The position numbers and the translations under genes were made by a program. 64,000 nucleotides of DNA from assembly GCF_026586625.1 (NCBI RefSeq), contig NZ_JAODIW010000008.1, positions 777,793-841,792 on the forward strand. Reading direction: 5' to 3'. The DNA is from Halobium salinum (lineage in GTDB: Archaea > Halobacteriota > Halobacteria > Halobacteriales > Haloferacaceae). Of the stretch, positions 1 through 64,000 are shown piece by piece. The notes under the pieces were generated by a model. It made no database searches. It saw only the letters and a program-made list of their open reading frames with translations, and was not told where the DNA came from. Within the stretch, counting starts at the first letter, position 1. Every line of letters begins with the position of its first letter.

Positions 1-20
1 CCTTCGGCGTCTCGTCATCA

Positions 21-57
21 CGAGAGCCACCGTTGGCGGCTCTCGAACGGCAAAAAA
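21..57 (-). terminator. Terminator region after the nitrite reductase gene
   Basis: Reading the minus strand, six T residues lie at 57-52, 12 nt after the reductase stop codon, and are followed by a perfect 8-bp inverted repeat (21-28 with 38-45, nine-base loop). Archaeal termination is driven mainly by T-runs, so the T-run is the likely stop signal. The hairpin comes after it and may serve transcription from the other side or stabilise the 3' end. This is inferred from sequence only. Confidence 0.5.
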
Positions 58-68
58 CGTGGGTGTTC

Positions 69-1847
69 CTAGTCGTCGCTCGGCAGCGACTGGCCGTCGC
101 GGTCCGTCGGCGCCGGACTCGCGGCCATGTCGTCGTCCTCGGCGTAGGGGTACCACGTCATCTTCGTGTTGTGCATCATCGGGTCCTCGTAGGAGGTCTC
201 CTCGGGTTCGACGAGGTCGGCGAGGGTGTCCTCGTCGGTGCGCTCGACGAAGTCGCGGAACGTCTCGTCGCCCTCGCGGCGCTCCTCGAAGTTCGCGAGG
301 AGGTTCTTGATGGCGCCGGGCACCTCGTCGACGGGGACGCGCTGGGTGACCCAGTCGGCGAAGCGCGGTTCGGCGCCGAGACCGCCGCCGAGGCCGATGT
401 CGAGCGCCTCGACGGCCTCGCCGTCCTTCCGGGTCTTCATGCCGCGGAGGGAGACGTCGGCGATTTGAGGCTGCGCGCAGGACGCCGTGCAGCCCGAGAG
501 GTGGACGTGGAAGTCGTCGATGCCGTCGGGCAGGTCGACGTGCTCCTTCAGCCAGCGGGCGTAGCGCACCTGGCGGTTCTTCGTCTCGACGATGGAGAGC
601 GAGCAGAACTCCGTGCCGGTGCAGGCGACCGAGCCGCGCATGAACGGGTGCGGGTCGGGGGAGTAGTCCTCGAGCAGGGGCTCCTCGCGCAGGTCGCCGA
701 GGTCCTCCTCGGGGACGTCGGTGATGATGACGTTCTGACGCTGGGTGACTCGCACCTCGCCGGAGCCGTACTCGTCGGCGACGCGGGCGAGTTCGGCCGT
801 GTCGTCGTCGGACATCCGGCCGACGAGGACGTTGAGGCCGACGTAGTAGTTGCCGTCGTTCTGCTCGTGGACGCCGACGTGGTCGGAGTGGCCGCCGGTC
901 TCGCGCCCGGAGTTGTACGAGTAGTCCTCGCGGAGGTTCTCGCCCGCGGTCTCGAGTTCGAAGTCGACGTACTCCTCCTGGAGCGTCTCCCGAATCTCTT
1001 CGGCGCCCATCTCGTCGACGAGGAACTTCATCCGGGCGTTGTAGCGGTCCTCGCGGTCGCCGTAGTCGCGGAACAGCGCGGAGAGCCCGCCGCCGACCTC
1101 GACGGCCTGCTCGGGCGTGACGAACACGTCGAGGTCGCGGGAGAGACGCGGCTCGTTGCGGGCGAGCCCGCCGCCGACGCGGACGTTGAACCCGCGGACC
1201 TCCTCGCCGTCGACCTCCTTCGAGGCGGGCTCGTAGGCGAGGTCGTTGATGTCGCCCTGGCCGCAGCCCTCGCGGCAGCCGGTGACGGCGACCTTCCACT
1301 TCCGGGGGAGGTTCGTGTGGTCCTCGTGGCCTTTGTAGGTCTCGTGGAGCCCCTCGGCGACGGGGAGGGCGTCGACGTGCTCGTGTTTGTCCTTCCCGGC
1401 GACGGGACAGCCGACGATGTTGCGCCAGGAGTCACCGCAGGCCTGCTGGGTGGAGAGGCCGACCTCGTCGAGCCGGTCGAAGATCTCCGGGACGTCCTCG
1501 ACCTTGATCCAGTGAAGCTGGATGGACTGACGGGTCGTCCAGTCGACGTACCCGTTGCCGAATATCGGGTTCTCCTCGGGACCGTGCGCGAACTCCTGTG
1601 TGATGTCCGCGACGACCTTCGCCTGGCCGGGCTTCAGGACGCCGTTCGGCGTCCCGATGCGCATCATGAAGTAGGACTCCTGGCCGTTCCGCTGGTGGTA
1701 CAGCCCCCACCACTTGAAGCGCTCGAACCAGGCGTCGTGCTCGTCCTCGGGGATGGCCTCCCACCCCTCCTCGGCGAACCGTTCGAGATGCTCCCGAATC
1801 TCGTTGCCGTACACCTCCGACTTCCACTCCTCGACGTCCGTGGGCAT
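69..1847 (-). CDS. nirA: Ferredoxin-dependent nitrite/sulfite reductase
   Basis: Siroheme/[4Fe-4S] enzyme that reduces nitrite to ammonia (or sulfite to sulfide) with six electrons from ferredoxin in the cytoplasm. The 592-residue length and the tandem ferredoxin-like half plus siroheme half layout fit the assimilatory family. The four cluster/siroheme cysteines are visible as C-x5-C (C409, C415) and C-x3-C (C453, C457), the second in SGCTASC. A first-half GCREGCGQGD stretch is also typical. No nitrate reductase or nitrate transporter lies beside it in the window. Haloarchaeal homologues are usually called nitrite reductase, but sequence alone does not exclude sulfite reductase. A TATA-like CTTACG about 27 nt before the ATG suggests a leaderless mRNA. 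Confidence 0.9.
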   Translation of the reverse strand: MPTDVEEWKSEVYGNEIREHLERFAEEGWEAIPEDEHDAWFERFKWWGLYHQRNGQESYFMMRIGTPNGVLKPGQAKVVADITQEFAHGPEENPIFGNGYVDWTTRQSIQLHWIKVEDVPEIFDRLDEVGLSTQQACGDSWRNIVGCPVAGKDKHEHVDALPVAEGLHETYKGHEDHTNLPRKWKVAVTGCREGCGQGDINDLAYEPASKEVDGEEVRGFNVRVGGGLARNEPRLSRDLDVFVTPEQAVEVGGGLSALFRDYGDREDRYNARMKFLVDEMGAEEIRETLQEEYVDFELETAGENLREDYSYNSGRETGGHSDHVGVHEQNDGNYYVGLNVLVGRMSDDDTAELARVADEYGSGEVRVTQRQNVIITDVPEEDLGDLREEPLLEDYSPDPHPFMRGSVACTGTEFCSLSIVETKNRQVRYARWLKEHVDLPDGIDDFHVHLSGCTASCAQPQIADVSLRGMKTRKDGEAVEALDIGLGGGLGAEPRFADWVTQRVPVDEVPGAIKNLLANFEERREGDETFRDFVERTDEDTLADLVEPEETSYEDPMMHNTKMTWYPYAEDDDMAASPAPTDRDGQSLPSDD

Positions 1848-1946
1848 TCGTGCCCCTCTCTTTTAGGCGCACACGTAAGGGGGCGCCCATGCCGTCAACC
1901 CTTCCCGGTGCTCCCACTAAGGAGAAATTCTTGCCGGCTGTTCGAG

Positions 1947-2270
1947 CTACCCGTTTTCCGGCGTCGGTCCCGTCGGCGCCGCCCCGCCTTCCCGGTCGAG
2001 GTCGTAAAACTCGCCGTCGACGATGCGACCGACGGGGAGCCAACCCGTCGTCCCCGACTCGCCACAGACGATACACTGTCCGTAGAGACGGGCCTCGACG
2101 GTTCGGCCGTCGACCCCGACCTCGAGGAATCCCTCGACGACGATGTCGGCGAGGTCACAACGGCAGAACTCGACGCCGGGAACGCGCCAGAGTTCGCTCA
2201 CCGCGACCCGCCGGGTGTCGTCGACGGAGACCCACGCACCGTCGTCCAGAATCCGTAACGCGACGCTCAT
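1947..2270 (-). CDS. Hypothetical small protein with a CxxC motif
   Basis: A 107-residue soluble protein that I do not recognise by function. It has no signal peptide or membrane segment. The middle carries CRCD and CIVCGESG cysteine pairs that could bind zinc, and the C-terminus is rich in Pro, Gly and Thr. It lies 99 bp upstream of the reductase gene on the same strand, so the two could share a transcript, although the reductase has its own promoter-like element. The composition is acidic like its neighbours, which supports a real gene rather than a shadow frame. Confidence 0.6.
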   Translation of the reverse strand: MSVALRILDDGAWVSVDDTRRVAVSELWRVPGVEFCRCDLADIVVEGFLEVGVDGRTVEARLYGQCIVCGESGTTGWLPVGRIVDGEFYDLDREGGAAPTGPTPENG

Positions 2271-2488
2271 TGCCGGACCTACGCGCCGGCCGTACCTGTA
2301 CCGGTCGGCGGCCGCAAGAGTCCGCGGGAGTGGCGACGGACGTCGAGCGGTCAGACCCGGCGCCGTCCACCGATTGTCGGGAGAATCGTCCGTCCGAGAT
2401 GTCGGCCACCCTTGCCGGCATGTGGGAGCCCGGGCCGTTCTTACATCTGCAGTCGGCCTTATGCCGTCGACAACCCAATCAGCGTTCG

Positions 2489-2587
2489 ATGACCGACACC
2501 GATCTCCGAGACGAGATTCGTGACCACGCCCCCGCCGACGCCGCCCCGGAGCTGTACGAGCCCGTCGACGGAGGGAAGACCCGATGA
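2489..2587 (+). CDS. Tiny ORF (32 aa) overlapping the next gene
   Basis: A 32-residue acidic peptide starting MTDTDLRDEIRDHAP. The ATG lies 28 nt after a TATA-like element (CCTTATGCC, 2457-2465), the spacing expected for a leaderless haloarchaeal mRNA. Its stop codon overlaps the start of the next small gene in an ATGA arrangement, which suggests translational coupling. No domain is recognisable. Such peptides can be upstream leader ORFs or real microproteins. The promoter spacing and coupling are the main evidence. Confidence 0.5.
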   Translation: MTDTDLRDEIRDHAPADAAPELYEPVDGGKTR

Positions 2588-2736
2588 CGGAGCCGGCCGG
2601 TTCGAAGCCTCAGGAAGAGGAGGAGGAGGCCGACGACGCCCACCTCGCCGACGTGCAGGACGGGGCGGGCTGCACCGAGATTTGGGAGCACCTCTCCGAC
2701 CGGCGGGAGGCGAACGACGTCGCCGCCGACGACTGA
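2584..2736 (+). CDS. Conserved-type acidic small protein (50 aa)
   Basis: A 50-residue protein with a run of five Glu residues (11-15) and a C-terminal GAGCTEIWEHLSDRRE segment whose single Cys and amphipathic helix look conserved rather than random. I recall similar GC-x-E-x-WEHLS tails in other haloarchaeal small proteins but cannot assign a family. It is coupled to the preceding 32-aa ORF by an ATGA overlap. A function in metal or redox handling is possible but not shown. The overlapping +1 frame is a shadow. Confidence 0.55.
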   Translation: MTEPAGSKPQEEEEEADDAHLADVQDGAGCTEIWEHLSDRREANDVAADD

Positions 2737-2845
2737 GCGCCGAGACGACCGAAACCGGCGCTCGTCGGCCCGCCGCCGACGCTCGTCCGAGAACGGCGCA
2801 GTCGGGCGAGTCGCTTTTAGTACCCGGCCGCCAACCTGTCCGTAG

Positions 2846-3565
2846 ATGAGTCGGGACCCCGGACAGTCGTCGGCCCACAGAGGAGACGAGGGCACCGACG
2901 ACGTTCCTGCAGACCGGAGGGAACCCGTCGGCGAGCCGGTGGTCCGTGCGGACCCGGCGATCACGGGCGAACGAGCGGCAGAGGCGGTCGGCTTCGACCC
3001 CGACGACCCCGAGAGCGTCGCCGAGGCCGCCGAGACCGTCCGAGCGTTCGCCGGCAACACCGCCGGCGCCGACGACAACGTCTACATGCTCCGCGGGGCC
3101 GCGGCCTGCGCGGCGCTCGTCAGAGGGACCGGCTCCTACAAGGCCGCCGCCGAGCGCGCCGGCGGCGACGCGACCGTCTCTTTCATTCGGAAGTGGGCCC
3201 GGGTGCACGACCTTCCGCAGTCGGTCCGGCGACACGTCGCCCGCGGGCACATCGCTCCGACCGCGGCCAAGCACATCGCGCGCGTCGCCGGCGACGCCCG
3301 ACTCCACCTCGCGTGGGCGACCGTCGACGCCGGACTCACCGTGCGCGAGGTCCGGGCGGCCGCCAGCGACATCAACGCGGGCACGGCGGCGACCGACGCC
3401 CTCCGCGAGCACGGCGTCACCCCGGGCCACCTCGAGGTGGGCCTCCCGCCCGACCAGTACCTCCTGCTCCGCCGCCGGGCGTCGTTGGAGAACCGCGAGC
3501 CGGGCGAGGTCGTCGCCGACGCGCTGGACGCCTACTTCGAGACCGACCCCGACGTCGGCGACTGA
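2846..3565 (+). CDS. ParB/KorB-like DNA-binding protein (DUF7119-type)
   Basis: A 239-residue protein with an acidic, disordered first 35 residues. The following helical region resembles the helix-turn-helix of ParB/KorB proteins: SYKAAAERAGG followed by FIRKWARVHDLP and a second helix set at PTAAKHIARV. The C-terminal about 45 residues (LPPDQYLLLRRRAS...) form a probable helical dimer or effector region. There is no N-terminal ParB CTPase box (GxxRR) and no parA next to it, so a partition role is unlikely. I believe it matches the haloarchaeal DUF7119 family. A TATA-like CTTTTAG lies about 28 nt before the ATG. Its last 34 bases overlap the convergent peptidase gene. Confidence 0.7.
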   Translation: MSRDPGQSSAHRGDEGTDDVPADRREPVGEPVVRADPAITGERAAEAVGFDPDDPESVAEAAETVRAFAGNTAGADDNVYMLRGAAACAALVRGTGSYKAAAERAGGDATVSFIRKWARVHDLPQSVRRHVARGHIAPTAAKHIARVAGDARLHLAWATVDAGLTVREVRAAASDINAGTAATDALREHGVTPGHLEVGLPPDQYLLLRRRASLENREPGEVVADALDAYFETDPDVGD

Positions 3566-4839
3566 ACGCCGGCCAGAAAGTCCGCGGCCGACCCGGCGAG
3601 CACCTCCCGAGCCAGCTCGACGTCCGACCAGCGGACGGTCTCGTTCGGGAAGTGCGCCTGTTCGATCGTCCCCGGCCCGAACAGCACGGTCGGAATCCCG
3701 GCCTCGACGTAGAGCCGGGAGTCGGCGCCGTACGTCGCGCCGACCGGTGCAGTGTCGTCGATTCCCGCGTCCGACATCGCCCGCTGGAGCGACGCGACGA
3801 CCGGCTCGTCGGGGTCGGTCTCCGCCGAGTCGAACTGGACCGAGAAGCGTTCGAACGAGGGCGGATGGTCGCGGAGCCACGGCTCGTCGTCGACGACCTC
3901 GGCCAGTCGCGCCTCGTAGGCAGCCTCCACCTCCTCGACCGTCTCACCGGGTGCGACGCCGATGCGAATCTCCGCGGTGAGGTTCGCGGGGACCGTCGAC
4001 GACCACGAGCCGGCCTCGACGCGTCCGAAGCAGACCGGCCACCGGACCGGGTACGACTCGTACAGCGGATGAGTGAGCGACTCGTGGCGTTCGGCTTCGA
4101 GCGCCTCGAACTCCCGACGAATTCGCTCGAAGTGCGGGAGCACCGACTCGCCGACCCAGCGGGTCGCGGCGTGAGCCGACCGGCCTCGGAGGCGGAGTCG
4201 CTTCATCACCGTCCCCTCCGTGGCGGTGACCGCGCGGAGCTCCGTCGGCTCGGCGACGACCGCGGCGTCGCGCTCGAAGGGGTAGGGGTTGTCGAGGGCG
4301 GCCGCCGCGGCGCCGATGCCACCCTCCTCCTCCCCGGCGACGCTCTCGACGACGACCCGACCGTCGAGGTCGACCTCGCCTCCCTCGGCGCGCGCCTGCA
4401 GGTCGAGCGCGGCGAAGACACAGGCGCCGAGCGCCGACTTCATGTCGACCGCACCACGGGCGGTGAGCGTCGTCTCGCCGTTCGCTTCGCCCCACGTCGG
4501 CTCGAACGGGTCGGTGTCCCACAGGTCGCGCTCGGCGGGGACCACGTCGACGTGGCCGTTCAGGACCAGCGCCGGGCCGGCATCCGGGTCGCCGAGTTCG
4601 AGGACGCCGGCGACGCTCGGACGGTCCGCGACGTCGATTTCGGCCGGGTCGTCCGGGAACGAGTGGTGGTCGGCCAGCCGCTCCGCGTCGGCGGTCCACT
4701 CGTACGTCTCGAAGCCGAGGTCGACGAGCCTGTCGCGGAGCCACGACTGGGCGGGCGCCTCCTCGCCGCCGGTCGTGTCGAAGTGGAGGAGCTCCTCGAC
4801 GAACGTTCCGAGGTCGGCGTCGGGTGGGGAGTCGGTCAT
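3532..4839 (-). CDS. M20 family amidohydrolase (ArgE/DapE-like)
   Basis: A 435-residue zinc-dependent amidohydrolase of the M20 family, likely cytoplasmic, cleaving N-acyl amino acids or peptides. Visible motifs in order are LNGHVDVVP (first metal His and Asp), GAVDMKSALGA (bridging Asp), AGEEEGGIGA (catalytic Glu and metal Glu), GRSAHAATR (lid-domain His) and HFPNE near the C-terminus (last metal His). The lid dimerisation domain sits between the two catalytic parts, as usual. The exact substrate cannot be read from sequence. The gene is convergent with the ParB-like gene and overlaps it by 34 bp. A TATA-like element (CGCTTACCG) lies about 29 nt before the ATG. A second M20 enzyme lies at 54793-55962. 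Confidence 0.85.
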   Translation of the reverse strand: MTDSPPDADLGTFVEELLHFDTTGGEEAPAQSWLRDRLVDLGFETYEWTADAERLADHHSFPDDPAEIDVADRPSVAGVLELGDPDAGPALVLNGHVDVVPAERDLWDTDPFEPTWGEANGETTLTARGAVDMKSALGACVFAALDLQARAEGGEVDLDGRVVVESVAGEEEGGIGAAAAALDNPYPFERDAAVVAEPTELRAVTATEGTVMKRLRLRGRSAHAATRWVGESVLPHFERIRREFEALEAERHESLTHPLYESYPVRWPVCFGRVEAGSWSSTVPANLTAEIRIGVAPGETVEEVEAAYEARLAEVVDDEPWLRDHPPSFERFSVQFDSAETDPDEPVVASLQRAMSDAGIDDTAPVGATYGADSRLYVEAGIPTVLFGPGTIEQAHFPNETVRWSDVELAREVLAGSAADFLAGVQSPTSGSVSK

Positions 4840-5063
4840 GCCCCGAGGGACGACCGACCCGACGGTAAGCGTTCGGTTGGGCGAACAGGCGGTGCAGGTG
4901 TCGACTCGCGGAGGGGAGACCGCACGGCCGCCTCGCCCGCTCCGCGACAGGGCGTCAGGTCACGGCGGGTGTGGTCGCGTCTCGGTATTTGAACATCAGC
5001 CGGAGGCAGAGCGGCGACAGCAATGGCAAACGCTTTTGACCGCTCCCTCGTAGGCCGAAGTGA

Positions 5064-5137
<74 letters not shown>

Positions 5138-5171
5138 TTTCTGCTGCGAACGACAGCGAGCGGTGGAACGG

Positions 5172-6521
5172 CTACCGCTCGTGCACGACGGCCTCGATAG
5201 GCTTCGTCGGCCGCGTCGTGATGGCCGCCGCCAACTCCATCGACGGCGGCGAGACGAGTTCGAAGTGGTAGTTCTGGTACAGCGACGCGAGCACTAACTG
5301 TGCTTCCTGCATCGCGAAGCGGTCGCCGATACAGCGCCGCGGTCCGCCCGAGAACGGGAAGTAAGCGAACCGGGGGAGGTCGTCGCGCATTCCGGGGGTC
5401 CACCGCTCGGGGCGGAAGGCCATCGGGTCGTCGTACCACTGGGGGTCGCGGTGGACGACCCACTGGTTGACGCTGATGGTGCCTCCTTCGGGGACGGTGT
5501 ACCCGCCGAACGCGACGGGCTCGGTCGGCTCGCGCAACATCCCGTAGACGGGCGGGTAGAGCCGCATCGACTCGGTGACGACCTTCTCGGTGTACTCGAG
5601 GTCGTCGAGGTCCGCGACCGTCGGGGTCCGGCCGTCGAGCACCGTCTCCAGTTCGTCGAGGAGCCGACGCTCCACGTCCGGGCGCTGTGCGAGCACGAAC
5701 AGGGTGAACGACAGCGAGAGGGCGGTCGTCTCGTGACCTGCCAACAGCAGCGTCTTCACCTCGTCGCGGAGCTGTTCGAGGTCCATCCCTCTCCCCGTCT
5801 CGTCCTCGGCGGTCAGTAGGGCGGAGACGAGGTCGTCGCCGGGGTTCCGGCGGCGCGCCGCGACGATGTCGTCCACGACGGCGTCGAGCGCAGCGACGGC
5901 CCGGTCGTACCGGCGGTTGCCGGGGGTCGGCGTCCACTCGGGGAGCACGTCGAGCAGGACCCCCTCCGAGCGCGCCATCACCACGTCGAGGGCGTCGCCG
6001 ACGACGCTCGTCCGGTCGCGCATGTCGACGCCGAACAGGGCGCTGGCGACGATGGAGAGCGTCAACTCGGACATGTCAGCGTGGACGTCCCGGCGCTCGC
6101 CGTCGGACCACTCGGCCATCGTCGCCGCCGTCGCGTCGGTCATCACCTCGCCGTAGGCCGCGAGGCGGTCCGGCGTGAACGTCGGCTGGACGAGGTGGCG
6201 CTGGCGGCGCCAGAACTCCCCCTCGCTGGTGAGCAGCCCCTTCCCGACGACCCGGTTCAGCATCGTCTGGAACAGCTCGCCCTTGACGAACAGCTCGTTG
6301 CGCTGGACGAGGACGTCCTCGATGTCGACGGGGTCGTTGAGTTGGTAGAAGGTCCGACCGCCCACGTCGTAGCTGACGACCGGTCCGTACTCTCGGGCCA
6401 TCCGCGTCATGAACGCGAACGGGTCGCGGACGAACCCGACCGTGCTTCCGACGCCGGGGAGTTCGTCCGGGCCGGGCGGGTCGTCGGCGCTGCGGTCGCG
6501 AGCGAGGAGGGAACGGGACAC
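5172..6521 (-). CDS. Cytochrome P450
   Basis: A 449-residue soluble heme-thiolate monooxygenase. The I-helix oxygen-activation motif AGHETTA, the K-helix ESMRL (ExxR) and the heme loop FPFSGGPRRCIG are all intact. The ligand is C397, counted from the GTG start. There is no N-terminal membrane anchor and no fused reductase, so electrons must come from a separate ferredoxin partner, which is not adjacent. The start choice is unusual. An ATG at 6546-6548 lies inside a TATA box (CTATATG), while a GTG at 6521 sits 27 nt downstream, exactly where a leaderless transcript should begin. I therefore take the GTG. The substrate is unknown. P450s are infrequent in haloarchaea, so transfer is possible, but base composition matches the neighbours. 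Confidence 0.88.
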   Translation of the reverse strand: MSRSLLARDRSADDPPGPDELPGVGSTVGFVRDPFAFMTRMAREYGPVVSYDVGGRTFYQLNDPVDIEDVLVQRNELFVKGELFQTMLNRVVGKGLLTSEGEFWRRQRHLVQPTFTPDRLAAYGEVMTDATAATMAEWSDGERRDVHADMSELTLSIVASALFGVDMRDRTSVVGDALDVVMARSEGVLLDVLPEWTPTPGNRRYDRAVAALDAVVDDIVAARRRNPGDDLVSALLTAEDETGRGMDLEQLRDEVKTLLLAGHETTALSLSFTLFVLAQRPDVERRLLDELETVLDGRTPTVADLDDLEYTEKVVTESMRLYPPVYGMLREPTEPVAFGGYTVPEGGTISVNQWVVHRDPQWYDDPMAFRPERWTPGMRDDLPRFAYFPFSGGPRRCIGDRFAMQEAQLVLASLYQNYHFELVSPPSMELAAAITTRPTKPIEAVVHER

Positions 6522-6545
6522 GACGGGACCCTCGGGCGGGTGGGG

Positions 6546-6554
6546 CATATAGCT
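6546..6554 (-). promoter_or_regulatory. TATA box of the P450 gene
   Basis: AGCTATATG on the minus strand is the clearest TATA element near the P450. A transcription start about 27 nt downstream falls on the GTG at 6521. The ATG that would extend the protein by nine residues is part of this box, so it is probably not transcribed. Confidence 0.6.
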
Positions 6555-6593
6555 CTCGCCCGGGTGGACCGGACGGCGGCTACGGTCGGGAGG

Positions 6594-6923
6594 TCAGGCG
6601 AACCGCGCGGCGAGCTCCTCGCGCAGGTCTTCGAGCGTGCAGTCTTTCTCGGCGAGCAGGACGAGCAGGTGGTAGACGAGGTCGGCGCTCTCGGCGAGCA
6701 GTTCCTCGCGGTCGTCGTCCTTCGCGGCGAGCACCACCTCGGTCGACTCCTCGCCGAGCTTCTCGAGCACGGCGTTCTCCCCCTTCTCGTGGGTGAACAG
6801 CGAGGTCGTGTACGACCCCTCCGGAAGCTCGGCCTTCCGTCGCTCGATGGTCGCGAACAGGTCGTCGAGTACGTCCGCCCGGACGGCGGGGTCGCCGTCG
6901 GCGTCGCCCTCGTGGTCACTCAT
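6594..6923 (-). CDS. hisE: Phosphoribosyl-ATP pyrophosphatase
   Basis: Second step of histidine synthesis, removing pyrophosphate from phosphoribosyl-ATP. The 109-residue protein is a stand-alone all-alpha NTP-PPase (HisE), not fused to HisI. Diagnostic residues are SYTTSLF near 42-48, EKLGEESTEVVLAAK (Mg-binding Glu residues) and ESADLVYHLLVLLAE. The acidic N-terminal 20 residues are a halophilic extension. The promoter-like CTTTTCG lies about 26 nt upstream of the ATG. Next to pdxT on the same strand, with 132 bp between, so probably a separate transcript. hisH lies in this window at 15204, so his genes are scattered. Confidence 0.93.
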   Translation of the reverse strand: MSDHEGDADGDPAVRADVLDDLFATIERRKAELPEGSYTTSLFTHEKGENAVLEKLGEESTEVVLAAKDDDREELLAESADLVYHLLVLLAEKDCTLEDLREELAARFA

Positions 6924-7055
6924 GGTCTGCCGGTCGGCCCGCCGGCGAAAAGCCCCATCGGTTCGGAGAAGGTACCGGCGTCGCCCCGTCGCCGCAATCG
7001 TCGCACCGCCGGGCCGGTGAGTCGCCCGGCGACGAGCCGCCGGGCGTCACGGCGC

Positions 7056-7664
7056 TCAGTCGTTCAGCGCCGGCTCGGCTTCGACGCCGTCGAACAGCGC
7101 GAGGTCGTGGAGCCGGCTGTCGGTCGTGAGTTCCGGGTGGAAGGAGGTGCCGACGACCGACCCCTGCCTGACGGCGACCGGGACCCCGTCCCAGCGTGCG
7201 AGCACCTCCACGTCGTCGCCGACGGCGTCGACCTGTGGCGCGCGGATGAACACCGCGGGGAACGGCTCGTCGAGGCCCTCGACGTCGAGGAACGCCTCGA
7301 AGCTGTCGCGCTGGCGGCCGAACGCGTTGCGGTCGACGCTCACGTCGAGCAGGGAGAGCGGGTCGACGCGGTCGTCCTTGGCGTCGGCGGCGGCGACGAT
7401 GAGGCCCGCACAGGTCGCGAGCACCGGCTTCCCGGCGGCGACGTGGTCTCGAATCTCCTCGTCGATACCCTCCGTGCGGAGCAGTCGGGAGATCGCGGTC
7501 GACTCGCCGCCGGGCATGAGAAGCACGTCGCAGTCGGAGACGGCCCCCGACTGACGAATCTCGACGACCTCGCACTCCTCGCCGTGGGCGGCGGCCGCTC
7601 GTCGAACGGCGTCGGCGTGTTCGCTCACGTCGCCCTGGACGGCGACGACGCCTGCGCGTAGCAT
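7056..7664 (-). CDS. pdxT: Pyridoxal 5'-phosphate synthase glutaminase subunit
   Basis: Class I glutamine amidotransferase that feeds ammonia to PdxS (Pdx1) in the deoxyxylulose-independent vitamin B6 pathway. The 202-residue length is normal. Visible are the GVVAVQGDVSEH N-terminus, LMPGGEST oxyanion loop, nucleophile Cys in LATCAGLI and the His-x-Glu pair in SFHPELT. pdxS is not in the window, so the subunits are encoded apart. A TATA-like CTTTTTACC lies about 27 nt before the ATG, consistent with a leaderless mRNA. Confidence 0.93.
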   Translation of the reverse strand: MLRAGVVAVQGDVSEHADAVRRAAAAHGEECEVVEIRQSGAVSDCDVLLMPGGESTAISRLLRTEGIDEEIRDHVAAGKPVLATCAGLIVAAADAKDDRVDPLSLLDVSVDRNAFGRQRDSFEAFLDVEGLDEPFPAVFIRAPQVDAVGDDVEVLARWDGVPVAVRQGSVVGTSFHPELTTDSRLHDLALFDGVEAEPALND

Positions 7665-7753
7665 ACGTCGTCACTCGGGAGTGGGCGGTAAAAAGCGCGC
7701 CGGGTACGAACGGGCCGGCGCGGTTGGTCGGTGGTCGGTCGAGAGTGCCCTGC

Positions 7754-7918
7754 TCAGAGACCGACGGCGTTGAGAACCATGACGACGAAGCCGAAGAGAA
7801 TGCCGAAGGCGACGACCGTCTTCGGGTCGACCCGGATGGCGTTTCGGTCCTCGGCGTCGAAGTAGCGGACGAGCCCGGCGCTGGACATCAGGCCGCCGCT
7901 GTTCTGTCCCTTGCTCAT
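7754..7918 (-). CDS. secG: Preprotein translocase Sec61-beta subunit (SecG)
   Basis: A 54-residue beta subunit of the archaeal SecYE-beta translocon, with a single C-terminal membrane helix. The N-terminal half has the family pattern, [15 protein letters not shown] followed by a basic/acidic segment with IRVDPKT, and then a hydrophobic helix ([16 protein letters not shown]) at about residues 35-51. The start is supported by a TATA-like GTTTAGG about 30 nt upstream. It is divergent from the thioredoxin gene. Confidence 0.93.
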
Positions 7919-8028
7919 GTGAGTACCTCTCTCCGTCGCCCGCCTAAACGTTTCGACTCGTCAGTCGTTCGACCCCACGACGGTTGGCCGGGTGAGAAAC
8001 CCTTATGCGCGACGATAGGCAAGCCGCA

Positions 8029-8304
8029 ATGGAGCACATGACTGTTCGACTCAAGGACTTCTACGCCGACTGGTGTGGCCCGTGCAAGACCCAGGACCCC
8101 ATTCTCGAGGAGCTCGAGGAGGATTACCCCGAGGTCTCCTTCGAGAAGGTCAACGTCGACGAGGAGCAGGACGTCGCCAACCAGTACCAGGTCCGCTCGC
8201 TGCCGACGCTGGTCGTCGAGAACGACGACGGGGTCGTCGACCGCTTCGTCGGCGTCACCCAGCGCGAGGACATCGAGGACGCGCTGGCGCAGGCCGGCGC
8301 CTGA
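8029..8304 (+). CDS. Thioredoxin-like protein
   Basis: A small (91 aa) cytoplasmic thiol-disulfide oxidoreductase. The active site WCGPC is at residues 15-19, and the cis-proline region RSLPTLVV and the glycine of the last strand are present. It lacks the first beta strand and helix of classical 105-residue thioredoxin, as is usual for short archaeal forms. A TATA-like CTTATG (8002-8007) predicts a transcription start at about 8031, so the ATG at 8029 or the one at 8038 (MTVRLKDF) are both possible. The ATG at 8005 is within the promoter and is rejected. Convergent or linked thioredoxin reductase is not present. Confidence 0.88.
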   Translation: MEHMTVRLKDFYADWCGPCKTQDPILEELEEDYPEVSFEKVNVDEEQDVANQYQVRSLPTLVVENDDGVVDRFVGVTQREDIEDALAQAGA

Positions 8305-8502
8305 GCCGCTCCGGGCGACGAATCGACGCCGACCCGCTCCCGTTTTCGTGGCTCGGCACGCGTCGCGAGCGACGGCCTCGGCCCCGGGCGTGCTGAGCGA
8401 CGGCCCCATCGGTGCCGTCCGAGCGCTCGTAACGGTGCCGGCTACCGACGCCGACCGGGTCGTCTCGCAACCGTTAAACGAGGGCCCGCACAACTGACCC
8501 GC

Positions 8503-8652
8503 ATGCCTAGCTTCGACGCCGCCGTCAACCGGACGCTCGAGAAGCAGATTTGCATGCGCTGTAACGCCCGCAACCCGAAGAAGGCGACCAGCTGTCGGAA
8601 GTGCGGCTACAAGCACCTCCGACCGAAGTCGAAGGAACGCCGCGCGGCGTAA
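8503..8652 (+). CDS. rpl40e: Large ribosomal subunit protein L40e
   Basis: A 49-residue zinc-binding ribosomal protein. Four cysteines at 17, 20, 31 and 34 (CMRC and CRKC) form the zinc site, and a basic C-terminus ([11 protein letters not shown]) contacts rRNA. The protein is too short for many ORF finders but matches the archaeal/eukaryotic L40e family along its length. A TATA-like CGTTAAACG lies about 27 nt before the ATG. Stand-alone transcription unit. Confidence 0.95.
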
Positions 8653-8887
8653 GCTGGACAGTCGGCGCTCGACCGCGCGGTCGAGGCGCCTCCCTTCTCT
8701 CCGAACTCGACGCTCGACAGCGACTGCGCTCCGGACTCTCGCGGGCCGGCTCGGCCGGACTTCGGACCCCCAGCGTGACCACTCGCGTGCACTCGAGTAG
8801 GTACTCGACGGCCCGCTGTCTCGCTTCCTCGTTCACGCCTCGCTCGAACCCGCCCGCTCTCGTCTCTCACGCGTCACGCCTCTCGTC

Positions 8888-9520
8888 TCACTCATCCGGA
8901 TACTTCGGTTGGCGGCGCCCGGCGCGCTCCAGCGCACGCTCTATCACGTCGCGGACGGAGTCGCCGCCTTCCCCCTCCTCGCTGTGGAAGACGGCCCCGT
9001 GCCCGGCGTACATCGTCTCGACGGTGTCCGGGAGGCGGTCGAGCAGGTCTTCGAGGCTCTGGACGAGCCGTTCGCGGGACTGCCCCGGTCGGTCGGTCCG
9101 GCCGAAGCTCCCGTCGTCGAACGCCCCGTCGTTGTAGACGACCACGTCGCCGCTGAACAGCCGGCGCTCGCCGACGAACGAGACGTGGTCGGCGGCGTGG
9201 CCGGGGGTGTAGACGACCTCGTAGCTGTCGTCGCCGAGCTGGACCTCGTCGCCGTCCGCCAGCGCGCCGGTCCGTCGCGGATGCTCGGCGTAGCAGTAGA
9301 GTTCCGCGCCGAATGCGTCGAGGACGGCGTCGAGCTCGCCGACGTGGTCGGCGTGCTGGTGGGTGAGGTAGACGGCGTCGACCGTGTCGACGTGCTCCCT
9401 GACGGCGTCGACGACGCCGGGCATCTGGCCCACGTCGACCAGCGCCGGCCGGTCGCCCGGAACGAGGTAGGCGTTGCAGGTAAACCGGTCGGCGTCGGCA
9501 GTGACGTTGACGGGCTCCAT
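8888..9520 (-). CDS. Metallo-beta-lactamase fold hydrolase
   Basis: A 210-residue MBL-fold hydrolase. The metal motif THQHADHVG (HxHxDH), GHAADHVSF (third His), FSGDVVV (bridging Asp) and AGHGAVF (last His) are intact, so it should bind two zinc ions or one Fe/Zn pair. The size and the simple core suggest a glyoxalase II-like or general hydrolase. The substrate is unknown. The reading frame stays open upstream to 9694, but a TATA-like CTTATGCC centred about 26 nt before the ATG at 9520 fixes this start, giving MEPVNVTADADRF as the N-terminus. Confidence 0.85.
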   Translation of the reverse strand: MEPVNVTADADRFTCNAYLVPGDRPALVDVGQMPGVVDAVREHVDTVDAVYLTHQHADHVGELDAVLDAFGAELYCYAEHPRRTGALADGDEVQLGDDSYEVVYTPGHAADHVSFVGERRLFSGDVVVYNDGAFDDGSFGRTDRPGQSRERLVQSLEDLLDRLPDTVETMYAGHGAVFHSEEGEGGDSVRDVIERALERAGRRQPKYPDE

Positions 9521-9708
9521 ACCCCCTCGGACGGCGGCCGACGGCATAAGGGCGGGGTCTACGGCGAGGGCGGCCGTCGAATCGGGAGACGGATAAACCG
9601 ACCCGGGTCGAAGGCGACGCTGTCGGGCGTTTGTACCGCTCGTGAAGGTATATAGCTTACTCGGTTCGGCGCTGGATTTATCAGTCCGAACCATCTACGC
9701 GAATCTGT

Positions 9709-9885
9709 ATGGGCTTTGGGAGCTACGACGAGTCCGAGCAGGACAGTCAGGACTACGACACGGACTTCGAGGACAACGAGGGGGTATCGACCGAGGAGAA
9801 CAAACACGAAGGCTCCGTGGAGTTCGAAATCGGCGCGTCCAACGACGAACTGCTCGACCGGCTCGAAGACATCAAGGGTAACTGA
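9709..9885 (+). CDS. DUF5786 family small acidic protein
   Basis: A 58-residue, strongly acidic protein starting MGFGSYDESEQDSQDYD. It ends in an amphipathic helix (NDELLDRLEDIKG). The sequence matches the haloarchaeal DUF5786 family as I remember it. Function unknown. A TATA-like TTTATC lies about 30 nt upstream. Its stop is 13 nt before the DUF99 gene, so both are likely on one transcript. Confidence 0.8.
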   Translation: MGFGSYDESEQDSQDYDTDFEDNEGVSTEENKHEGSVEFEIGASNDELLDRLEDIKGN

Positions 9886-9898
9886 GGTCACAGCCCCA

Positions 9899-10474
9899 GT
9901 GAAAGCCGGGAGCCGAGCGCTCGGCGTGGCTTGGTCGGACGGCGACGACCGGAGCGTGCTCTGTGGCGCCGTCGTCCGCGCCGACCGCGTCGTCGACGGC
10001 GTCGCGCTCGGCTCCTGTTCCGTCGGCGGCGACGACGCGACCGCTGCCGTCGCCGCCGTCTTCTCCGAACTCGGCCGCGAAGACGTCCAGTACCTACTCC
10101 TCTCCGGCGTCGCCCCCGCCTGGTTCAACCTCGTCGACCTCGACGCCCTCCACGAGGCCGTCGACAGGCCCGTCCTCTCGGTCTCCTTCGAGGCGAGCCC
10201 CGGGCTCGATCCCGCGCTCCGCGAGCAGTTCGACGGCGACGCCCTCGCCGCCCGGCTCGCGACGTACGAGCGGCTCCCCGACCGCCGCCCCGTCGCGGTG
10301 AACGACGAGACCGTGTACGTCCGCGCTGTCGGCGTCGACGCCGACGAGGCCGGCGAAGTCGTCCGCGGGTTCACCCCCGAAGGGGGCCGGCCGGAGCCAG
10401 TTCGGGTCGCACGACTGGCGGCGCGGGCGGGACGGGCGTGGAGCGAACGGGAAGGGTTCGCCCGCGAGGGGTGA
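9899..10474 (+). CDS. DUF99 (Endo_dU) family protein
   Basis: A 191-residue protein of the DUF99/UPF0215 family, which is distantly related to endonuclease V and proposed to act on deoxyuridine-containing DNA. Family features are GVAWSDG near the N-terminus, the YLLLSGVAPAWFNLVDL segment in the middle and the PVLSVSFEASPGL region. The start is a GTG at 9899, the first in-frame start after the DUF5786 stop. A role in DNA repair is inferred from the family, not proven. The uracil-DNA glycosylase gene lies 0.8 kb downstream, a loose thematic link only. Confidence 0.8.
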   Translation: MKAGSRALGVAWSDGDDRSVLCGAVVRADRVVDGVALGSCSVGGDDATAAVAAVFSELGREDVQYLLLSGVAPAWFNLVDLDALHEAVDRPVLSVSFEASPGLDPALREQFDGDALAARLATYERLPDRRPVAVNDETVYVRAVGVDADEAGEVVRGFTPEGGRPEPVRVARLAARAGRAWSEREGFAREG

Positions 10475-10484
10475 GAAGTAGCGG

Positions 10485-11063
10485 TCAGACCGGCGTCGCC
10501 GAGTCGTTGCGCGCCGCCTCGTCGAAGTCGACGGTGACCGGGTCGGTCCGCACGGGTGTCCCGTCCCGCGTACAGACGACATCCGTCTCCGGGTCTAATT
10601 CGGCGTCGCCGTCGCGGTCCTCGTACATCGTCACCTGAATCGTGTGGTCGCCGTAGAGCGGTCTGTCCAGTTCTATCGCGTTTCCGTCCACCACGGCCAC
10701 ATCGTCGTGGTGCCAGTGGGCAACGCCGAGCACCGCGTCGCCCTCGGTGACGACGAAGAGGAGGCTCCGGTTCGCGGGGTAGTGGCCACCGACGTTGACG
10801 ACGTCACGGTCCCACATCAACTGGAAGACCGGGGTGTACGACGCGCCGTAGATGGCAAGAGAGGCGTCTCCGCAGTCGACCTGCTGCGGGTCGGTGACGG
10901 CGCGCATTCGTGGTTGGGGCGTCGGCGTCGGCGACGTGGTCGAGGTCGCGGTCGCTGTGGCCGAACTCGTCCCGTCCTCGCCGTCGGTAGTCGACGACGG
11001 GGGGCCGACACAACCGGTGAGGACGACGAGCAGGCAGACGAGGAGGGCGTCGAGGCGGAGCAT
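10485..11063 (-). CDS. Secreted lipoprotein with a Ca-binding-like loop
   Basis: A 192-residue predicted lipoprotein. It has a short hydrophobic signal ending in the lipobox LTGC (Cys about 17) and then a Ser/Thr/Pro-rich linker (residues 25-50) likely to be glycosylated or to act as a spacer. The rest is a beta-rich domain with YEDRDGDAELDPETD, a DxDxDxE-type calcium-like loop. It resembles the haloarchaeal DUF7282-type surface domains, but this assignment is tentative. It is convergent with the DUF99 gene, with only 10 bp between. TATA-like ACTTATCGG about 25 nt before the ATG. Confidence 0.65.
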   Translation of the reverse strand: MLRLDALLVCLLVVLTGCVGPPSSTTDGEDGTSSATATATSTTSPTPTPQPRMRAVTDPQQVDCGDASLAIYGASYTPVFQLMWDRDVVNVGGHYPANRSLLFVVTEGDAVLGVAHWHHDDVAVVDGNAIELDRPLYGDHTIQVTMYEDRDGDAELDPETDVVCTRDGTPVRTDPVTVDFDEAARNDSATPV

Positions 11064-11302
11064 CGGTTTCCGTCTCCTGTCGGCCGATAAGTACTTTCTG
11101 CATCGGCGGACCTTCTGTCGAGTCGAGAGAACGGACGTTCGAGCCGACGGCGACAGGCCGACCAGCCGAACGGGTTCTGACTACGGTTCGACCGACGGAA
11201 GCCACCTGAACGGACCTGCTCACGTCGGAGCCGCCGAATCAGGGAAGAGCGACACGACCCCATAGCGAGGAGACTTAAGCCGCTCCCGTCCCCCACTCCG
11301 CC

Positions 11303-11917
11303 ATGGATACGGACCTCGAACACATGGACGGACTCTGCGTCGAGGGGTGCGAGCGCTGTCCCGCCCTCGTCGAGTCCCGGTCGCGCATCGTCAACGGTGC
11401 CGGCCCCGAGGACGCCGACCTCCTCTTCGTCGGCGAGGGACCGGGCGCGAACGAGGACGAACAGGGCGAACCGTTCGTCGGGCGCTCGGGGAGCGTCCTC
11501 GACTCGGCCCTGCGCGACGTGGGCCTCGACCGTTCGGACGTGCGCATCACCAACTGCGTGCGCTGTCGACCCCCCGAGAACCGCGACCCCTCGACGGAGG
11601 AGCTGTCGAACTGCCGTGGCTACCTCGAAGCCGAAATCGACCGGGTCGACCCGGAACTCGTCGTGACCCTCGGGAAGGTCCCCAGCGAGCACCTGCTCGA
11701 CCGGAGCGTCGCGGTGACCAAGGAGGCCGGCGACCTGCAGGACGCCCGCATCGGCGGCGTCTCACGGCGGGTGCTCGTCTGTGTCCATCCGGCGGCGACG
11801 CTGTACGACCGGAGCCAGGAGGAGACGTTCGAGACGACTATCGCCCGCGCCGCGGAGGTCGCGGGCGTCGGCGACGCGGAGGGCGGGAGCGGCCAGTCGC
11901 GACTGGGCGACTACTGA
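11303..11917 (+). CDS. udg: Type-4 uracil-DNA glycosylase
   Basis: Base-excision repair enzyme that removes uracil from DNA. The 204-residue protein carries the family-4 motif GEGPGANEDEQGEPFVG and, near the C-terminus, CVHPAATLY (the HPS-type motif). Cysteines in EGCERCP, TNCVRC and ELSNC supply the ligands of the [4Fe-4S] cluster. A TATA-like GACTTAAGCC lies about 28 nt before the ATG, so the mRNA is likely leaderless. Convergent with the phosphonate transporter operon. Confidence 0.93.
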   Translation: MDTDLEHMDGLCVEGCERCPALVESRSRIVNGAGPEDADLLFVGEGPGANEDEQGEPFVGRSGSVLDSALRDVGLDRSDVRITNCVRCRPPENRDPSTEELSNCRGYLEAEIDRVDPELVVTLGKVPSEHLLDRSVAVTKEAGDLQDARIGGVSRRVLVCVHPAATLYDRSQEETFETTIARAAEVAGVGDAEGGSGQSRLGDY

Positions 11918-11983
11918 GCGGTACCGAAGAGGAGCGGGAGACGGCAGGAGAGACCGCAGACGGGTCGGCGAAACGTCGGTCAG

Positions 11984-13045
11984 CTACTGCTTCTTCGACG
12001 ACTGGCCGAACCACTTGCCGCCGTCGCCGAGGCCCATGATGACGTCGACGATGCTCCGGCTTTCGTGCTCGCCGGGGCGCAGTCGGGCACGGAGGCGCGA
12101 CGACGCGAGTTCGACGGTGAGCACGATGGCGATGATCATGAGGATGCCCGCGGCGGCCTGGCTGAAGTTCAACAGACCGATGCGGCCCTTGACGTACTGG
12201 CCGATGCCGCCGGCGCCGACGACGCCGAGCGAGACGGCGATGCGGACGTTGATTTCGAGAATGTACAGCGTCCACGCGACGAACGAGGTGGACACCTGAC
12301 TGAGCATCCCGAAGACGACCGTCTGGGAGGAGGAGGCGCCCGTCGAGGAGATGGCCTCGATGGGGCCGTCCTCGACCTCCTCAAGTTCGTCGGTGAACAG
12401 CCGACCGAGGTTCCCGACGGTGTCGGTGCCGACTGCCAGCATCGCGCCGACGGGGGTGATACCGACCAGCGGCACGTAGATGAGCACCCAGACGAGCGCC
12501 GGGATGGCGCGGATGGTCGACATCGTCCCGCGGAAGATGAAGTTGAAGGGGAACGGCGTGACGCGCTCGGAGCCGAGCACGCCGAAGAGGAGGGCGAGCG
12601 GAAAGCCGAGCACGGTGCCGGTGAAGCCGATGAGTATCGTCGCGACGGCGCCGCCGACGATGGTGAGTCCCTCGTCGCGCCGGAGGACGCTGTCGACGAG
12701 CGCAGAGGGGTTGAGCAGGCTCTGTACCAGCGCGTTCCAGCCGTGCAGCCCCTGGTCGGTGGCGTACAGCGTGAAGAAGTGGAAGTCCGGCGTGAGGAAG
12801 GCGACGAGCGAGGAGAGGAACGTCGGAAGCTGTCGCCAGATGCTCGCGAGCGTGAAGCCGAGGTACGTCGCGGACGCCATCGCGAAGAGGGCGACGGCGA
12901 GCACGCCGACGACCGTCAGGGCGCGCTTGATGGACTGTGCGCGCTCGATGCGGTCGAGCGCCGACTCGATTCGAGGGCCACCTCGAGCCGTCCCGCCGTC
13001 CGTGCGGGTCGCGGCGGGGTCGTCCTCGGTCCGGTCGCGGCTCAC
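11984..13045 (-). CDS. phnE: Phosphonate-type ABC transporter permease
   Basis: Inner-membrane permease of a PhnCDE-type importer, 353 residues. About six hydrophobic segments follow a polar, acidic N-terminal 40 residues that are longer than in bacterial PhnE. The cytoplasmic coupling loop is visible as ELEEVEDGPIEAISSTGASS. The GTG start at 13045 overlaps the phnC stop in a GTGA arrangement, which indicates translational coupling. The open frame upstream of it is a shadow of phnC. Transported substrate could be phosphonate, phosphite or phosphate. No C-P lyase genes are near. Confidence 0.88.
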   Translation of the reverse strand: MSRDRTEDDPAATRTDGGTARGGPRIESALDRIERAQSIKRALTVVGVLAVALFAMASATYLGFTLASIWRQLPTFLSSLVAFLTPDFHFFTLYATDQGLHGWNALVQSLLNPSALVDSVLRRDEGLTIVGGAVATILIGFTGTVLGFPLALLFGVLGSERVTPFPFNFIFRGTMSTIRAIPALVWVLIYVPLVGITPVGAMLAVGTDTVGNLGRLFTDELEEVEDGPIEAISSTGASSSQTVVFGMLSQVSTSFVAWTLYILEINVRIAVSLGVVGAGGIGQYVKGRIGLLNFSQAAAGILMIIAIVLTVELASSRLRARLRPGEHESRSIVDVIMGLGDGGKWFGQSSKKQ

Positions 13046-13788
13046 GCGACCACCTCGTGGGCCGGTCCCTCGCCGTCCTCGTAGTATATCTCGTCGACGA
13101 CGTCCATCGTGAGGTCGTCGCGACCGCCGTCGAAGACGACCGCGCCGTCGCGTAGCCCGATGTAGCGCTCGCCGAACTCGCGGGCGAGGTTCACCTGGTG
13201 CAGGCTCGCGATGGTCGTCAGTTCGCGCTCGGCGGCGGCGCTCTTCATGTACCCCATGACCTCCTCGGCGGCCTTCGGGTCGAGGCTGGCGACCGGTTCG
13301 TCGGCGAGCAGGAGCGACGGCTCCTGGACGAGCGCGCGGGCGATGCCGACGCGCTGTTGCTGGCCGCCGGACATCGACCCCGCCCGCTGGCGAGCCTCGT
13401 CGAGCAGACCGACCGTGTCGAGCGCCTCGAGCGCGCGGACCTTGTCCTCGCGGCCGTAGCGGGTGAGGACGCTGTCGAGGAAGTCGGCCCGCGAGAGCGC
13501 GCCGGTGAGCGCGTTGCGGTAGGCGCTCATCGTCTCGACGAGGTAGTGCATCTGGAACACCATCCCGATGTCGCTGCGCTTGCCCGTGACCTCGTCGTCG
13601 CCGATGTACACCCCACCCTCCGTGGGTGTCGTCAGGCCGTTGAGTAGCCGGAGCAGGGTCGACTTCCCGGCGCCGGAGGGGCCGAGCAGGACGACGAACT
13701 CCCCTTCGTCGAGTTCGAAAGAGACGTCGTCGAGGGCGACGGTGTCGCCGTAGCGTTTGGTGAGATTCTCCACCGTAATCGCTGGCAT
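13042..13788 (-). CDS. phnC: Phosphonate-type ABC transporter ATPase
   Basis: ATP-binding subunit, 248 residues, energising the PhnDE importer. Walker A is GPSGAGKST (about residue 34), the Q-loop is in VFQMHYLV, the signature is SGGQQQRVGIARAL and Walker B is LLLADEP, followed by the H-loop His in LHQVNLA. All catalytic residues are present. The gene sits between phnD (149 bp upstream, with a strong stem-loop in the gap) and phnE (4-bp overlap). Confidence 0.92.
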   Translation of the reverse strand: MPAITVENLTKRYGDTVALDDVSFELDEGEFVVLLGPSGAGKSTLLRLLNGLTTPTEGGVYIGDDEVTGKRSDIGMVFQMHYLVETMSAYRNALTGALSRADFLDSVLTRYGREDKVRALEALDTVGLLDEARQRAGSMSGGQQQRVGIARALVQEPSLLLADEPVASLDPKAAEEVMGYMKSAAAERELTTIASLHQVNLAREFGERYIGLRDGAVVFDGGRDDLTMDVVDEIYYEDGEGPAHEVVA

Positions 13789-13835
13789 CGTGTGTTCTGT
13801 GGAAAGAAGTGGCTTGACAGTTACGGAACGATACG

Positions 13836-13906
13836 GAACGCCCGAGGCGTTCTATAGCAGCGTCTGCGCCTATTCCGCACACGCGACCGCACGCCTCGTG
13901 CGGTCG
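13836..13906 (-). promoter_or_regulatory. Two stem-loops in the phnD-phnC gap
   Basis: The 149-bp gap between phnD and phnC holds a perfect 10-bp inverted repeat (13884-13893 with 13897-13906, three-base loop), extendable by further pairs, and a second perfect 7-bp one (13836-13842 with 13846-13852). In the phnDCE mRNA they would fold just after the phnD stop. They could protect the phnD part from decay, since binding proteins are needed in excess, or act as a partial terminator. A CTATAG just downstream could be an internal promoter for phnC. Confidence 0.55.
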
Positions 13907-13937
13907 TCTGTGTCGTGACTGGCAAACGCGACGATAG

Positions 13938-14891
13938 TCAGCCCTGATTCAGCAAGTCCGTGCTGAGACCGAGTTCGTTGGCGACGTCGATGACCGGCTG
14001 GTAGGTCTCGAGGTCGGCCGGGCGCACGTCGTCGAACCAGAGGTCGTCCTCCGTCCCGCTCTCGCCCGTCTCGTCGTTGGACTTGCCGTTGGCGCCGAGG
14101 TACGCCTTCTCCGGGGCGCCCTTCAGCGCGTTGACGACGTTCTGTTTCTCCTCGTCGGAGAGTTCGGGGCTGACAACCATCGGGGCACGCGGGATGCCCT
14201 CGGTCTTCTCGACGTAGCGGAACCCGTCCTTCAGGCCGTCGTCGCCCTGCGTGATGAAGTTCCCGACGCCGGCGGCGTCGACCTGGCCGCTCTCGAGCGC
14301 GGAGAACGCCTCCGCGTGACCCGACCAGGTGCCGGTGAAGTCGGCACCGCTGTCGCTGGTGGGTGCCTCGCCGATGTTCAAACCGGCCTGCTTCAGCATG
14401 TACAGCGGGTACAGCGAGCCGGACGCGCTCGCCATGTCCGCGAAGCCGACCTTCTTCCCTTCCAAGTCGGCCAGTTCCTCGATGTCGCTGTCCTCCTGCG
14501 TGACGATGACGCTCTCGTAGGTCCACGAGCCGTACGCGTGGCGCTGGAGGGCGATTTCCGCCTTGTCGTCCTTGACGCCGAGAGCGGCCGCGAACGGACC
14601 GGTCTCCGCGATGTCGGCCGTCCCGCTGCCGAGACCCTGCAGCACCGCGGTGTAGTCGGCCGCGTACTGGAGTTCGACGCTGGCGTCCTCGATCTGCTCG
14701 TCGAGGTACTCGCCGTAGGGCCTGTACTGCTGCATCATGTAGTCCTGGGGCTCCGAGGGACTCATCATGAAGTTGACCGTACCGTCGCCGTACGGCTGAC
14801 TGCCGAACGAACCGATGCAGCCACTCAGACCCGTGATACCGAGCGTCCCCGCGACGCCCGCCGCCTTGATGAAGTTTCTCCGGTTTGCCAT
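13938..14891 (-). CDS. phnD: Phosphonate-type substrate-binding lipoprotein
   Basis: Solute-binding protein of the importer, 317 residues. The N-terminus carries a twin-arginine signal (NRRNFIKAAG) and a lipobox LSGC (Cys about 26), so it is exported folded and lipid-anchored. The mature part has the PhnD pattern: GSGTADIAETGPFAAALG, a domain-hinge region with VIVTQEDSDI and GKKVGFADMASASG. First gene of the phnDCE operon. TATA-like GGCTTAACA lies about 35 nt before the ATG, leaving a leader of roughly nine bases. Confidence 0.92.
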   Translation of the reverse strand: MANRRNFIKAAGVAGTLGITGLSGCIGSFGSQPYGDGTVNFMMSPSEPQDYMMQQYRPYGEYLDEQIEDASVELQYAADYTAVLQGLGSGTADIAETGPFAAALGVKDDKAEIALQRHAYGSWTYESVIVTQEDSDIEELADLEGKKVGFADMASASGSLYPLYMLKQAGLNIGEAPTSDSGADFTGTWSGHAEAFSALESGQVDAAGVGNFITQGDDGLKDGFRYVEKTEGIPRAPMVVSPELSDEEKQNVVNALKGAPEKAYLGANGKSNDETGESGTEDDLWFDDVRPADLETYQPVIDVANELGLSTDLLNQG

Positions 14892-15203
14892 GCCGTCGAC
14901 ATATCTGGGAAACTGAGTCTGTTAAGCCTTCCTATTCGGCCTACATAGCCGTCTGGAGGCGACAATCGACAGATGGCACCACGGCACACGGCTTACACGA
15001 GCGCCTCTCCGGAGGCTACACACCCGACGAGCCGACAGGTCCCCCGTCGCTCCCGATAGGGCCCGGATTCCGCGGACGGCACCGACCTGCGGCGGGTCGC
15101 TCCGCGAACGGGGCCGGACGGGCCGGAACGCACACTCGTCGTCCTCGCCCGGACGCCTGCCCGAACGGAAACTGACTTGCGCGGGCGCCCGCTACCGACC
15201 TCC
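14892..15203. other. Divergent intergenic region phnD/hisH
   Basis: 312 bp between the divergent phnD and hisH genes. It holds the phnD promoter-like element near 14925 and weak AT-poor sequence before hisH. No further ORF, tRNA or clear repeat was seen. A shared regulator site is possible but nothing palindromic stands out. Confidence 0.5.
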
Positions 15204-15869
15204 ATGAGCACGAGTGCACCCCGGCCGACCGACGAGACGCTCGCCGAAGTCGTCGTCGTCGACTACGGACTCGGGAACCTCCGCAGTGCGACCCGGGGAC
15301 TTGAGCGCGCCGGCGCCGCCGTGACGGTGACCGACGACCCGGCCGCCCTCGACGACGCGACCGGAGTCGTCCTGCCGGGTGTCGGCGCCTTCGGCGACGG
15401 AATGGAGAACGCCGGCCCGTTCCGCGACCGCCTCGTCGCGGCCGCCGAGGACGGCGTCCCCGTGTTCGGCATCTGTCTCGGGATGCAGATGCTGCTCACC
15501 TCGAGCGAGGAGGCCGACCACGCCGGGCAGGGCGAAGTACGCGGACTCGACCTCGTCCCCGGACGAAACGTCCGCTTCCGCGGCGGACAGAAGGTCCCCC
15601 ACATGGGGTGGAACGAACTGTCGGTCGAACGCGACCACCCGCTCGTCGAGGGAGTGGACGGGGAGTACGCCTACTTCGTCCACTCCTACTACGCCGAACC
15701 CGAGGACGAAGCCGCCGTCCTCGCGACGACCGACTACGGGGTCGACTTCCCCTCGGTCGTCGCCAACGACGCGGGCAACGTGATGGGGACGCAGTTCCAC
15801 CCGGAGAAGAGCGGCGAGACGGGCCTGCGCATCCTCCGAAACTTCGTCGAATACTGCGCGGAGCGGTAG
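15204..15869 (+). CDS. hisH: Imidazole glycerol phosphate synthase glutaminase subunit
   Basis: Class I glutaminase that supplies ammonia to HisF in histidine biosynthesis. The 221-residue protein has the VVVDYGLGNLRS start, the oxyanion loop LPGVGAFGDGM, the nucleophile Cys in FGICLGMQML and the His-x-Glu pair in GTQFHPEKSG. The N-terminal 15 residues before VVVDYG are a short halophilic extension. The ATG at 15204 is the first start in the frame. hisE lies 8 kb away and hisF is not in the window. Confidence 0.94.
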   Translation: MSTSAPRPTDETLAEVVVVDYGLGNLRSATRGLERAGAAVTVTDDPAALDDATGVVLPGVGAFGDGMENAGPFRDRLVAAAEDGVPVFGICLGMQMLLTSSEEADHAGQGEVRGLDLVPGRNVRFRGGQKVPHMGWNELSVERDHPLVEGVDGEYAYFVHSYYAEPEDEAAVLATTDYGVDFPSVVANDAGNVMGTQFHPEKSGETGLRILRNFVEYCAER

Positions 15870-16001
15870 GCGCGGCTCGTCGGGTCGTTGTCCCGTCGGT
15901 CGAAGCTGTCGTCGGTTCGTCGGGGAGAATCGCCGTCTCGTCGGTCGGTGGAATCGAGCAGGGGAGGGTCGAACGGGAGAGGCGGCCGCGGGGCGGCCTC
16001 G

Positions 16002-16313
16002 CTACTCGTTCTCGCCGCCCTTCACGTACATCCGGCCGAGGACGGCGAGGACGACGCCGGCGACGACTCCCCCGGCGAACGCCTTCGCGAGGTCCTCGCG
16101 GCGGCGACGTTTGTACTGCTTGCCAAAGTACTCGTGGGTCACGTCGAGGACGGCGTCGCCGAGTTGGTCGCGCCACTCCTCGCTCATCCGGTCGGCGTCG
16201 ATGCCGGCCTTCTGTGCGCGTTCCTTCACGCGGCCCTTGTCGATGCCAGCCTTCTGGGCGCGCTCCTTCACTCGGTCGGCGTACGTGTCGATACTTCGCT
16301 CTGTCGAGGACAT
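16002..16313 (-). CDS. Small membrane protein with a KERAQKAGID repeat
   Basis: A 103-residue protein. The first half is charged and helical, and contains the ten-residue unit KERAQKAGID twice in tandem (about residues 16-25 and 30-39). A basic KQYKRRRRED stretch precedes a single hydrophobic segment (about 74-95) with a short C-terminal tail, so the N-terminus is probably cytoplasmic by the positive-inside rule. No family recognised. TATA-like ACTTATC about 27 nt upstream supports the start. Confidence 0.7.
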   Translation of the reverse strand: MSSTERSIDTYADRVKERAQKAGIDKGRVKERAQKAGIDADRMSEEWRDQLGDAVLDVTHEYFGKQYKRRRREDLAKAFAGGVVAGVVLAVLGRMYVKGGENE

Positions 16314-16440
16314 GCTCTAGAGAAGCACGAACGGAAAGATAAGTATTGTGCCACGCGGTACCGAACCACACGGTTAGGGGCGCGGTAGGCAGGACCTACC
16401 GGCCTTAGTGACGGACGAACGGCGGCGGAGGAGCCCGGCC

Positions 16441-17586
16441 TTACCGCTCGTCGAGGGGGACGAACTCGAGGTCCTCGTCGCCGACGTAGCGGGCGCGGGG
16501 TCGGATGAGCCGGTTGTCCTCGTACTGTTCGAGCACGTGGGCGATCCAGCCGCCGGCGCGGGACATCGCGAATATGGGCGTGTAGATGTCGATGGGGATG
16601 CCCATCTGATAGTACGTCGAGGCCGAGTAGAAGTCGACGTTCGGGGCGAGTCCCTTCGTCTCCCCCATGTACTCCTCGATGGCGGCGCTCATCTCGTACC
16701 AGCGGCGGTCACCGGCGGCCTCGCCGAGTTCCTCGGACTTCTCGCCGAGAATCTTCGCGCGGGGGTCCTTCACGTTGTAGACGCGGTGGCCGAAGCCGGC
16801 GACGCGCCGACCCTCGTCGAGGGCGGTGTCGACCCACTCCTTCGGGTCGAGGTCGCTGTCGTCGATCTCCTTCAGCATCTTCATCACGTTCTGGTTGGCG
16901 CCGCCGTGAAGCGAGCCGGCGAGGGTGCCCACCGCGGAAGTGACCGCCGAGTGGAGGTCCGAGAGGGTGGAGGCGGTGACCATCGCCGAGAACGTCGAGG
17001 CGTTGAGCCCGTGGTCGGCGTGGAGCACGAGCGCCATGTCGAACGTCTCCGCGAGCACGTCGTCGGGCTCCTCGTCGTTGAGCATGTAGAGGAAGTTCGC
17101 GGCGTGGCTCAGGTCCTCGCGCGGGGAGACCGGCTCGTTCCCGTTGCGAACGCGATTGAACGCCGCGAGCGCCGTCGGAATCTTCGCCGTGATGCGCCGG
17201 CCCTTGCGGACGTTGGCCTCGCGGTCGGTGACGCCCTCCGCGTCGAAGGTGGTGTCCTCGTCGAACGCGGAGAGATGCGAGACGACCGTTCGGAGGGCCG
17301 CCATCGGGTTCTCGTCGGCCTCGGCGAGGTCGCGGACGGTGTCGAGGACGACGTCGTCGAGCTCGCGCTCTTCGGCCATCGACGTGGAGAACGCCTTCAG
17401 CTCGTCGCGCTCCGGCAGTTCGCCGTGCCACAGCAGGTAGAGCACCTCCTCGTAGGTCGCGTCGCGCGCGAGGTCTTCGATCTCGTACCCCCGGTAGATG
17501 AGTCGTCCCTCGTCCCCGTCGATGTGACTGAGCTCGGACTCGGCCACAAGCACGCCCTCGAGCCCTCGCTTCAGTTCGTCAGACAT
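16441..17586 (-). CDS. gltA: Citrate synthase
   Basis: First enzyme of the citric acid cycle, condensing acetyl-CoA and oxaloacetate. The 381-residue length is that of the short archaeal/Gram-positive (non-NADH-inhibited) dimeric type. Catalytic regions are visible: SLHGGANQNVM (first His), GFGHRVYNVKDPRA (second His and oxaloacetate Arg) and VDFYSAS (catalytic Asp). A TATA-like CTTTTTTCATC about 28 nt before the ATG points to a leaderless mRNA. Monocistronic by position. 2-methylcitrate synthase activity cannot be excluded. Confidence 0.94.
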   Translation of the reverse strand: MSDELKRGLEGVLVAESELSHIDGDEGRLIYRGYEIEDLARDATYEEVLYLLWHGELPERDELKAFSTSMAEERELDDVVLDTVRDLAEADENPMAALRTVVSHLSAFDEDTTFDAEGVTDREANVRKGRRITAKIPTALAAFNRVRNGNEPVSPREDLSHAANFLYMLNDEEPDDVLAETFDMALVLHADHGLNASTFSAMVTASTLSDLHSAVTSAVGTLAGSLHGGANQNVMKMLKEIDDSDLDPKEWVDTALDEGRRVAGFGHRVYNVKDPRAKILGEKSEELGEAAGDRRWYEMSAAIEEYMGETKGLAPNVDFYSASTYYQMGIPIDIYTPIFAMSRAGGWIAHVLEQYEDNRLIRPRARYVGDEDLEFVPLDER

Positions 17587-17783
17587 ACGCAGACGGTTCA
17601 GGACCTGATGAAAAAAGCGTTATCGTTTACCCGGGTTCCTGCTGGCGACTGTCGGTCTCGCTCCCCGTCCGCCAGTCGGCTCGACTCCCGACGTCGGCCT
17701 CCTCTACGAGCCGTGTGCGAGCACGTATCGGTGGGATAGGATTATCTCCTCGTCCGACGTGACAACGTGTCGGAGACCACAGC

Positions 17784-18707
17784 ATGTCACCACGCGGTAG
17801 CGCATCGAACGGTATCGGACGGCGCACGGCCCTCAAGGCGGCCGGCGTCTCACTTCTCGGCGTCTCGCTCCTCAGTTCACCAGCGGCCGCCGCAGGGAGG
17901 GCGAAGGAGCACGCACGCCTCCACTGGGGCGAGGGCGTCGACCTCGACGGCGACGGCGACGTGGACCTCCAGACGGTCGCGCGGGTCTGCGCCGACGGCC
18001 GACCCTCGTACCTCGGCGTCTACCTGAGCGACGAGGGGTTGGCGACGTTCGAGCCGCCGACCGAGGGCGACCACGGCGAGGACGGCGACGGCGGCCACGG
18101 CGAGGGCGAGCACGTGGGCGCGAGCTACTGGCTCGACTTCCCCGAAGTCGGGGACACCCCCTTCACCGTGATGGGGTTCGACTGGGGGCCGATGGGCCAC
18201 CCGCCGGGCCCGTGGATGACGCCGCACTTCGACGTGCACTTCTACACGATTCCCGAGGAGACGGTGAAGGGTATCGGCCCCGGCATCGCCGAGTACGACA
18301 TCCCCGACGAGCGGATGCCCGAGGGGTACGTCACCGCCGGTGCGCTCGGCGCACCCCGTGAAATCGTCCCGCAGATGGGCGAGCACCTGCTCGACCCCAC
18401 CACGCCCGAACTCGGCGGCGCGGAGTTCACCCACACACTCATCTGGGGTGTCTCGGACCTCGACGGCGACGGCGTCGGCGAGATGACGTTCGTCGAGCCG
18501 ATGATTACCCGGAAATTCCTCAACGGGCTGAAGGGAACGGTCCGCGGCGACGTTGCCCTGCCCGAGGTCGTCCCCGAGGCGGGCTACTACCCGACGCAGT
18601 ACGTGATGCAGCGCGTGCCGCAGTACGGCGGTATCCTCATCAGCCTCACGAAGTTCGAGTGGCGCGATTTAGCGTACCCGCCGGAGAGTGCAGGGAGCGA
18701 CGGGTGA
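17784..18707 (+). CDS. Tat-exported TTHB210-like (DUF5602) protein
   Basis: A 307-residue secreted protein. The N-terminus GRRTALKAAGVSLLG is a twin-arginine signal followed by an AAAA cleavage region. The mature part has a His/Gly/Asp-rich insert (GHGEGEH) and the segment PHFDVHFYTIPEE, which together with the flanking Pro/Gly-rich strands fits the TTHB210-like domain (DUF5602). Two Asp-rich loops (VDLDGDGDVDL and SDLDGDGVGEM) look like calcium sites. No lipobox. Function unknown, probably a cell-surface or periplasm-equivalent protein. Confidence 0.75.
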   Translation: MSPRGSASNGIGRRTALKAAGVSLLGVSLLSSPAAAAGRAKEHARLHWGEGVDLDGDGDVDLQTVARVCADGRPSYLGVYLSDEGLATFEPPTEGDHGEDGDGGHGEGEHVGASYWLDFPEVGDTPFTVMGFDWGPMGHPPGPWMTPHFDVHFYTIPEETVKGIGPGIAEYDIPDERMPEGYVTAGALGAPREIVPQMGEHLLDPTTPELGGAEFTHTLIWGVSDLDGDGVGEMTFVEPMITRKFLNGLKGTVRGDVALPEVVPEAGYYPTQYVMQRVPQYGGILISLTKFEWRDLAYPPESAGSDG

Positions 18708-19142
18708 GATCGTTGGCTCGCCGAACGTAGTCTCCGATGACGAGCGCCGCGCCACCGACGCGCCCTGTTACCGGTCGCTCTCGCTCCGGAAGGAGTTCAA
18801 CTCCGTGCCTCACCGAGCAACGAGGGGCTAACAACCGGCCAACAGGCCGGCATCGGGTGGGACTTCGGAAGGGGCCGGGCGCTCGTCAGCCGAGACGTTC
18901 ACGAGACGCACAGCGTCTCGTGAGCCCACGAGAAGTGCCGTCGGCACTTCTCGGGACGACGCAAGCACTGTAGCGACCGAACGAAGTGAGGGAGCGAAGC
19001 GCGCAGCGAGTCGCAGGCGACGAGCGCCCGGGGGCTTCCGTGGACCACAGTCGTCGTTCCCGAATCACTGCCTCTCGATACCGAAACAGCATCTCCCCCC
19101 CACCAAGCAACCCTTTTCCCACGAGGGCGAGAAGCCGGATCC
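18708..19142. other. 435-bp intergenic region with dispersed-repeat sequence
   Basis: No credible gene. The first 190 bp show nothing notable. The middle holds two perfect hairpins (listed separately). It is followed at about 18960-19035 by a purine-rich stretch with GAACGAAGTGAGGGAGCGAA, whose style matches the interior of the tRNA-linked repeats at 34.4, 35.2 and 62.9 kb. The last 60 bp hold the promoter region of the PhoU/TrkA_C gene. Confidence 0.55.
18899..18953 (+). repeat. Pair of perfect hairpins
   Basis: Two adjacent perfect stem-loops: an 11-bp stem (18899-18909 with 18913-18923) and an 11-bp stem (18929-18939 with 18943-18953), each with a three-base loop and five bases between them. 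The first contains CGAGACG...CGTCTCG, the same core as the hairpin after tRNA-Asp 1 (34293-34311), which suggests a dispersed hairpin family. They could also work as a bidirectional terminator after the DUF5602 gene, but no T-run follows. Confidence 0.75.
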
Positions 19143-20372
19143 ATGGAACCGGAGGACGTCGAGTACGAACCGGTCAGCGTCAAGGAGGTGCTGGCGGAGA
19201 TGAAGGACACCGCCGAGCTGCTGATCGACCTCGCGTACTCCGCGGTCCTCCACGGTAGCGACGAAATCGCCGAGGAGGTCCTCGAACTCGAAGAGCGCAT
19301 GGACGTACTCCAGATGCAGGGTCGGATGAGCCTCCTGATGGCCGCTCGGACCCCCGACGACGCCGAGGCACTCGCGCCCGTCCTCGGGGTCGTCGCCGCC
19401 GCCGAGAAGATCAGCAACGCCGCCGGCGACATCGCCAAAATCGTCCTCGAGGACATCGGCCTGCCGGACGCGCTCCGGGCGGCGATGCCCGAGGCCGCGG
19501 AGACCCTCGTCCGCGCCGGGGTCGCCCGCGACTCCCCCTACGCGAACCGCACGCTCGGCGACGTGAACATGGAGACCGAAACCGGCGTCCGCGTCATCGC
19601 CATCCGCCGGAGCGGCGACTGGATAACCAACCCCGACTTCGAGACGGTTCTCGAACCCGGCGACGTGGTGCTTCTCAGGGGGACCGACGAGGGGCTCTCG
19701 ACGGTGTACGAGAGCGTCACCGGCGCCGAGTACAACACCCCCGTGCTCGCGGAGCCGACCATCGAAGACCTGGAGCGCGCCGTCGACGCCATCGTCCTCA
19801 TGAAGAACATGAGCGAGGTCGCCGTCGACCTCGCCTACGGCGCGATGCTGTTCGACAGCGAGGGCGTCGCCGAGGAGGTCCGCGAACTCGAGACGGAGGT
19901 CGACCAGCTCCAGTCGCGCTTCGAGGCGTGGACCCTCCAGGCCGCGAGCCGCGTCGAGGACCCCGTCCAACTCCGCGGACTGGTCCACCTCGCGACCGCG
20001 ACGGAGGTCATCAGCGACGCCGCGCTGGAGATCAGCGAGGGAGTCCTCCGCGGTATCGACGCCCACCCCGTCGTCGCCGCCGCCGTCGAGGAGTCCGACG
20101 AGATTATCGTCCGCATCTCCGTCGGCGCGGGGAGTGACCTCGACGGCGCCACGCTCGCCGACAGCGAGGTTCGCACCGGGACGGGGATGCGGGTCATCGC
20201 CGTCCGCCGGCCGGACCAGCCGACCGGCAAGAGCGGCGAGTGGGTCGTCTCGCCCGGGGCGTCGACCCGATTCGACGCCGGCGACCTCGTCATCGCGAAG
20301 GGGACCCGCGCCGCCGCCGAAGCGATGAGCGAGCTCGCCGGCAACCCTCGCGAATACGACGACGACAACTAG
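19143..20372 (+). CDS. Duplicated PhoU-TrkA_C (RCK_C) domain protein
   Basis: A 409-residue soluble protein made of two copies of the same two-domain unit. Residues about 10-110 and 215-315 are PhoU-like helical bundles with the repeated pattern DLAYxAxLxxSxxxAEEVxELE. Residues about 125-200 and 325-402 are TrkA C-terminal (RCK_C) ligand-binding domains with GVRVIAIRR and GMRVIAVRR. No transmembrane channel or NAD-binding TrkA_N domain is present. The family is annotated as potassium channel regulatory protein, and a gating or sensory partner role is plausible. The two halves probably bind a cyclic or anionic ligand each. Confidence 0.85.
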   Translation: MEPEDVEYEPVSVKEVLAEMKDTAELLIDLAYSAVLHGSDEIAEEVLELEERMDVLQMQGRMSLLMAARTPDDAEALAPVLGVVAAAEKISNAAGDIAKIVLEDIGLPDALRAAMPEAAETLVRAGVARDSPYANRTLGDVNMETETGVRVIAIRRSGDWITNPDFETVLEPGDVVLLRGTDEGLSTVYESVTGAEYNTPVLAEPTIEDLERAVDAIVLMKNMSEVAVDLAYGAMLFDSEGVAEEVRELETEVDQLQSRFEAWTLQAASRVEDPVQLRGLVHLATATEVISDAALEISEGVLRGIDAHPVVAAAVEESDEIIVRISVGAGSDLDGATLADSEVRTGTGMRVIAVRRPDQPTGKSGEWVVSPGASTRFDAGDLVIAKGTRAAAEAMSELAGNPREYDDDN

Positions 20373-20436
20373 TCACCGACGACGCGAGCCGGCACAACGG
20401 GGACCGGCACGACGCGACCCGGGCCGGCGCGACGCG

Positions 20437-20718
20437 TCAGCGCGACGGCCGGACCACGAGCGTTCCGTTCCCGTGGACGGTCACGTGACAGTCCGCCACG
20501 TCGATGTCGAAGCGCCAGTCGGTGCCGTGTGACCCCGCGAGCGCGTCGATGGCGTCCGAGTCGACGTGCTCGGCGAGCACGAACGACGACGACGCCGGGT
20601 CCTCCCCGCGGACGGCCGCGACACCCTGTGCGATGTCGACGCTCAAGTCACCGGCTTCGGTTCCGTACTCGGCCCGATAAATCACCCCGGTCCGCCCTCG
20701 CGAGTCGCTACGTGACAT
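20437..20718 (-). CDS. HalOD1 output domain protein
   Basis: A 93-residue protein consisting almost only of the HalOD1 domain, a haloarchaeal module often found as output of signalling proteins. Visible features are YRAEYGTEAGDLSVDIAQGV at the N-terminus and the C-terminal strand pair DCHVTVHGNGTLVV. The ATG at 20718 lies about 30 nt after an ATATAT element on the minus strand, which fixes this start against a longer upstream frame. Function unknown. Confidence 0.8.
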   Translation of the reverse strand: MSRSDSRGRTGVIYRAEYGTEAGDLSVDIAQGVAAVRGEDPASSSFVLAEHVDSDAIDALAGSHGTDWRFDIDVADCHVTVHGNGTLVVRPSR

Positions 20719-20861
20719 ATCGCTCGGCCAGTCTTTCTTGGTGACCACATATATCGGTTCGGCACCCAGTATCACGGCTGATACCGACCCGCAGGACGGC
20801 GTTCCCCGTCGAGCCGGGTCGAGACCGCCGAATTCGGTCGGCTCCCCGTCGACGGCCGGGG

Positions 20862-21215
20862 TCAGCCGCGTCGAACCAGCGAGACCAGCGAGACGACCGT
20901 CAACAGCGCGGCCACGAGCATCGCCGTCGTCGTCGCGAGGACGAACGCGAGCAGGAGGAACCACCCCTCTGGCCCGAGCAGGGGAAACTCCCGCGTCCCG
21001 GCGAACGGACCGAACAGCTCCAGCACGCGCACGAGATACAACACGACAGCGAGGGCGACGCCGACGACGACGCCGACGAGCGCGTTCCGAGGCACGTCCA
21101 AGGCCTGAGCCAGTCGAGCCGTCCCCGGGCGCCCCGGCGCCGACCCCTCGCCGTCGGTCTCCGTCCGCGGCGCTCCGGAGCCCCTGTCGCTCCCGCCGTG
21201 GTCGCTCTCGCTCAC
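20862..21215 (-). CDS. Two-helix membrane protein
   Basis: A 117-residue haloarchaeal membrane protein of unknown function. The first 40 residues are polar and Gly/Ser-rich. Two hydrophobic helices follow at about 44-66 and 84-112, joined by LFGPFAGTREFPLLGPEGW, a conserved-looking loop. The start is a GTG, 27 nt after a TATA-like CTTAGTCG. Same strand as the HalOD1 gene, 143 bp upstream of it. Confidence 0.7.
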   Translation of the reverse strand: MSESDHGGSDRGSGAPRTETDGEGSAPGRPGTARLAQALDVPRNALVGVVVGVALAVVLYLVRVLELFGPFAGTREFPLLGPEGWFLLLAFVLATTTAMLVAALLTVVSLVSLVRRG

Positions 21216-21353
21216 GGCCGTGAGGTAGGGTTCGGGCGACTAAGCGCCGTCGGTTCCCGCTGTCGACGGGGCCGGATTCCCCTGGACCGTAAGAAAGTGT
21301 GAGATACGATATACGGGTAGTTCTTTTGCATGTCGGTTGTCGTTCGATGTCGT

Positions 21354-21479
21354 ATGAACGAAGAACCCATCAGGATGTTCGCTGACGACGCCAAGCAGTA
21401 CGTGTTCGAGAAGGTTATTGGCCGGCGCTGGAAGCCGGACGACCGGGAGGAGTTCACCCGGGGCGACCGGGACGGGTGA
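21354..21479 (+). CDS. Small hypothetical protein (41 aa)
   Basis: A 41-residue ORF (MNEEPIRMFADDAKQYVFEK, then a basic and acidic tail ending in EEFTRGDRDG). Codon use and charge pattern look like real haloarchaeal protein, and an AT-rich GATATACG lies about 40 nt upstream. No family recognised. Between divergent/convergent genes with no opposing candidate in this interval. Confidence 0.5.
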   Translation: MNEEPIRMFADDAKQYVFEKVIGRRWKPDDREEFTRGDRDG

Positions 21480-21560
21480 CCGCGGCCGTCGTTGCGCTCG
21501 GTCGCACCCGTCACCGCGTCGGCGAGACGAGCACGCATAGACGCGTGCTCGTCGTGGCGC

Positions 21561-23249
21561 TCAGTCGTCTGCGCTCGCCACGTCACCACCACCACTCAGT
21601 CCGCCGGGAACGGTGCCGTCGTCGTTCCAGCCGCGGGCGGCGTAGTACTCGTCGATGGCCGCATCGAGCCCCTCGAGTTCGTAGGGGAGTCGGTCGTCGC
21701 TCCGGTCGAACCCGCGGGCGTTGTTGAACGCGCGTTCGAGTTCGACGATGCGTGCGCCCACGTCCATCAGTTCCTCGAACGGGGCGTCGAGCAGTGCGGC
21801 GAGCCGGTCGTCGGTGACGAAGTCCCGCGAGAACTTACAGACGACGCCGCTATCGAGAACCGCGTGGTGGTTCTCGCGCTCGACGAGGCGTGCTGCCTTC
21901 CCTTCCAGCCCCTCGGGGTTCATCGCCTGGTCGCGGCCGACGAGCGGGTACTCGAGCGCGTAGAACGTCGAGTACATGTGGTCGGCGCCGCGGTTGGCGA
22001 CCGCGAAGGAGAGCCCCTGGCCGTTGAGTTTCCGGCCGTCGTGGGCGGCGAACTCGAGTCCCTTGACCGTCCAATCCTCGACGCCGAGTTCGTCGTGACA
22101 GCGAGCGACCCCCTCGGCGAGCGTGTCGCCGACACCCTCGCGGTGCGCGATTTTCTCCACCGTCTCGTGTATCAGCTCGGAGTCGCCGAAGGCGTCCTCG
22201 CTCGCGAGGTAGGCGGCGACGGCGTCGCCGGCGGAGATGGTGTCCATCCCGAGTTCGTCGCAGAGTTCGTTCGACTTCATCACCGACACGATGTCGTCGA
22301 CACCGGAGTTCGAGCCGAACGCCATCACGGTCTCGTACTCCGGTCCCTCGGTCTCCAGCCCCGACTCCTCGTCGCGGGTGGGGAGCTTGCAGGCGAACGC
22401 ACACGCAGAGCAGGTGCCCTTCCGGTACTTCTTCTCCTCGACGCGGTCGCCGGATATCCCCTCCGCGCCCTCGAAAGAGAGCTCCGAGAAGTAGTACGAG
22501 GGGAGCGCCTCGACCTTGTTCGCGTACTCGGTCATCGAGGCGGTCCCCTGCCGTTTCATGATGTTGTCGCTGGTCGCCGCCTCGCGGTGGACCTCGCCGG
22601 TCACGTCGGGGAAGTCGTACTCGACGGGGTCGGCGTCGCCGGAGAACGTTATCGCTTTGACGCCCTTCGAACCCAAGACGGCACCCAATCCGCCGCGGCC
22701 GAACGCTCGGTTCTCCGTCGTCATAATCGACGCGAAGCGCACGAGGTTCTCCCCCGCGGGGCCGATGCAGGCGACGGCGTCCTCGTCGAGACCGTGTTCC
22801 TCCTCCATGTACGTCGAGACCTCGGAGGTCAGCGCGCCCTCGAGGTCGGGCACGTCCTCGAACTCGACGCCCTCGTCCGTGACGTGCAGCGCGAGCGGTT
22901 CGTCGCTCGCGCCCGTAATCTCCACGGCGCCGTACCCCGTCGCCGTGAAGTTGCGCGACATGAACCCGCCGGCGTTCGTCGAACAGAGTCCGTCCGTCAG
23001 CGGTGAGACGCTCGTGGCGTTCATCCGCCCGGTGAACGACATCTGAGAGTGCTGGAGCGGACCCGTCGTGAACAACACGCGGTTCGCCGGCGAGAGCGGC
23101 TCCACGTCGGTCGGGATTCGGTCGACCGCGAGCTTCGTCCCGACGCCCCGTCCGCCGATGAATCCGGCGAGGACGTCGTCGATGTCCTCCGTCTCGGCCG
23201 TCCGCTCGCTCACGTCGACCGTGAGGAGCGGCCCCTGTGCGTGGTGCAT
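21561..23249 (-). CDS. aor: Aldehyde ferredoxin oxidoreductase family protein
   Basis: A 562-residue tungsto-bispterin enzyme that oxidises aldehydes to acids with ferredoxin as acceptor. N-terminal pterin-binding domain I (IGGRGVGTKL, ..AFGRGGLGAVLGSKG..) is typical. The [4Fe-4S] ligands are in CSACAFAC (CxxCxxxC), with the fourth Cys near the C-terminus in SGVVCKFSRDF. The start follows a TATA-like GTTTATCGG by 26 nt, which excludes the longer open frame to 23339. In this chromosome the gene occupies the place next to rps7 where EF-2 is common in haloarchaea. Subtype (AOR, FOR, GOR) cannot be read directly. Confidence 0.92.
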   Translation of the reverse strand: MHHAQGPLLTVDVSERTAETEDIDDVLAGFIGGRGVGTKLAVDRIPTDVEPLSPANRVLFTTGPLQHSQMSFTGRMNATSVSPLTDGLCSTNAGGFMSRNFTATGYGAVEITGASDEPLALHVTDEGVEFEDVPDLEGALTSEVSTYMEEEHGLDEDAVACIGPAGENLVRFASIMTTENRAFGRGGLGAVLGSKGVKAITFSGDADPVEYDFPDVTGEVHREAATSDNIMKRQGTASMTEYANKVEALPSYYFSELSFEGAEGISGDRVEEKKYRKGTCSACAFACKLPTRDEESGLETEGPEYETVMAFGSNSGVDDIVSVMKSNELCDELGMDTISAGDAVAAYLASEDAFGDSELIHETVEKIAHREGVGDTLAEGVARCHDELGVEDWTVKGLEFAAHDGRKLNGQGLSFAVANRGADHMYSTFYALEYPLVGRDQAMNPEGLEGKAARLVERENHHAVLDSGVVCKFSRDFVTDDRLAALLDAPFEELMDVGARIVELERAFNNARGFDRSDDRLPYELEGLDAAIDEYYAARGWNDDGTVPGGLSGGGDVASADD

Positions 23250-23411
23250 GACGTAGGGTTTCGATGACACCCCGATAAACGTTCGTGACCGACTACCGAC
23301 GGGAGCACGGATAGTCCCGGGCGACTCCGCGACGAGCACCGCGGCTCGGCGTCGGACGGCAGGAGAAACGGAGAGACCGCAGAACCGCTCGCGGGTCGCG
23401 TCGTCGCGGCG

Positions 23412-24026
23412 TTAGCGGGCCGCGGCGGCGACGCGCTCTTTCTCTTCCTTCTGACTGATGGCGTACGACTGGACGTCGTAGTCGGCCGCGCCGATGACGA
23501 CGCGCGCGAGCGCCTCGGCGGGGCTCGTCTTCGTCTTGTAGGAGCCGTTGTACGTCCCCTCGGCGAGGTACATGATGGCGGAGTCGACGCGACGCTGGGG
23601 CGCGACGTCGACGGCCTTCGGGACCGAGATGCCACCGTACTTCAGGCGGACGGTCTCCTCGCGCGGGCCGGCGTTCTCGACGGCCGTCACGAGCACCTGC
23701 ACCGGGTTCTCCTCGGTGCGCTCGTGGATGATGTCGAGGGCGTCACGGACGATGTTCATCGTCTTCTGCTTGTGTCCCGTGTTGTCCTCCTTCTGCATCA
23801 GGCGGTTGATGAGCCGCTCGACGACGGATATCTGGGACTTCTGGAACTGCTTGTTCGCGTGGCGACCCCTCGTGTGGGCGATGGGCGTCACGTTGATGTA
23901 GCGCTTCGTGCTCGGGTCGTTGAACTCGATCTCCGAGACGTCCCACTTCTCGAACAGCAGGGCGTTGGAGTCGGCCTGCTCGCTGCTCGCGGGCGCCTCG
24001 GGTTCGGGGGCTTCTGCGTCGCTCAT
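23412..24026 (-). CDS. rps7: Small ribosomal subunit protein uS7
   Basis: Head-domain ribosomal protein that nucleates 30S head assembly. 204 residues, with an acidic halophilic N-terminal 30 residues, and then the S7 core (VTPIAHTRGRHANKQF, NRLMQKEDNTGHKQKTMNIV, and the C-terminal SYAISQKEEKERVAAAAR). It starts four bases after the rps12 stop, so the two are cotranscribed. No EF-2 gene follows it. Confidence 0.96.
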   Translation of the reverse strand: MSDAEAPEPEAPASSEQADSNALLFEKWDVSEIEFNDPSTKRYINVTPIAHTRGRHANKQFQKSQISVVERLINRLMQKEDNTGHKQKTMNIVRDALDIIHERTEENPVQVLVTAVENAGPREETVRLKYGGISVPKAVDVAPQRRVDSAIMYLAEGTYNGSYKTKTSPAEALARVVIGAADYDVQSYAISQKEEKERVAAAAR

Positions 24027-24030
24027 TGTG

Positions 24031-24459
24031 TTATCGGACCGGTTTCTCCGCGTTGCCGCGGACGAGTTCGATCATCGACACGCCGTTGACCTTCTCGACC
24101 TTGTAGTTGACACCGGAGAGGTCACCCATGGCACGACCCTTCGCGCCACCGATGCCGGCGATGGTGACCTCGTCGTGCTCGTCGATGAACGAGATGGCGC
24201 CGTCGCCCGGACAGAAGGCGGTGACCTGCTTCCCGTTCTTGATGAGCTGGACACGGACACACTTCCGGATGGCCGAGTTCGGCTGTTTTGCTTCGATTCC
24301 GACCTTCTCGAGGACGATGCCGCGGGCCTGCGGCGCCCCCTCGAGGGGGTCGGACTTCTTGCGCAGCCCTCGCTCGCGTCGGGCGTACTCCGAGTCGGAC
24401 CACCGGCGCTTCTGGCGGTCCTTCTTCAGCTTGCGGGCCGCATACTTCCCGTTTGGCAT
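24031..24459 (-). CDS. rps12: Small ribosomal subunit protein uS12
   Basis: Decoding-centre ribosomal protein, 142 residues. The conserved [13 protein letters not shown] and [17 protein letters not shown] stretches are present. The frame opens at 24468 (MAT...), but a TATA-like CTTAAG at 24487-24492 predicts a transcript start near 24463, so the second ATG (24459, [10 protein letters not shown]) is the better start and matches the family's N-terminus. Followed immediately by rps7. Confidence 0.95.
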
Positions 24460-24821
24460 AGTAGCCATTGATTCCTGACGGAGCTACTTAAGCCTCCCTT
24501 TTCGGATTCGGCGAGACGGCCGCAGGTCCGATTAGCGACCCTCGAGGAGGAATCTGAGGCCGTTTCGTGGGGTCAGAATCGACGGTTCCTACGGGACGCT
24601 CCGCGCCCGTGCGGTCAGGAGAAGTCGTCCTATCGTCACCGCCACGCCGCAGGAGCCGTCCCGTCGTCGCCGCCACGCTGCGCGTAGCGACACCTCGGCG
24701 AGCGGTCGACGGGGACGGGCACCGGCCCCACGAGCACCTCGACGGGACGGCGACACGTGTGGTCAGCGGCGACCGCCGGCGAAAGTGCCCCCGGCAGGGA
24801 CTATCGCTGACGCGGGTCGTA
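24460..24821. other. 362-bp gap before rps12
   Basis: Non-coding gap between the small zinc-ribbon gene and rps12, both on the minus strand. The part next to rps12 holds its TATA-like element. The rest is GC-rich with short C/G-rich direct motifs and no convincing ORF, hairpin or RNA gene. Its length suggests rps12-rps7 form their own transcription unit. Confidence 0.5.
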
Positions 24822-24989
24822 CTACGGATAGAACAGCAACTCGAACTCGTCCCCACAGCAGGCACACACGACGTCTTTCCCGTGGATTTCGTCGTTTCCA
24901 TCGAGTTTCCCGCCGTCGGGCACCGGGAGCGGAATCGGGACGTCCTCCGCACAGGACGGGCAGTCGACGGATACTGACGGCTGAGACAT
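24822..24989 (-). CDS. Small zinc-ribbon protein
   Basis: A 55-residue protein with CPSC at residues 10-13 and CACC at 42-45, separated by a Pro/Gly-rich loop, which forms a two-CxxC zinc ribbon. It belongs to the large group of haloarchaeal small CPxCG-related zinc-finger proteins. TATA-like TCTATAACT about 32 nt upstream. It lies between nusA and rps12, a position that suggests a link to transcription or translation but does not prove it. The longer frame to 25076 starts before the promoter and is rejected. Confidence 0.75.
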   Translation of the reverse strand: MSQPSVSVDCPSCAEDVPIPLPVPDGGKLDGNDEIHGKDVVCACCGDEFELLFYP

Positions 24990-25084
24990 ACCCTGTCGTA
25001 TCACACCCAACTGGTTAGTTATAGAACCCTTACGCCCCCGTCTACGGCCAGTTACCACCGCAGTAACGGAACCCAAACCCTCGG

Positions 25085-25504
25085 CTACGTCAGCTGGACG
25101 TCGTCGATTTCGTGGTGTCGACGCGCCAGTTTCCGGGCGGCCTCGATGTTACGGCCCCGTTTCCCGATGGCGACGCCGCGGTCGGCCTCGTCGACCTCGA
25201 CGTACGCCACCCGGTCACCCTGCTCGCTGATGGTGACGTGTCTCACGGCGGCAGGCGCGAGCGCGCTCTCGACGAACGCGGTCGGCGTGTCGGCGTTCTC
25301 GACGAGGTCGACCTCGCGACCGACCCGTTCCTCGAAGCGTCGAATCGTCCGTCCGCCCGGTCCGATAGCCGTCGACATGTCGCCGGCGGCGACGAGCAGG
25401 ACGAGACGGTCCTCGTAGACGAGACAGTCGGTGGCGGTCGCGCCGGTCTCTTCCTCGAAGAAGCCGAGGTACTGGCGGGCGTCGTCGCTGAGCGTGACCT
25501 TCAT
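25085..25504 (-). CDS. nusA: NusA-like transcription termination/antitermination factor
   Basis: Archaeal NusA, 139 residues, made of two KH RNA-binding domains only. The GxxG-type loops are visible as IGPGGRTIRRFEERVG (about 48-63) and IGKRGRNIEAARKLA (about 112-126). It lacks the bacterial N-terminal RNAP-binding and S1 domains. The ATG at 25504 begins MKVTLSDDARQYL. The open frame further upstream is non-coding. Sits downstream of the rpo genes as in other archaea. Confidence 0.92.
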   Translation of the reverse strand: MKVTLSDDARQYLGFFEEETGATATDCLVYEDRLVLLVAAGDMSTAIGPGGRTIRRFEERVGREVDLVENADTPTAFVESALAPAAVRHVTISEQGDRVAYVEVDEADRGVAIGKRGRNIEAARKLARRHHEIDDVQLT

Positions 25505-25620
25505 CGCGGTGTCCTTGCCGAGTAGGAGGCGACGGGGGTACGTGTGGGTGTCGGCCGAGCGGCGTGGGTTCGGATGGCGTTTCCTCGGGGGGGTTCCCGG
25601 AAGACGTCCGAGAGAGCCGC

Positions 25621-25875
25621 CTACGACACCGGATTCGGGATTGTGGGGTGTCTGAGGAGTGCGATAAACGCCCACATCCCCCCCGCGGCGAACATCCCCA
25701 CAGCGGACAGCAGCATATCCATCGTGAAAAACGTGACACCGAACACGAATTTCAGAAGCGCGGCAGGGACGCTCGTCGCCCACGGGATACTCGCCGCCGG
25801 ACTCCGGAGCGTCGGGTAGAGAACCGCGACCGTGATGCCGGCGCCGAGGAGGAACACCATGTCTTGCCAGCCCAT
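25621..25875 (-). CDS. Small two-helix membrane protein in the rpo cluster
   Basis: An 84-residue protein with two or three hydrophobic helices (about 5-22, 35-52, 56-76). The start MGWQDMVFLL is preceded by GGAGG about six bases upstream, one of few genes here with a Shine-Dalgarno-like site, so it may be translated from the rpo polycistron. Function unknown. The longer frame to 25968 has an implausible polar start. Confidence 0.65.
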   Translation of the reverse strand: MGWQDMVFLLGAGITVAVLYPTLRSPAASIPWATSVPAALLKFVFGVTFFTMDMLLSAVGMFAAGGMWAFIALLRHPTIPNPVS

Positions 25876-26023
25876 CAGCGGCCTCCCGATGGTCGGAGGA
25901 GTAGTGACACCATCGTGTCTGTCTCCGTTCCGAGACGGGGATAAACGTTCGCAACTCGGCGGAGACACGCCCGACGGGAACGGCGCTGCTGGGACGTTCC
26001 AGAGGAGAGAGCAGTAGCGCCGG

Positions 26024-27292
26024 CTAGTCGTCCGCCGGCTCGATTTCGGACTCCCCGCCGTCGGTGACCTCTTTGGCGGTGCCGCCGCCGATGGAGCCCA
26101 TCTTGAGGTCGACGTCGCCGGTGCCGATGGCGACCGGCTTCCCGACGATGACGTTCTCGATGACGCCGTCGAGGTCGTCGAGTTCGCCGTGGATGGCCGC
26201 GTCGAGCAGGTGGTTGACGGTGACCTCGAAGGCGGCGCGGGCCAGCACGGACTCCTTCGAGCCGGAGATGCCGTGGCGACCGATGGACTCGATGGTACCG
26301 CGGTTGGTCATGATGTCCGACACCAGCATCAGATGGCGGACGTTCACGTCGTCGAGCCCCTGCTCTTCGAGCGTGTCCATCGTCTCGTTGATGATGGCCT
26401 CGCGGGCGGCCTCGACGCCGAGGTTACGGTACACCTCGTGGATGTTGTTCGTCGTCGAGCGCGTCCCGTCGACGCCCTCGATGTCGAGCACGTCGCCGAA
26501 GGCCGACCCCTCGGTGTAGAGGACGAACTCCTCGCCGCCGTCGTCGAGCTTCTCCTTGCGGATGACGACGCGGGTGACGTCCTCGATGCCCTTGAACACG
26601 ATTTCGCGGAGCTGTTCGACGAGCTGGAGCAGCTCGCGGTAGCTCGGTTGTTCCGGGCCGAACTGGATGACGGTTCCCTGCCGACGCGTCTCGACGCCGA
26701 GGGCGTCCTCGATGGTGTCGGCGATGCGCTGGGCGATCTCGCCCACGTCGTCCTCGCGGGGCCAGCGCTCCTGGAGCGTCTCGTCGTTGAGGTCGACGCG
26801 GACGACCATGTCCGCGACGTTCGTCGACACGTCCCCGAGCGCGAGAATCTTCGTCGCCTCGATGGACCAGACGACCTCGTGGGCGCGCTCGCGGTCGTCC
26901 GCGTACTCGTCGTCGAGGTAGACGGTCATCATCGGTGTGTCGGGCGTCTTCCGGGCGTCGACGAGTTCGATGAGCCGCGGGAGGCCCTGTGTCACGTCGA
27001 TTTCCGCGACCCCCGCGTAGTGGAACGTGTTCATCGTCATCTGCGTCCCCGGCTCCCCGATGGACTGCGCGGAGACGGTACCGACGGGGTCGAGCGGGTC
27101 GACCCGCGTGTCGACGTAGCGGGTCTCCGTGGCCTTCGCGATGTCGTCGGCCTGCTCGACGCTGATGCCTTCGTGCTCCTCGACGATGCCGTAGATTTCG
27201 TCCTTGAGCCGACGGGGGAGTTCGGTGTCCTCTACGACGGCCTCGATGTCCTCGTCGACGTGCTCGTAGTCGGCTGTCGGGTTCTCAGTCAT
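26024..27292 (-). CDS. rpo1C: DNA-directed RNA polymerase subunit Rpo1C (A'')
   Basis: C-terminal part of the largest RNAP subunit, split from Rpo1N as in all archaea. 422 residues. It includes the trigger-loop/bridge-helix continuation ([20 protein letters not shown]) and the jaw and clamp end (..[20 protein letters not shown].. type). The start overlaps the rpo1N stop by eight bases. Its 75-residue N-terminal extension and acidic C-tail are typical for haloarchaea. Confidence 0.97.
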
Positions 27293-30242
27293 CCGACTCC
27301 ACCTCCTGGGTCCCGGCCTTGTTCAGGCCCGGCCCGGCGTACTCGGAGAGGTTCGTCGGCGGCTCCTGCGTGCCGAGGAAGCGCGCCTTCTCCTCCTCGC
27401 TCGTGAACTCGTTGTCGATGACGCGGTCGGCGATGGAGCCGACGTCGATCTCGTTCTCGACGTTCGAAGACACCTTCACCGGCGAGGTGCCGTCCTCGCC
27501 GAACTCGAACTGGACGATGGTGCCCGAGGTGTCCCGGACGGTGCCGTCGTACTGCGCCTCCAGTTCGGACAGCGCGTTGATGAGCCGGCGCTGGAGGTAC
27601 CCGGACTTCGAGGTACGGACTGCCGTGTCGACCAGCCCCTCGCGGCCACCCATCGCGTGGAAGAAGAACTCCTTCGGCGTCAGCCCGCCACGGTAGGAGT
27701 TCTCCACGAACCCGTGGGCCTCCGCGGAGAGGTCGTTCGGCCGGAAGTGCGACAGCGTGCGGTCCTCGTAGCCGCGGTTGATGCGCTCGCCCCGAACCGC
27801 CTGCTGGCCGACGCAGCCGGCCATCTGGGTCAGGTTGAGCATCGACCCACGCGCCCCGGAGCGGGCCATGATGACCGCCGGGTTGTCGTCGCCGAAGTGG
27901 TCCTCGGCGATTTCGCCGGCCGAGTCACGCGCCTTGCCGAGGCGCTGCATGATCTTCATCTCGAGGGTCTCGTCGACGGTGCGACCCGGCAGCGACTCGA
28001 GTTCGCCGGCCGCGTACGTCTCGATGAGCTCCTGAATCTGCTCGTAGGCGTTCTCGATGGCCTCGTCGACCATCTCGTTCGCCTCCTCCGGGATGGACTC
28101 GTCGTCGATTCCGAGCGAGAAGCCGAAGTGCATGATGGAGCGCATCGCGAGCGAGGCGATCTCGTTGATGAAGATGCGCGCGCGGGTCTCGCCGTACACC
28201 TTCGTGATGGTGTCGACGATCTCCCCGCCGAACGCCCCAACGGCGTCCTCGTCGATGGTCCCCTCGAGGTGCTGGCCGTCCTCGATGACGACGTCGTCGC
28301 CGGCCGACGAGGTGAACTCGAGCGAGAGGTCGTCGGGCAGCAGCTCGGAGAACAGCGCGCGACCCGTCCAGTAGGGGTCGCCGGTCTCCGTCTCGCCGTT
28401 CGGCTCCGGCAGCGTGTCGACGCTGGTCGCACGCAGCAGGTCGAGCGCCTGCGTCTCGGAGAACTGCGGGTTCTCGTGGGTGAGCAGGTACGTGCCCGAG
28501 ATGTGGTCCTGGATGGCGCCGATGATGTTCTCACCGAAGCGCGGCGAGAGAATCTGCTCCTGGACGCGCATCAGCACGCGAGCCTCCGCACGCGCCTCCT
28601 CGTTCTGGAGCGCGTGCATGTTCATCTCGTCGCCGTCGAAGTCGGCGTTGTACGGCGGGCACACCGTCGTGTTCAGCCGGAACGTCTTGTACGGCATCAC
28701 CACGACCTCGTGGGCCATGATGGACATCCGGTGCAGCGACGGCTGTCGGTTGAAGATGACGATGTCGCCGTCGATGAGGTGGCGGTTGACCTCCCACTCC
28801 TCCTCGACCTTCTCCGCGAGCTCCTCGCAGTTCTTCTCGGTCACCTTCAGGCGCCGGCCGTCGGGGCGCTTGACGTAGTTGGCACCCGGGTGGCCTTCCG
28901 GCCCGTTGCTGACGAAGCGCCGGGCGCGGTCGAGGTTGCGCTCGGTGACGTTCATCGTCTGGGTCATCTCGGTGGCGACCCGCCGCGGGACGCCGACCTC
29001 GTTCAGGCTGAGCGTCGGGTCCGGCGAGATGACGGTACGAGCCGAGAAGTTCACGCGCTTCCCGGAGAGCGAGCCGCGGAAGCGGCCCTCCTTCCCCTTC
29101 AGGCGCTGACTGAGCGTCTTCAGCGGGCGCCCGGAGCGGTGACGAGCCGGCGGCGTTCCCGAAATCTCGTTGTCGATGAACGTGGTGACGTGGTACTGGA
29201 GCAGCTCCCAGAGGTCCTCGATAATCAGCTGGGGCGCACCGGCCTCGCGGTTCTCCATGAACCGCTGGTTGATGCGGATGATGTCGACCAGCTTGTGGGT
29301 GAGGTCGTCCTCGGAGCGCTGGCCGTTGTCGAGCGTGATGGACGGCCGGGCGGTCACCGGCGGAACGGGGAGGACGGTGAGAATCATCCACTCCGGTCGG
29401 GAGCGCTCGGCGTCGATGCCGATGGCCTCGATGTCCTCGTCCGGGATGTCCTCGAACCAGTCGCGGATGTCCGAGGGCATCAGCTTGTTCATGTCCTCCT
29501 CGGTGAGGTCGATGTCGAGGGCGCGCTCGATGGCCTTCCGGTCGTCGGCCTTCGGACGGAACTCCCCGGAGAGAATCTGGTTGATCCGGTCGAGCGGGAT
29601 GTCCGTCTTCTCGGCGAGCTCCTGGGGCGCCATGCCCGGGTCGTCCTCGTCGTCGGGGTCGGGCTGCATCGCGCTCGCGATGAGCTCCGAGTACTCCCCG
29701 GAGAGCACGTCCTGAACCTCGTAGTAGGTCGTCGGCTTCTCGTGTTTGATGTCGTGCTGCTTGGTCGGTTCGCCCGTACTCTGGTCGATGCAGTACGGAC
29801 AACGACCGGCCTTCCGAGCCTGCCGGATGGCCGCCTTCAGCACGTCGTTGGGGTCCTCGCCGAGCTCCTTCGCGCGTTCGAGCTTCTCGGAGAACTCCTC
29901 TTTCTCCTCGTCGGTGAGCGACAGCCGACCGCACTCGCGGCAGGTCGCCCGCAGCAGGCGACGGATGAGCTTCGTGAAGCCGACGTGGATGACGGGTGCG
30001 GCGAGTTCGATGTGGCCGAAGTGGCCGTTACAAGAGCCCGAGTGCTGGCCGCACGTTCGACACTCCAGGCCGGGGTCGATGACGCCCAGCCGCGGGTCCA
30101 TCAGCCCCATGTCGATGGGGTAGCCGTCGTCGTCGTAGGTGTCCGCCGTGATGACTTTCGTGGCGGACATGTCGCGGTACGTCTCCGGGTCCATGAGCCC
30201 GAACTGGATCGCGCCGAGCTCCTTCGGTGAGTCGAGTGCCAT
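27285..30242 (-). CDS. rpo1N: DNA-directed RNA polymerase subunit Rpo1N (A')
   Basis: Catalytic large subunit, 985 residues. The active-site Mg loop [12 protein letters not shown] is intact. The N-terminal zinc site ([17 protein letters not shown]) and a second cysteine set (CRECGRL, CPYC) are present. An inserted acidic segment around residues 190-280 (ending in [19 protein letters not shown]) is longer than in non-halophilic archaea. Fourth gene of the rpo operon, five bases after rpo2C. Confidence 0.98.
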
Positions 30243-30247
30243 TGTGG

Positions 30248-32074
30248 TTAGACTGCGTCCTTGAGGTCGATGCGCGGTCGGATGCCGAGGGCGATCATCT
30301 CGTCGAGCAGCAGCTTGAACGCGTAGCTGATCTCGAGTTCGTGGATGTTGTCCTCGTCACCGGTGACCGGGTCGTACACGCGGCGGCGGTCGCGGTCCTC
30401 GACGGCGACCATCCCGGTGTCCGCGGAGATGTACACCGACTCCTTGTCCGAGGAGTCGAGCAGGCGCTCTTTGAGCGCCATCGCGGCCCCGTGACCGATG
30501 AGCACCTCACGCTCCATCTCACCCACACGGAGACCACCCTCGCGGGCGCGACCCTCGGTGGGCTGGCGGGTGAGCACCTGCACCGGACCGCGCGAGCGGG
30601 CGTGCAGCTTGTTGCTCACCATGTGGTACAGCTTGTGGTAGAAGATGGTGCCGACGAAAATCTTCGCGTCGATCTTCTCGCCGGTGACGCCGGAGTGCAT
30701 GACCTCCTTCCCCGAGGAGTCGAAGCCGTGCTCCTCCAGCGCGCCGCGGAGTTCCTCCTCGTCCTCGCCCTGGAAGGCGGTTCCGTCGACGCGCCGTCCC
30801 TCGAGCGCGCCGACCTTCCCGCCGAGCATCTCCAGGACGTGGCCGACCGTCATTCGCGACGGCAGGGCGTGCGGGTTGATGACGAGGTCGGGGACGAGTC
30901 CCTCCTGGGTGAACGGCATGTCCTCCTGGGGCGCCAGGTGACCGACGACCCCCTTCTGACCGTGTCGCGACGCGAACTTGTCCCCGAGTTCGGGGATACG
31001 CTCGTCACGAACGGAGACCTTCGAGAGCTTCGAGCCGTCCTCACCCTCCATCAACGTCACGGTGTCGACGACGCCGTCCTCGCCCGAGCGCATCGTCACC
31101 GACGTTTCGCGGCGCTTCTGGGGCGACAGGCCGCCCATGTCGTCGGGCTCCTCGAGGAACCGGGGCGGGCTGGTCTTCCCGAGCAGGACGGAGTTCTCGT
31201 CGACGACCGTCTCGGGGTTGACGAGACCGTCCTCGTCGAGGTGGGTGTAGGCGTCCTCGCCGCGGGCGCCGCGCACGTCCTGGCTCGGAATCTCGAAGCG
31301 GTCCTCCTGGCCGCCCGGATACCGGCGCTCCTCGCCCTCGTAGGTGCGGAAGAAGTGCGAACGGGCGAGCGCGCGGTCGACCGACCCTTTGTTCATCACG
31401 AGCGCGTCCTCGATGTTGAACCCCTCGTAGCTCATCACGGCCACGACGAAGTTCTGGGCGGCGGGGCGCTCGTCGAACCCGATCTGCTCCGTGGTCTGGG
31501 TCTTGACCATCGAGAGCTGCGGGTAGTGCATCAGATGCTGGCGCGTGTCCGGCCGGATGCGGTAGTTGGCCGCCGGCAGCCCCAGCGACTGCTTCATCAT
31601 CCCCGCGCCCATCGTAATCCGGGGCGAGGCGTTGTGTTCCGGGTACGGAATCATCCCGGCGCCGATGCCGAAGATGAGCTGCGGGTCGATCTCGAGGTGG
31701 GTGTTGTCGTCGTCGACGTCCTCCTCGTCGACGGCGACGTAGATGTCCTCCTCCTCCTCGGCGTCGATGAACTCGACGACGCCTTCCTCGACGAGGTCCT
31801 CGAACTCGAGCTGACCGTTCTCGACGGCCTCGACGTGCTCGTCGGTGAGGCGGGGCTCGCCGTTCTCGACGACGATGAGCGGGCGGCGCGCCCGCCCGGC
31901 GTCGGCGTTGACGATGACCTCGCGCGTTCGGTCCTTCACCGAGACGTTGACCATGCCGGAGACGTCGCCGCGCCGTCGCGCCTCCCGAATCTGTTCTGCG
32001 AGCTGGTGGGGGTCCGGGTGGGTGCCCACCAGGCTGCCGTTGACGTACACTTTCGCTTCGCGTGCCTGAGCCAT
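30248..32074 (-). CDS. rpo2C: DNA-directed RNA polymerase subunit Rpo2C (B')
   Basis: C-terminal half of the second-largest subunit, 608 residues. The beta-subunit motifs [14 protein letters not shown] and [19 protein letters not shown] are present. The start [13 protein letters not shown] at 32074 lies five bases after the rpo2N stop. The usual zinc ribbon near the end has no cysteines here: the region [18 protein letters not shown] to VYDPVTGD has Ser, Asp, Thr and Tyr where Cys would stand. The whole subunit has no Cys at all. Split B subunit is normal for Euryarchaeota of this group. Confidence 0.97.
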
Positions 32075-32078
32075 TGTA

Positions 32079-33650
32079 TCAGTCGTCCGCGGGTGTCGTT
32101 CGGTCGACGCCTTCGATGCCGGGGATGCCCTCGACACCCATCGACGCCAGTTCTCGTTTCAGTCCCTGTTCGTCCGCCACGTTCTGGGAGAGCTCCATCG
32201 CCTGTGCGAAGTTCTTCACCAGCCCGCAGTTCGGCCCCTCGGGGGTCTCGGAGGGACAGATGCGACCCCACTGGGTTGCGTGGAGGTCGCGCGCCTCGAA
32301 GTGGGGCTGGCTCCGCGACAGCGGCGAACGGAGCCGTCGCAGGTGCGACAGGACGCCCATGTAGTCCGTGCGGTCCACCAGTTGGGAGACCCCGGAGCGG
32401 CCGCCGACCCAGTTCCCCGTCGCGATGGGGTGTTCGAGGCGCTCGGTCAGCACGTCGGAACGGACGACGGTGTTGACCGTGAGCTTCCGGTTGCGCATGT
32501 TGGCGCGTTCGAGCTGGTACTTCACGTCGCGGGCCAGCTTGTTGAGCGCCGTCCGGAACAGGTCCTTCATCAGGTCGCCGCTGACCTTCAGGCGCTTGTT
32601 CGCGTAGTGGTCCTTGTCGTCGGACTCGCGCCGCCCGAGCGCGAGTTCGAAGCAGGCCTCGGCCATCCGGCAGAGGTAGTACGCCTTGTTGATGCGGACC
32701 TCCTCCTCGTCGACGCCGTCCTCGTGGAGGTGCGGGAGCAGGTAGCGGTCGATGACGTAGTTCGCCCGCTTCAGCTGGTAGTTCTTCCCCTGGCCGCTGG
32801 CGACGCGCTTCCCGAGGGTCTCGATTGCCTCCTCCTCGGTCTGGACGTCGGCCATCTCCAGGTTCTCCAGCATGAACTTCACGATCTCCGGGTCGTCGGA
32901 GACGCGGTGGACGATCTCCTCGTCGGATTCGAGGCCGAGCGCGCGGACGAGCGTCACGAAGTTGACGCTGCCCGAGACGGAGGGGAAGGACACTTCGAGC
33001 AGGCCCTTCCGGTTGCGTTCGCAGAGCACGAGGGCGCGGTACCCGCGGCGCTGGGAGAACGTCTTCGCGACCTGAATCTCGTCGCCGTACTTCGTGTCGT
33101 ACTCGGCGAGAATCTTGTTCGGCGCCAGGTCTTCGCTGGTCATCAGGACGCGCTCGGAGCCGTTGACGATGAAGTAGCCGCCGGGGTCGACGGGGTCCTC
33201 GCCGATCTGGACGAGCTCGTCGTCGTCGAAGCCGGCGATGTTACACTTCTCGGAGCCGACCATGATCGGCATCCGGCCGACCTTGGTCTCGGCGGAGTCG
33301 ACGACGACCTCCTCCTCCTCCTCGCCGCCGCGGACGATGGACATCTCCATGAACACCGGGGCGGAGTAGGTGATGTTTCGGAGGCGAGCCTCCTGCGGGT
33401 ACAGCAGTTCCTCGGACCCGTCGGCCTCGCGGACGCGCGGCGTGACGATGCGTACGTCACCGAGTTCGACGAAGACGGGCTCCTCGCCCTCCTTGTCGCC
33501 GATGTCGGTGTCGATGGTCTCCTTCTCGCTGACGACCTCCTGCATGCCGCGACCGAGGAAGTTGTTGAACGAGCGGAAGTGGTGCTCGGCGAGACGTTCC
33601 TGTGAGAAGTACTCGCGGGAGACCTTCCGGCGGGCCTGACGGTCGGTCAT
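32079..33650 (-). CDS. rpo2N: DNA-directed RNA polymerase subunit Rpo2N (B'')
   Basis: N-terminal half of the second-largest RNAP subunit, 523 residues. It contains the protrusion and lobe domains, [13 protein letters not shown] near residue 155 and the fork-loop/rifampicin-region end [24 protein letters not shown]. Its start overlaps the rpo5 stop by four bases (ATGA). Confidence 0.97.
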
Positions 33651-33880
33651 TCGACCACCAGCCTGTAGACGACCGCGCGGTCGGCCGTTCGCGAGTCACG
33701 CTCGATGCGCACCACGTCGCCGGTCTCTGCCTCCGTCTCGCGGAGCGCCGGGTCCGTGCGCTTGATCTTGGGCAAATTGGTCTTGTTCACGTTGTACTCC
33801 TCGAGCACCGCCTCGACCTCCTCCGGGTCGTCGAGGACGGTGTGGTCCGGGACGAGTTCGTGTTGGCTTACGTCTACCAT
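33647..33880 (-). CDS. rpo5: DNA-directed RNA polymerase subunit Rpo5 (H)
   Basis: First gene of the rpo operon, 77 residues, matching the archaeal RpoH/eukaryotic Rpb5 C-terminal domain. Motifs are [10 protein letters not shown] at the N-terminus, [13 protein letters not shown] in the centre and [10 protein letters not shown]. Promoter-like TTAAAT at 33953-33958 lies about 75 nt upstream, which would leave a leader of roughly 45-50 bases, longer than for most genes in the window. Confidence 0.96.
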
Positions 33881-33952
33881 GGGTGGGTTCGGCTTCGGCT
33901 GTAGGGAGAAGCGGCTGTCACGAGATACTACAGCGAGTTATCGGGCGCATCC

Positions 33953-33958
33953 ATTTAA
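33953..33958 (-). promoter_or_regulatory. rpo5: Putative promoter of the rpo operon
   Basis: TTAAAT on the minus strand inside GGGTTAAATGG is the best TATA candidate upstream of rpo5. The start codon is about 73 nt away, which implies a leadered mRNA with room for regulation of the polymerase operon. No transcript data, so this is inference from position and sequence. Confidence 0.45.
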
Positions 33959-34115
33959 CCCTTGTCAACTCCCGGCGTCAGCCGTCGCTGACCGGGGACC
34001 GGCGGCCAGGGCGGCCACCGGGTTCGTGTTACTCCGACGCATGTTATCGGCTGGTAAAACCGTTTCGTCCCCGCACCCCGGTAGCGGGGCTCACACGGCC
34101 CGGATATGGTAAGCC

Positions 34116-34123
34116 TTAATTAT
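34116..34123 (+). promoter_or_regulatory. TATA element of tRNA-Asp copy 1
   Basis: TTAATTAT centred 32 nt before the tRNA. The second tRNA-Asp gene has CTTATC at 35018-35023, centred about 34 nt before it. The two upstream regions are otherwise unlike, so each copy has its own promoter and both may be transcribed. Confidence 0.55.
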
Positions 34124-34142
34124 CGCACCGGCAAAGCGATGA

Positions 34143-34225
34143 GTGCAGGAAGCCCGGATGGTGTAGTGGCCCATCATACGACCCTGTCACGGTCGTGACG
34201 CGGGTTCAAATCCCGCTCCGGGCGT
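34143..34225 (+). repeat. 83-bp direct repeat, left copy
   Basis: Identical to 35046-35128. The repeat covers nine bases of upstream sequence, the whole tRNA-Asp gene and one base after it, and both sides diverge sharply. The pair encloses about 820 bp with the PD-(D/E)XK gene. The sharp ends show a duplication or an insertion that rebuilt a complete tRNA gene. Confidence 0.9.
34152..34224 (+). tRNA. tRNA-Asp(GTC), copy 1
   Basis: A 73-nt uninterrupted cloverleaf. The acceptor GCCCGGA pairs with TCCGGGC and the discriminator is G. The anticodon stem CGACC/GGTCG closes the loop CTGTCAC with anticodon GTC. The T-arm is GCGGG TTCAAAT CCCGC. Identical to copy 2 at 35055-35127. The identity starts nine bases upstream and ends one base after the gene (83-bp direct repeat). 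Confidence 0.97.
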
Positions 34226-34292
34226 ACTTCTGTCGGACCCTGCCCCCTAACGAGCCGTCTGGGTGTCTCTACGAGTAAAGAGAGTGAAGTCG

Positions 34293-34311
34293 GCGAGACG
34301 AAACGTCTCGC
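34293..34311 (+). repeat. Hairpin downstream of tRNA-Asp 1
   Basis: A perfect 8-bp stem GCGAGACG / CGTCTCGC with loop AAA, about 69 nt after tRNA-Asp 1. A comparable 8-bp hairpin (35149-35156 with 35167-35174) follows tRNA-Asp 2, and a 7-bp one (63015-63021 with 63048-63054) follows tRNA-Ala. The core matches the first hairpin at 18.9 kb. Confidence 0.65.
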
Positions 34312-34356
34312 GCTCCCGAGCCGAGGTGCTGGGTCCGACGAACTCAGCTACGAGTA

Positions 34357-34413
34357 GGTTTGAACCAAAGAGTGAAACGAGCGTCAGCGAGCGAAACGAC
34401 CGGGGTTCAAACC
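34357..34413 (+). repeat. T-arm-flanked repeat, copy A
   Basis: A 57-nt element with perfect 10-bp ends GGTTTGAACC / GGTTCAAACC, 132 nt after tRNA-Asp 1. The interior (AGTGAAACGAGCGTCAGCGA then GCGAAACGACCG) is shared with copies B (35204-35264) and C (62932-62995, minus strand). The right end with the following ACGATGCGGGCG is a worn version of the tRNA-Asp 3' end. This is the most diverged copy. Confidence 0.75.
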
Positions 34414-34521
34414 ACGATGCGGGCGTAGGTCTGTCGAACTCGACTCAGCGGCCGGCGTTAGACGTACTACATCAGCCGGAGTGACCCCCGAAGTTATGCG
34501 TCGACACGTGTGGCTGTTCGT

Positions 34522-34947
34522 ATGAGTACGAAGCAGCGGGGCGACGAGACGGAATCGCGTCTTCTGGCCGAGCTGATTTCGAGAGGGTACAGCGTCTCCG
34601 TTCCCTTCGGCGACAACGACCGCTACGACTTGGTCGTCGACGCCGGCGACTCCCTCTACCGCGTGCAGTGTAAGACCGGGTGGGTCGAGGAAGAGGCGCG
34701 AATTCGGTTCAAGACCGGGAGCAAGACGACGAAAGACGGCGTCCCGGTAACGACCGACTACGGCGACGATATCGACTCGTTCGCGGTGTACTGTGCGGAG
34801 ACCACCACCTGCTACTGGATTCCAGCAGACGAAGCGGGGAAGAAGAGCACCTATCTCCGGGTCGTCGAGGCCGCAATCGACCATCCCTCAGTGAAGTACG
34901 CGAGGGACTACCGCTTTGCTCGGAACCTTCCAGAACTGGTTCGGTGA
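34522..34947 (+). CDS. PD-(D/E)XK endonuclease, group I intron-associated family
   Basis: A 141-residue freestanding nuclease. The fold is marked by RYDLVVDAG (catalytic D36) and YRVQCKTG (Q49, K51), with an early helix ETESRLLAEL that carries the supporting Glu. This pattern (GDNxRYDLVVD, then LxRVQCKTG) matches the family of I-Ssp6803I, a homing enzyme of a tRNA group I intron. No intron is present here. The ATG at 34522 lies about 25 nt after a TATA-like GTTATGCG. It sits between two identical tRNA-Asp genes. Alternatives are a Holliday-junction resolvase-like or host-domesticated repair nuclease. Confidence 0.8.
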   Translation: MSTKQRGDETESRLLAELISRGYSVSVPFGDNDRYDLVVDAGDSLYRVQCKTGWVEEEARIRFKTGSKTTKDGVPVTTDYGDDIDSFAVYCAETTTCYWIPADEAGKKSTYLRVVEAAIDHPSVKYARDYRFARNLPELVR

Positions 34948-35045
34948 TGGTATCGTTCTCACAGCCAATGGGGGTGTCCACGCCGAGCCGACGACTGTCC
35001 GTCCGCATATGAGAACGCTTATCTGTCCGTTCGAAGTAGCCACCT

Positions 35046-35128
35046 GTGCAGGAAGCCCGGATGGTGTAGTGGCCCATCATACGACCCTGTCACGGTCGTG
35101 ACGCGGGTTCAAATCCCGCTCCGGGCGT
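35046..35128 (+). repeat. 83-bp direct repeat, right copy
   Basis: Identical to 34143-34225, containing tRNA-Asp copy 2. Left flank (CACCT) and right flank (GTTCTCC) share nothing with the first copy, which places exact duplication borders nine bases before and one base after the tRNA. Confidence 0.9.
35055..35127 (+). tRNA. tRNA-Asp(GTC), copy 2
   Basis: 73 nt, identical in sequence to copy 1, uninterrupted, anticodon GTC, discriminator G. It has its own TATA-like CTTATC about 34 nt upstream. Lies 107 bp after the PD-(D/E)XK gene. A 22-base copy of its 3' end recurs at 35253-35274. Confidence 0.97.
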
Positions 35129-35203
35129 GTTCTCCGGCGAACGGTTCCGCGAGCACCGTGTAGCGTGTGCTCGCGATGCTGTGAGCCGTGAATCGCCACT
35201 GAA

Positions 35204-35264
35204 GGGGTTCGAACCAGGGAGTGAAGCGAGCGTCAGCGAGCGAAACGACCGAGGTTCAAATCCC
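35204..35264 (+). repeat. T-arm-flanked repeat, copy B
   Basis: A 61-nt element with imperfect 12-bp inverted ends (GGGGTTCGAACC / GGTTCAAATCCC, two mismatches), 76 nt after tRNA-Asp 2. The interior AGGGAGTGAAGCGAGCGTCA matches copy C over most of its length. Its right end merges into an exact 3' fragment of tRNA-Asp. Confidence 0.8.
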
Positions 35265-35274
35265 GCTCCGGGCG
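35253..35274 (+). repeat. 22-nt exact tRNA-Asp 3' fragment
   Basis: GGTTCAAATCCCGCTCCGGG and the next CG are identical to the T-loop, 3' T-stem and 3' acceptor of tRNA-Asp, ending on the discriminator base. There is no 5' part of the tRNA, so it is a remnant, not a gene. It is what an attachment-site half left by insertion into a tRNA 3' end would look like, or the tail of the repeat itself. Confidence 0.8.
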
Positions 35275-35364
35275 CTTCTCTCGAACTGCAAACCGGCGAG
35301 CCACCGGTCCGACTTCCGACCCCGAAAACAGGGCAACGCTCACACTGCTTTACGTCGGAAGCTA

Positions 35365-35532
35365 TTACAGAGCTGGGAAGTCCGTCACGACGAACCCGTC
35401 TGGGTTCCCGAAGACGAAAATCGCCAGCGCGAGCAGCGCGAGCAGGAGGTAGAGCAGAATCCCCCGCGTCGCCTCGTCGATGTCGGGCAGTTCGGGCATC
35501 CCCCGTACGTTGCCAATGGTTCTCGTCGTCAT
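35365..35532 (-). CDS. Small single-helix membrane protein
   Basis: A 55-residue protein. The N-terminal 20 residues are polar (MTTRTIGNVRGMPELPD). A strongly hydrophobic helix (ILLYLLLALLALAIFVFG) runs from about 25 to 42, followed by a short tail with NPDGFVVTDF. Function not recognised. Last gene of the minus-strand series HerA-like, crcB, crcB, with 71 bp after crcB. Confidence 0.7.
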   Translation of the reverse strand: MTTRTIGNVRGMPELPDIDEATRGILLYLLLALLALAIFVFGNPDGFVVTDFPAL

Positions 35533-35603
35533 AGCGAGCGCTAGTACGTCGTCTCAGCCGATATCCCTTTCTCGGGCGGATGGACGCTCTCGTCGGAGCC
35601 GCC

Positions 35604-35972
35604 TCAGAGAGCGATGAGGGCCGACCCGAGACCGACGCCACCCAGCGCGGCGAGGAGGTTGACCGCCGCGAACTCGGCGGCGTCGGCGCGTCGGTCCTCG
35701 GTGGCCAACTCCACGACGCCGACCGCGAACGAGGAGAAGGTGGTGAACGCACCACAGAACCCCGTCCCGACCGCGAGCGTCGTCGGACCGCCGAGTGCGG
35801 GGCCGGCGGCGACCACGATTCCGAGCAGGGCGCTCCCGAGGACGTTGACGGCGAGCGTCGCCCGGCGACCGGCGACGATCTGCCCCAGGAGATACCGCGA
35901 GACGGCTCCGGCGGCGCCGCCGAGGCCGACGAGGACGACGGCGGACAGCGCCTCCGTCGGCGGTGTGGTCAT
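35604..35972 (-). CDS. crcB: Fluoride channel FluC/CrcB, subunit 2
   Basis: Four-helix fluoride exporter subunit, 122 residues. The family motifs GGAAGAVSRYLLG, NVLGSALLG and GFCGAFTTFSSF (phenylalanine box and Na-site region) are intact. The ATG overlaps the stop of the upstream crcB by four bases, so the two are coupled and may form a heterodimeric channel or two homodimers. Confidence 0.93.
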   Translation of the reverse strand: MTTPPTEALSAVVLVGLGGAAGAVSRYLLGQIVAGRRATLAVNVLGSALLGIVVAAGPALGGPTTLAVGTGFCGAFTTFSSFAVGVVELATEDRRADAAEFAAVNLLAALGGVGLGSALIAL

Positions 35973-36307
35973 CGGCGCCCGCCTACCCTGAGTCCCAGGT
36001 ACGCTGCGGCGAAGCCCAGCGCGTAGTTGGCGGCGACGTTGGCGCCGCCCCAGAGCGGCCCCAGGCTCACGGTCTGGACGGCGAACGTGCTGTAGGTGGT
36101 GAACGAGGAGAGGAGCCCCGTCGCCAGCACCAGTCGGACGCGCTCGTCCGCGACCGCCGTCACCAGCGCGCCGAGCGCGAAGCTCCCGAGGACGTTCACC
36201 GCGAGCGTCGACGGCGCCCCCGGGAGGGCGAGACCGAACGCGTATCGGAGGCTCGCACCCACGAACCCGCCGGCCGCGATCAACCCGAACCGAACGGCGC
36301 GTTGCAT
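35969..36307 (-). CDS. crcB: Fluoride channel FluC/CrcB, subunit 1
   Basis: Four-helix fluoride channel subunit, 112 residues, with GGFVGASLRYAFG, NVLGSFALGAL and GLLSSFTTYSTF. The gene starts 23 bp after the HerA-like gene and overlaps the second crcB (ATGA). Heterodimeric FluC pairs are known from several microbes. No fluoride riboswitch could be recognised upstream. Confidence 0.93.
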   Translation of the reverse strand: MQRAVRFGLIAAGGFVGASLRYAFGLALPGAPSTLAVNVLGSFALGALVTAVADERVRLVLATGLLSSFTTYSTFAVQTVSLGPLWGGANVAANYALGFAAAYLGLRVGGRR

Positions 36308-36330
36308 TCGACCGCCCGGTCACGGCGCCC

Positions 36331-37488
36331 CTACTCGTATGCGTCGTTTTCGGTGCCAGGGCGGTCGGAACCGCTCTCGGGAGTACTGCTCGCGCGGGGA
36401 CTCGCACCCCCGTGTGGCGTGTCCCGCTCGCGCACGCGGACGGCGTGGACCGACTCGGTCGCGTCGTCGACGACCAGCGCCTCGCCGACATCACTCGGGA
36501 GGCGCTCCGCCCACGAGCCGTCGAGGTAGGTGGGCCGGCCGGCGGCGAGGGCGTCGAGGTCGGCCTCGGAGGTGAGTCGGTGCGAGACGAGCAGGTCGGC
36601 CTGCGAGACGGCGACGGGTGGGAGCGCGCTCGGACGTTGGGTGGCCGCGACGAGGCTCACCCCCGGCGCCCGCCCGCGCGTCAGGAGCGTCCGGAGCGGG
36701 CCGTCGGCGACACCACCGAAGAAGGCGTGGGCCTCGTCGAGGAGAAGCCACGGCAGTCGGTCGGCGCCTGCTCCGGCGTATTCCCCTCGCCGTGCCTCGA
36801 CCCGGGCGTCGTAGAGGAGGCCGGCGACCGCCGCACAGACGGCTCCCATCGCCGGTTCGGGGAGGCCGGCGCAGTCGACGACCGTGGCCGCGCCGCCGAG
36901 CAGCGAGTCGGCGTCAAGCGGTGTGGACTCGGTGTCGGCGGCACCGCCGGGGTCGTCTCCGCCCTCCGACTCGAAGACACCCCACGACCCGGCTACGTCG
37001 AGATGGTTGCGTGCGGCCCGGCGGGTCGGCGCCGTCGCGTCGGCGTCGGCGACGTGCCGACAGATTCCGTCGAGGGACGGCGAGTCGCGGGCCGCGCTCC
37101 ACACGAGCGCACCGGGGCCCCCGGCGGGGTCGAGTCCGACGAGTTCGGGCCACGCGGCCGGCGGGATGGCCGCCGCGGGGACGGTCGGTTTCCGAATCAC
37201 GCTCGCCGGGACGGCGGCGCGTTCCCCCCGGCCGCCCTCAGCGAGCCCCGCGAAGACGCCCATCGGGTCGACGACGACGGGTGCGACCCCCTCGACGCGC
37301 GCGGTCGCCTCCGCCAGAACCCCGAGCGTGTGGGACTTTCCCGTCCCGCGCTTGCCGACGACGAGCGCGGCGTGGGGTCGGTCGAGGTCGAGGCCGACCG
37401 ACGCGCCGCTGCTCCCGTCGGGGGCGCGATACGAGCCGAGGTGGCCGACCGGTCCCCTCGCGTCCGGCAGTCGTCCGAGGACGTGCAT
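36331..37488 (-). CDS. HerA-like (DUF87) ATPase
   Basis: A 385-residue P-loop ATPase of the HerA/FtsK class. Walker A is GKRGTGKSHT (about residue 45), Walker B LLLDEAH (about 245), the following ATQRPSALP is the sensor region typical of HerA, and a C-terminal arginine-rich tail holds VRVRERD. It lacks the N-terminal HAS-barrel of full HerA and has no NurA neighbour. A Gly/Asp-rich insert near 150-190 is poorly structured. Its operon partners are two fluoride channels, which gives no functional hint. A membrane or DNA-translocation role is only inferred. Confidence 0.8.
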   Translation of the reverse strand: MHVLGRLPDARGPVGHLGSYRAPDGSSGASVGLDLDRPHAALVVGKRGTGKSHTLGVLAEATARVEGVAPVVVDPMGVFAGLAEGGRGERAAVPASVIRKPTVPAAAIPPAAWPELVGLDPAGGPGALVWSAARDSPSLDGICRHVADADATAPTRRAARNHLDVAGSWGVFESEGGDDPGGAADTESTPLDADSLLGGAATVVDCAGLPEPAMGAVCAAVAGLLYDARVEARRGEYAGAGADRLPWLLLDEAHAFFGGVADGPLRTLLTRGRAPGVSLVAATQRPSALPPVAVSQADLLVSHRLTSEADLDALAAGRPTYLDGSWAERLPSDVGEALVVDDATESVHAVRVRERDTPHGGASPRASSTPESGSDRPGTENDAYE

Positions 37489-37563
37489 GGCGGGAGTGGT
37501 TCCGTTCTCCCGTATGAACCCTCGTCCGGAGATTCAAGTAGTGAGACGGGACCACGCCGCCTC

Positions 37564-38058
37564 ATGTCCGAACCGAACCGCGGCTTCGACCTCGACGCGG
37601 CCGTCCAGTCTCTCGCCGTCGACCGTCTCCGGCGCGACGAGCGCGCCATCGAGGGGCTCCCCATCCGACTCGTCATCGCGCTGGTCGTCGGCGTCGCCAG
37701 CCTCTCGGTGATGATGAACATGATTTCGGGCATCGGCGGCCTCGCCGTCACCGAACTCGACGCCCGCCCGTCTCCGGAGGTCGTCACCCCGGGCACACAC
37801 GACCTCGAAATCGCCGTGGTCGGCGCCGACGGCGACCCCGTCGCCGACGCGACGGTCGTCGTGAAGAGTGGGACCGCGGAGATGGGCGGCGTCCGGACCG
37901 CGACGACGGACTCGTCGGGGTCCGCGACGGTGGAGGTCTCACCCGACCTGCGACCGAACCAGGAGGAAGGGACGCTCGTCATCGGCATCAAACCACCCGC
38001 GGGGAGCGAGTACGCCGACAAGCGCGGGAACACGAAGGTGCTGGTCGTCGCCGGGTGA
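37564..38058 (+). CDS. Membrane-anchored beta-domain protein (DUF7382-like)
   Basis: A 164-residue protein. The first 35 residues are polar, a hydrophobic helix (LVIALVVGVASLSVMMNMI) runs at about 37-55, and the remainder is a carboxypeptidase regulatory-like beta-sandwich (DLEIAVVGADGDPVADATVVV, then TDSSGSATVEV). The domain is probably extracellular. I believe it matches the archaeal DUF7382 family, which is linked with archaeal pilin-type proteins. Divergent from the HerA-like gene. Confidence 0.7.
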   Translation: MSEPNRGFDLDAAVQSLAVDRLRRDERAIEGLPIRLVIALVVGVASLSVMMNMISGIGGLAVTELDARPSPEVVTPGTHDLEIAVVGADGDPVADATVVVKSGTAEMGGVRTATTDSSGSATVEVSPDLRPNQEEGTLVIGIKPPAGSEYADKRGNTKVLVVAG

Positions 38059-38204
38059 GTTCCCTGTCACAGAGGTCCTCTCCGGCGGAACGACTCACCA
38101 GGCATCGTCCAACAGCGACCGGCCGAACACCCGCCAGGGTGGGCTTCCGTGAGCCAGTTCGTCGCGAAAGCCACGACCAAAGCGACTGGGTCGAACTTCC
38201 CGCC

Positions 38205-39782
38205 TCAAAGCGCCCGTTCCAGCGCGCTCGCCACCGAGCGGGCCTTCTCGGCCAGTTCGGACGAGAGGTTCCCGGCGGCCTCGGCCTCGTCGAGTTCGTC
38301 GTCGTCGACGCGTTCGACCGTCCCGTCGCGGTGTTTCACTACGTCGACGTGGAGGTCGACGTAGCGGACCGCGTCCGGGAAGCACTCCACGGGCGTACAG
38401 ACGTTGACGTAGGTGCCCTTCGGCTCCCCCTCCGAGTCGCGGTAGACGGTCGGGTACCACCAGCGGCCCTCGCGGAACTTCGTCAGCGCGACGTCGCCGG
38501 CCTCGCGCTCGACGCCGAGGGCGTCGTAGCTCCCGCCGGGAGACATCTCGCGCTCGACCGCGAGCGTCCCGTCGGCCCCGCGGTCGACGACCGCCCCGCG
38601 ACCGAGGACGACGAGCCGCCCGTCGGGCTTCCCGTGGGCGATTTTGACCGAGTCGCCCTCGACCGGGCCGAACTGGTCGGTGACGACGCCGAACGGGAAG
38701 TCGAGGTCGTCGTCGTGGTCGTCACTGCTTTCGGAGTCGGGACCGCCGCTCGCGCCGCCGAAGTCACACAGCGCCTCCGCGAAGTCGACCCCGGCGCTCG
38801 CCGCGTCCGAGCCGGCCTTCACTCGGTGGTGGCCGGGCATCGTCGTCGTCACCGCGCGTCGGCGACCGTCGAGCGAGAACCGACACTCGCGGCCGAACCA
38901 GACCCAGCTGGTCGCCGCCGGGGCGACGAGTCGGCGGGGGTCGGCGAGTTCGTCCGCCGGCGGTCCGGCGTCGGCGAGCGCCTCGTCGATAGCCTCCGCG
39001 CGCTCGCCGGCGGTCGCGAGCGCGTCGCCGAGGGCGTCCATCCCGGCGTCGGCCGCGGCTCGGGACCAGCGGACGCCCCAGCCGTCGGGTACGTCAGCGC
39101 CGAGGAGGTCGGTCATTCCGGCGAGTTCGCGGGCGGCACCGTCGTCCCGCCCCTCGACGCGGGTCCCCTCGCGGCCGCGTTCGAGCGTCGCCAGGCCCCC
39201 GTAGGCCAGCACGTCGGTCGTGAGTTCGGAGCGTCGGTCGGCCCACGGCGCCGCCGCGTTCAAGACGCAGACGCGGACGGCGTCGCCCTCGTCGACGTAG
39301 CCGTCGGCGTCCGAGAAGGGGAGGAAGCCCTCGATGGCCAGGGACCGGGAGCCACCGGCGCCGGCGTCGTCGCCATCGCCGTCGACGCTCCCGAGGTCGA
39401 CGACGGCGCCGCTCCCGAGCGTCTCGGTCACCACGCCGTCGAAGAGGGCGCCGGTCGGCGCCGGGTCGGCCCACGAGAGGGCGTCGACGCCGACGCCGTG
39501 GAGACGGTCGGCGACGCTCGCGACGACCGACGACTCGCCGTCGACGCCGACACCCTGCCGGTCGTCGGTCGTGTCCACGGTCGCGTCGTGGTCGGCGAGC
39601 GGGAGGTCGGCGTCGAAGCGCCGGCGGATGGGCGCCGAGGCGCCGACCACCTCGTGACCGGCGTCGAGCAGGAGCCGGGTGAGCGCGGTCGCGTAGATGC
39701 CGCGGACGCGGACACGGCCCGTGTCGGGTTCGGGCTCGGGGTCGGTCCCGACTCCGTCGCCGTCGGCTGTCGGCTCGGCCAT
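38205..39782 (-). CDS. fau-1: RNA-binding ribonuclease E/G-like protein FAU-1
   Basis: Archaeal AU-binding RNase E/G-family protein, 525 residues, with an N-terminal S1-like/RNase E-like segment (VRGIYATALTRLLLDAGHEVVGASAPI) and a C-terminal DUF402 domain (KAGSDAASAGVDFAEALCDF, WWYPTVYRDSEGEPKGTYVN, VRYVDLHVDVV). In Pyrococcus the homologue binds AU-rich RNA and processes 5S rRNA precursor. The last residues are a coiled helix. Two bases upstream lies the end of a small gene on the same strand, so an operon is likely. Confidence 0.88.
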   Translation of the reverse strand: MAEPTADGDGVGTDPEPEPDTGRVRVRGIYATALTRLLLDAGHEVVGASAPIRRRFDADLPLADHDATVDTTDDRQGVGVDGESSVVASVADRLHGVGVDALSWADPAPTGALFDGVVTETLGSGAVVDLGSVDGDGDDAGAGGSRSLAIEGFLPFSDADGYVDEGDAVRVCVLNAAAPWADRRSELTTDVLAYGGLATLERGREGTRVEGRDDGAARELAGMTDLLGADVPDGWGVRWSRAAADAGMDALGDALATAGERAEAIDEALADAGPPADELADPRRLVAPAATSWVWFGRECRFSLDGRRRAVTTTMPGHHRVKAGSDAASAGVDFAEALCDFGGASGGPDSESSDDHDDDLDFPFGVVTDQFGPVEGDSVKIAHGKPDGRLVVLGRGAVVDRGADGTLAVEREMSPGGSYDALGVEREAGDVALTKFREGRWWYPTVYRDSEGEPKGTYVNVCTPVECFPDAVRYVDLHVDVVKHRDGTVERVDDDELDEAEAAGNLSSELAEKARSVASALERAL

Positions 39783-39784
39783 CG

Positions 39785-40261
39785 TCAGAGCGCGTCCCGA
39801 CTTCGGGCGAACCGCACGCGGTCGTTCACCGTGGGGCCGAGCGAGAGCTCCACGACGTCGGGTGGGTCAGCGTCACCCTCACCCTCGACGAGCACCCGGC
39901 CGTCCTCGATGGGAACGCCCCACGAGTCGAACCGGAGGTACCCCCGGAGGTCGGCCGCGTGGGTGTAGACGTCGACGTGGTCGACCGTGTGCTCCTGCAC
40001 GTCGGTGGCGCTGTGGGCCATCTCCATGTCCGAGTAGAACGTGTCGGCGGCGGCTCCGTCGTCGGCGCCTACGTTGCCGCCGTCTTCATCGGCGGCGGCT
40101 CCGTCGTACGCGTCCGCCTCCTCGGCCGTCCCGAAGAACGACTCGAGGGCCGCGGCGTCGGCCGCGACCGCGGCGGCGACGTGGTCGGAGGCGGCTCGGA
40201 GTTCCGCCTCGTCCAGTCCGACCTCGCGGAGCGCCGCCTGCGTTCGGGGGTCGAAGTGCAT
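39785..40261 (-). CDS. Acidic protein cotranscribed with fau-1 (DUF7532-like)
   Basis: A 158-residue acidic soluble protein. It has helical N-terminus (QAALREVGLDEAELRAASDH), a low-complexity Ala/Asp/Gly centre and a C-terminal domain with RGYLRFDSWGVPIEDGRVLVE. The stop is two bases before the fau-1 start, so both are on one mRNA. I think it matches a haloarchaeal DUF (possibly DUF7532). The function is unknown. The start at 40261 (MHFDPRT) is chosen over upstream frame residues as the first plausible ATG. Confidence 0.7.
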   Translation of the reverse strand: MHFDPRTQAALREVGLDEAELRAASDHVAAAVAADAAALESFFGTAEEADAYDGAAADEDGGNVGADDGAAADTFYSDMEMAHSATDVQEHTVDHVDVYTHAADLRGYLRFDSWGVPIEDGRVLVEGEGDADPPDVVELSLGPTVNDRVRFARSRDAL

Positions 40262-40439
40262 ACTCGGCGTGCGGGTTGCCGGGGACAAAGGCCCGCCGGT
40301 TCGGTGCGGCACGGAGCGGCCCAGGCTGATTCGGGCAGATCGGAATAATTCGGGTTGGCGGGGAGAGGTCGGCGGACGGAACCCGACGTGCGACCGGCCT
40401 GCCGGGTCTATTATGTCGTGTCCGGCCCAACTTCGCGGC

Positions 40440-41456
40440 ATGTCGAAACAGCGGGACCGGGACCCGGTGGCGAAGGCCGCCGACGGGTCGAGGGACCTCT
40501 ACGACGTCGCGTCGTGGGAGGAGCGAACCTCCCTCGACGGACTGGCCGTCGCCGTCTACTGGCTGCTCCGGACGGTGGCGAAGGTCGGACTGATTCTCGT
40601 CGCCCTCGTCATCCTGGCGGCGATTACGCTCGGCAGCGGTCTCCTGACGGGAGCGGACCCGCTGCTCGGGGTCATGACCGCCCTCTCGGTCCTCCCGGCG
40701 CTCGCGCTCGTCGGGTACGTCTGGTACAGCGACGTGACGACGGGTGAGCCGCTCTCCCTCCTCGTCGCCACGTTCCTGTTGAGCATCGTCACGGCGAACT
40801 TCGCCGTCGTGTTCAACTCCGTCCTCCAGGCGCCGTTCAACGCCCTGGGCGGGCTGGGGATGGTGCTCTTCTTCTTCGTCGTCGTCGGCCCAGTCGAGGA
40901 GACCGTGAAGCTCCTCGCGGTCCGGTTGTACGCGTACAACAGCTCCCGGTTCGACTCCGTCGTCGACGGCGCCGTCTACGGCGCGGTCGCCGGTCTCGGC
41001 TTCGCGACCATCGAGAACTTCATCTACATCGCCAGACAGGTGGGCACCACCGACGTGTCGCTCGGACTCGGACTCGTCGGCGCCGGCGGCGGTATCACCG
41101 CCATCCGCGCGCTCGCCGGTCCGGGCCACGTCATCTACTCGGCGTTCGCCGGTTACTACCTCGGCCTCGCGAAGTTCAACGGGGAGAACGCCGGCCCCAT
41201 CGTCGTGAAGGGGCTCATCATCGCCGCGTTCATCCACGCGGCGTACAACTCCACGGTCGGTATCGCGTCGGGGCTCATCGAGGCGGTCACCGGCCTCCCG
41301 GGGTTCGCCGCGTTCCTCGTCTACATCCTGCTCTACGACGGCCTGTTCGGACTGCTCCTCCTGCGGAAGATTCGCCGCTACAGCCGGACCTACCAAGAGG
41401 TCCACGACGGCCGCGGCGACCGCGACGTGCGCCCGGAAGCGACCGAGTTCGAGTGA
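40440..41456 (+). CDS. PrsW family intramembrane metalloprotease
   Basis: A 338-residue multipass membrane protein with about eight helices. PrsW signature motifs are visible: GPVEETVKLL (metal/catalytic EE), ATIENFIYI, GHVIYSAFAGYYLG and FIHAAYNST. In Bacillus, PrsW cleaves an anti-sigma factor. Archaeal targets are unknown. The N-terminal 35 residues are soluble. A TATA-like CTATTATG lies about 29 nt before the ATG. Confidence 0.87.
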   Translation: MSKQRDRDPVAKAADGSRDLYDVASWEERTSLDGLAVAVYWLLRTVAKVGLILVALVILAAITLGSGLLTGADPLLGVMTALSVLPALALVGYVWYSDVTTGEPLSLLVATFLLSIVTANFAVVFNSVLQAPFNALGGLGMVLFFFVVVGPVEETVKLLAVRLYAYNSSRFDSVVDGAVYGAVAGLGFATIENFIYIARQVGTTDVSLGLGLVGAGGGITAIRALAGPGHVIYSAFAGYYLGLAKFNGENAGPIVVKGLIIAAFIHAAYNSTVGIASGLIEAVTGLPGFAAFLVYILLYDGLFGLLLLRKIRRYSRTYQEVHDGRGDRDVRPEATEFE

Positions 41457-41496
41457 GTCGGATGCTGACGACGCGGGGCCACCCCGACCGCGTCGC

Positions 41497-41637
41497 TCAC
41501 ACGCCCACTTCGCTGACCCCGAGCACCGCCCCGCAGTGTGGACACTCCCAGACGGTCGTGCCGCCCTCGAACCGTGCGTCCGTGTCGCTCTCGACGACCT
41601 CTACCAGTTCTTCGCCACAGCCGAGACAGTGACCCAC
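41497..41637 (-). CDS. Small zinc-ribbon protein (GTG start)
   Basis: A 46-residue protein with C4-x2-C7 (HCLGCGEE) and C32-x2-C35 (ECPHCGAV), a typical rubredoxin-like zinc ribbon. The start codon is GTG. No other in-frame start is available, since the frame upstream has none. It lies between the convergent PrsW gene and a membrane protein gene on its own strand. Function unknown. Confidence 0.65.
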   Translation of the reverse strand: MGHCLGCGEELVEVVESDTDARFEGGTTVWECPHCGAVLGVSEVGV

Positions 41638-41701
41638 GGGTGAGTCGTCGCCTGGAGGTGCGAAAAGTGCGTGGGACTGGGAGTGCAGGAGACGAACGCG
41701 T

Positions 41702-42691
41702 TCAGGGGCTCTGGATGCGCTCCTCCGGCGGGATGAACGAGCCGACGGAGACGGTGTACATCGTCACCGTCGCGACCCGGACGAGGTAGGAGACGAGCAC
41801 GGCGACCGGCAACGAGACGAGCCCCGCCGACACCGACGCGACGACGGGAAGCCACGCCGCCGGGAGGGTGAGCGATGGCGGCGAGCCGCCGACGTACACT
41901 TGCGCGAAGAAGTACGCGACGGGGACGGCGACGACCCCCGTGTAGATGAGCCGCCGGGACAGTTGGGCGAGGTCCTGCTGGAGCGCGAGCGTCTTGAAGA
42001 ACTGGCGCACGGTGGCGACTCCCTTCAGCAGTTCGAGGATGTCGTCGAGCAGTTCCATCGACTCGTCGGGGAGCGAGCCGCCGAGTTCGCTCTGGAGCCG
42101 ACGGGTGGTGTCCATCTTGTCGGCGTACTGCGTGCCGAGGGTGATGAGCAGTACGTCGAACGTATCCTCGCTCCCCTCCGCGTCCCCGAGGTGTTCGGCG
42201 TACTCGACCATCCCCTGGACGTACTCCTCGATGTCCACGTCCGTCTCCGGTTCGGCGTCCGCGTCGCCGACGTGGCGCTCGAACTCGGCGGCCTCGCGCT
42301 CCAACGTGTCCGCGATGAGCGCGAGAAAGGAGCCGGGGTCGTTCGGGCTGGTGTGGACGTCCGCTATCTCCTCCACCGTCCGCCGGAAGTCGAGGTTCCC
42401 CTCCAGTTGGTCGGTGAGTTCGTGGGGAGCGCCGAACACCCGCGAGAGGATGAGCTGGTTGATGGACAGCGTGACCGTGATAACCGTCAGCAGACCGGAG
42501 AGCATCCCGCTCGACAATACCGTCGAGAGGTTGCTCCCGGCGCCGACGTAGACGAAATCCGCCTTCACCAGCGCCCAGCAGAGGACGGTCACGAGCGCCG
42601 CGAGTCCGACCGCGAGCCGCGTCCGGTCGCCGGTGAGCAACACCCACCGCTTGGCCGGGTTCGCCACGTCGCTCTTCTGTTCCTGTGCCAT
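41702..42691 (-). CDS. Four-helix haloarchaeal membrane protein
   Basis: A 329-residue protein. Two hydrophobic helices lie near the N-terminus (about 28-45 and 58-82), a long acidic, helical cytoplasmic middle part spans 85-235, and two more helices are near the C-terminus (about 240-262 and 275-310). The layout is similar to bestrophin-like channels, but I cannot confirm the family. Soluble part has coiled-coil-like heptads around DDILELLKGVATVRQFF. Start at 42691 (MAQEQKSDVANP). Confidence 0.75.
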   Translation of the reverse strand: MAQEQKSDVANPAKRWVLLTGDRTRLAVGLAALVTVLCWALVKADFVYVGAGSNLSTVLSSGMLSGLLTVITVTLSINQLILSRVFGAPHELTDQLEGNLDFRRTVEEIADVHTSPNDPGSFLALIADTLEREAAEFERHVGDADAEPETDVDIEEYVQGMVEYAEHLGDAEGSEDTFDVLLITLGTQYADKMDTTRRLQSELGGSLPDESMELLDDILELLKGVATVRQFFKTLALQQDLAQLSRRLIYTGVVAVPVAYFFAQVYVGGSPPSLTLPAAWLPVVASVSAGLVSLPVAVLVSYLVRVATVTMYTVSVGSFIPPEERIQSP

Positions 42692-42795
42692 CTCGCGTTC
42701 GGCTCTCGATGCTCTCGGCTGGGGGATAAGTCGACTGGTCGCGTGGCTGACCCGACCGGCGTGCATTTCATGTGGTAACACGAACCACAGTAGAT

Positions 42796-44274
42796 ATGGA
42801 CCCCGCCACAGCCGTCCGGCGGACGCGACGTGCCGCGGCCCACAGGGAGTTCCGGAGCCGAGTGGCGACACAGGCGACGACGCTCCGCGAGGCGTTCGCT
42901 CGGGGGCGGTTCGAAGGCGGGTTCGTCGTCGGCCTCGAACTGGAGGGGTACGCCGTCGGCGACGACGGGCGACTGACGCGCGTCCCCGAGTCGGTGTTCG
43001 ACGGGCCGGCCGCACGCGAACTCGGCCGCCACAACACCGAGTTGAACACCCCGGCGACTCCGTTCGACTCGGCGGGCCTCGACGAACAGGCTACCGCCCT
43101 CGAGACGCGGGTCGCGGCCGTCGACCGGGCGCTCGCCGCCTCCGACCGGCGGTTCGTCACCGACGGGATGTGGACGACGCCGCCGCCGGAGGGTGCGGTG
43201 GCCTACCTGACCGACGTGCGCCACGAGAACGGGTTCGGACTCGCGACGAACGTCTCGCCCGACGCGCGATACCACGCGCTCGACGCCGACATCGTCGCGC
43301 ACGGACCGGTCGAGTTGGACGTCGCGGGATGCCGGCGACGCTTCCCGAGCATCCTCGTCGAGTCGCTCGCCACCTCGATGCAGATTCACGTACAGGTCCC
43401 CACCGACGACTTCGTTCGGTACTTCGGCGCCGCCCTCCGGACCGTCGGGCCGGTGGTCGCGCTGGCGGCGAACGCGCCGTTCCTCCCGCCCGGACTCTAC
43501 GACGACGGCGTCGACCCGGAGACCGTTCTCACCGGGCCGGTCGAACTCCGGGTCCCCGTGTTCGAGTCGATGAACGTCTGCGAACCGGGGAAGGTGCGGT
43601 TCCCCGGGGACCTCGGGGCGCCGGTCGACGCCCTCGACCGATTGGTCGCCGACCGGCCGTGCGCGCCGTACCTCCGCGAGTGGGTAACCGACGGTCCTCG
43701 CCGGGGGTTCGCCGACGACTGCTGGGAGCTACTCCACAAGCAGGGGACGTGCTGGCGCTGGGTGCGGACGGTGCTCGGCCCGGAGGGGCCGCGAATCGAG
43801 TACCGACCGCTGGCCGCACAGCCGAGCGTCGCTGACGTGGTCGGGTTCCAGGCGCTCGTCGCCGGCCTGCTCCACGGCGTCGTCGCGACCGACCACCCGC
43901 TCTCCACCGTACCGTGGACCGCCGCCCGCGACTCGTTCTACGCGGCCGTCCGCGACGGACTCGACGCTGACCTCGCCTGGGTCACCCGCGACGGCGACCG
44001 AACCGACGACCCCGAGGTCGTGTACGAGGAGCTGTTCGCGCTGGCCCGCCGCGGACTCGAGGACAGGGGGCTCGGCTCCGACAGCGTCGACGACCTACTG
44101 GCCCCCGTCGAGACCCGGTGGGAGACGCGGATGACGCCGGCGACGTGGAAGCGGCGGGAGGTCGGGCGGCGACTCGACGACGGCGACGACTTCGTGACGG
44201 CCGTCGAGGGGATGCAACGGGAGTACATCGGGCGGAGCGGCGGGGGAGAGCCGTTCGTGGCGTGGGCTGGGTAA
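42796..44274 (+). CDS. Glutamate-cysteine ligase-like (GCS2) protein
   Basis: A 492-residue enzyme of the ATP-grasp-like carboxylate-amine ligase group. Features are [11 protein letters not shown] (Mg/ATP acidic residues), [25 protein letters not shown] and [19 protein letters not shown] (the C-terminal Arg/Glu of the active site). Haloarchaea make gamma-glutamylcysteine, and the classic GshA there is about 360 residues, so this longer protein may be a paralogue with another substrate. The start at 42796 (MDPATAV) is preferred to the ATG-like region 24 bases upstream because that would sit on the promoter. Confidence 0.75.
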
Positions 44275-44338
44275 CCGGGAGGAGACACCGACCGGCAGGT
44301 GACAGAAGGAGGGGGAGAAGCGGCTTCGCCGGGTCCGA

Positions 44339-46159
44339 CTACCCGGTGTAGTAGTACTCGCCCTTCCGCTTCTGTTCGCGGTCGAGCTGGCTGTCCGGCT
44401 TGTTGATGCGCGGGCGGCCGGTGCGCTCGTCGCGTCGGAACGTGATGTCGAGGTCGGCGAGGAACTCGTTCATCCCGTCGCGCATCGGCTGGGGGTTCGA
44501 GGCGTGGCCGTGGTCGGCCGGCTCGCCGTCGAACACCATCAGGCGGTCGGCGAGCAGGTCTATCATGTAGATGTCGTGGTCGATGACCATCACGGTCGCG
44601 TCGTGGTTCTCGGCGTAGCGCCGGATGGCCGTCGTCGCCTGCACCCGCTGTTCCACGTCGAGGTGGGCCGAGGGCTCGTCGAGCAGGTAGAGTTCGGCGT
44701 CCTTCGAGAGGCAGGCCGCAATGGCGACGCGCTGGCGCTCCCCGCCGGAGAGGTCCGTGAGGTTCTGCTCCATGATGCGGTTCAACTGGAGCGGGCGGGC
44801 GACCTCCGTGTCCCAGTACGAGGTGCCGAAGTCGTCGGTGATGGAAGAGAGGAAGGCGTCGACGCGCATCGGCTGGTCGATTTCGATGTACTGGGGCTTG
44901 TACGCGATGTCGAGTTCGAAGTCGAGTTCGCCCGTGTCGGGTTCGAGCGAGCCCGCGAACAGCTTCGCGAGCGTCGACTTCCCGATGCCGTTCGGGCCGA
45001 CGATGCCCAGCACCTCGCCGCGGTGGACCGTCCCGCCGTCGACGTCGAGGGAGAACTCGCCCTCGCCGTACGACTTCGAGATGTCCGGGTAATCGATGAG
45101 CGCCTGGCCCTTCGCCGTCTCGCGCGGGGCGTGCTCCTCGAAGGTGATGGCCTCCGGACGGATGCGCATGTTCTCGTTCGAGAGGTACCCCTTGAGATAC
45201 TCGTTGATTCCGTTACGAACGGACTTGGGGTCGGTGATGACACCGAACGCCCCCGGCTCACCGTACGCGACGTGCAGCGAATCGGCGAGCAGGTCGAGGA
45301 TGGCCAGGTCGTGCTCGACGACGAGCATCGACCGGTCGGTCTCCTCGTCTTCGGCGAGTTCGCGGACGAGTCGCGCCGCGGTGACGCGCTGGCCGATGTC
45401 GAGATAGGGCGTAATCTCGTCGAGGAAGTAGAAGTCGGCGTCTCGGGCGAGCGTGGCCGCGAGCGCGACCCGCTGGAGCTCTCCCCCGGAGATGGAGTCG
45501 ATGTCCTGGTCCATCACGGGCCGGATGCTCAGTTCGTCGATGAGGTAGTCGAGGTCGCCGCGCTCGTCGGTGCGTTCGAGCAGCTGGCGGGTGTTGCCGT
45601 CGAACTGCTTGGGTATCTGGTCGACGTACTGCGGCTTGCGCGCGACTTCGATGTCGCCCTCGATGAGCTTCTCGATGTAGTTCTGGAGCTCCGTCCCGCG
45701 GTAGCGGTCGAGGACGGCGTCCCAGTCGGCGTCGACGCCGTACTCGCCGAGGTTCGGCGTCAGTTCGGCGCCGAGCGCCTTCACCGCGGTCGACTTCCCG
45801 ATGCCGTTCGGGCCGAGGATGCCGGTGACGCTCCCGGCCTCGGGGACGGGGAGCCCGTAGAGGGCGAAGGCGTTCTCGCCGTAGCGGTGGATGGGGTCCT
45901 GGTTCAGCTCCTGCGGGAGGTTGATGATCTCGATGGCGTCGAAGGGACACTTCTCGACGCAGATACCGCAGGTCTCGCCCAGACAGATTTCCTCGGAGAT
46001 GCGCACCTGGTCGGGGTCACCTTCGAGGGTGTCCTCGCCGCGGACGGTGATGCACTCCTTGCCCGTTCGGTTGGGCGGGCAGTAGTTGGCACACTCGTAG
46101 TTACAGCGGTCGGGCGAGCACCGGTCGAGGTCGACGACGGCGATGCTGTCGTCCGCCAT
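44339..46159 (-). CDS. rli1: Ribosome recycling ATPase ABCE1/Rli1
   Basis: Twin-ATPase that splits ribosomes after termination. 606 residues. The N-terminus has two [4Fe-4S] motifs (CSPDRCNYEC, CLGETCGICVEKCPF). ABC1 and ABC2 each have GPNGIGKST, and signatures are SGGELQRV and LSGGERQRV. All domains of the archaeal family are present, including the hinge. The gene starts one base after the EMC6-like gene stop. Confidence 0.97.
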   Translation of the reverse strand: MADDSIAVVDLDRCSPDRCNYECANYCPPNRTGKECITVRGEDTLEGDPDQVRISEEICLGETCGICVEKCPFDAIEIINLPQELNQDPIHRYGENAFALYGLPVPEAGSVTGILGPNGIGKSTAVKALGAELTPNLGEYGVDADWDAVLDRYRGTELQNYIEKLIEGDIEVARKPQYVDQIPKQFDGNTRQLLERTDERGDLDYLIDELSIRPVMDQDIDSISGGELQRVALAATLARDADFYFLDEITPYLDIGQRVTAARLVRELAEDEETDRSMLVVEHDLAILDLLADSLHVAYGEPGAFGVITDPKSVRNGINEYLKGYLSNENMRIRPEAITFEEHAPRETAKGQALIDYPDISKSYGEGEFSLDVDGGTVHRGEVLGIVGPNGIGKSTLAKLFAGSLEPDTGELDFELDIAYKPQYIEIDQPMRVDAFLSSITDDFGTSYWDTEVARPLQLNRIMEQNLTDLSGGERQRVAIAACLSKDAELYLLDEPSAHLDVEQRVQATTAIRRYAENHDATVMVIDHDIYMIDLLADRLMVFDGEPADHGHASNPQPMRDGMNEFLADLDITFRRDERTGRPRINKPDSQLDREQKRKGEYYYTG

Positions 46160-46160
46160 C

Positions 46161-46481
46161 TCAGAGGGAAGCGCCCGTGGTGAGCAGGATCGCCCAGGAG
46201 ACGAACCACAGTGCGAACGTCATGAACACGACGTAGAGGTAGTCCTTCGCCCCGAAGTCCTCGACCTCGATCCCGCCGACCCGGAGGAGCGGGAACTGGA
46301 CGAGGATCAGCGCGCCGAGAACGAGCAGCGCGAGCTGATTGGTGGCCGCGGCCGGGTCCGTCCCGGCGAGGAAGGCGGACAGGACGCCCGCCGTCACCCC
46401 GGCGAGGCTCGCGAGCGTCGTGACCGTCACCCCCCGCATGTGGGCGGAGATTCCGGCCGTGGATTCCGTTTCGGTCGCCAT
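46161..46481 (-). CDS. EMC6-like membrane protein
   Basis: A 106-residue protein with three hydrophobic helices (about 20-42, 48-66 and 80-103) joined by FLAGTDPAAATNQ and GGIEVEDFGAKDYL. It fits the EMC6-like group, distant relatives of the membrane-insertase subunit EMC6. One base separates it from rli1, so the two are cotranscribed. A TATA-like CTTTTGG lies 26 nt before the ATG at 46481. Possible link: coupling of membrane insertion with ribosome recycling, only inferred from the operon. Confidence 0.78.
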   Translation of the reverse strand: MATETESTAGISAHMRGVTVTTLASLAGVTAGVLSAFLAGTDPAAATNQLALLVLGALILVQFPLLRVGGIEVEDFGAKDYLYVVFMTFALWFVSWAILLTTGASL

Positions 46482-46543
46482 GCGGAGACGTGCGAGAGCC
46501 GCGGCCAAAAGGAGTTCGATTGCGACGGGACCGAGCGACGGGG

Positions 46544-47356
46544 TTACGCCGTCCGGTCGTCGTCCCCTCGCCGCTCGCCCGCCGACCCGTCGTCGGCGCC
46601 GAGGTCGACGACGAGGTGACTCCCTTCCACAGAGACGACCGACCCCACGTCGAGCACTCGCTCACCTTCGTCGTCCGCCCCGAACAGGCTCGCCGCCAGC
46701 CGGTCTGTCAAATCCGGGTCGGAGTCGACACTGAAACGGCCGGCGTCGGGGTCGACGTCGGCGACGACCCCGACCGCCTCGCCGTCGTCGGTGACGACCT
46801 CCTTTCCTTCGTCGGCCTCGGAGAGGTCGATGCGACTGTCGCTCGAGGCCGCCCCGTCGTCGGTCCCTTCGAGTCCGGCCGTGTCGGACGCATCGGCGGG
46901 GCGGTTGTCCTCCTTCGTCTCCTCCCCTTCGAGTCCGGCCGTGTCGGACGCATCGGCGGGGCGGTCGTCCTCCTTCGTCTCCTCCCCCTCGGCTCCGGTC
47001 GGGTCGCTGGGCGTCGCCGCCGCCGCGACCCGGTCCCCGACCACGATTCGGTCGCCGTCGCGGCTCTCGATGTCGTCGGGGCCGAGCCAGCGGCTTCCGT
47101 CGTCATCGTCCTCGCTCCCGCCACCTTCACCGTCGCCGTCGTCGCCATCGTCGTCCACCCCCAGTTTCGCCTTCACCCCGTCGCCGAGGGTCGGGTCGAG
47201 GTCGACGCACAGTCGACCGCCGTCGGGGTCGACCGCGGTGACGACGCCGACCCCGCGACCGTCCTCGCCGACGACGTGCTCGCCGACGAGGTCCTCGGAG
47301 AGGTCGACGCCGGCGCCGGCCGTCTCCGACGCCGTGTCGCCGGCAGGGTCACTCAT
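46544..47356 (-). CDS. Acidic PRC-barrel-like protein with tandem repeat linker
   Basis: A 270-residue very acidic protein. Two similar small beta domains (about 18-90 and 175-255, each with a VVT/VVAxVDPDxGRxxVD pattern and a basic-to-acidic strand) look like PRC-barrel-type modules. Between them lies a low-complexity linker with the 20-residue unit beginning AGLEGEETKED, encoded by a 60-bp tandem DNA repeat. The start overlaps the end of the next upstream gene by eight bases. Cytoplasmic, function unknown, possibly a scaffold. Confidence 0.7.
   Translation of the reverse strand: MSDPAGDTASETAGAGVDLSEDLVGEHVVGEDGRGVGVVTAVDPDGGRLCVDLDPTLGDGVKAKLGVDDDGDDGDGEGGGSEDDDDGSRWLGPDDIESRDGDRIVVGDRVAAAATPSDPTGAEGEETKEDDRPADASDTAGLEGEETKEDNRPADASDTAGLEGTDDGAASSDSRIDLSEADEGKEVVTDDGEAVGVVADVDPDAGRFSVDSDPDLTDRLAASLFGADDEGERVLDVGSVVSVEGSHLVVDLGADDGSAGERRGDDDRTA
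46865..46984 (+). repeat. 60-bp tandem repeat inside the acidic protein gene
   Basis: Two consecutive 60-bp units (46865-46924, 46925-46984) differ at one base, and a partial, diverged third follows. They encode twenty residues each in frame, so copy number can change without frameshift. Recent expansion is likely because the units are nearly identical. Not a CRISPR: no spacers. Confidence 0.85.
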
Positions 47357-48761
47357 CGACCCCCTCGGCGGAGCCGCTGGGGGTGGCGTCGGCGTCGACG
47401 ACGACTCTATCGGACTCGATCCGTTCGACGGCCGAGCGGTCGAGTTCCCAGTCGTCGTCCTCGTCGTCGCGACCCCAGCCGACGACGCCCCTGAGCCGGT
47501 CGGTGAGCCCCGGGTCTGACTCGACGCGGAGCGGCCCGCCCTCGTCGGCGCCGACGACGATTCCCAGTTCGGCGCCGTCGCCGTCGAACACGCCCTTCCC
47601 TACGTCGTCGCCGGAGAGGTCGGTGTCGTCGGCGACGTCGTTCGTCCCCGCGGCGTCCGGGGCCGAGTTCGCTTCCCGCTCCGCGTCGGGGTCGACGGAA
47701 CTCGCTCCTTCGGCGTCCGAGTCGCTGTCGGACGACGAACCCGACTCGCCGGCCATCGTCGCGTCGGGACTGGCGGCGTTCTCGGTCTCGTCGCTGTCGG
47801 GGTCCGACCGGGTGTCGCCGCCCGCCGACCCGCCGTCGTTCGGCCCGTCGTCGCGCGCTTCCGCCCCGGCGTCCGCCGTCGGGGCCACCGAGTCGCCGTC
47901 GGTCGACCGCTCCCGTTCCTCGTCGTCGGGCGAGTCGTCGGTCGGCGACTCCTCTACGACGGCCGCCGAGTCGTCCACGGCGGAGTTGCCGTCGTCCCTC
48001 GGGTCGTCCGGGGTCGAGTCCGCACGGCCCGAGGTCGGTACCGACTCGGGCGAGGCGGACTCCCGCTCGCCCTCCACTTCGACGCCGCCCGCGTCCGCCG
48101 GGTCGGCCGACTCTTCGGGCGCGTCCTCGCGGACCGTGGCGTCCTTCGTCCGTTCCGTCGCCCGGGAGGTCGTCCCCTTCGTCCCGGTCGCTTCCCCCGC
48201 CTCGGCGCCCGCGGTATCGACGTTCTCGGCCGGCACCTGTTCGGCGGCCGCGTCGCCGGTCGACCCCTCCCCGGCGGCCTCGTCCGCCTCTTCGGTCGAC
48301 TCGTTCGGTCGGCGGGTCTCCGCCGGGGTCCCCTCCCCCTGGTCGCGTTCGCCGGCCGGTCGCTCCGTCCCGATAGACTCGTTCGGGTCGGGCGTCCCCT
48401 CGTCCTGTCCGCCGAGGTCTCGGGTCGCCGTCCCGCCGCCGTCGAGCGCGGCGGTCACCTCGTCGAGTGGGCGGTTGAGCCGGTCGGCCGCCGTCGACCG
48501 GTCGACCACCTCGTACGTCCCGTCACCGGTGCGATAGAGTGCCAGGTCACGCTCCTCGAAGGCCTGGAAGAACGACTCCCAGTCCGCTTCAGACGCGTCG
48601 GTACCCTGGGCGACCGCCTCGCGGTCGCGGACCGCCGGCCCGTCGGCGTCCGCTCCGTCGGAGTCGAGAACCGGGACGGAGCCGGCGCTCTCGACCCACT
48701 CGCGGATGGTCCCGTGGTCCGTCGTGACCGCGGGTTCGTCGGTGTCGTCGGTGGGGTTCAT
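47349..48761 (-). CDS. Long acidic disordered protein, partner of the 270-aa gene
   Basis: A 470-residue protein. The N-terminal about 110 residues are folded (WESFFQAFEERDLALYRTGDGTYEVV), residues 110-360 are disordered and rich in Glu, Asp, Ser and Thr, and the C-terminal about 95 residues have a beta module (GKGVFDGDGAELGIVVGADE, then VESDPGLTDRLRGVVGWGRDDE) like those in the neighbouring protein. The shared C-terminal unit and eight-base overlap suggest a duplication followed by fusion. TATA-like CCTATCCC about 30 nt upstream. Confidence 0.7.
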   Translation of the reverse strand: MNPTDDTDEPAVTTDHGTIREWVESAGSVPVLDSDGADADGPAVRDREAVAQGTDASEADWESFFQAFEERDLALYRTGDGTYEVVDRSTAADRLNRPLDEVTAALDGGGTATRDLGGQDEGTPDPNESIGTERPAGERDQGEGTPAETRRPNESTEEADEAAGEGSTGDAAAEQVPAENVDTAGAEAGEATGTKGTTSRATERTKDATVREDAPEESADPADAGGVEVEGERESASPESVPTSGRADSTPDDPRDDGNSAVDDSAAVVEESPTDDSPDDEERERSTDGDSVAPTADAGAEARDDGPNDGGSAGGDTRSDPDSDETENAASPDATMAGESGSSSDSDSDAEGASSVDPDAEREANSAPDAAGTNDVADDTDLSGDDVGKGVFDGDGAELGIVVGADEGGPLRVESDPGLTDRLRGVVGWGRDDEDDDWELDRSAVERIESDRVVVDADATPSGSAEGVDE

Positions 48762-48986
48762 GTCAGTCCCGGTACAACGGCGCCCGGCGGGATAGGCCGT
48801 CGGGCCGAATATACAGGCCCGACCCCTCCGGACGCGACCGTCCGCGCGCCGTCGGGCGACGCGACCGACGCGTGGGGCGCCGACGGGCGATTGTGCATCT
48901 CGCCCGTCAACGCGCCCGATTCCAGCGCGTCCTGTCCGTTCGCGGCCATCAATCTTTATGCCGCTGGCGGCTTTCGATTCGTAACG

Positions 48987-49268
48987 ATGGCTGGAACTGA
49001 CGAGGAATCCCTCGACGACCTACCGCCCAGTGCGAAACTCGTGTTCAAGGTGCTCCAGTACAACGGACCCCTGACACAGAAGGGCATCGTCGAGGAGTCG
49101 ATGCTGTCGGCCCGGACCGTCCGCTACGCCCTCGAACGGCTCGAGGGCATCGGTATCGTGGACGAAGACGTCTACTTCGCCGACGCACGACAGAACCTGT
49201 ATCAGTTGAACGAGGTCGCGGCGGCCGCCGACGGCGGCACCGAGAAGGAAGCCTGCTGCGCCGAGTAG
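48987..49268 (+). CDS. Winged helix-turn-helix regulator
   Basis: A 93-residue DNA-binding protein. The helix-turn-helix is seen in LVFKVLQYNGPLTQKGIVEE and ARTVRYALERLEGIGIV, with the wing DEDVYFADARQNLYQL. It resembles MarR/TrmB-type haloarchaeal regulators. The C-terminus ends EKEACCAE, with two adjacent Cys that could sense redox or metals. The ATG lies 28 nt after TATA-like CTTTATGCC, so leaderless. Target unknown; no gene is immediately coupled. Confidence 0.82.
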   Translation: MAGTDEESLDDLPPSAKLVFKVLQYNGPLTQKGIVEESMLSARTVRYALERLEGIGIVDEDVYFADARQNLYQLNEVAAAADGGTEKEACCAE

Positions 49269-49481
49269 CCGGCGACTCGTTCGACTGACCGCTCGCAACG
49301 CGCCGAACCGAGGGAGGTGCGGTCGCTGCCTGTTTTCACCGACGCCACGTCCGAGCGACGGCGTCGGGTTCCGTTCCGACGCCGCTTCCTCTCCCGACGA
49401 CGCCTTCCCTCCCGGCGCCTCCTCTCTCGACGACGCCGGCACCAACACGCTTTTTCGACCGGGAGCGACATCGACCGACAG

Positions 49482-51026
49482 ATGGCGTCCACCCCCACGC
49501 GCCGCGCCCTCTTGGCCGCCGGCGCCACCCTCCTCGCCGGCCCCGCGACGACCGGACGGGGTCGGAGCGCCGCCCCCGCGAACGCGTCCGGCCGGACCGG
49601 CGAGGTCGACTCGGACGGGAGCACAGTCGACGGACCGGCGTGGGTCGAGCGGTACGACCCGTCGGCGGCGAGCGGCGAGGACGGGAGCGGAGCGGGCGAG
49701 GGCGGAGACGGCTCGTTTCGCGGCTGTGTCGTCGCCGACGACGGCTACGTCTGCGTCGGGGTCGCGGGTCGGTACGCCACGTACCGAGGATGGGTCGTCG
49801 GCACCGACGCGGCGGGGCGCGAGCAGTGGTCCCGGACCGTCGAACCGGCGCCGTCGGCCGACGGCGCGGCGGACGGCCGCGACGGCCGGTACAGCTACCT
49901 CTCCGGCGTCGCGTCGGTCGGGTCCGCCCTCGTCGCCGTCGGCGGAACGGCCGTGCGAACACCCGACCCCGACCGCGTCGACCGGGGGAGCGGGCTGGTC
50001 GTGACGCTCGCCCGAAGCGGGAGCGTCGCCCGCCGAACGACCGTCACCCTCGACCGGGCCACGGGGTTCAGCGCCGTCGTCCCGCTCGCCAGCGGGTTCG
50101 CGGCCGTCGGGTACACCTCGGGGACGAGAGAGGACGTCCGCGACGACGCCCTCGTCGTCCGCTACGACGCCGACGGCGAGGAGCGGTGGCGCCGACCCGT
50201 CGGCGCCAGGGGGGCTGCGTCCGCGGCGGGGGCGGACACCGGAAGCGACGCCGACCTCACCGTCCGTGCCGAGGCGGCCGTCCCCCGTCCGAACGGGGGG
50301 GTCCTCATCGCCGGGAGCGCCGGCCAACTCGGCAGGGCGGAGCGCCCGTGGCTCGCCGCCCTCGACGCCGACGGCTCGGTCGCGTGGGCCGACCGCTGGA
50401 CGGACACGCAGGGCGCTCGGGTCGAGTCGGTCGTCCGGACGCCAGGCGGGTACGCGCTCGCCGGGCAGCGGGCGTTCGGCCACGACACGCAGGGCCGAGG
50501 GTGGCTCGTCGGTCTCGACCGCTCCGGCGGTCGCCGGTGGGAGCGGACGTTCGGCGACGGCTCGTGGTTCTGGACGAACGACCTGCTGCGGTGCGACGAC
50601 GGCGGGTTCGTCGTCGTCGGGACGCGCGAGGCGCGGGACGAGGGGCCCCGCGGCATCTGGCTCGTCCGGACCGACAACCGCGGCCGGGTCGAGTGGAACC
50701 GGACACAGTACGCCGAGCAACGGGGCGGCGGTCCGCTCGGCGGGGTGGTCGACGGACTCCGCGGTGGCGAACCGTACACCCCGTGGCGCGAGGGTGCCGC
50801 AGTGGTCCCCGGCGTCGACGGCGGCGTCACCGTCGCCGGCGAGGTCGACGGTGACGAGGAGGGCGGCCGGGGAATCCTGCTGAACGTCGGCGGCCCCGGC
50901 CACACCGACGCGTACACCGACGGCGGCGTCGGCCCGGCAATCGGGCTGGGAGCCGTCGGACTCGCGGCCGCCGTAGCGGTGCGGTGGCTCAGGGGTTCGA
51001 AGGACGGAGGAGAGTCCGAGGGGTGA
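49482..51026 (+). CDS. Tat-exported beta-propeller protein
   Basis: A 514-residue surface protein. The N-terminus TRRALLAAGATLLAG is a twin-arginine signal. The mature part has about six repeats of WLxALDADGxxxWxRxxxxxxGAxxxxV type (for example WLAALDADGSVAWADRW and WLVGLDRSGGRRWERTF), fitting a PQQ-like beta-propeller. A C-terminal hydrophobic helix (GPAIGLGAVGLAAAVAV) followed by a basic tail may anchor it in the membrane. No PQQ cofactor residues can be assigned. The frame before 49482 is non-coding. Confidence 0.8.
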   Translation: MASTPTRRALLAAGATLLAGPATTGRGRSAAPANASGRTGEVDSDGSTVDGPAWVERYDPSAASGEDGSGAGEGGDGSFRGCVVADDGYVCVGVAGRYATYRGWVVGTDAAGREQWSRTVEPAPSADGAADGRDGRYSYLSGVASVGSALVAVGGTAVRTPDPDRVDRGSGLVVTLARSGSVARRTTVTLDRATGFSAVVPLASGFAAVGYTSGTREDVRDDALVVRYDADGEERWRRPVGARGAASAAGADTGSDADLTVRAEAAVPRPNGGVLIAGSAGQLGRAERPWLAALDADGSVAWADRWTDTQGARVESVVRTPGGYALAGQRAFGHDTQGRGWLVGLDRSGGRRWERTFGDGSWFWTNDLLRCDDGGFVVVGTREARDEGPRGIWLVRTDNRGRVEWNRTQYAEQRGGGPLGGVVDGLRGGEPYTPWREGAAVVPGVDGGVTVAGEVDGDEEGGRGILLNVGGPGHTDAYTDGGVGPAIGLGAVGLAAAVAVRWLRGSKDGGESEG

Positions 51027-51032
51027 ACCAGC

Positions 51033-52934
51033 TCAGGCCGGGACGACCGTGATGCGCTGTTTGCGGTCGATGGCGTCCTCTAGTTCGTCGGCGATAGCGG
51101 AGCCGCGGGAGACCTGGATGTCGCCGCCGCGGCCGACCGTGGCGGTGAACAGGTACTCGCCGCCGGCGCGGACCTCGACGGTCTCACCGACGTGGTCGTC
51201 CATCCGGACGACGACGTGCCGGGAGGTGATTTCGGGCGTGACGACCTCGCCCTCGGTCGCGTCGGCCCCGAAGCCGCCCGTGTCGGCGCCGCCGGAGCCG
51301 CCGGAACCGCCAGTGCCACCGGCGCTGTCCGCACCGGAGCCCATCTTCGGGTTCTCCTCGTGGGTGCGCACGTCGATGTCGATGCCGAGGCGCTCCTCGA
51401 TGTCGGTGATGCGCCCGCCGCCCTTCCCGATGACGTAGGAGATGTCGTCCTCCTCGACGTAGACGACCGCCTTGTCCTGCCCCTGCAACTGCACGTCAAC
51501 GTGGCCGCGCGCGACCGAGCGAATCTCGCGTTCGATCTCCTGTTTCGCGATGCGGCCGACGCCGGACTCCTGCTGGCCGCCGTCCTCGTCGTTGAGCGGG
51601 ACGGTGACGACCTGTCGGTTGAACGTGTAAATCTCGTACTCCGGGCGACCCGTCTCGAAGTCCCGGATGAGGATGACCGGTCGGGCGAGGTCCTCGGCGG
51701 TGAGTCCGGCGGGCACCTTCACCTCGGTGGTCACGTCGTAGACGGTGTCGACCTCCCCGGCTTCGATGTAGACGACGGTGTCAACGACCTGGGGAATCAT
51801 CCCGAGTTCGACCCGTCCCACGAGGCGCTGGAGGGCGTCGATGGCGCGGGTGGCGTGGACGACGCCGACCATGCCGACGCCGGCGAGGCGCATGTCCGCG
51901 AAGACGCCGAAGTCGTTGGTCTTGCGGACCTCGTCGTAGATGGTGTAGTCCGGGCGCACGAGCAGGAGGGAGTCGGCCGTCTTCTCCATCTCGCCGCCGA
52001 GGGCGGTGTACTGCGTGATTTCTGGGCCGACCTGCAGGTCGCGCGGTTTCTCCATCGTCTTCACCGCGTAGTTCTCGTCGTTGAGGAACTCCGCGACCGC
52101 CTGGGCGAAGGTGGACTTCCCGGCGCCGGGCGCCCCGGAGATGAGCACGCCGCGCTGACGCTCGGCGAGGCGGTCCTTGAGTTCGCCGGAGAACTCGTAG
52201 TCCTCCAGGCTGGTCTTGGCGATGGGGCGGACCGCCGTGATTTCGAGGGCGTCCGCGAAGGGCGGGCGGGCGACCGCGATACGGAAGTCCCGGAACTGGA
52301 CGATGGTCATCCCCGGCTCGTCGAGTTCGATGAACCCTTTCGGACTGCCGCGGGCGCTCTCCTCCACGTCGTGGGCCCACTTCTTCATCTGCTCCTCGCC
52401 CGAGACCTCCTCGTCGATGGGGACGTACTCCATCTCGCCGAGGGAGCCGCGCTTGGCCTTCGGACGCGTCCCCGTCTTGAGGTGGACGCTCATCGTGTCG
52501 TCCGTGAAGAACTCCTCGATGGCGAGGTGTTCGGTCTCTCTGCCTTTGGGCTCGACGTAGTCGACCTCGAGGCCCTTCGCGCGGGCCACCTCGGCCTGCA
52601 CCACGTCGCTGGTGAGGAGGGTCGCGTCGTGCTCCTCGGCGATTTCTCGGATGAGGGCGTCGATGTCGCCCTCGTGGGCCGCGGAGGTCTCCGAACTGGA
52701 GGGCCGGCGCCCGACGTACTCGAGTTCGAGGTCGCCGCCGTCGACGAGTTCGGCGAGCTCCTGGAGCTCGGAGAGGCCCTCCCAGCCGCTGTCGCGGCCG
52801 TCGTTGGCCTGTGATTCGAGTTCGCTCACGACCGCCTCGGGGACGAGCACCGTCGCCCCGTCGTAGTCGCCCGACTGGATTCGCTCGGACACGCGACCGT
52901 CGATGACCGCGCTCGTGTCCGGTACGACGTTCAT
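51033..52934 (-). CDS. PIN domain, secretion-type ATPase and KH domain protein
   Basis: A 633-residue archaeal family protein. Residues 1-130 are a PIN nuclease (MNVVPDTSAVIDG, acidic D6 and later ELDD), residues about 215-450 a VirB11/PilT-like hexameric ATPase (Walker A GAPGAGKSTF near 268), followed by a KH domain (SYVIGKGGGRITDIEERLG, about 500) and a C-terminal TRAM/OB-like part after a Gly-rich linker. This combination suggests an RNA nuclease or chaperone that uses ATP. A TATATT-like TTTTATACTT is 25-30 nt before the start, so the longer frame to 52985 is rejected. Substrate unknown. Confidence 0.9.
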   Translation of the reverse strand: MNVVPDTSAVIDGRVSERIQSGDYDGATVLVPEAVVSELESQANDGRDSGWEGLSELQELAELVDGGDLELEYVGRRPSSSETSAAHEGDIDALIREIAEEHDATLLTSDVVQAEVARAKGLEVDYVEPKGRETEHLAIEEFFTDDTMSVHLKTGTRPKAKRGSLGEMEYVPIDEEVSGEEQMKKWAHDVEESARGSPKGFIELDEPGMTIVQFRDFRIAVARPPFADALEITAVRPIAKTSLEDYEFSGELKDRLAERQRGVLISGAPGAGKSTFAQAVAEFLNDENYAVKTMEKPRDLQVGPEITQYTALGGEMEKTADSLLLVRPDYTIYDEVRKTNDFGVFADMRLAGVGMVGVVHATRAIDALQRLVGRVELGMIPQVVDTVVYIEAGEVDTVYDVTTEVKVPAGLTAEDLARPVILIRDFETGRPEYEIYTFNRQVVTVPLNDEDGGQQESGVGRIAKQEIEREIRSVARGHVDVQLQGQDKAVVYVEEDDISYVIGKGGGRITDIEERLGIDIDVRTHEENPKMGSGADSAGGTGGSGGSGGADTGGFGADATEGEVVTPEITSRHVVVRMDDHVGETVEVRAGGEYLFTATVGRGGDIQVSRGSAIADELEDAIDRKQRITVVPA

Positions 52935-53013
52935 ACCCCTGACTCCGAGCGCGTGAAGTATAAAAGACGCGAGAGGGGGTGTCACGTGGGGTGGCGGACG
53001 CAGCGGAAGATGC

Positions 53014-53070
53014 GGTTACTCTTCGCGGTCGTCCGGCCCACCCGGGTTACCCTTCGCGGTCGTCCGGCCC
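53014..53070 (+). repeat. 26-bp direct repeat at the end of the acidic ORF
   Basis: Two copies (53014-53039 and 53045-53070) differ at one base. They contain the stop codon and last codons of the small acidic gene, so the sequence after the stop repeats the C-terminus (GPDDRE) with another stop. It looks like a short tandem duplication. Confidence 0.7.
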
Positions 53071-53361
53071 CTCGTGCTCTCGCTCGACCCACTCCTCGTC
53101 GTCGACCGCGGTGTCGTCCTCGCCGAGGGTCGCACCGTCTTCGGCGGTGTCGTCGGCGCCGTCGCCGTCTCCCTCGTCGTCCTCCTCGCCCGCGTCGTGG
53201 TCGTCCGGGTGCGGGCGTTCGTTCGGCTCCGGCGCGTCCTCGTCCACGTCGTCCTCGGGGTCCGGCTCGTGAACGTCCGCTTCCGGGTCGGGCTCCCGTA
53301 CGTCGTCTCCGGAGTCCGGCTCCGGTACGTCGTCGCCGTCGGGGTCGGGGTCGTCGCTCAT
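53047..53361 (-). CDS. Small highly acidic protein
   Basis: A 104-residue protein composed nearly only of Asp, Glu, Pro and Gly with a few His. It has repeated DVxEPDxE units (for example VHEPDPEDDV). It is probably disordered and soluble. No family known; similar acidic proteins are common in haloarchaea. It could alternatively be an artefact of GC-rich coding bias, but the in-frame repetitive pattern on this strand argues for a gene. Confidence 0.5.
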   Translation of the reverse strand: MSDDPDPDGDDVPEPDSGDDVREPDPEADVHEPDPEDDVDEDAPEPNERPHPDDHDAGEEDDEGDGDGADDTAEDGATLGEDDTAVDDEEWVEREHEGPDDREG

Positions 53362-53470
53362 GGTAGGGGTAGGATTGGAGCCGAGACCGCCTCAACGGTG
53401 GGGCTGTATATCCCGGTCCCGGTAGGGACAGGCAGGTCGCCTATTGCCGTACCGGACCCCGCTCCAGTCG

Positions 53471-54283
53471 ATGTTTTACCACGACGACGAACTGCAGTTC
53501 GAGGTGACGGTCGAGGACCCCAACCCCCGCTTCGCGAAGCTGCTCCAGCAGGCCATCGGCGGCGCCGAGGGCGAGATGCGCGTCGCCCTGCAGTACATGT
53601 TCCAGGCCTTTGCCGTGCCGCAGGAGAAACAGGAGATTCGGCAGTTCCTGATGGAGACGGCGGTCGAGGAGCTGGGCCACATCGAGATGCTCGCGACGGC
53701 CGTCTCGAAGAACCTCCAGGACGCCTCCGACGAGGCCCGACGCGAGGCCGGCGAGGACGCCATCATCGACGAGATGATGCGCAACGGCCAGCCCCGGCAG
53801 GCCCTCTCGGCCGGGCTGCACGCGATGCCCGTCGACGCCAACGGCAACCCCTTCACCGGGAACTACGTGGTCGCCTCCGGCAACCTCGCCGCCGACCTCT
53901 ACGCCAACGTGATGGCCGAGTCGACGGGTCGCCTGCTCGCGACGCGCCTGTACGAGTTCACCGACGACCCCGGGATGGAGGAGATGCTCGAGTACCTCAT
54001 CGCGCGCGACACGATGCACCAGAACCAGTGGCACGCCGCCCTGGAGGCGCTCGGCGAGCACCGGCCCGTCCCGAACAGCTTCCCGCAGGAGAAGGAGAAC
54101 CAGGAGTACAATTACGCGTTCATGTCGACGTACAAGGATGAGCGCGACGACCCCGACCAGCCGTGGACGCAGGGTGAGGCTCCCGACGGGAAGGGCGAGT
54201 TCAGCTACACGCCGCGCCAGCCCGGCGGCGGCCAGCCCGACCTCGACGAGATGATAGACGAGATGTACAACGAGGTCAACTAG
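53471..54283 (+). CDS. Manganese catalase
   Basis: Di-manganese ferritin-like catalase, 270 residues, that removes hydrogen peroxide. The N-terminal MFYHDDELQFEV, helices with EGEMRVALQYMFQAF, and EELGHIEMLATAV (metal Glu/His) and the later RDTMHQNQWHAAL hold the second metal set. The C-terminal SYTPRQPGG tail is typical. The ATG at 53471 matches the family start; a TTG at 53444 would add nine residues and is less likely. A TATA-like CTGTATATC lies about 65 nt upstream. Confidence 0.93.
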   Translation: MFYHDDELQFEVTVEDPNPRFAKLLQQAIGGAEGEMRVALQYMFQAFAVPQEKQEIRQFLMETAVEELGHIEMLATAVSKNLQDASDEARREAGEDAIIDEMMRNGQPRQALSAGLHAMPVDANGNPFTGNYVVASGNLAADLYANVMAESTGRLLATRLYEFTDDPGMEEMLEYLIARDTMHQNQWHAALEALGEHRPVPNSFPQEKENQEYNYAFMSTYKDERDDPDQPWTQGEAPDGKGEFSYTPRQPGGGQPDLDEMIDEMYNEVN

Positions 54284-54288
54284 AACGG

Positions 54289-54702
54289 TCAGGCGACGAT
54301 ATCCCGAAACTCGACCCCGTCTTCGCTGACCCAAACGTGTACTCCGTACGCTCGACTCGGCAGCGAAAAGTCGTGTGAGGATTCGGTTCCGGTGGGCGGT
54401 TCGGGTCCCTCCTCATCCGAGACAGTACAGGTGTAGTCGGTGTCGACGGCGGCGATGGTCGGGAAGGACCGACTTCCGTCGGCGGTGAGTGAAAAGTTCT
54501 CAGTCGCGACCCGAGCGCCGTCCGAGTGGCGCGTGAGCGAGAGCGTAAGCGATACCGATTCGGCGAGGTCGTTGAATACGGTTACCGCGTCCATGTCCGG
54601 TGGGGTTCGGTCCCGCCGTTCGAGACAGCCGGCGACGACCCCGAGTCCGGTGACGCCAGCACCGACGGCGCGAACCAGCATCCGCCGCTGAAGGGATGGC
54701 AC
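54289..54702 (-). CDS. Predicted lipoprotein of unknown function
   Basis: A 137-residue protein with RRMLVRAVGAGVTG and lipobox VAGC (Cys about 26), so exported by Tat and lipid-anchored. The mature domain is small and beta-rich (AESVSLTLSLTRHSDGARV, FSLTADGSRSF). Base composition is less GC-rich and codon use less biased than in the neighbours, like the transglutaminase-type lipoprotein at 56-57 kb. Convergent with Mn-catalase, with five bp between the stops. Confidence 0.65.
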   Translation of the reverse strand: MPSLQRRMLVRAVGAGVTGLGVVAGCLERRDRTPPDMDAVTVFNDLAESVSLTLSLTRHSDGARVATENFSLTADGSRSFPTIAAVDTDYTCTVSDEEGPEPPTGTESSHDFSLPSRAYGVHVWVSEDGVEFRDIVA

Positions 54703-54792
54703 GGTCGCCGTTTCGACGAGCGCGGTTTATGTTTTCTCCCCACAGTTGCCCCGCTGCCGAACTTTATCCCGGTCGCCGCCGACGACCCGGCC

Positions 54793-55962
54793 ATGCAGAC
54801 GCGCGCCGAACTCACCGAACTGACCCGGCGGCTCGTCTCGGTTCCGAGCCACGACGACGAGACCGCCGCCGGCGACGAAATCGAGTCGTGGCTCGACGAG
54901 GAGACGGACGCCAGCGTCACCCGCGACGACGCCGGCAACGTGCTCGCCCGACGCGGCGGGACCGGACCGACGCTCGCGCTCGTCGGCCACCACGACGTGG
55001 TGCCGCCGGACCCCTCACAGGTCGTGGGTGGTGACCCCGACGACACCACCGAGTACGTCGTCGAGGAGCGCGACGGCCGGCTGTACGGCCGGGGGACCGC
55101 GGATATGAAGGGCGCCGTCGCCGCGCTCATGCTCGCCTTCCGGGACGCCGACCTCTCGCCGGGCCCGGGCATCTCGACGGACCCGGGCGCGACCGGGGAC
55201 CCCGCCGAGGTGGGGGCGCCCGAACTCGTCTTCGCCAGTTTCGTCGGCGAGGAGGTCGGCGGCGAGGGCGTCCGCGCCGCCATCGACGACGGGTTCGTCC
55301 CCGACTTCGCGGTCGTCGGCGAGGGGTCGACGAACTACTCGAAGTCGGGCGTCACCGACGTGGTCGTCGCGCACAAGGGCCGACGGGCGAGCACCGTCGT
55401 CGCCCGCGGTGAGGCGTGTCACGCCTCCGAGCCCGAACGCGGGGTCAACGCCGTCTATCGCGCCTGCGACGCCGTCGACGCGCTCAGGGAGATGGAACCG
55501 CCCGAGGCCGACCTGTACGGCGAGCGGCTCTCGGGGACGATGGCGGTGACGGGAATCGACGGCGGGTCGGCGTGGAACGTCGTGCCCGAGCGCTGTGAGG
55601 TGACGGTCGACGAGCGCACCGTCCCGGGGAAACGGCTCTTTCTGGAGGGGTTAGAGGAGGCCGACGGTATCCGGGTTCGGACCGACCAGGACCTCCCCCC
55701 GATGGCCTGTGAAGACGGGGCGTTCGCCGACCTCGCCTTAGATGCGGCCCGTGAAGGACAGGACGGGGACCCCGAGTTCGTGACGAAGCCCCACGCGACC
55801 GACGCCGGTTGGCTCGCGGCGGCCGGGACGGCCTGTGTCGTCTGTGGGCCGTCGGAGCCCGGCGAGGCACACACGAAGACCGAGAGTGTCTCGGTCGACG
55901 TGTTGGAGCGCTGTTATCGAATCTACCGCGGCGCGGCGGAGCGATTCCCGGCCGAGGGGTGA
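54793..55962 (+). CDS. M20 family metallopeptidase
   Basis: A 389-residue zinc amidohydrolase. Metal and catalytic motifs are VGHHDVVPPD, RGTADMKGAVAALM, FVGEEVGGEG, EACHASEPERGVN (lid) and PHATDAGWLA. Compared with the M20 protein at 3.5-4.8 kb the catalytic Glu pair is EEVGGEG. It is closest in style to DapE/ArgE/CPG2-like enzymes; the substrate is not clear. The ATG lies 27 nt after a TATA-like CTTTATCC. Confidence 0.85.
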   Translation: MQTRAELTELTRRLVSVPSHDDETAAGDEIESWLDEETDASVTRDDAGNVLARRGGTGPTLALVGHHDVVPPDPSQVVGGDPDDTTEYVVEERDGRLYGRGTADMKGAVAALMLAFRDADLSPGPGISTDPGATGDPAEVGAPELVFASFVGEEVGGEGVRAAIDDGFVPDFAVVGEGSTNYSKSGVTDVVVAHKGRRASTVVARGEACHASEPERGVNAVYRACDAVDALREMEPPEADLYGERLSGTMAVTGIDGGSAWNVVPERCEVTVDERTVPGKRLFLEGLEEADGIRVRTDQDLPPMACEDGAFADLALDAAREGQDGDPEFVTKPHATDAGWLAAAGTACVVCGPSEPGEAHTKTESVSVDVLERCYRIYRGAAERFPAEG

Positions 55963-56003
55963 GTGCGGAGAGCGGCGAGGATGAACGGAGCTGATTCGAG
56001 GGG

Positions 56004-57356
56004 TCAGACCTGGTGGGTCCAGACACGCTCGTCCTGGTACGTCTCGGGGATGTCTCCGACCCCCCACCCGGTGCCAGTCGTCTCAATGTAGTAGTAACGC
56101 CGCCCGTCCGATTCGACGTAGGTCCCCGTCATGTCGTCGCTCCCGTAGATTCCCGCTGCCATGTGACCGGGAAGTTCGAAGAGCACCATGTCGTACCCAA
56201 ACGGTTCCGACTGGAGGACGGACGTCAGGAGGATTGCGGAGTCCTCACAGTCCCCACCGGCCTCAACGAGTGTCTCCGAGAGGAATTTTGTGTAGTCGTC
56301 GTACCCTTTGCTTACTTCGTCGGGCACGTACGGGAGTCCCTGGACGAAATCGATGACGAACTCAACTTGCTCTCGCTTGTCGGTAAAACCGTTGGCCGTA
56401 ATCTCATCTACGAGTATTGAGGCGACCTCCCTCCCGAAACCCTCCTCACGAGCGTACGTAACGTACTCGGACCGGGACCGACCCCTCGGCTCCTGTACGG
56501 CGGCCTCGTACGCCCGCTTATAAATGAAGAAGTTCACCGACCACTGGCGACCCAGAGTGACTCCCTGGAAGTCGAGACTGTACGCACCCTCAATCGCTCG
56601 TCGTTCGTACGTTTCACCGGCGTCGTCACCCGGTGTGTCCGAAGAAAGCGAGCGCTCGATGTCGTTGTTCTCATCGACGACGAACGGGTCCGTTTCGTGG
56701 AAGTGAGCGACCTCGGACGATTCGACTTCGTCGATTGACTTTTCGCCGGGGATGAGGAGTCCGAGATGGTTGAGGCGGGTGTCACGAGGAATCGAGGCGT
56801 CGTACTCGACTTCCACGGAGAGTGTCTTCGTCTCGCTCAGAGTCACGGGTTCGCTTTCTCCGAAGGCAACAGCGTCACCGTCAGGGTAGCGGTACGTCCC
56901 CACAACAAGTTTGGCGGACTCTCCGGCGAGTGTGTCTTCGACCGCCGGCCCGTCCGGGTCGATTCGAGCCGTGACCGACCGATAGCCGTACTCAACGACT
57001 TGTGAGCCCAGTTCGGGGTGCGAGTCGACCGAAAGTGTGTTTCCGTGAGGGACGGCCGTCGTCGGCGGCGGCGTTCGTACCGTGGTCCGTGTCGCCGTCT
57101 CCGTCGTGGGATACTCAGTTGTTGTCGTCGGCCGTTGCGTCGTCGGCCGTGCGGTCGTGATTGGAGTCCCGGATGTCGTCGGACTGGACAGGTCAGCTTT
57201 CTCCGACACGTTCGGGTCTTTCGGGGCGTAGTCTTGGCTGTCGATGACTCCATCACCGTCGGAGTCCGAAATCGACTCTGACGGCGTCGACGCATCCCCG
57301 AGGCAGCCGGAACCCAACAGGAGCCCCGCAGCACCGAGGGCAGTTCGGCGTTTCAT
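56004..57356 (-). CDS. Transglutaminase-like domain lipoprotein
   Basis: A 450-residue exported protein. The N-terminal KRRTALGAAGLLLGSGC is a Tat signal with a lipobox (Cys 18), followed by SDSDGDGVIDSQD (thrombospondin-type calcium loop), a Thr/Pro-rich linker (about 60-105) and a beta part. The last third has the transglutaminase-like triad candidates in GGDCEDSAILL (Cys), PGHMAAGIY (His) and YYYIETT (Asp/Glu). Codon use is clearly less GC-rich than neighbours, and the preceding bases are AT-rich, which points to horizontal transfer or lower expression. Possible role: proteolysis or crosslinking at the cell surface. Confidence 0.75.
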   Translation of the reverse strand: MKRRTALGAAGLLLGSGCLGDASTPSESISDSDGDGVIDSQDYAPKDPNVSEKADLSSPTTSGTPITTARPTTQRPTTTTEYPTTETATRTTVRTPPPTTAVPHGNTLSVDSHPELGSQVVEYGYRSVTARIDPDGPAVEDTLAGESAKLVVGTYRYPDGDAVAFGESEPVTLSETKTLSVEVEYDASIPRDTRLNHLGLLIPGEKSIDEVESSEVAHFHETDPFVVDENNDIERSLSSDTPGDDAGETYERRAIEGAYSLDFQGVTLGRQWSVNFFIYKRAYEAAVQEPRGRSRSEYVTYAREEGFGREVASILVDEITANGFTDKREQVEFVIDFVQGLPYVPDEVSKGYDDYTKFLSETLVEAGGDCEDSAILLTSVLQSEPFGYDMVLFELPGHMAAGIYGSDDMTGTYVESDGRRYYYIETTGTGWGVGDIPETYQDERVWTHQV

Positions 57357-57470
57357 TCGGCAAGAATATCAAATTGCTAACTAAAATAACTGTTCATCCA
57401 GCTATCAAATCTGAGTTGAACGGACTACGAAGCACCACCCTTGATAACGACCCGCGCCCAGCGGTCGGAC

Positions 57471-59003
57471 ATGGCTACCGAGGCAACAGCCGACGAGTCG
57501 GAGGCCCCCGACGCCTACCAGGAACTGCTCTCCAACTACCGACGCATCGCGAACGTCGGCAACGCCTCCGGCATCCTCTCGTGGGACCAGCAGGTGATGA
57601 TGCCGGAGGGCGGCACCCCCGCCCGCGCCCAACAGCTGTCGACGCTCTCCGCGGTCCACCACGACCTGCTCGTCGACGACGAGGTCGGCGACCTGCTCGA
57701 CGAACTCGAGGGCGCCGACCTCGACGAGGAGCAGTCGGCGGTCGTCCGGGAGGTTCGCCGGAAATACGAGCGTGAGGCGCGCGTCCCCACCGAACTGGTC
57801 GAGGAGATTTCCTCGACCTCCTCGGAGGCCCTCTCGGCGTGGGAGGAGGCGAAGGCCGAGGACGACTTCGAGACGTTCGAGCCGTATCTGGAGAAGCTGG
57901 TCGACCTCAAGCGCCAGTACGCCGAGCACATCGACCCCGACGCCGACCCCTACGAGGTCCTCTTTCAGGACTACGAGCCGTACGTCTCCCTCGACCGCGC
58001 CGAGACCATCCTGGAGGAGCTGAAGGAGACGCTCGTCCCGATGATAGAGGAGATTCGTTCCTCGGAGACCCCCATCACCACGGACGCCTTCGAGGGGACG
58101 TGGGACGCCGAGAAACAGGAGGAGCTCTCCCGCGAGACGCTCACCCTGCTCGGCTACGACTGGGACCGCGGCCGGCTCGACGTCTCCTCGCACCCGTTCA
58201 CCTCCGGGACGCAGTTCGACGCCCGCGTGACGACGCGTTTCGACGAGGCCGACCCGCTCTCCTCGCTGCTGTCGACGGTCCACGAGTTCGGCCACGCGAA
58301 CTACCAACTCGGCCTGCCCGACGAGGGGTACGCGACCCCGCTCGGCGAGGCGCGCGACCTCTCGGTTCACGAGTCCCAGTCCCGCCTCTGGGAGAACCAC
58401 GTCGGCCGCTCGGAGGCGTTCTGGGAGCTGTTCCTCCCCACGGTGAAAGACCACTTCCCGGACGCCTCAGACGTGACGGCGCGGGAGGCGTTCGAGTCCA
58501 TCAACCAGGTGTACGAGGACAACCTGATTCGGGTGGAGGCCGACGAGCTCACCTACCACCTCCACATCGTCATCCGGTTCGAAATCGAGCGCGCGCTCGT
58601 CTCGGGCGACCTCGACGTCTCGGACGTGCCGGAGACCTGGAACGACAAGTACGAGGAGTACCTCGGGGTTCGCCCCGAGACGGACGCCGAGGGCTGTCTA
58701 CAGGACATCCACTGGAGTCACGGCAACTTCGGTTACTTCCCGACGTACTCGCTCGGCTCCGTGATGGCCGCCCAACTGTACGAGACCGTCGAGGACGAAC
58801 TCGGCGACCTCGACGAGCGCACCCGAAACGGCGACTTCGCGGACCTCCACGAGTGGCTCCGCGAGAACGTCCACCAGTACGGGAAGCGCTACGAGACCGA
58901 CGACCTCGTACTGGAGGCGACCGGCGAGGAGTTCACCGCCGACGCCTTCACCGACTACGTGACCGAGAAGTACGGCGCGCTGTACGACCTGGACTCGGCG
59001 TAA
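57471..59003 (+). CDS. M32 family carboxypeptidase
   Basis: Zinc carboxypeptidase of the Taq family, 510 residues. The metal site HEFGH is at residues 271-275 with the third ligand Glu in the downstream SVHESQSRLWENHVGRS helix. Length and helical layout are normal. The cytoplasmic enzyme trims peptides from the C-terminus. The ATG follows a TATA-like TTGATAACG by about 27 nt. Confidence 0.94.
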   Translation: MATEATADESEAPDAYQELLSNYRRIANVGNASGILSWDQQVMMPEGGTPARAQQLSTLSAVHHDLLVDDEVGDLLDELEGADLDEEQSAVVREVRRKYEREARVPTELVEEISSTSSEALSAWEEAKAEDDFETFEPYLEKLVDLKRQYAEHIDPDADPYEVLFQDYEPYVSLDRAETILEELKETLVPMIEEIRSSETPITTDAFEGTWDAEKQEELSRETLTLLGYDWDRGRLDVSSHPFTSGTQFDARVTTRFDEADPLSSLLSTVHEFGHANYQLGLPDEGYATPLGEARDLSVHESQSRLWENHVGRSEAFWELFLPTVKDHFPDASDVTAREAFESINQVYEDNLIRVEADELTYHLHIVIRFEIERALVSGDLDVSDVPETWNDKYEEYLGVRPETDAEGCLQDIHWSHGNFGYFPTYSLGSVMAAQLYETVEDELGDLDERTRNGDFADLHEWLRENVHQYGKRYETDDLVLEATGEEFTADAFTDYVTEKYGALYDLDSA

Positions 59004-59529
59004 TCAGTTCGCTCTCCGTTCTTTCATCGACACGCTCTCATCGAGGACCGTTCGGACGCCGAGAAGGCGACTCAACAAAGCCCTCGTCTGAACCGACGGC
59101 CGACACGGGAGCAGAGCCCCCGTAGCTCCCGTTCGCTCCGTCGCCGGTGACAACGCCACCGGCTTCCAGCGGGACCATCGGTCCCGCACGGCTCACGGGA
59201 ACGACGGGGGCTATCGGTGCGCGCCGCCGCGACCTCGTGTCGCCGCGTATCCGTGCGAGGGGTGAGCGAGCGGTGCGAGGCGCGACCGAAGGGAGGGCCT
59301 CGGAAGGGTGAGCGGCGAAGCCGCGAGCCAGCGAGCGAATCGGTTGGGGAAGGGCGTGGCGGTGCAGTCGGGTGGGGTTTCCGGAGTGGGCTTCCGGACG
59401 TGAGCCGTGTCGACCACATCGGAACAACCGCTCCAGAGACGACCACGAAATCGTGAAACCGAGCCGAAACGACGGCCCAATTCGGCCGGCGGAACAAACG
59501 CTAAGTGACCCCGCCACCAGTGAACGCTC
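59004..59529. other. 526-bp non-coding region
   Basis: No gene is supported on either strand. The first 200 bp hold a GC-rich stretch. Then 59227-59400 is purine-rich with GCGAGGGGTGAGCGAGCGGT-like repetition and GAGCGAG units, similar in style to the interior of the tRNA-linked repeats but without T-arm ends. The last 40 bp hold the promoter-like CTAAG region of the next gene. No tRNA. Confidence 0.5.
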
Positions 59530-59913
59530 ATGTGGCGCCCCCGGACGAACCGGGACCGGAAGTCCGTCGACTGCATCGCCTGTGGCGCCTCCGTCCTCCG
59601 TACGGAGGCCCGGGAGTACGACAAGGAGGGCGACCGCTGGAACCGACACGGCAAGGAGTTCGAACACCTCTGTAAGGGCTGTTACCGCGATCTCTGCCAC
59701 CAGCCCCGTGCCGAACTGGAGGGGCTTCTCGGCGACATCGAGGCGCCGAACCTGAGCCAGGAGACGTTCCTCCGCCGGTACGTCGAGGCCGTCGAGGAAC
59801 GCTACGGGACGGTCGACGACGACCCGGACCCGGAGCGGAGCGCCGACCGTGGACACGACCGCTCCCGAACGCGTGACCGGGGGAGCGACCGCGACCACGA
59901 CGACGGCCGATAG
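59530..59913 (+). CDS. Zinc-binding small protein
   Basis: A 127-residue basic-to-acidic protein. The N-terminal CIACGAS, CKGC and an extra DLCHQ cysteine form a zinc site. The middle helix (SQETFLRRYVEAVEERYG) is probably a dimer or binding helix, and the C-terminus is Arg/Asp rich. No function known. A TATA-like CTAAGTG lies about 28 nt upstream, so the ATG is supported. Confidence 0.7.
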   Translation: MWRPRTNRDRKSVDCIACGASVLRTEAREYDKEGDRWNRHGKEFEHLCKGCYRDLCHQPRAELEGLLGDIEAPNLSQETFLRRYVEAVEERYGTVDDDPDPERSADRGHDRSRTRDRGSDRDHDDGR

Positions 59914-60037
59914 CGACGGGTCACTCGCGACGGGGCCGTCGGCGACGTCGACGGGCCGCCGGACCGTCGGGCCATCGGACCGCCTGGGACGACCGACGCC
60001 GCGACGTTTTTGTCGTCACCCGACGCGTCGTCGAGTC

Positions 60038-61006
60038 GTGAGTCGCTTCGTCCCGTCGCCCCCCGCGTTCGTCCCGACGCTCATCTCGTCACCTCCGCTC
60101 TCTTCCTCGCCTCCGCTCCCTTCCTCACCTCTCGACTCCCTGCTCGCGGCCGGGTCGCTCCTCTCGCTCCCCCCGCACCAGTCGCTCCAGTCGCTCCCGT
60201 TCGGCCTGTTCACTCTGTTCGGGCTGGTGTTCGCCGCAGTGGGGCTGTTCTTCGCGGCTCGGGCGCTCCGGTCGTCGTGGTTGGGCGTCCAACTCCTGCG
60301 GGCGCGTCCGCAGTCGGTGCTCTCGCTGAGCGAGGGGCTCGGCGAGCAGGTGTGTCTGGTCGGCACCGCGCAGGCGGTTCCCGGGGGCGAAGCGCTCGCC
60401 GGCCCCTTCAGCGGGCGACCCGCAGTCGTCGCCGGCTACGAGGTCGAGGAGCTTCGGAGCCGGTACGACGCGAACACGAAGACCCACCGACGGACGTGGG
60501 AGACGGTCGACGAGGGGTGGGCGGGCGTCCCGTTCGTCCTCGACGACGGGAGCGCGGGCGTGCGGGTCGACCCGGCGGCGGCGACGTACGTCGTCGCGGT
60601 CGACGAGCGCACGCGCGTGGCCGGCGGTCGGCGCCCGCCCGAACACATCCGGTCGTTCGTCGAGCGCAACGAACGAGTCGACTCCGAAGACGGGACCTTC
60701 CGCCTCGGTCCGTTCGAACTGGCGACGGGTGACGACCGTCGCTACACCGAGCGCCGAATCGAACCCGGCGACGAGGTGTGCGTGGTCGGGACGCCGGCGT
60801 TCGCCCGGGGCGACGTGGGGGACGTGAACGCCGAAATCCCGGAGGGCGACCCCTTCGTCGTCGCCGACGCGCCGCCGGGAGTGGCGGGCCGGCGGCTCCT
60901 CCTCGGCTCGGTGCTCCCGCTGGTCCTCGGACTAGTGTTCGCGGCGGTGGGGTTGGTCTTCGCGTTCGGCGTCGGTCTCGGGGGTGAGTTCGGAGCGGGG
61001 TTCTGA
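60038..61006 (+). CDS. GIDE-type (E3 ligase-like) membrane protein
   Basis: A 322-residue protein with an N-terminal helix (LFTLFGLVFAAVGLFFAARAL, about 62-82) after a Pro/Ser-rich region, a large beta-rich GIDE-like domain in the middle (GTAQAVPGGEALAGPFSGRPA, RTRVAGGRRPPEHIR, VCVVGTPAF) and a C-terminal helix. The eukaryotic GIDE/MULAN homologues carry a RING finger; here there is none, so ligase activity is not expected. The start is a GTG, 27-30 nt after a TATA-like GTTTTTG, and the frame upstream is another ORF. Topology as in the mitochondrial relative. Confidence 0.75.
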   Translation: MSRFVPSPPAFVPTLISSPPLSSSPPLPSSPLDSLLAAGSLLSLPPHQSLQSLPFGLFTLFGLVFAAVGLFFAARALRSSWLGVQLLRARPQSVLSLSEGLGEQVCLVGTAQAVPGGEALAGPFSGRPAVVAGYEVEELRSRYDANTKTHRRTWETVDEGWAGVPFVLDDGSAGVRVDPAAATYVVAVDERTRVAGGRRPPEHIRSFVERNERVDSEDGTFRLGPFELATGDDRRYTERRIEPGDEVCVVGTPAFARGDVGDVNAEIPEGDPFVVADAPPGVAGRRLLLGSVLPLVLGLVFAAVGLVFAFGVGLGGEFGAGF

Positions 61007-61083
61007 GACGCGGCGGCGACCGGCAAGGTCGAGGCGGCGACGACCCCGACACGCCTAACTCCCCTCCTCTCTTTGTGCCGGCT

Positions 61084-62397
61084 ATGTCAGACGAGCAGGC
61101 CTACGCCGGCACGGCGGAGGGCCAGGGGCCCGTGAAGGTCGCCCCGCGAATCGCCGACCAGTTGGAGGACAAACGCGAGGAACTGTTCGCGGAGTTCGAA
61201 CTGCGCGACGGGTTCCCCGCAGAGGTGAAACGGGAGGCCAAGGAGCGTACGAAGGACGTCCAGCAGGAGATTCGAGACGAGTTGGAACACCGGGAGGACC
61301 TGCGGGACATGACCGTCTGGACGACCGACCCGGCGGACGCCCAGGACTTCGACGACGCCATCTCCGTCGAGGAACACGACGACGAGTACGTCCTCTGGGT
61401 GCACATCGCCGACGTCTCCCACTACGTCCACCCCGGCTCCGCGATGTGGGCCGAGGCCGTCGAGCGCGGCAACACCGTCTACCTCCCGGGGTACACGGTG
61501 CACATGCTCCCGCCCGTCCTCGCCGAGACCGTCTGCTCGCTCGTCCCGAACGAGGACCGCCTCGCCCACACCGTCGAGATGCACCTCAAGAAGGACACCC
61601 TCTCCTTCGACACCATCGACATCTACAAGTCGGTCATCCACAGCGACGAGCGGCTGACCTACACCCAGTGTGAGAACCGCCTCGACGACCCGGACGCACC
61701 GCTGCACGAGAAGATCGAACTCTCCTACGACCTCGCCGAGCGCATGCACGAACAGCGCAAGGAGGACGGCTCGCTCGTGCTCAACCCGAGTCGCGACCGC
61801 GCCCACACCATCATCGAGGAGTGCATGCTGAAGGCGAACAAGGCAGTCACGCACGAACTGATGTGGTCCCGCGGCGTCGAGGCGATGTACCGCGTCCACC
61901 CCCAGCCCACGCCCGACCAGTGGGACAAGGCACTGAGAGAAATCGTCGAACTCGACGGCGTGAAGATTCCGGGCGACTCCTGGGACGACCCGCGAAAGGC
62001 CGTCAACGCCGCGCTGGAGGAGGCACCGGGACGCCAACTCAACAAGATTCAGCGCGCCGTGCTGAAGGTGATGCCCCGCGCGAAGTACATGAACGACCCG
62101 TTCGGCGGCCACCACGCGCTCAACTTCGACATCTACGGCCACTTCACCTCGCCCATCCGCCGCCTGTCGGACCTCATCAACCACTGGATCGTCCACGAGA
62201 ACGACGTGCCCGAGGACCTCGTCGAACTCTGTGACCGTGCCTCGGACAAGCAGAAGGACGCCGAGACGGCGGAACGTCTCTACAAGCAGTTCATGCAGGA
62301 GATTCACCTCGACCCGTACGCAGTGAACAGCCGTGGCATCGAGGTCGTCGACGAGGAGGACCTCGACGACGAGGACGGGAACGGTATCGAGTACTGA
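61084..62397 (+). CDS. RNB family exoribonuclease (RNase R-like)
   Basis: 3'-5' exoribonuclease, 437 residues. Catalytic Asp cluster is in DPADAQDFDDAISVE, with HIADVSHYV next to it, and the RNA-path motif HFTSPIRRLSDLINHW near the end. Cold-shock and S1 domains of bacterial RNase R are missing, so this is the compact haloarchaeal form of about 440 residues. It is involved in RNA turnover in Halobacteria, which lack the exosome or complement it. The ATG is followed by an acidic stretch MSDEQAYAG. Confidence 0.93.
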   Translation: MSDEQAYAGTAEGQGPVKVAPRIADQLEDKREELFAEFELRDGFPAEVKREAKERTKDVQQEIRDELEHREDLRDMTVWTTDPADAQDFDDAISVEEHDDEYVLWVHIADVSHYVHPGSAMWAEAVERGNTVYLPGYTVHMLPPVLAETVCSLVPNEDRLAHTVEMHLKKDTLSFDTIDIYKSVIHSDERLTYTQCENRLDDPDAPLHEKIELSYDLAERMHEQRKEDGSLVLNPSRDRAHTIIEECMLKANKAVTHELMWSRGVEAMYRVHPQPTPDQWDKALREIVELDGVKIPGDSWDDPRKAVNAALEEAPGRQLNKIQRAVLKVMPRAKYMNDPFGGHHALNFDIYGHFTSPIRRLSDLINHWIVHENDVPEDLVELCDRASDKQKDAETAERLYKQFMQEIHLDPYAVNSRGIEVVDEEDLDDEDGNGIEY

Positions 62398-62536
62398 GCA
62401 GAGCGGCGCGTTCTCCACCGAGAGGAGGACGGCCGGCGGCCGAGTCGTCGCCGAGCGACGGGCGTCGGACAACCGACAACTCGTTTCTACGCCTAGACAA
62501 GTTGGATTTAATAGGGGTTATCCCGTCGGGGCGAGC

Positions 62537-62812
62537 GTGACTCCGTTGCCGTTCTACGCGACGCTGCTCGCCGCACTGGGGCTGTTCATGCTCCTCGTGC
62601 TCCGGTACGAGCTCGGCGTCCCGATGCTCGTCGGCGTGCTCGTCGTCCCGCCGCTCGAAGTCGCCGGGTTCGGACTGGCCTACCTGCTCCACTGGCGGCT
62701 GGGGGTGCCGATTCTGCATTCGGTCGGCCTGCTCGCGGTGACGCTCATCGTGCTGACGGCAGGGTACGAGTTCTGGCAGACGGGGCGGAAGGCGAACATC
62801 AAGCGGTTTTGA
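62537..62812 (+). CDS. Small three-helix membrane protein
   Basis: A 91-residue protein with three hydrophobic helices (about 5-22, 29-50, 62-78) and a basic tail (RKANIKRF). GTG start at 62537, positioned about 27 nt after a TATA-like GATTTAATAGG, so a leaderless GTG is likely. Function unknown. The longer frame from 62333 runs through the end of the RNase gene and is rejected. Confidence 0.7.
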   Translation: MTPLPFYATLLAALGLFMLLVLRYELGVPMLVGVLVVPPLEVAGFGLAYLLHWRLGVPILHSVGLLAVTLIVLTAGYEFWQTGRKANIKRF

Positions 62813-62931
62813 GTTTTTAAGTCGGTCAACCGGCTTCTAATCGTTCGGTGTCATTGCCCCCGAGCCACCGAGAGCGACCTGACGTATACCTCGGTTGCGA
62901 CCACGTTGAACAAGGTTCAGTCGTGGGTTCA

Positions 62932-62995
62932 CCGGGATTTGAACCACGGTCGTTCTGCTCGCTACGCTCGCTTCACTCCCTGATTCAAATCCCGG
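62932..62995 (-). repeat. T-arm-flanked repeat, copy C
   Basis: On the minus strand this 64-nt element begins CCGGGATTTGAATC, continues AGGGAGTGAAGCGAGCG, and ends GGTTCAAATCCCGG. The ends match as inverted repeats in 13 of 14 positions. The interior AGGGAGTGAAGCGAGCGT is shared with copy B. It lies 73 nt downstream of tRNA-Ala on the tRNA's strand. The ends share TTCAAATCCCGG with the tRNA-Ala T-arm. Confidence 0.8.
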
Positions 62996-63068
62996 CTCGT
63001 GGTACACGAACACGCGACACCGGCTCAGTCGCTTCGCTCCTTCGCGTGGTGTCGCTGAGAATCGGTAG

Positions 63069-63140
63069 TGGACTCGCCGGGATTTGAACCCGGGGCCTCT
63101 TCCTTGCGAAGGAAGCGATCTGCCACTGATCTACGAGCCC
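63069..63140 (-). tRNA. tRNA-Ala(CGC)
   Basis: A 72-nt cloverleaf on the minus strand. The acceptor GGGCTCG pairs with CGAGTCC and includes the G3-U70 pair that defines tRNA-Ala identity. The anticodon stem CTTCC/GGAAG closes the loop TTCGCAA with anticodon CGC. T-arm CCGGG TTCAAAT CCCGG. Discriminator A. No intron. A hairpin and the T-arm-flanked repeat copy C follow downstream. Confidence 0.95.
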
Positions 63141-63188
63141 TCGTCTGCACCCGAACCGAGCCGCGCGATTCACTTGTACGTTCCGTTT

Positions 63189-63764
63189 TCAGCGTCGAAC
63201 GCGAAGCAGTCCCACGCGCCCGGCGGCCAGTCCGAGGAGCAAGCCGGTGAAGTGTGCGATGAGCGCCACGCCCGGGGCGGCCGTCGCCAGGGTCACGCCA
63301 GCGGCGACGACGACGAGTAGGACGGCCGTCACCTTCGGCGGGATACGGAGCGTCTGGAACGCCCACTCGGTGGCGACGTTGCTCGCGAGGAGGTAGCCCC
63401 CGAGGGCGAACACGGCACCGCTGGCACCGAGCACGCCGGCCGGTCCTGGCCGGAGCGCCCCACCGACCCAGACCTGCGCGAGGCCGGCGACGACCCCGGA
63501 GGCGAGGAAGAACGCGTGGTAGCGGAGGGCGGTCGTGTCGAACTCGACTGGCACGCCGACGAGCACGAGCGCGACGCTGTTCGCGAGCAGGTGGGCGACG
63601 CCGCCGTGAGCGTAGACGCTCAACACGAGCGGCACGGGGTCGGCGCGACCGGTGAGCACGAACAGCCCACTCAACCCGAGAAACGACAACGGCACCTGCA
63701 CGGCGAACACGGCGACGAAGAGGAGGAGCGTCTGGAGCGTCGGGCTCCGGGCGAGGCGTCCCAT
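63189..63764 (-). CDS. Rhomboid family intramembrane serine protease
   Basis: A 191-residue membrane protein with six helices. Key motifs are YAHGGVAHLLANSVAL (helix 2 region HxxxN), GASGAVFAL (catalytic GxSG) and AHFTGLLLGLAAG (catalytic His on the last helix). Compact archaeal rhomboid without extra domains. The start at 63764 (MGRLARSPTLQ) follows a TATA-like CTTCATCC. It lies between rps10 and tRNA-Ala. Confidence 0.87.
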   Translation of the reverse strand: MGRLARSPTLQTLLLFVAVFAVQVPLSFLGLSGLFVLTGRADPVPLVLSVYAHGGVAHLLANSVALVLVGVPVEFDTTALRYHAFFLASGVVAGLAQVWVGGALRPGPAGVLGASGAVFALGGYLLASNVATEWAFQTLRIPPKVTAVLLVVVAAGVTLATAAPGVALIAHFTGLLLGLAAGRVGLLRVRR

Positions 63765-63914
63765 GGACGGACGACGGAGCGGCGGAGGATGAAGCTGACG
63801 CCGCGGCTCACGACGTGGGTACCGGAACGGAGCGACCGCGAAGCCGTCGGCTCGGCGGTCGAATAAGAGAGAACGGTGAGTGAGTGCAACGCCTTAGCGC
63901 TGCGGTCTCGGTCC

Positions 63915-64000
63915 TCAGTCCTCGAGGACGATCTCGATGGAGACGTCGTTGGGAACCTGGATGCGCATCAGCTGGCGCAGGGCGCGTTCGTCGGCGTCGA
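63915..64000 (-). CDS. rps10: Small ribosomal subunit protein uS10 (partial, 3' end)
   Basis: Cut by the window end. The last 28 codons encode an RQLMRIQVPNDVSIEIVLED tail typical of archaeal S10. The N-terminus is outside. In haloarchaea rps10 usually follows the EF-1A gene downstream of EF-2; here it is separated by about 40 kb from rps7, on the upstream side of the rpo cluster. Confidence 0.93.
   Translation of the reverse strand, partial: DADERALRQLMRIQVPNDVSIEIVLED

Follow-up and report, generated by a model that had tools for sequence, protein, structure and literature searches.

The gene located at positions 34522 to 34947 (forward strand) of the window, a 64,000-nucleotide stretch of the Halobium salinum genome, probably encodes a free-standing homing nuclease of the I-Ssp6803I family dedicated to tRNA-Asp. 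Judged from sequence comparisons, it would represent one branch of a haloarchaeal family that comprises one clade per tRNA species and that spreads together with a protected allele of the tRNA gene. Two 83-bp segments of perfect identity (34143 to 34225 and 35046 to 35128) enclose the gene. ARAGORN and Rfam confirmed that each contains one intact tRNA-Asp(GTC) gene, as claimed in an initial annotation made from the sequence alone, and neither program found an intron in either copy. Copy 1 (34152 to 34224, forward strand; anticodon arm, 34179 to 34195; Rfam score, 61.5 bits) is the standard G28:C42 allele according to the allele comparison, and copy 2 (35055 to 35127, forward strand; anticodon arm, 35082 to 35098) is identical to it. 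These are the only full copies of tRNA-Asp found in the genome, and the nuclease gene, for which an in-frame GTG at 34510 offers an alternative upstream start, is the only gene of its Pfam type found there. The locus is bordered on the left by rpo5 (33647 to 33880, reverse strand; PF01191, E = 2.8e-28) and on the right by two crcB genes (35604 to 36307, reverse strand; PF02537, E = 3.7e-20 and 2.9e-20). Use of rpo5 as a synteny anchor recovered the locus in 165 of 170 genomes.

The 141-residue product matched Pfam family PF11645 (PDDEXK_5) with an E value of 2.6e-48 and a score of 164 bits, for a cut-off of 26.1. I-Ssp6803I (PDB 2ost) was the only significant solved relative identified by sequence (E = 2.9e-8 with phmmer and 2e-15 with a profile), in agreement with the family assignment of the initial annotation. 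An AF2 model of the protein (pLDDT, 84.8) also retrieved 2ost in Foldseek (E = 1.1e-10; TM score, 0.76), which was the only match at E ≤ 1e-3. Residues D36, Q49, and K51 were invariant in 36 sequences and aligned with the D, Q, and K of 2ost. Values of dN/dS ranging from 0.06 to 0.22 indicated that the nucleases are under purifying selection. Many of the nucleases linked to tRNA-Pro carry C-terminal extensions, for total lengths of 265 to 382 residues (L097, L098, L100, L101, and L110; also L094, L095, L102, L108, L120, and L123). I-Ssp6803I, which is associated with a group I intron of a cyanobacterial tRNA-fMet gene, has the fold, the family, and the D36-Q49-x-K51 motif in common with the window protein. 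Unlike I-Ssp6803I, the window nuclease is encoded by a stand-alone gene next to an archaeal tRNA gene that is intact; the Rfam search detected no group I intron between positions 33900 and 35600 at E ≤ 1, and, both tRNAs being intronless, the window nuclease is not intron-encoded.

The initial annotation had interpreted the locus as a compact tRNA-targeted mobile cassette, pointing to a duplication with borders nine bases before and one base after the tRNA and to copies of the tRNA 3′ end. The sequence elements were there as described. A repeat at 35206 to 35274 (forward strand) closes in an exact 22-nt tRNA-Asp 3′ end (35253 to 35274), and a worn version of it follows tRNA copy 1 (34357 to 34425, forward strand; 87% over 69 nt). 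In nearly all of 60 genomes of the family, tRNA-Asp was found near rpo5, often as two tandem copies and often with 3′-end tails, mostly in combination with no nuclease. The nuclease itself followed one tRNA-Asp gene in Halobaculum or two tandem genes in genus g4, and was located between two in the window and in genera g10 and g18. Since tandem copies, tails, and the nuclease occur independently of each other, neither the duplicated tRNA nor the tail delimits the element, and the tail lies outside the nuclease element. Nor were the nine leader bases informative as the edge of a duplication, given that many nuclease-free genomes have a TGCAG(G/C)AA leader ahead of tRNA-Asp. What stood of the cassette interpretation is the tie between the nuclease and tRNA-Asp and the fact that relatives either carry or lack the nuclease at this rpo5 locus. 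Gene conversion between paralogues would be a simpler explanation for the identity of the two tRNA copies.

Repeats whose last bases are an exact tRNA 3′ end were observed 100 to 150 bp past tRNA-Asp and tRNA-Lys in many haloarchaea, independently of the nuclease (the two window repeats, L149, and L112), and they may be att scars or another type of repeat. As integration is known to occur at tRNA genes (Reiter 1989, as cited in PMC3293823), we considered whether the nuclease is the cargo or relic of an element integrated at such a hot spot, the 3′ tails of the window being its att scars. We regard this as very unlikely. The interval between the tRNA copies and the tail contained no integrase, only the nuclease gene and two other open reading frames without a Pfam match, and tails occurred just as well in the absence of the nuclease, including at tRNA-Lys, where empty and occupied sites have tails of the same kind.

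Linkage to tRNA genes was a general property of the homologues. Among the 55 read in the family, 54 adjoined a tRNA gene (at a distance of at most 764 bp), all 54 on the strand of the tRNA. The closest ones (46 to 59% identity, some truncated or with stops), from 14 genomes of four other genera, were all next to tRNA-Asp within about 1 kb of rpo5. The outcome that the initial annotation had named as contrary to its interpretation, two equally spaced tRNA-Asp genes in all relatives and a nuclease gene mostly away from tRNAs, was not seen. In named haloarchaeal genomes, some of which overlap with the family set, 38 of 39 homologues adjoined a tRNA gene. Homologues that at first appeared to lack a tRNA neighbour were found to adjoin an intron-bearing tRNA-Lys(TTT) or tRNA-Arg(TCT) gene, and most of those beside tRNA-Met were located between an intron-bearing tRNA-Asn(GTT) gene and tRNA-Met. 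Phylogenetic analysis of the nucleases recovered one well-supported clade for each of Asn, Pro, Lys, and Arg and two groups for Asp; the intron-linked Lys, Asn, and Arg nucleases together formed a single clade (support, 98/88). The clade of a nuclease predicted the neighbouring tRNA species in named genomes from other haloarchaeal families. The link to tRNAs is clade specific, since a PF11645 subfamily typified by L132 (L132, L341, L342, and L344) is not near tRNA genes. One homologue (L126, genome G142) is embedded in a cluster of roughly twelve tRNA genes that may be the tRNA array of a provirus or a plasmid.

The tRNA genes adjoining these nucleases frequently differed from the standard allele. 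For tRNA-Lys(TTT), an intron of about 35 to 41 nt was present in 23 of 150 typed genomes, and the Lys nuclease was found in 9 of the 23 genomes with the intron versus 0 of the 127 without it (P = 1e-8), these and the following counts being of genomes rather than of independent events, with within-genus contrasts that correct for kinship only partly. Direct reading of the intron-bearing tRNA-Lys loci of the remaining 14 genomes revealed no nuclease. The Asn nuclease was present at tRNA-Asn(GTT) in 23 of 40 intron-bearing versus 7 of 103 intronless genomes (P = 3e-10), and in Halorubrum alone in 20 of 22 versus 7 of 26. Five of the eight Asn nucleases or remnants at intronless loci were broken and three were full length, versus 12 of 12 full length among those fetched at intron-bearing loci; in G108, G119, and G150, an intact Asn nuclease adjoins an intronless standard tRNA-Asn. 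At tRNA-Arg(TCT), the Arg nuclease was found in 2 of 5 genomes with the intron and in none of 49 without it (P = 0.007).

For tRNA-Pro(TGG), the difference concerned the anticodon stem. The standard stem (CGGGC/GCCCG) was present in 105 genomes, none of which contained the nuclease (0/105), whereas a non-standard stem was found in every typed genome harboring the Pro nuclease (15/15). The contrast also held within Halobaculum (nuclease in 7/7 genomes with a rewritten stem and 0/4 with the standard stem), and two genomes (G101 and G109) combined an altered tRNA-Pro with nuclease remnants. For tRNA-Asp, the difference concerned the 28:42 pair. All 18 loci of nuclease clade A, including 10 from other families that were read after the 28:42 rule had been noticed, lacked G28:C42 owing to a compensatory change from G:C to A:T (two changed pairs in L207), and the clade A genomes contained no G28:C42 copy of tRNA-Asp. 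The 15 loci of clades B to D all keep G28:C42. A role of A28:T42 as protection against every Asp nuclease was rejected, since it holds for clade A only. This allele was also found in seven nuclease-free genomes and, more generally, many intron-bearing or rewritten tRNA alleles had no nuclease; we read them, short of proof, as reflecting nuclease loss. The intron at position 37/38, the rewritten stem, and the 28:42 change are all located within the anticodon arm. The anticodon region of a tRNA gene is also the target of I-Ssp6803I, according to the title of Bonocora and Shub 2001 (cited in PMC3984707). Attachment sites for integrative elements do not predict one clade per tRNA, placement on the same strand, or a tie to introns or rewritten anticodon arms.

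The window nuclease belongs to clade B, together with those of G044, L194, L195, L197, L316 to L318, and L320, and all nine loci have the standard tRNA-Asp. If clade B follows the logic of its relatives, its nuclease should cut another allele, most obviously A28:T42, or else a site beyond the tRNA. The rival clades A (A28:T42) and B (G28:C42) may target each other's allele.

One relative was found inside an archaeal tRNA intron. In a genome from another family of the order (G294), a nuclease open reading frame of the Lys clade (55%) is located within a 451-nt intron at position 37/38 of tRNA-Lys(TTT) (L328, positions 1433 to 1958). Removal of the intron yielded a tRNA recognised by ARAGORN, and the junction folds into a bulge-helix-bulge (BHB)-like structure. 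This locus, the only cellular long-intron match checked by hand and accepted, and the only case of intron encoding among the relatives, appears from its sequence to represent a nuclease of this family encoded by a BHB-type tRNA intron of an archaeon and would be a missing link. The introns of 350 to 1,000 nt that ARAGORN reported around the nuclease by spanning two tRNA-Asp genes were rejected as artefacts.

Comparison of empty and occupied alleles revealed collinear flanks that were largely 85 to 95% identical in the best pairs. In Halobaculum, about 500 bp containing the nuclease replace about 50 bp directly past the 3′ end of tRNA-Pro. The Haloferax alleles differ at two distinct places in one locus, namely in the intron and in the nuclease. 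The nucleases of clade A were 67 to 78% identical across families, versus 60 to 73% for rpo5. Conversely, nucleases of clades A and B from two species of one genus were 53% identical, versus 97% for rpo5. Decayed nucleases were identified in G082, G101, G110, G111, and G114. Purifying selection combined with frequent decay is consistent with the course that homing genes are expected to follow.

On balance, we favor the view that these nucleases act as natural home-and-rescue drives on essential tRNA genes, each clade cutting the anticodon arm of one tRNA and traveling with a protected allele, either a BHB intron or a rewritten stem. According to this model, the nuclease would cut unaltered tRNA alleles within the DNA of the anticodon arm, and the break would be repaired from a chromosome carrying the nuclease and the protected tRNA. 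Both would be copied in together by co-conversion, which would restore the tRNA and spread the element. After fixation, the nuclease would decay and the intron or the rewritten tRNA would remain. The initial annotation had proposed that repair of the cut tRNA-Asp locus restores the tRNA gene along with the cassette. This is plausible for the family, in which protected alleles travel with the nuclease, but the window allele is the standard one.

The same pattern of self-protection is predicted if the nuclease serves the host as a guard that cuts integrating elements or incoming foreign tRNA alleles, introns and rewritten arms being marks of self. Purifying selection is compatible with this explanation, and tRNA introns have been proposed to be a shield against integration (Randau and Soll, as quoted in PMC3293823). 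We nonetheless consider a guard function unlikely, because patchy presence, frequent decay, and a nuclease tree discordant with rpo5 better suit a selfish element, and because relatives are also found in phage tRNA arrays. That the nuclease acts on RNA, in tRNA processing or cleavage, and not on the tRNA gene is extremely unlikely, even though the neighbouring tRNA genes are on the same strand and changes in the anticodon arm also alter the RNA. Its fold is typical of homing endonucleases that cut DNA. Moreover, an intron would give the RNA no protection, because introns are removed from the mature tRNA, and splicing is independent of the nuclease, as the 14 genomes with an intron-bearing tRNA-Lys and no nuclease at that locus indicate.

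The enzyme family itself is known, and the home-and-rescue model has precedents in phages, from which free-standing and collaborative homing have been described (PMC3984707, PMC13096335). In collaborative and intronless homing (PMC3984707), a free-standing nuclease is likewise linked to its presumed target, and the donor is shielded by an intron or by an altered sequence. An intron at the presumed cut site together with a nuclease, as in collaborative homing, was found for the Lys, Arg, and Asn relatives but not at the window. An altered donor target, as in intronless homing, was found for the Pro nucleases and Asp clade A, whereas clade B of the window has the standard tRNA-Asp allele. SegB, encoded in the T4/T6 tRNA array, also cuts within tRNA genes (PMC13096335). 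SegB is a GIY-YIG enzyme, whereas the nucleases described here are PD-(D/E)XK enzymes of cellular archaeal genomes, with essential tRNA genes as presumed targets and one clade per tRNA species. Unlike I-Ssp6803I, their partners are BHB-type introns (with one nuclease located inside such an intron, in L328) or rewritten tRNAs. Engineered home-and-rescue and cleave-and-rescue drives (PMC7968924, PMC7951863) share the logic of destroying the wild-type essential gene and carrying a recoded resistant copy. In contrast to these drives, the present systems are natural and compact, and they would act as drives on tRNA targets, with rescue by an edited tRNA or its intron.

A literature search with most subscription journals outside its scope retrieved no description of the PDDEXK_5 family at archaeal or haloarchaeal tRNA genes, and none in which this family is tied to BHB-type tRNA introns or has a rewritten tRNA allele as its protected partner. 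According to a 2014 review, the mechanism of large-scale intron transposition in Thermoproteales was still unknown (PMC4090602). Here, a nuclease is statistically tied to archaeal tRNA introns at three tRNA genes, and in one case its gene lies within the intron itself. If the model is correct, this nuclease family would be a driver of tRNA intron gain in archaea and could explain how such introns spread. The tie of the same family to rewritten, intron-free alleles would be a natural counterpart of engineered cut-and-rescue drives and an example of selfish DNA that reshapes essential tRNA genes.

Relatives of the nuclease were also detected in viral contigs, most of the best 28 being located in phage tRNA arrays. 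In two of these contigs, phage tRNA-Met(CAT) (L251, positions 2447 to 2950) and tRNA-Pro(TGG) (L258, positions 2425 to 3005) genes are apparently split in the anticodon loop by 430 to 505 nt, nearly all of which is nuclease open reading frame; neither split tRNA matched a group I intron. Another phage homologue (L254, positions 2501 to 2917) contains one in-frame stop in the region of the conserved GDN motif, perhaps a reassigned stop codon.
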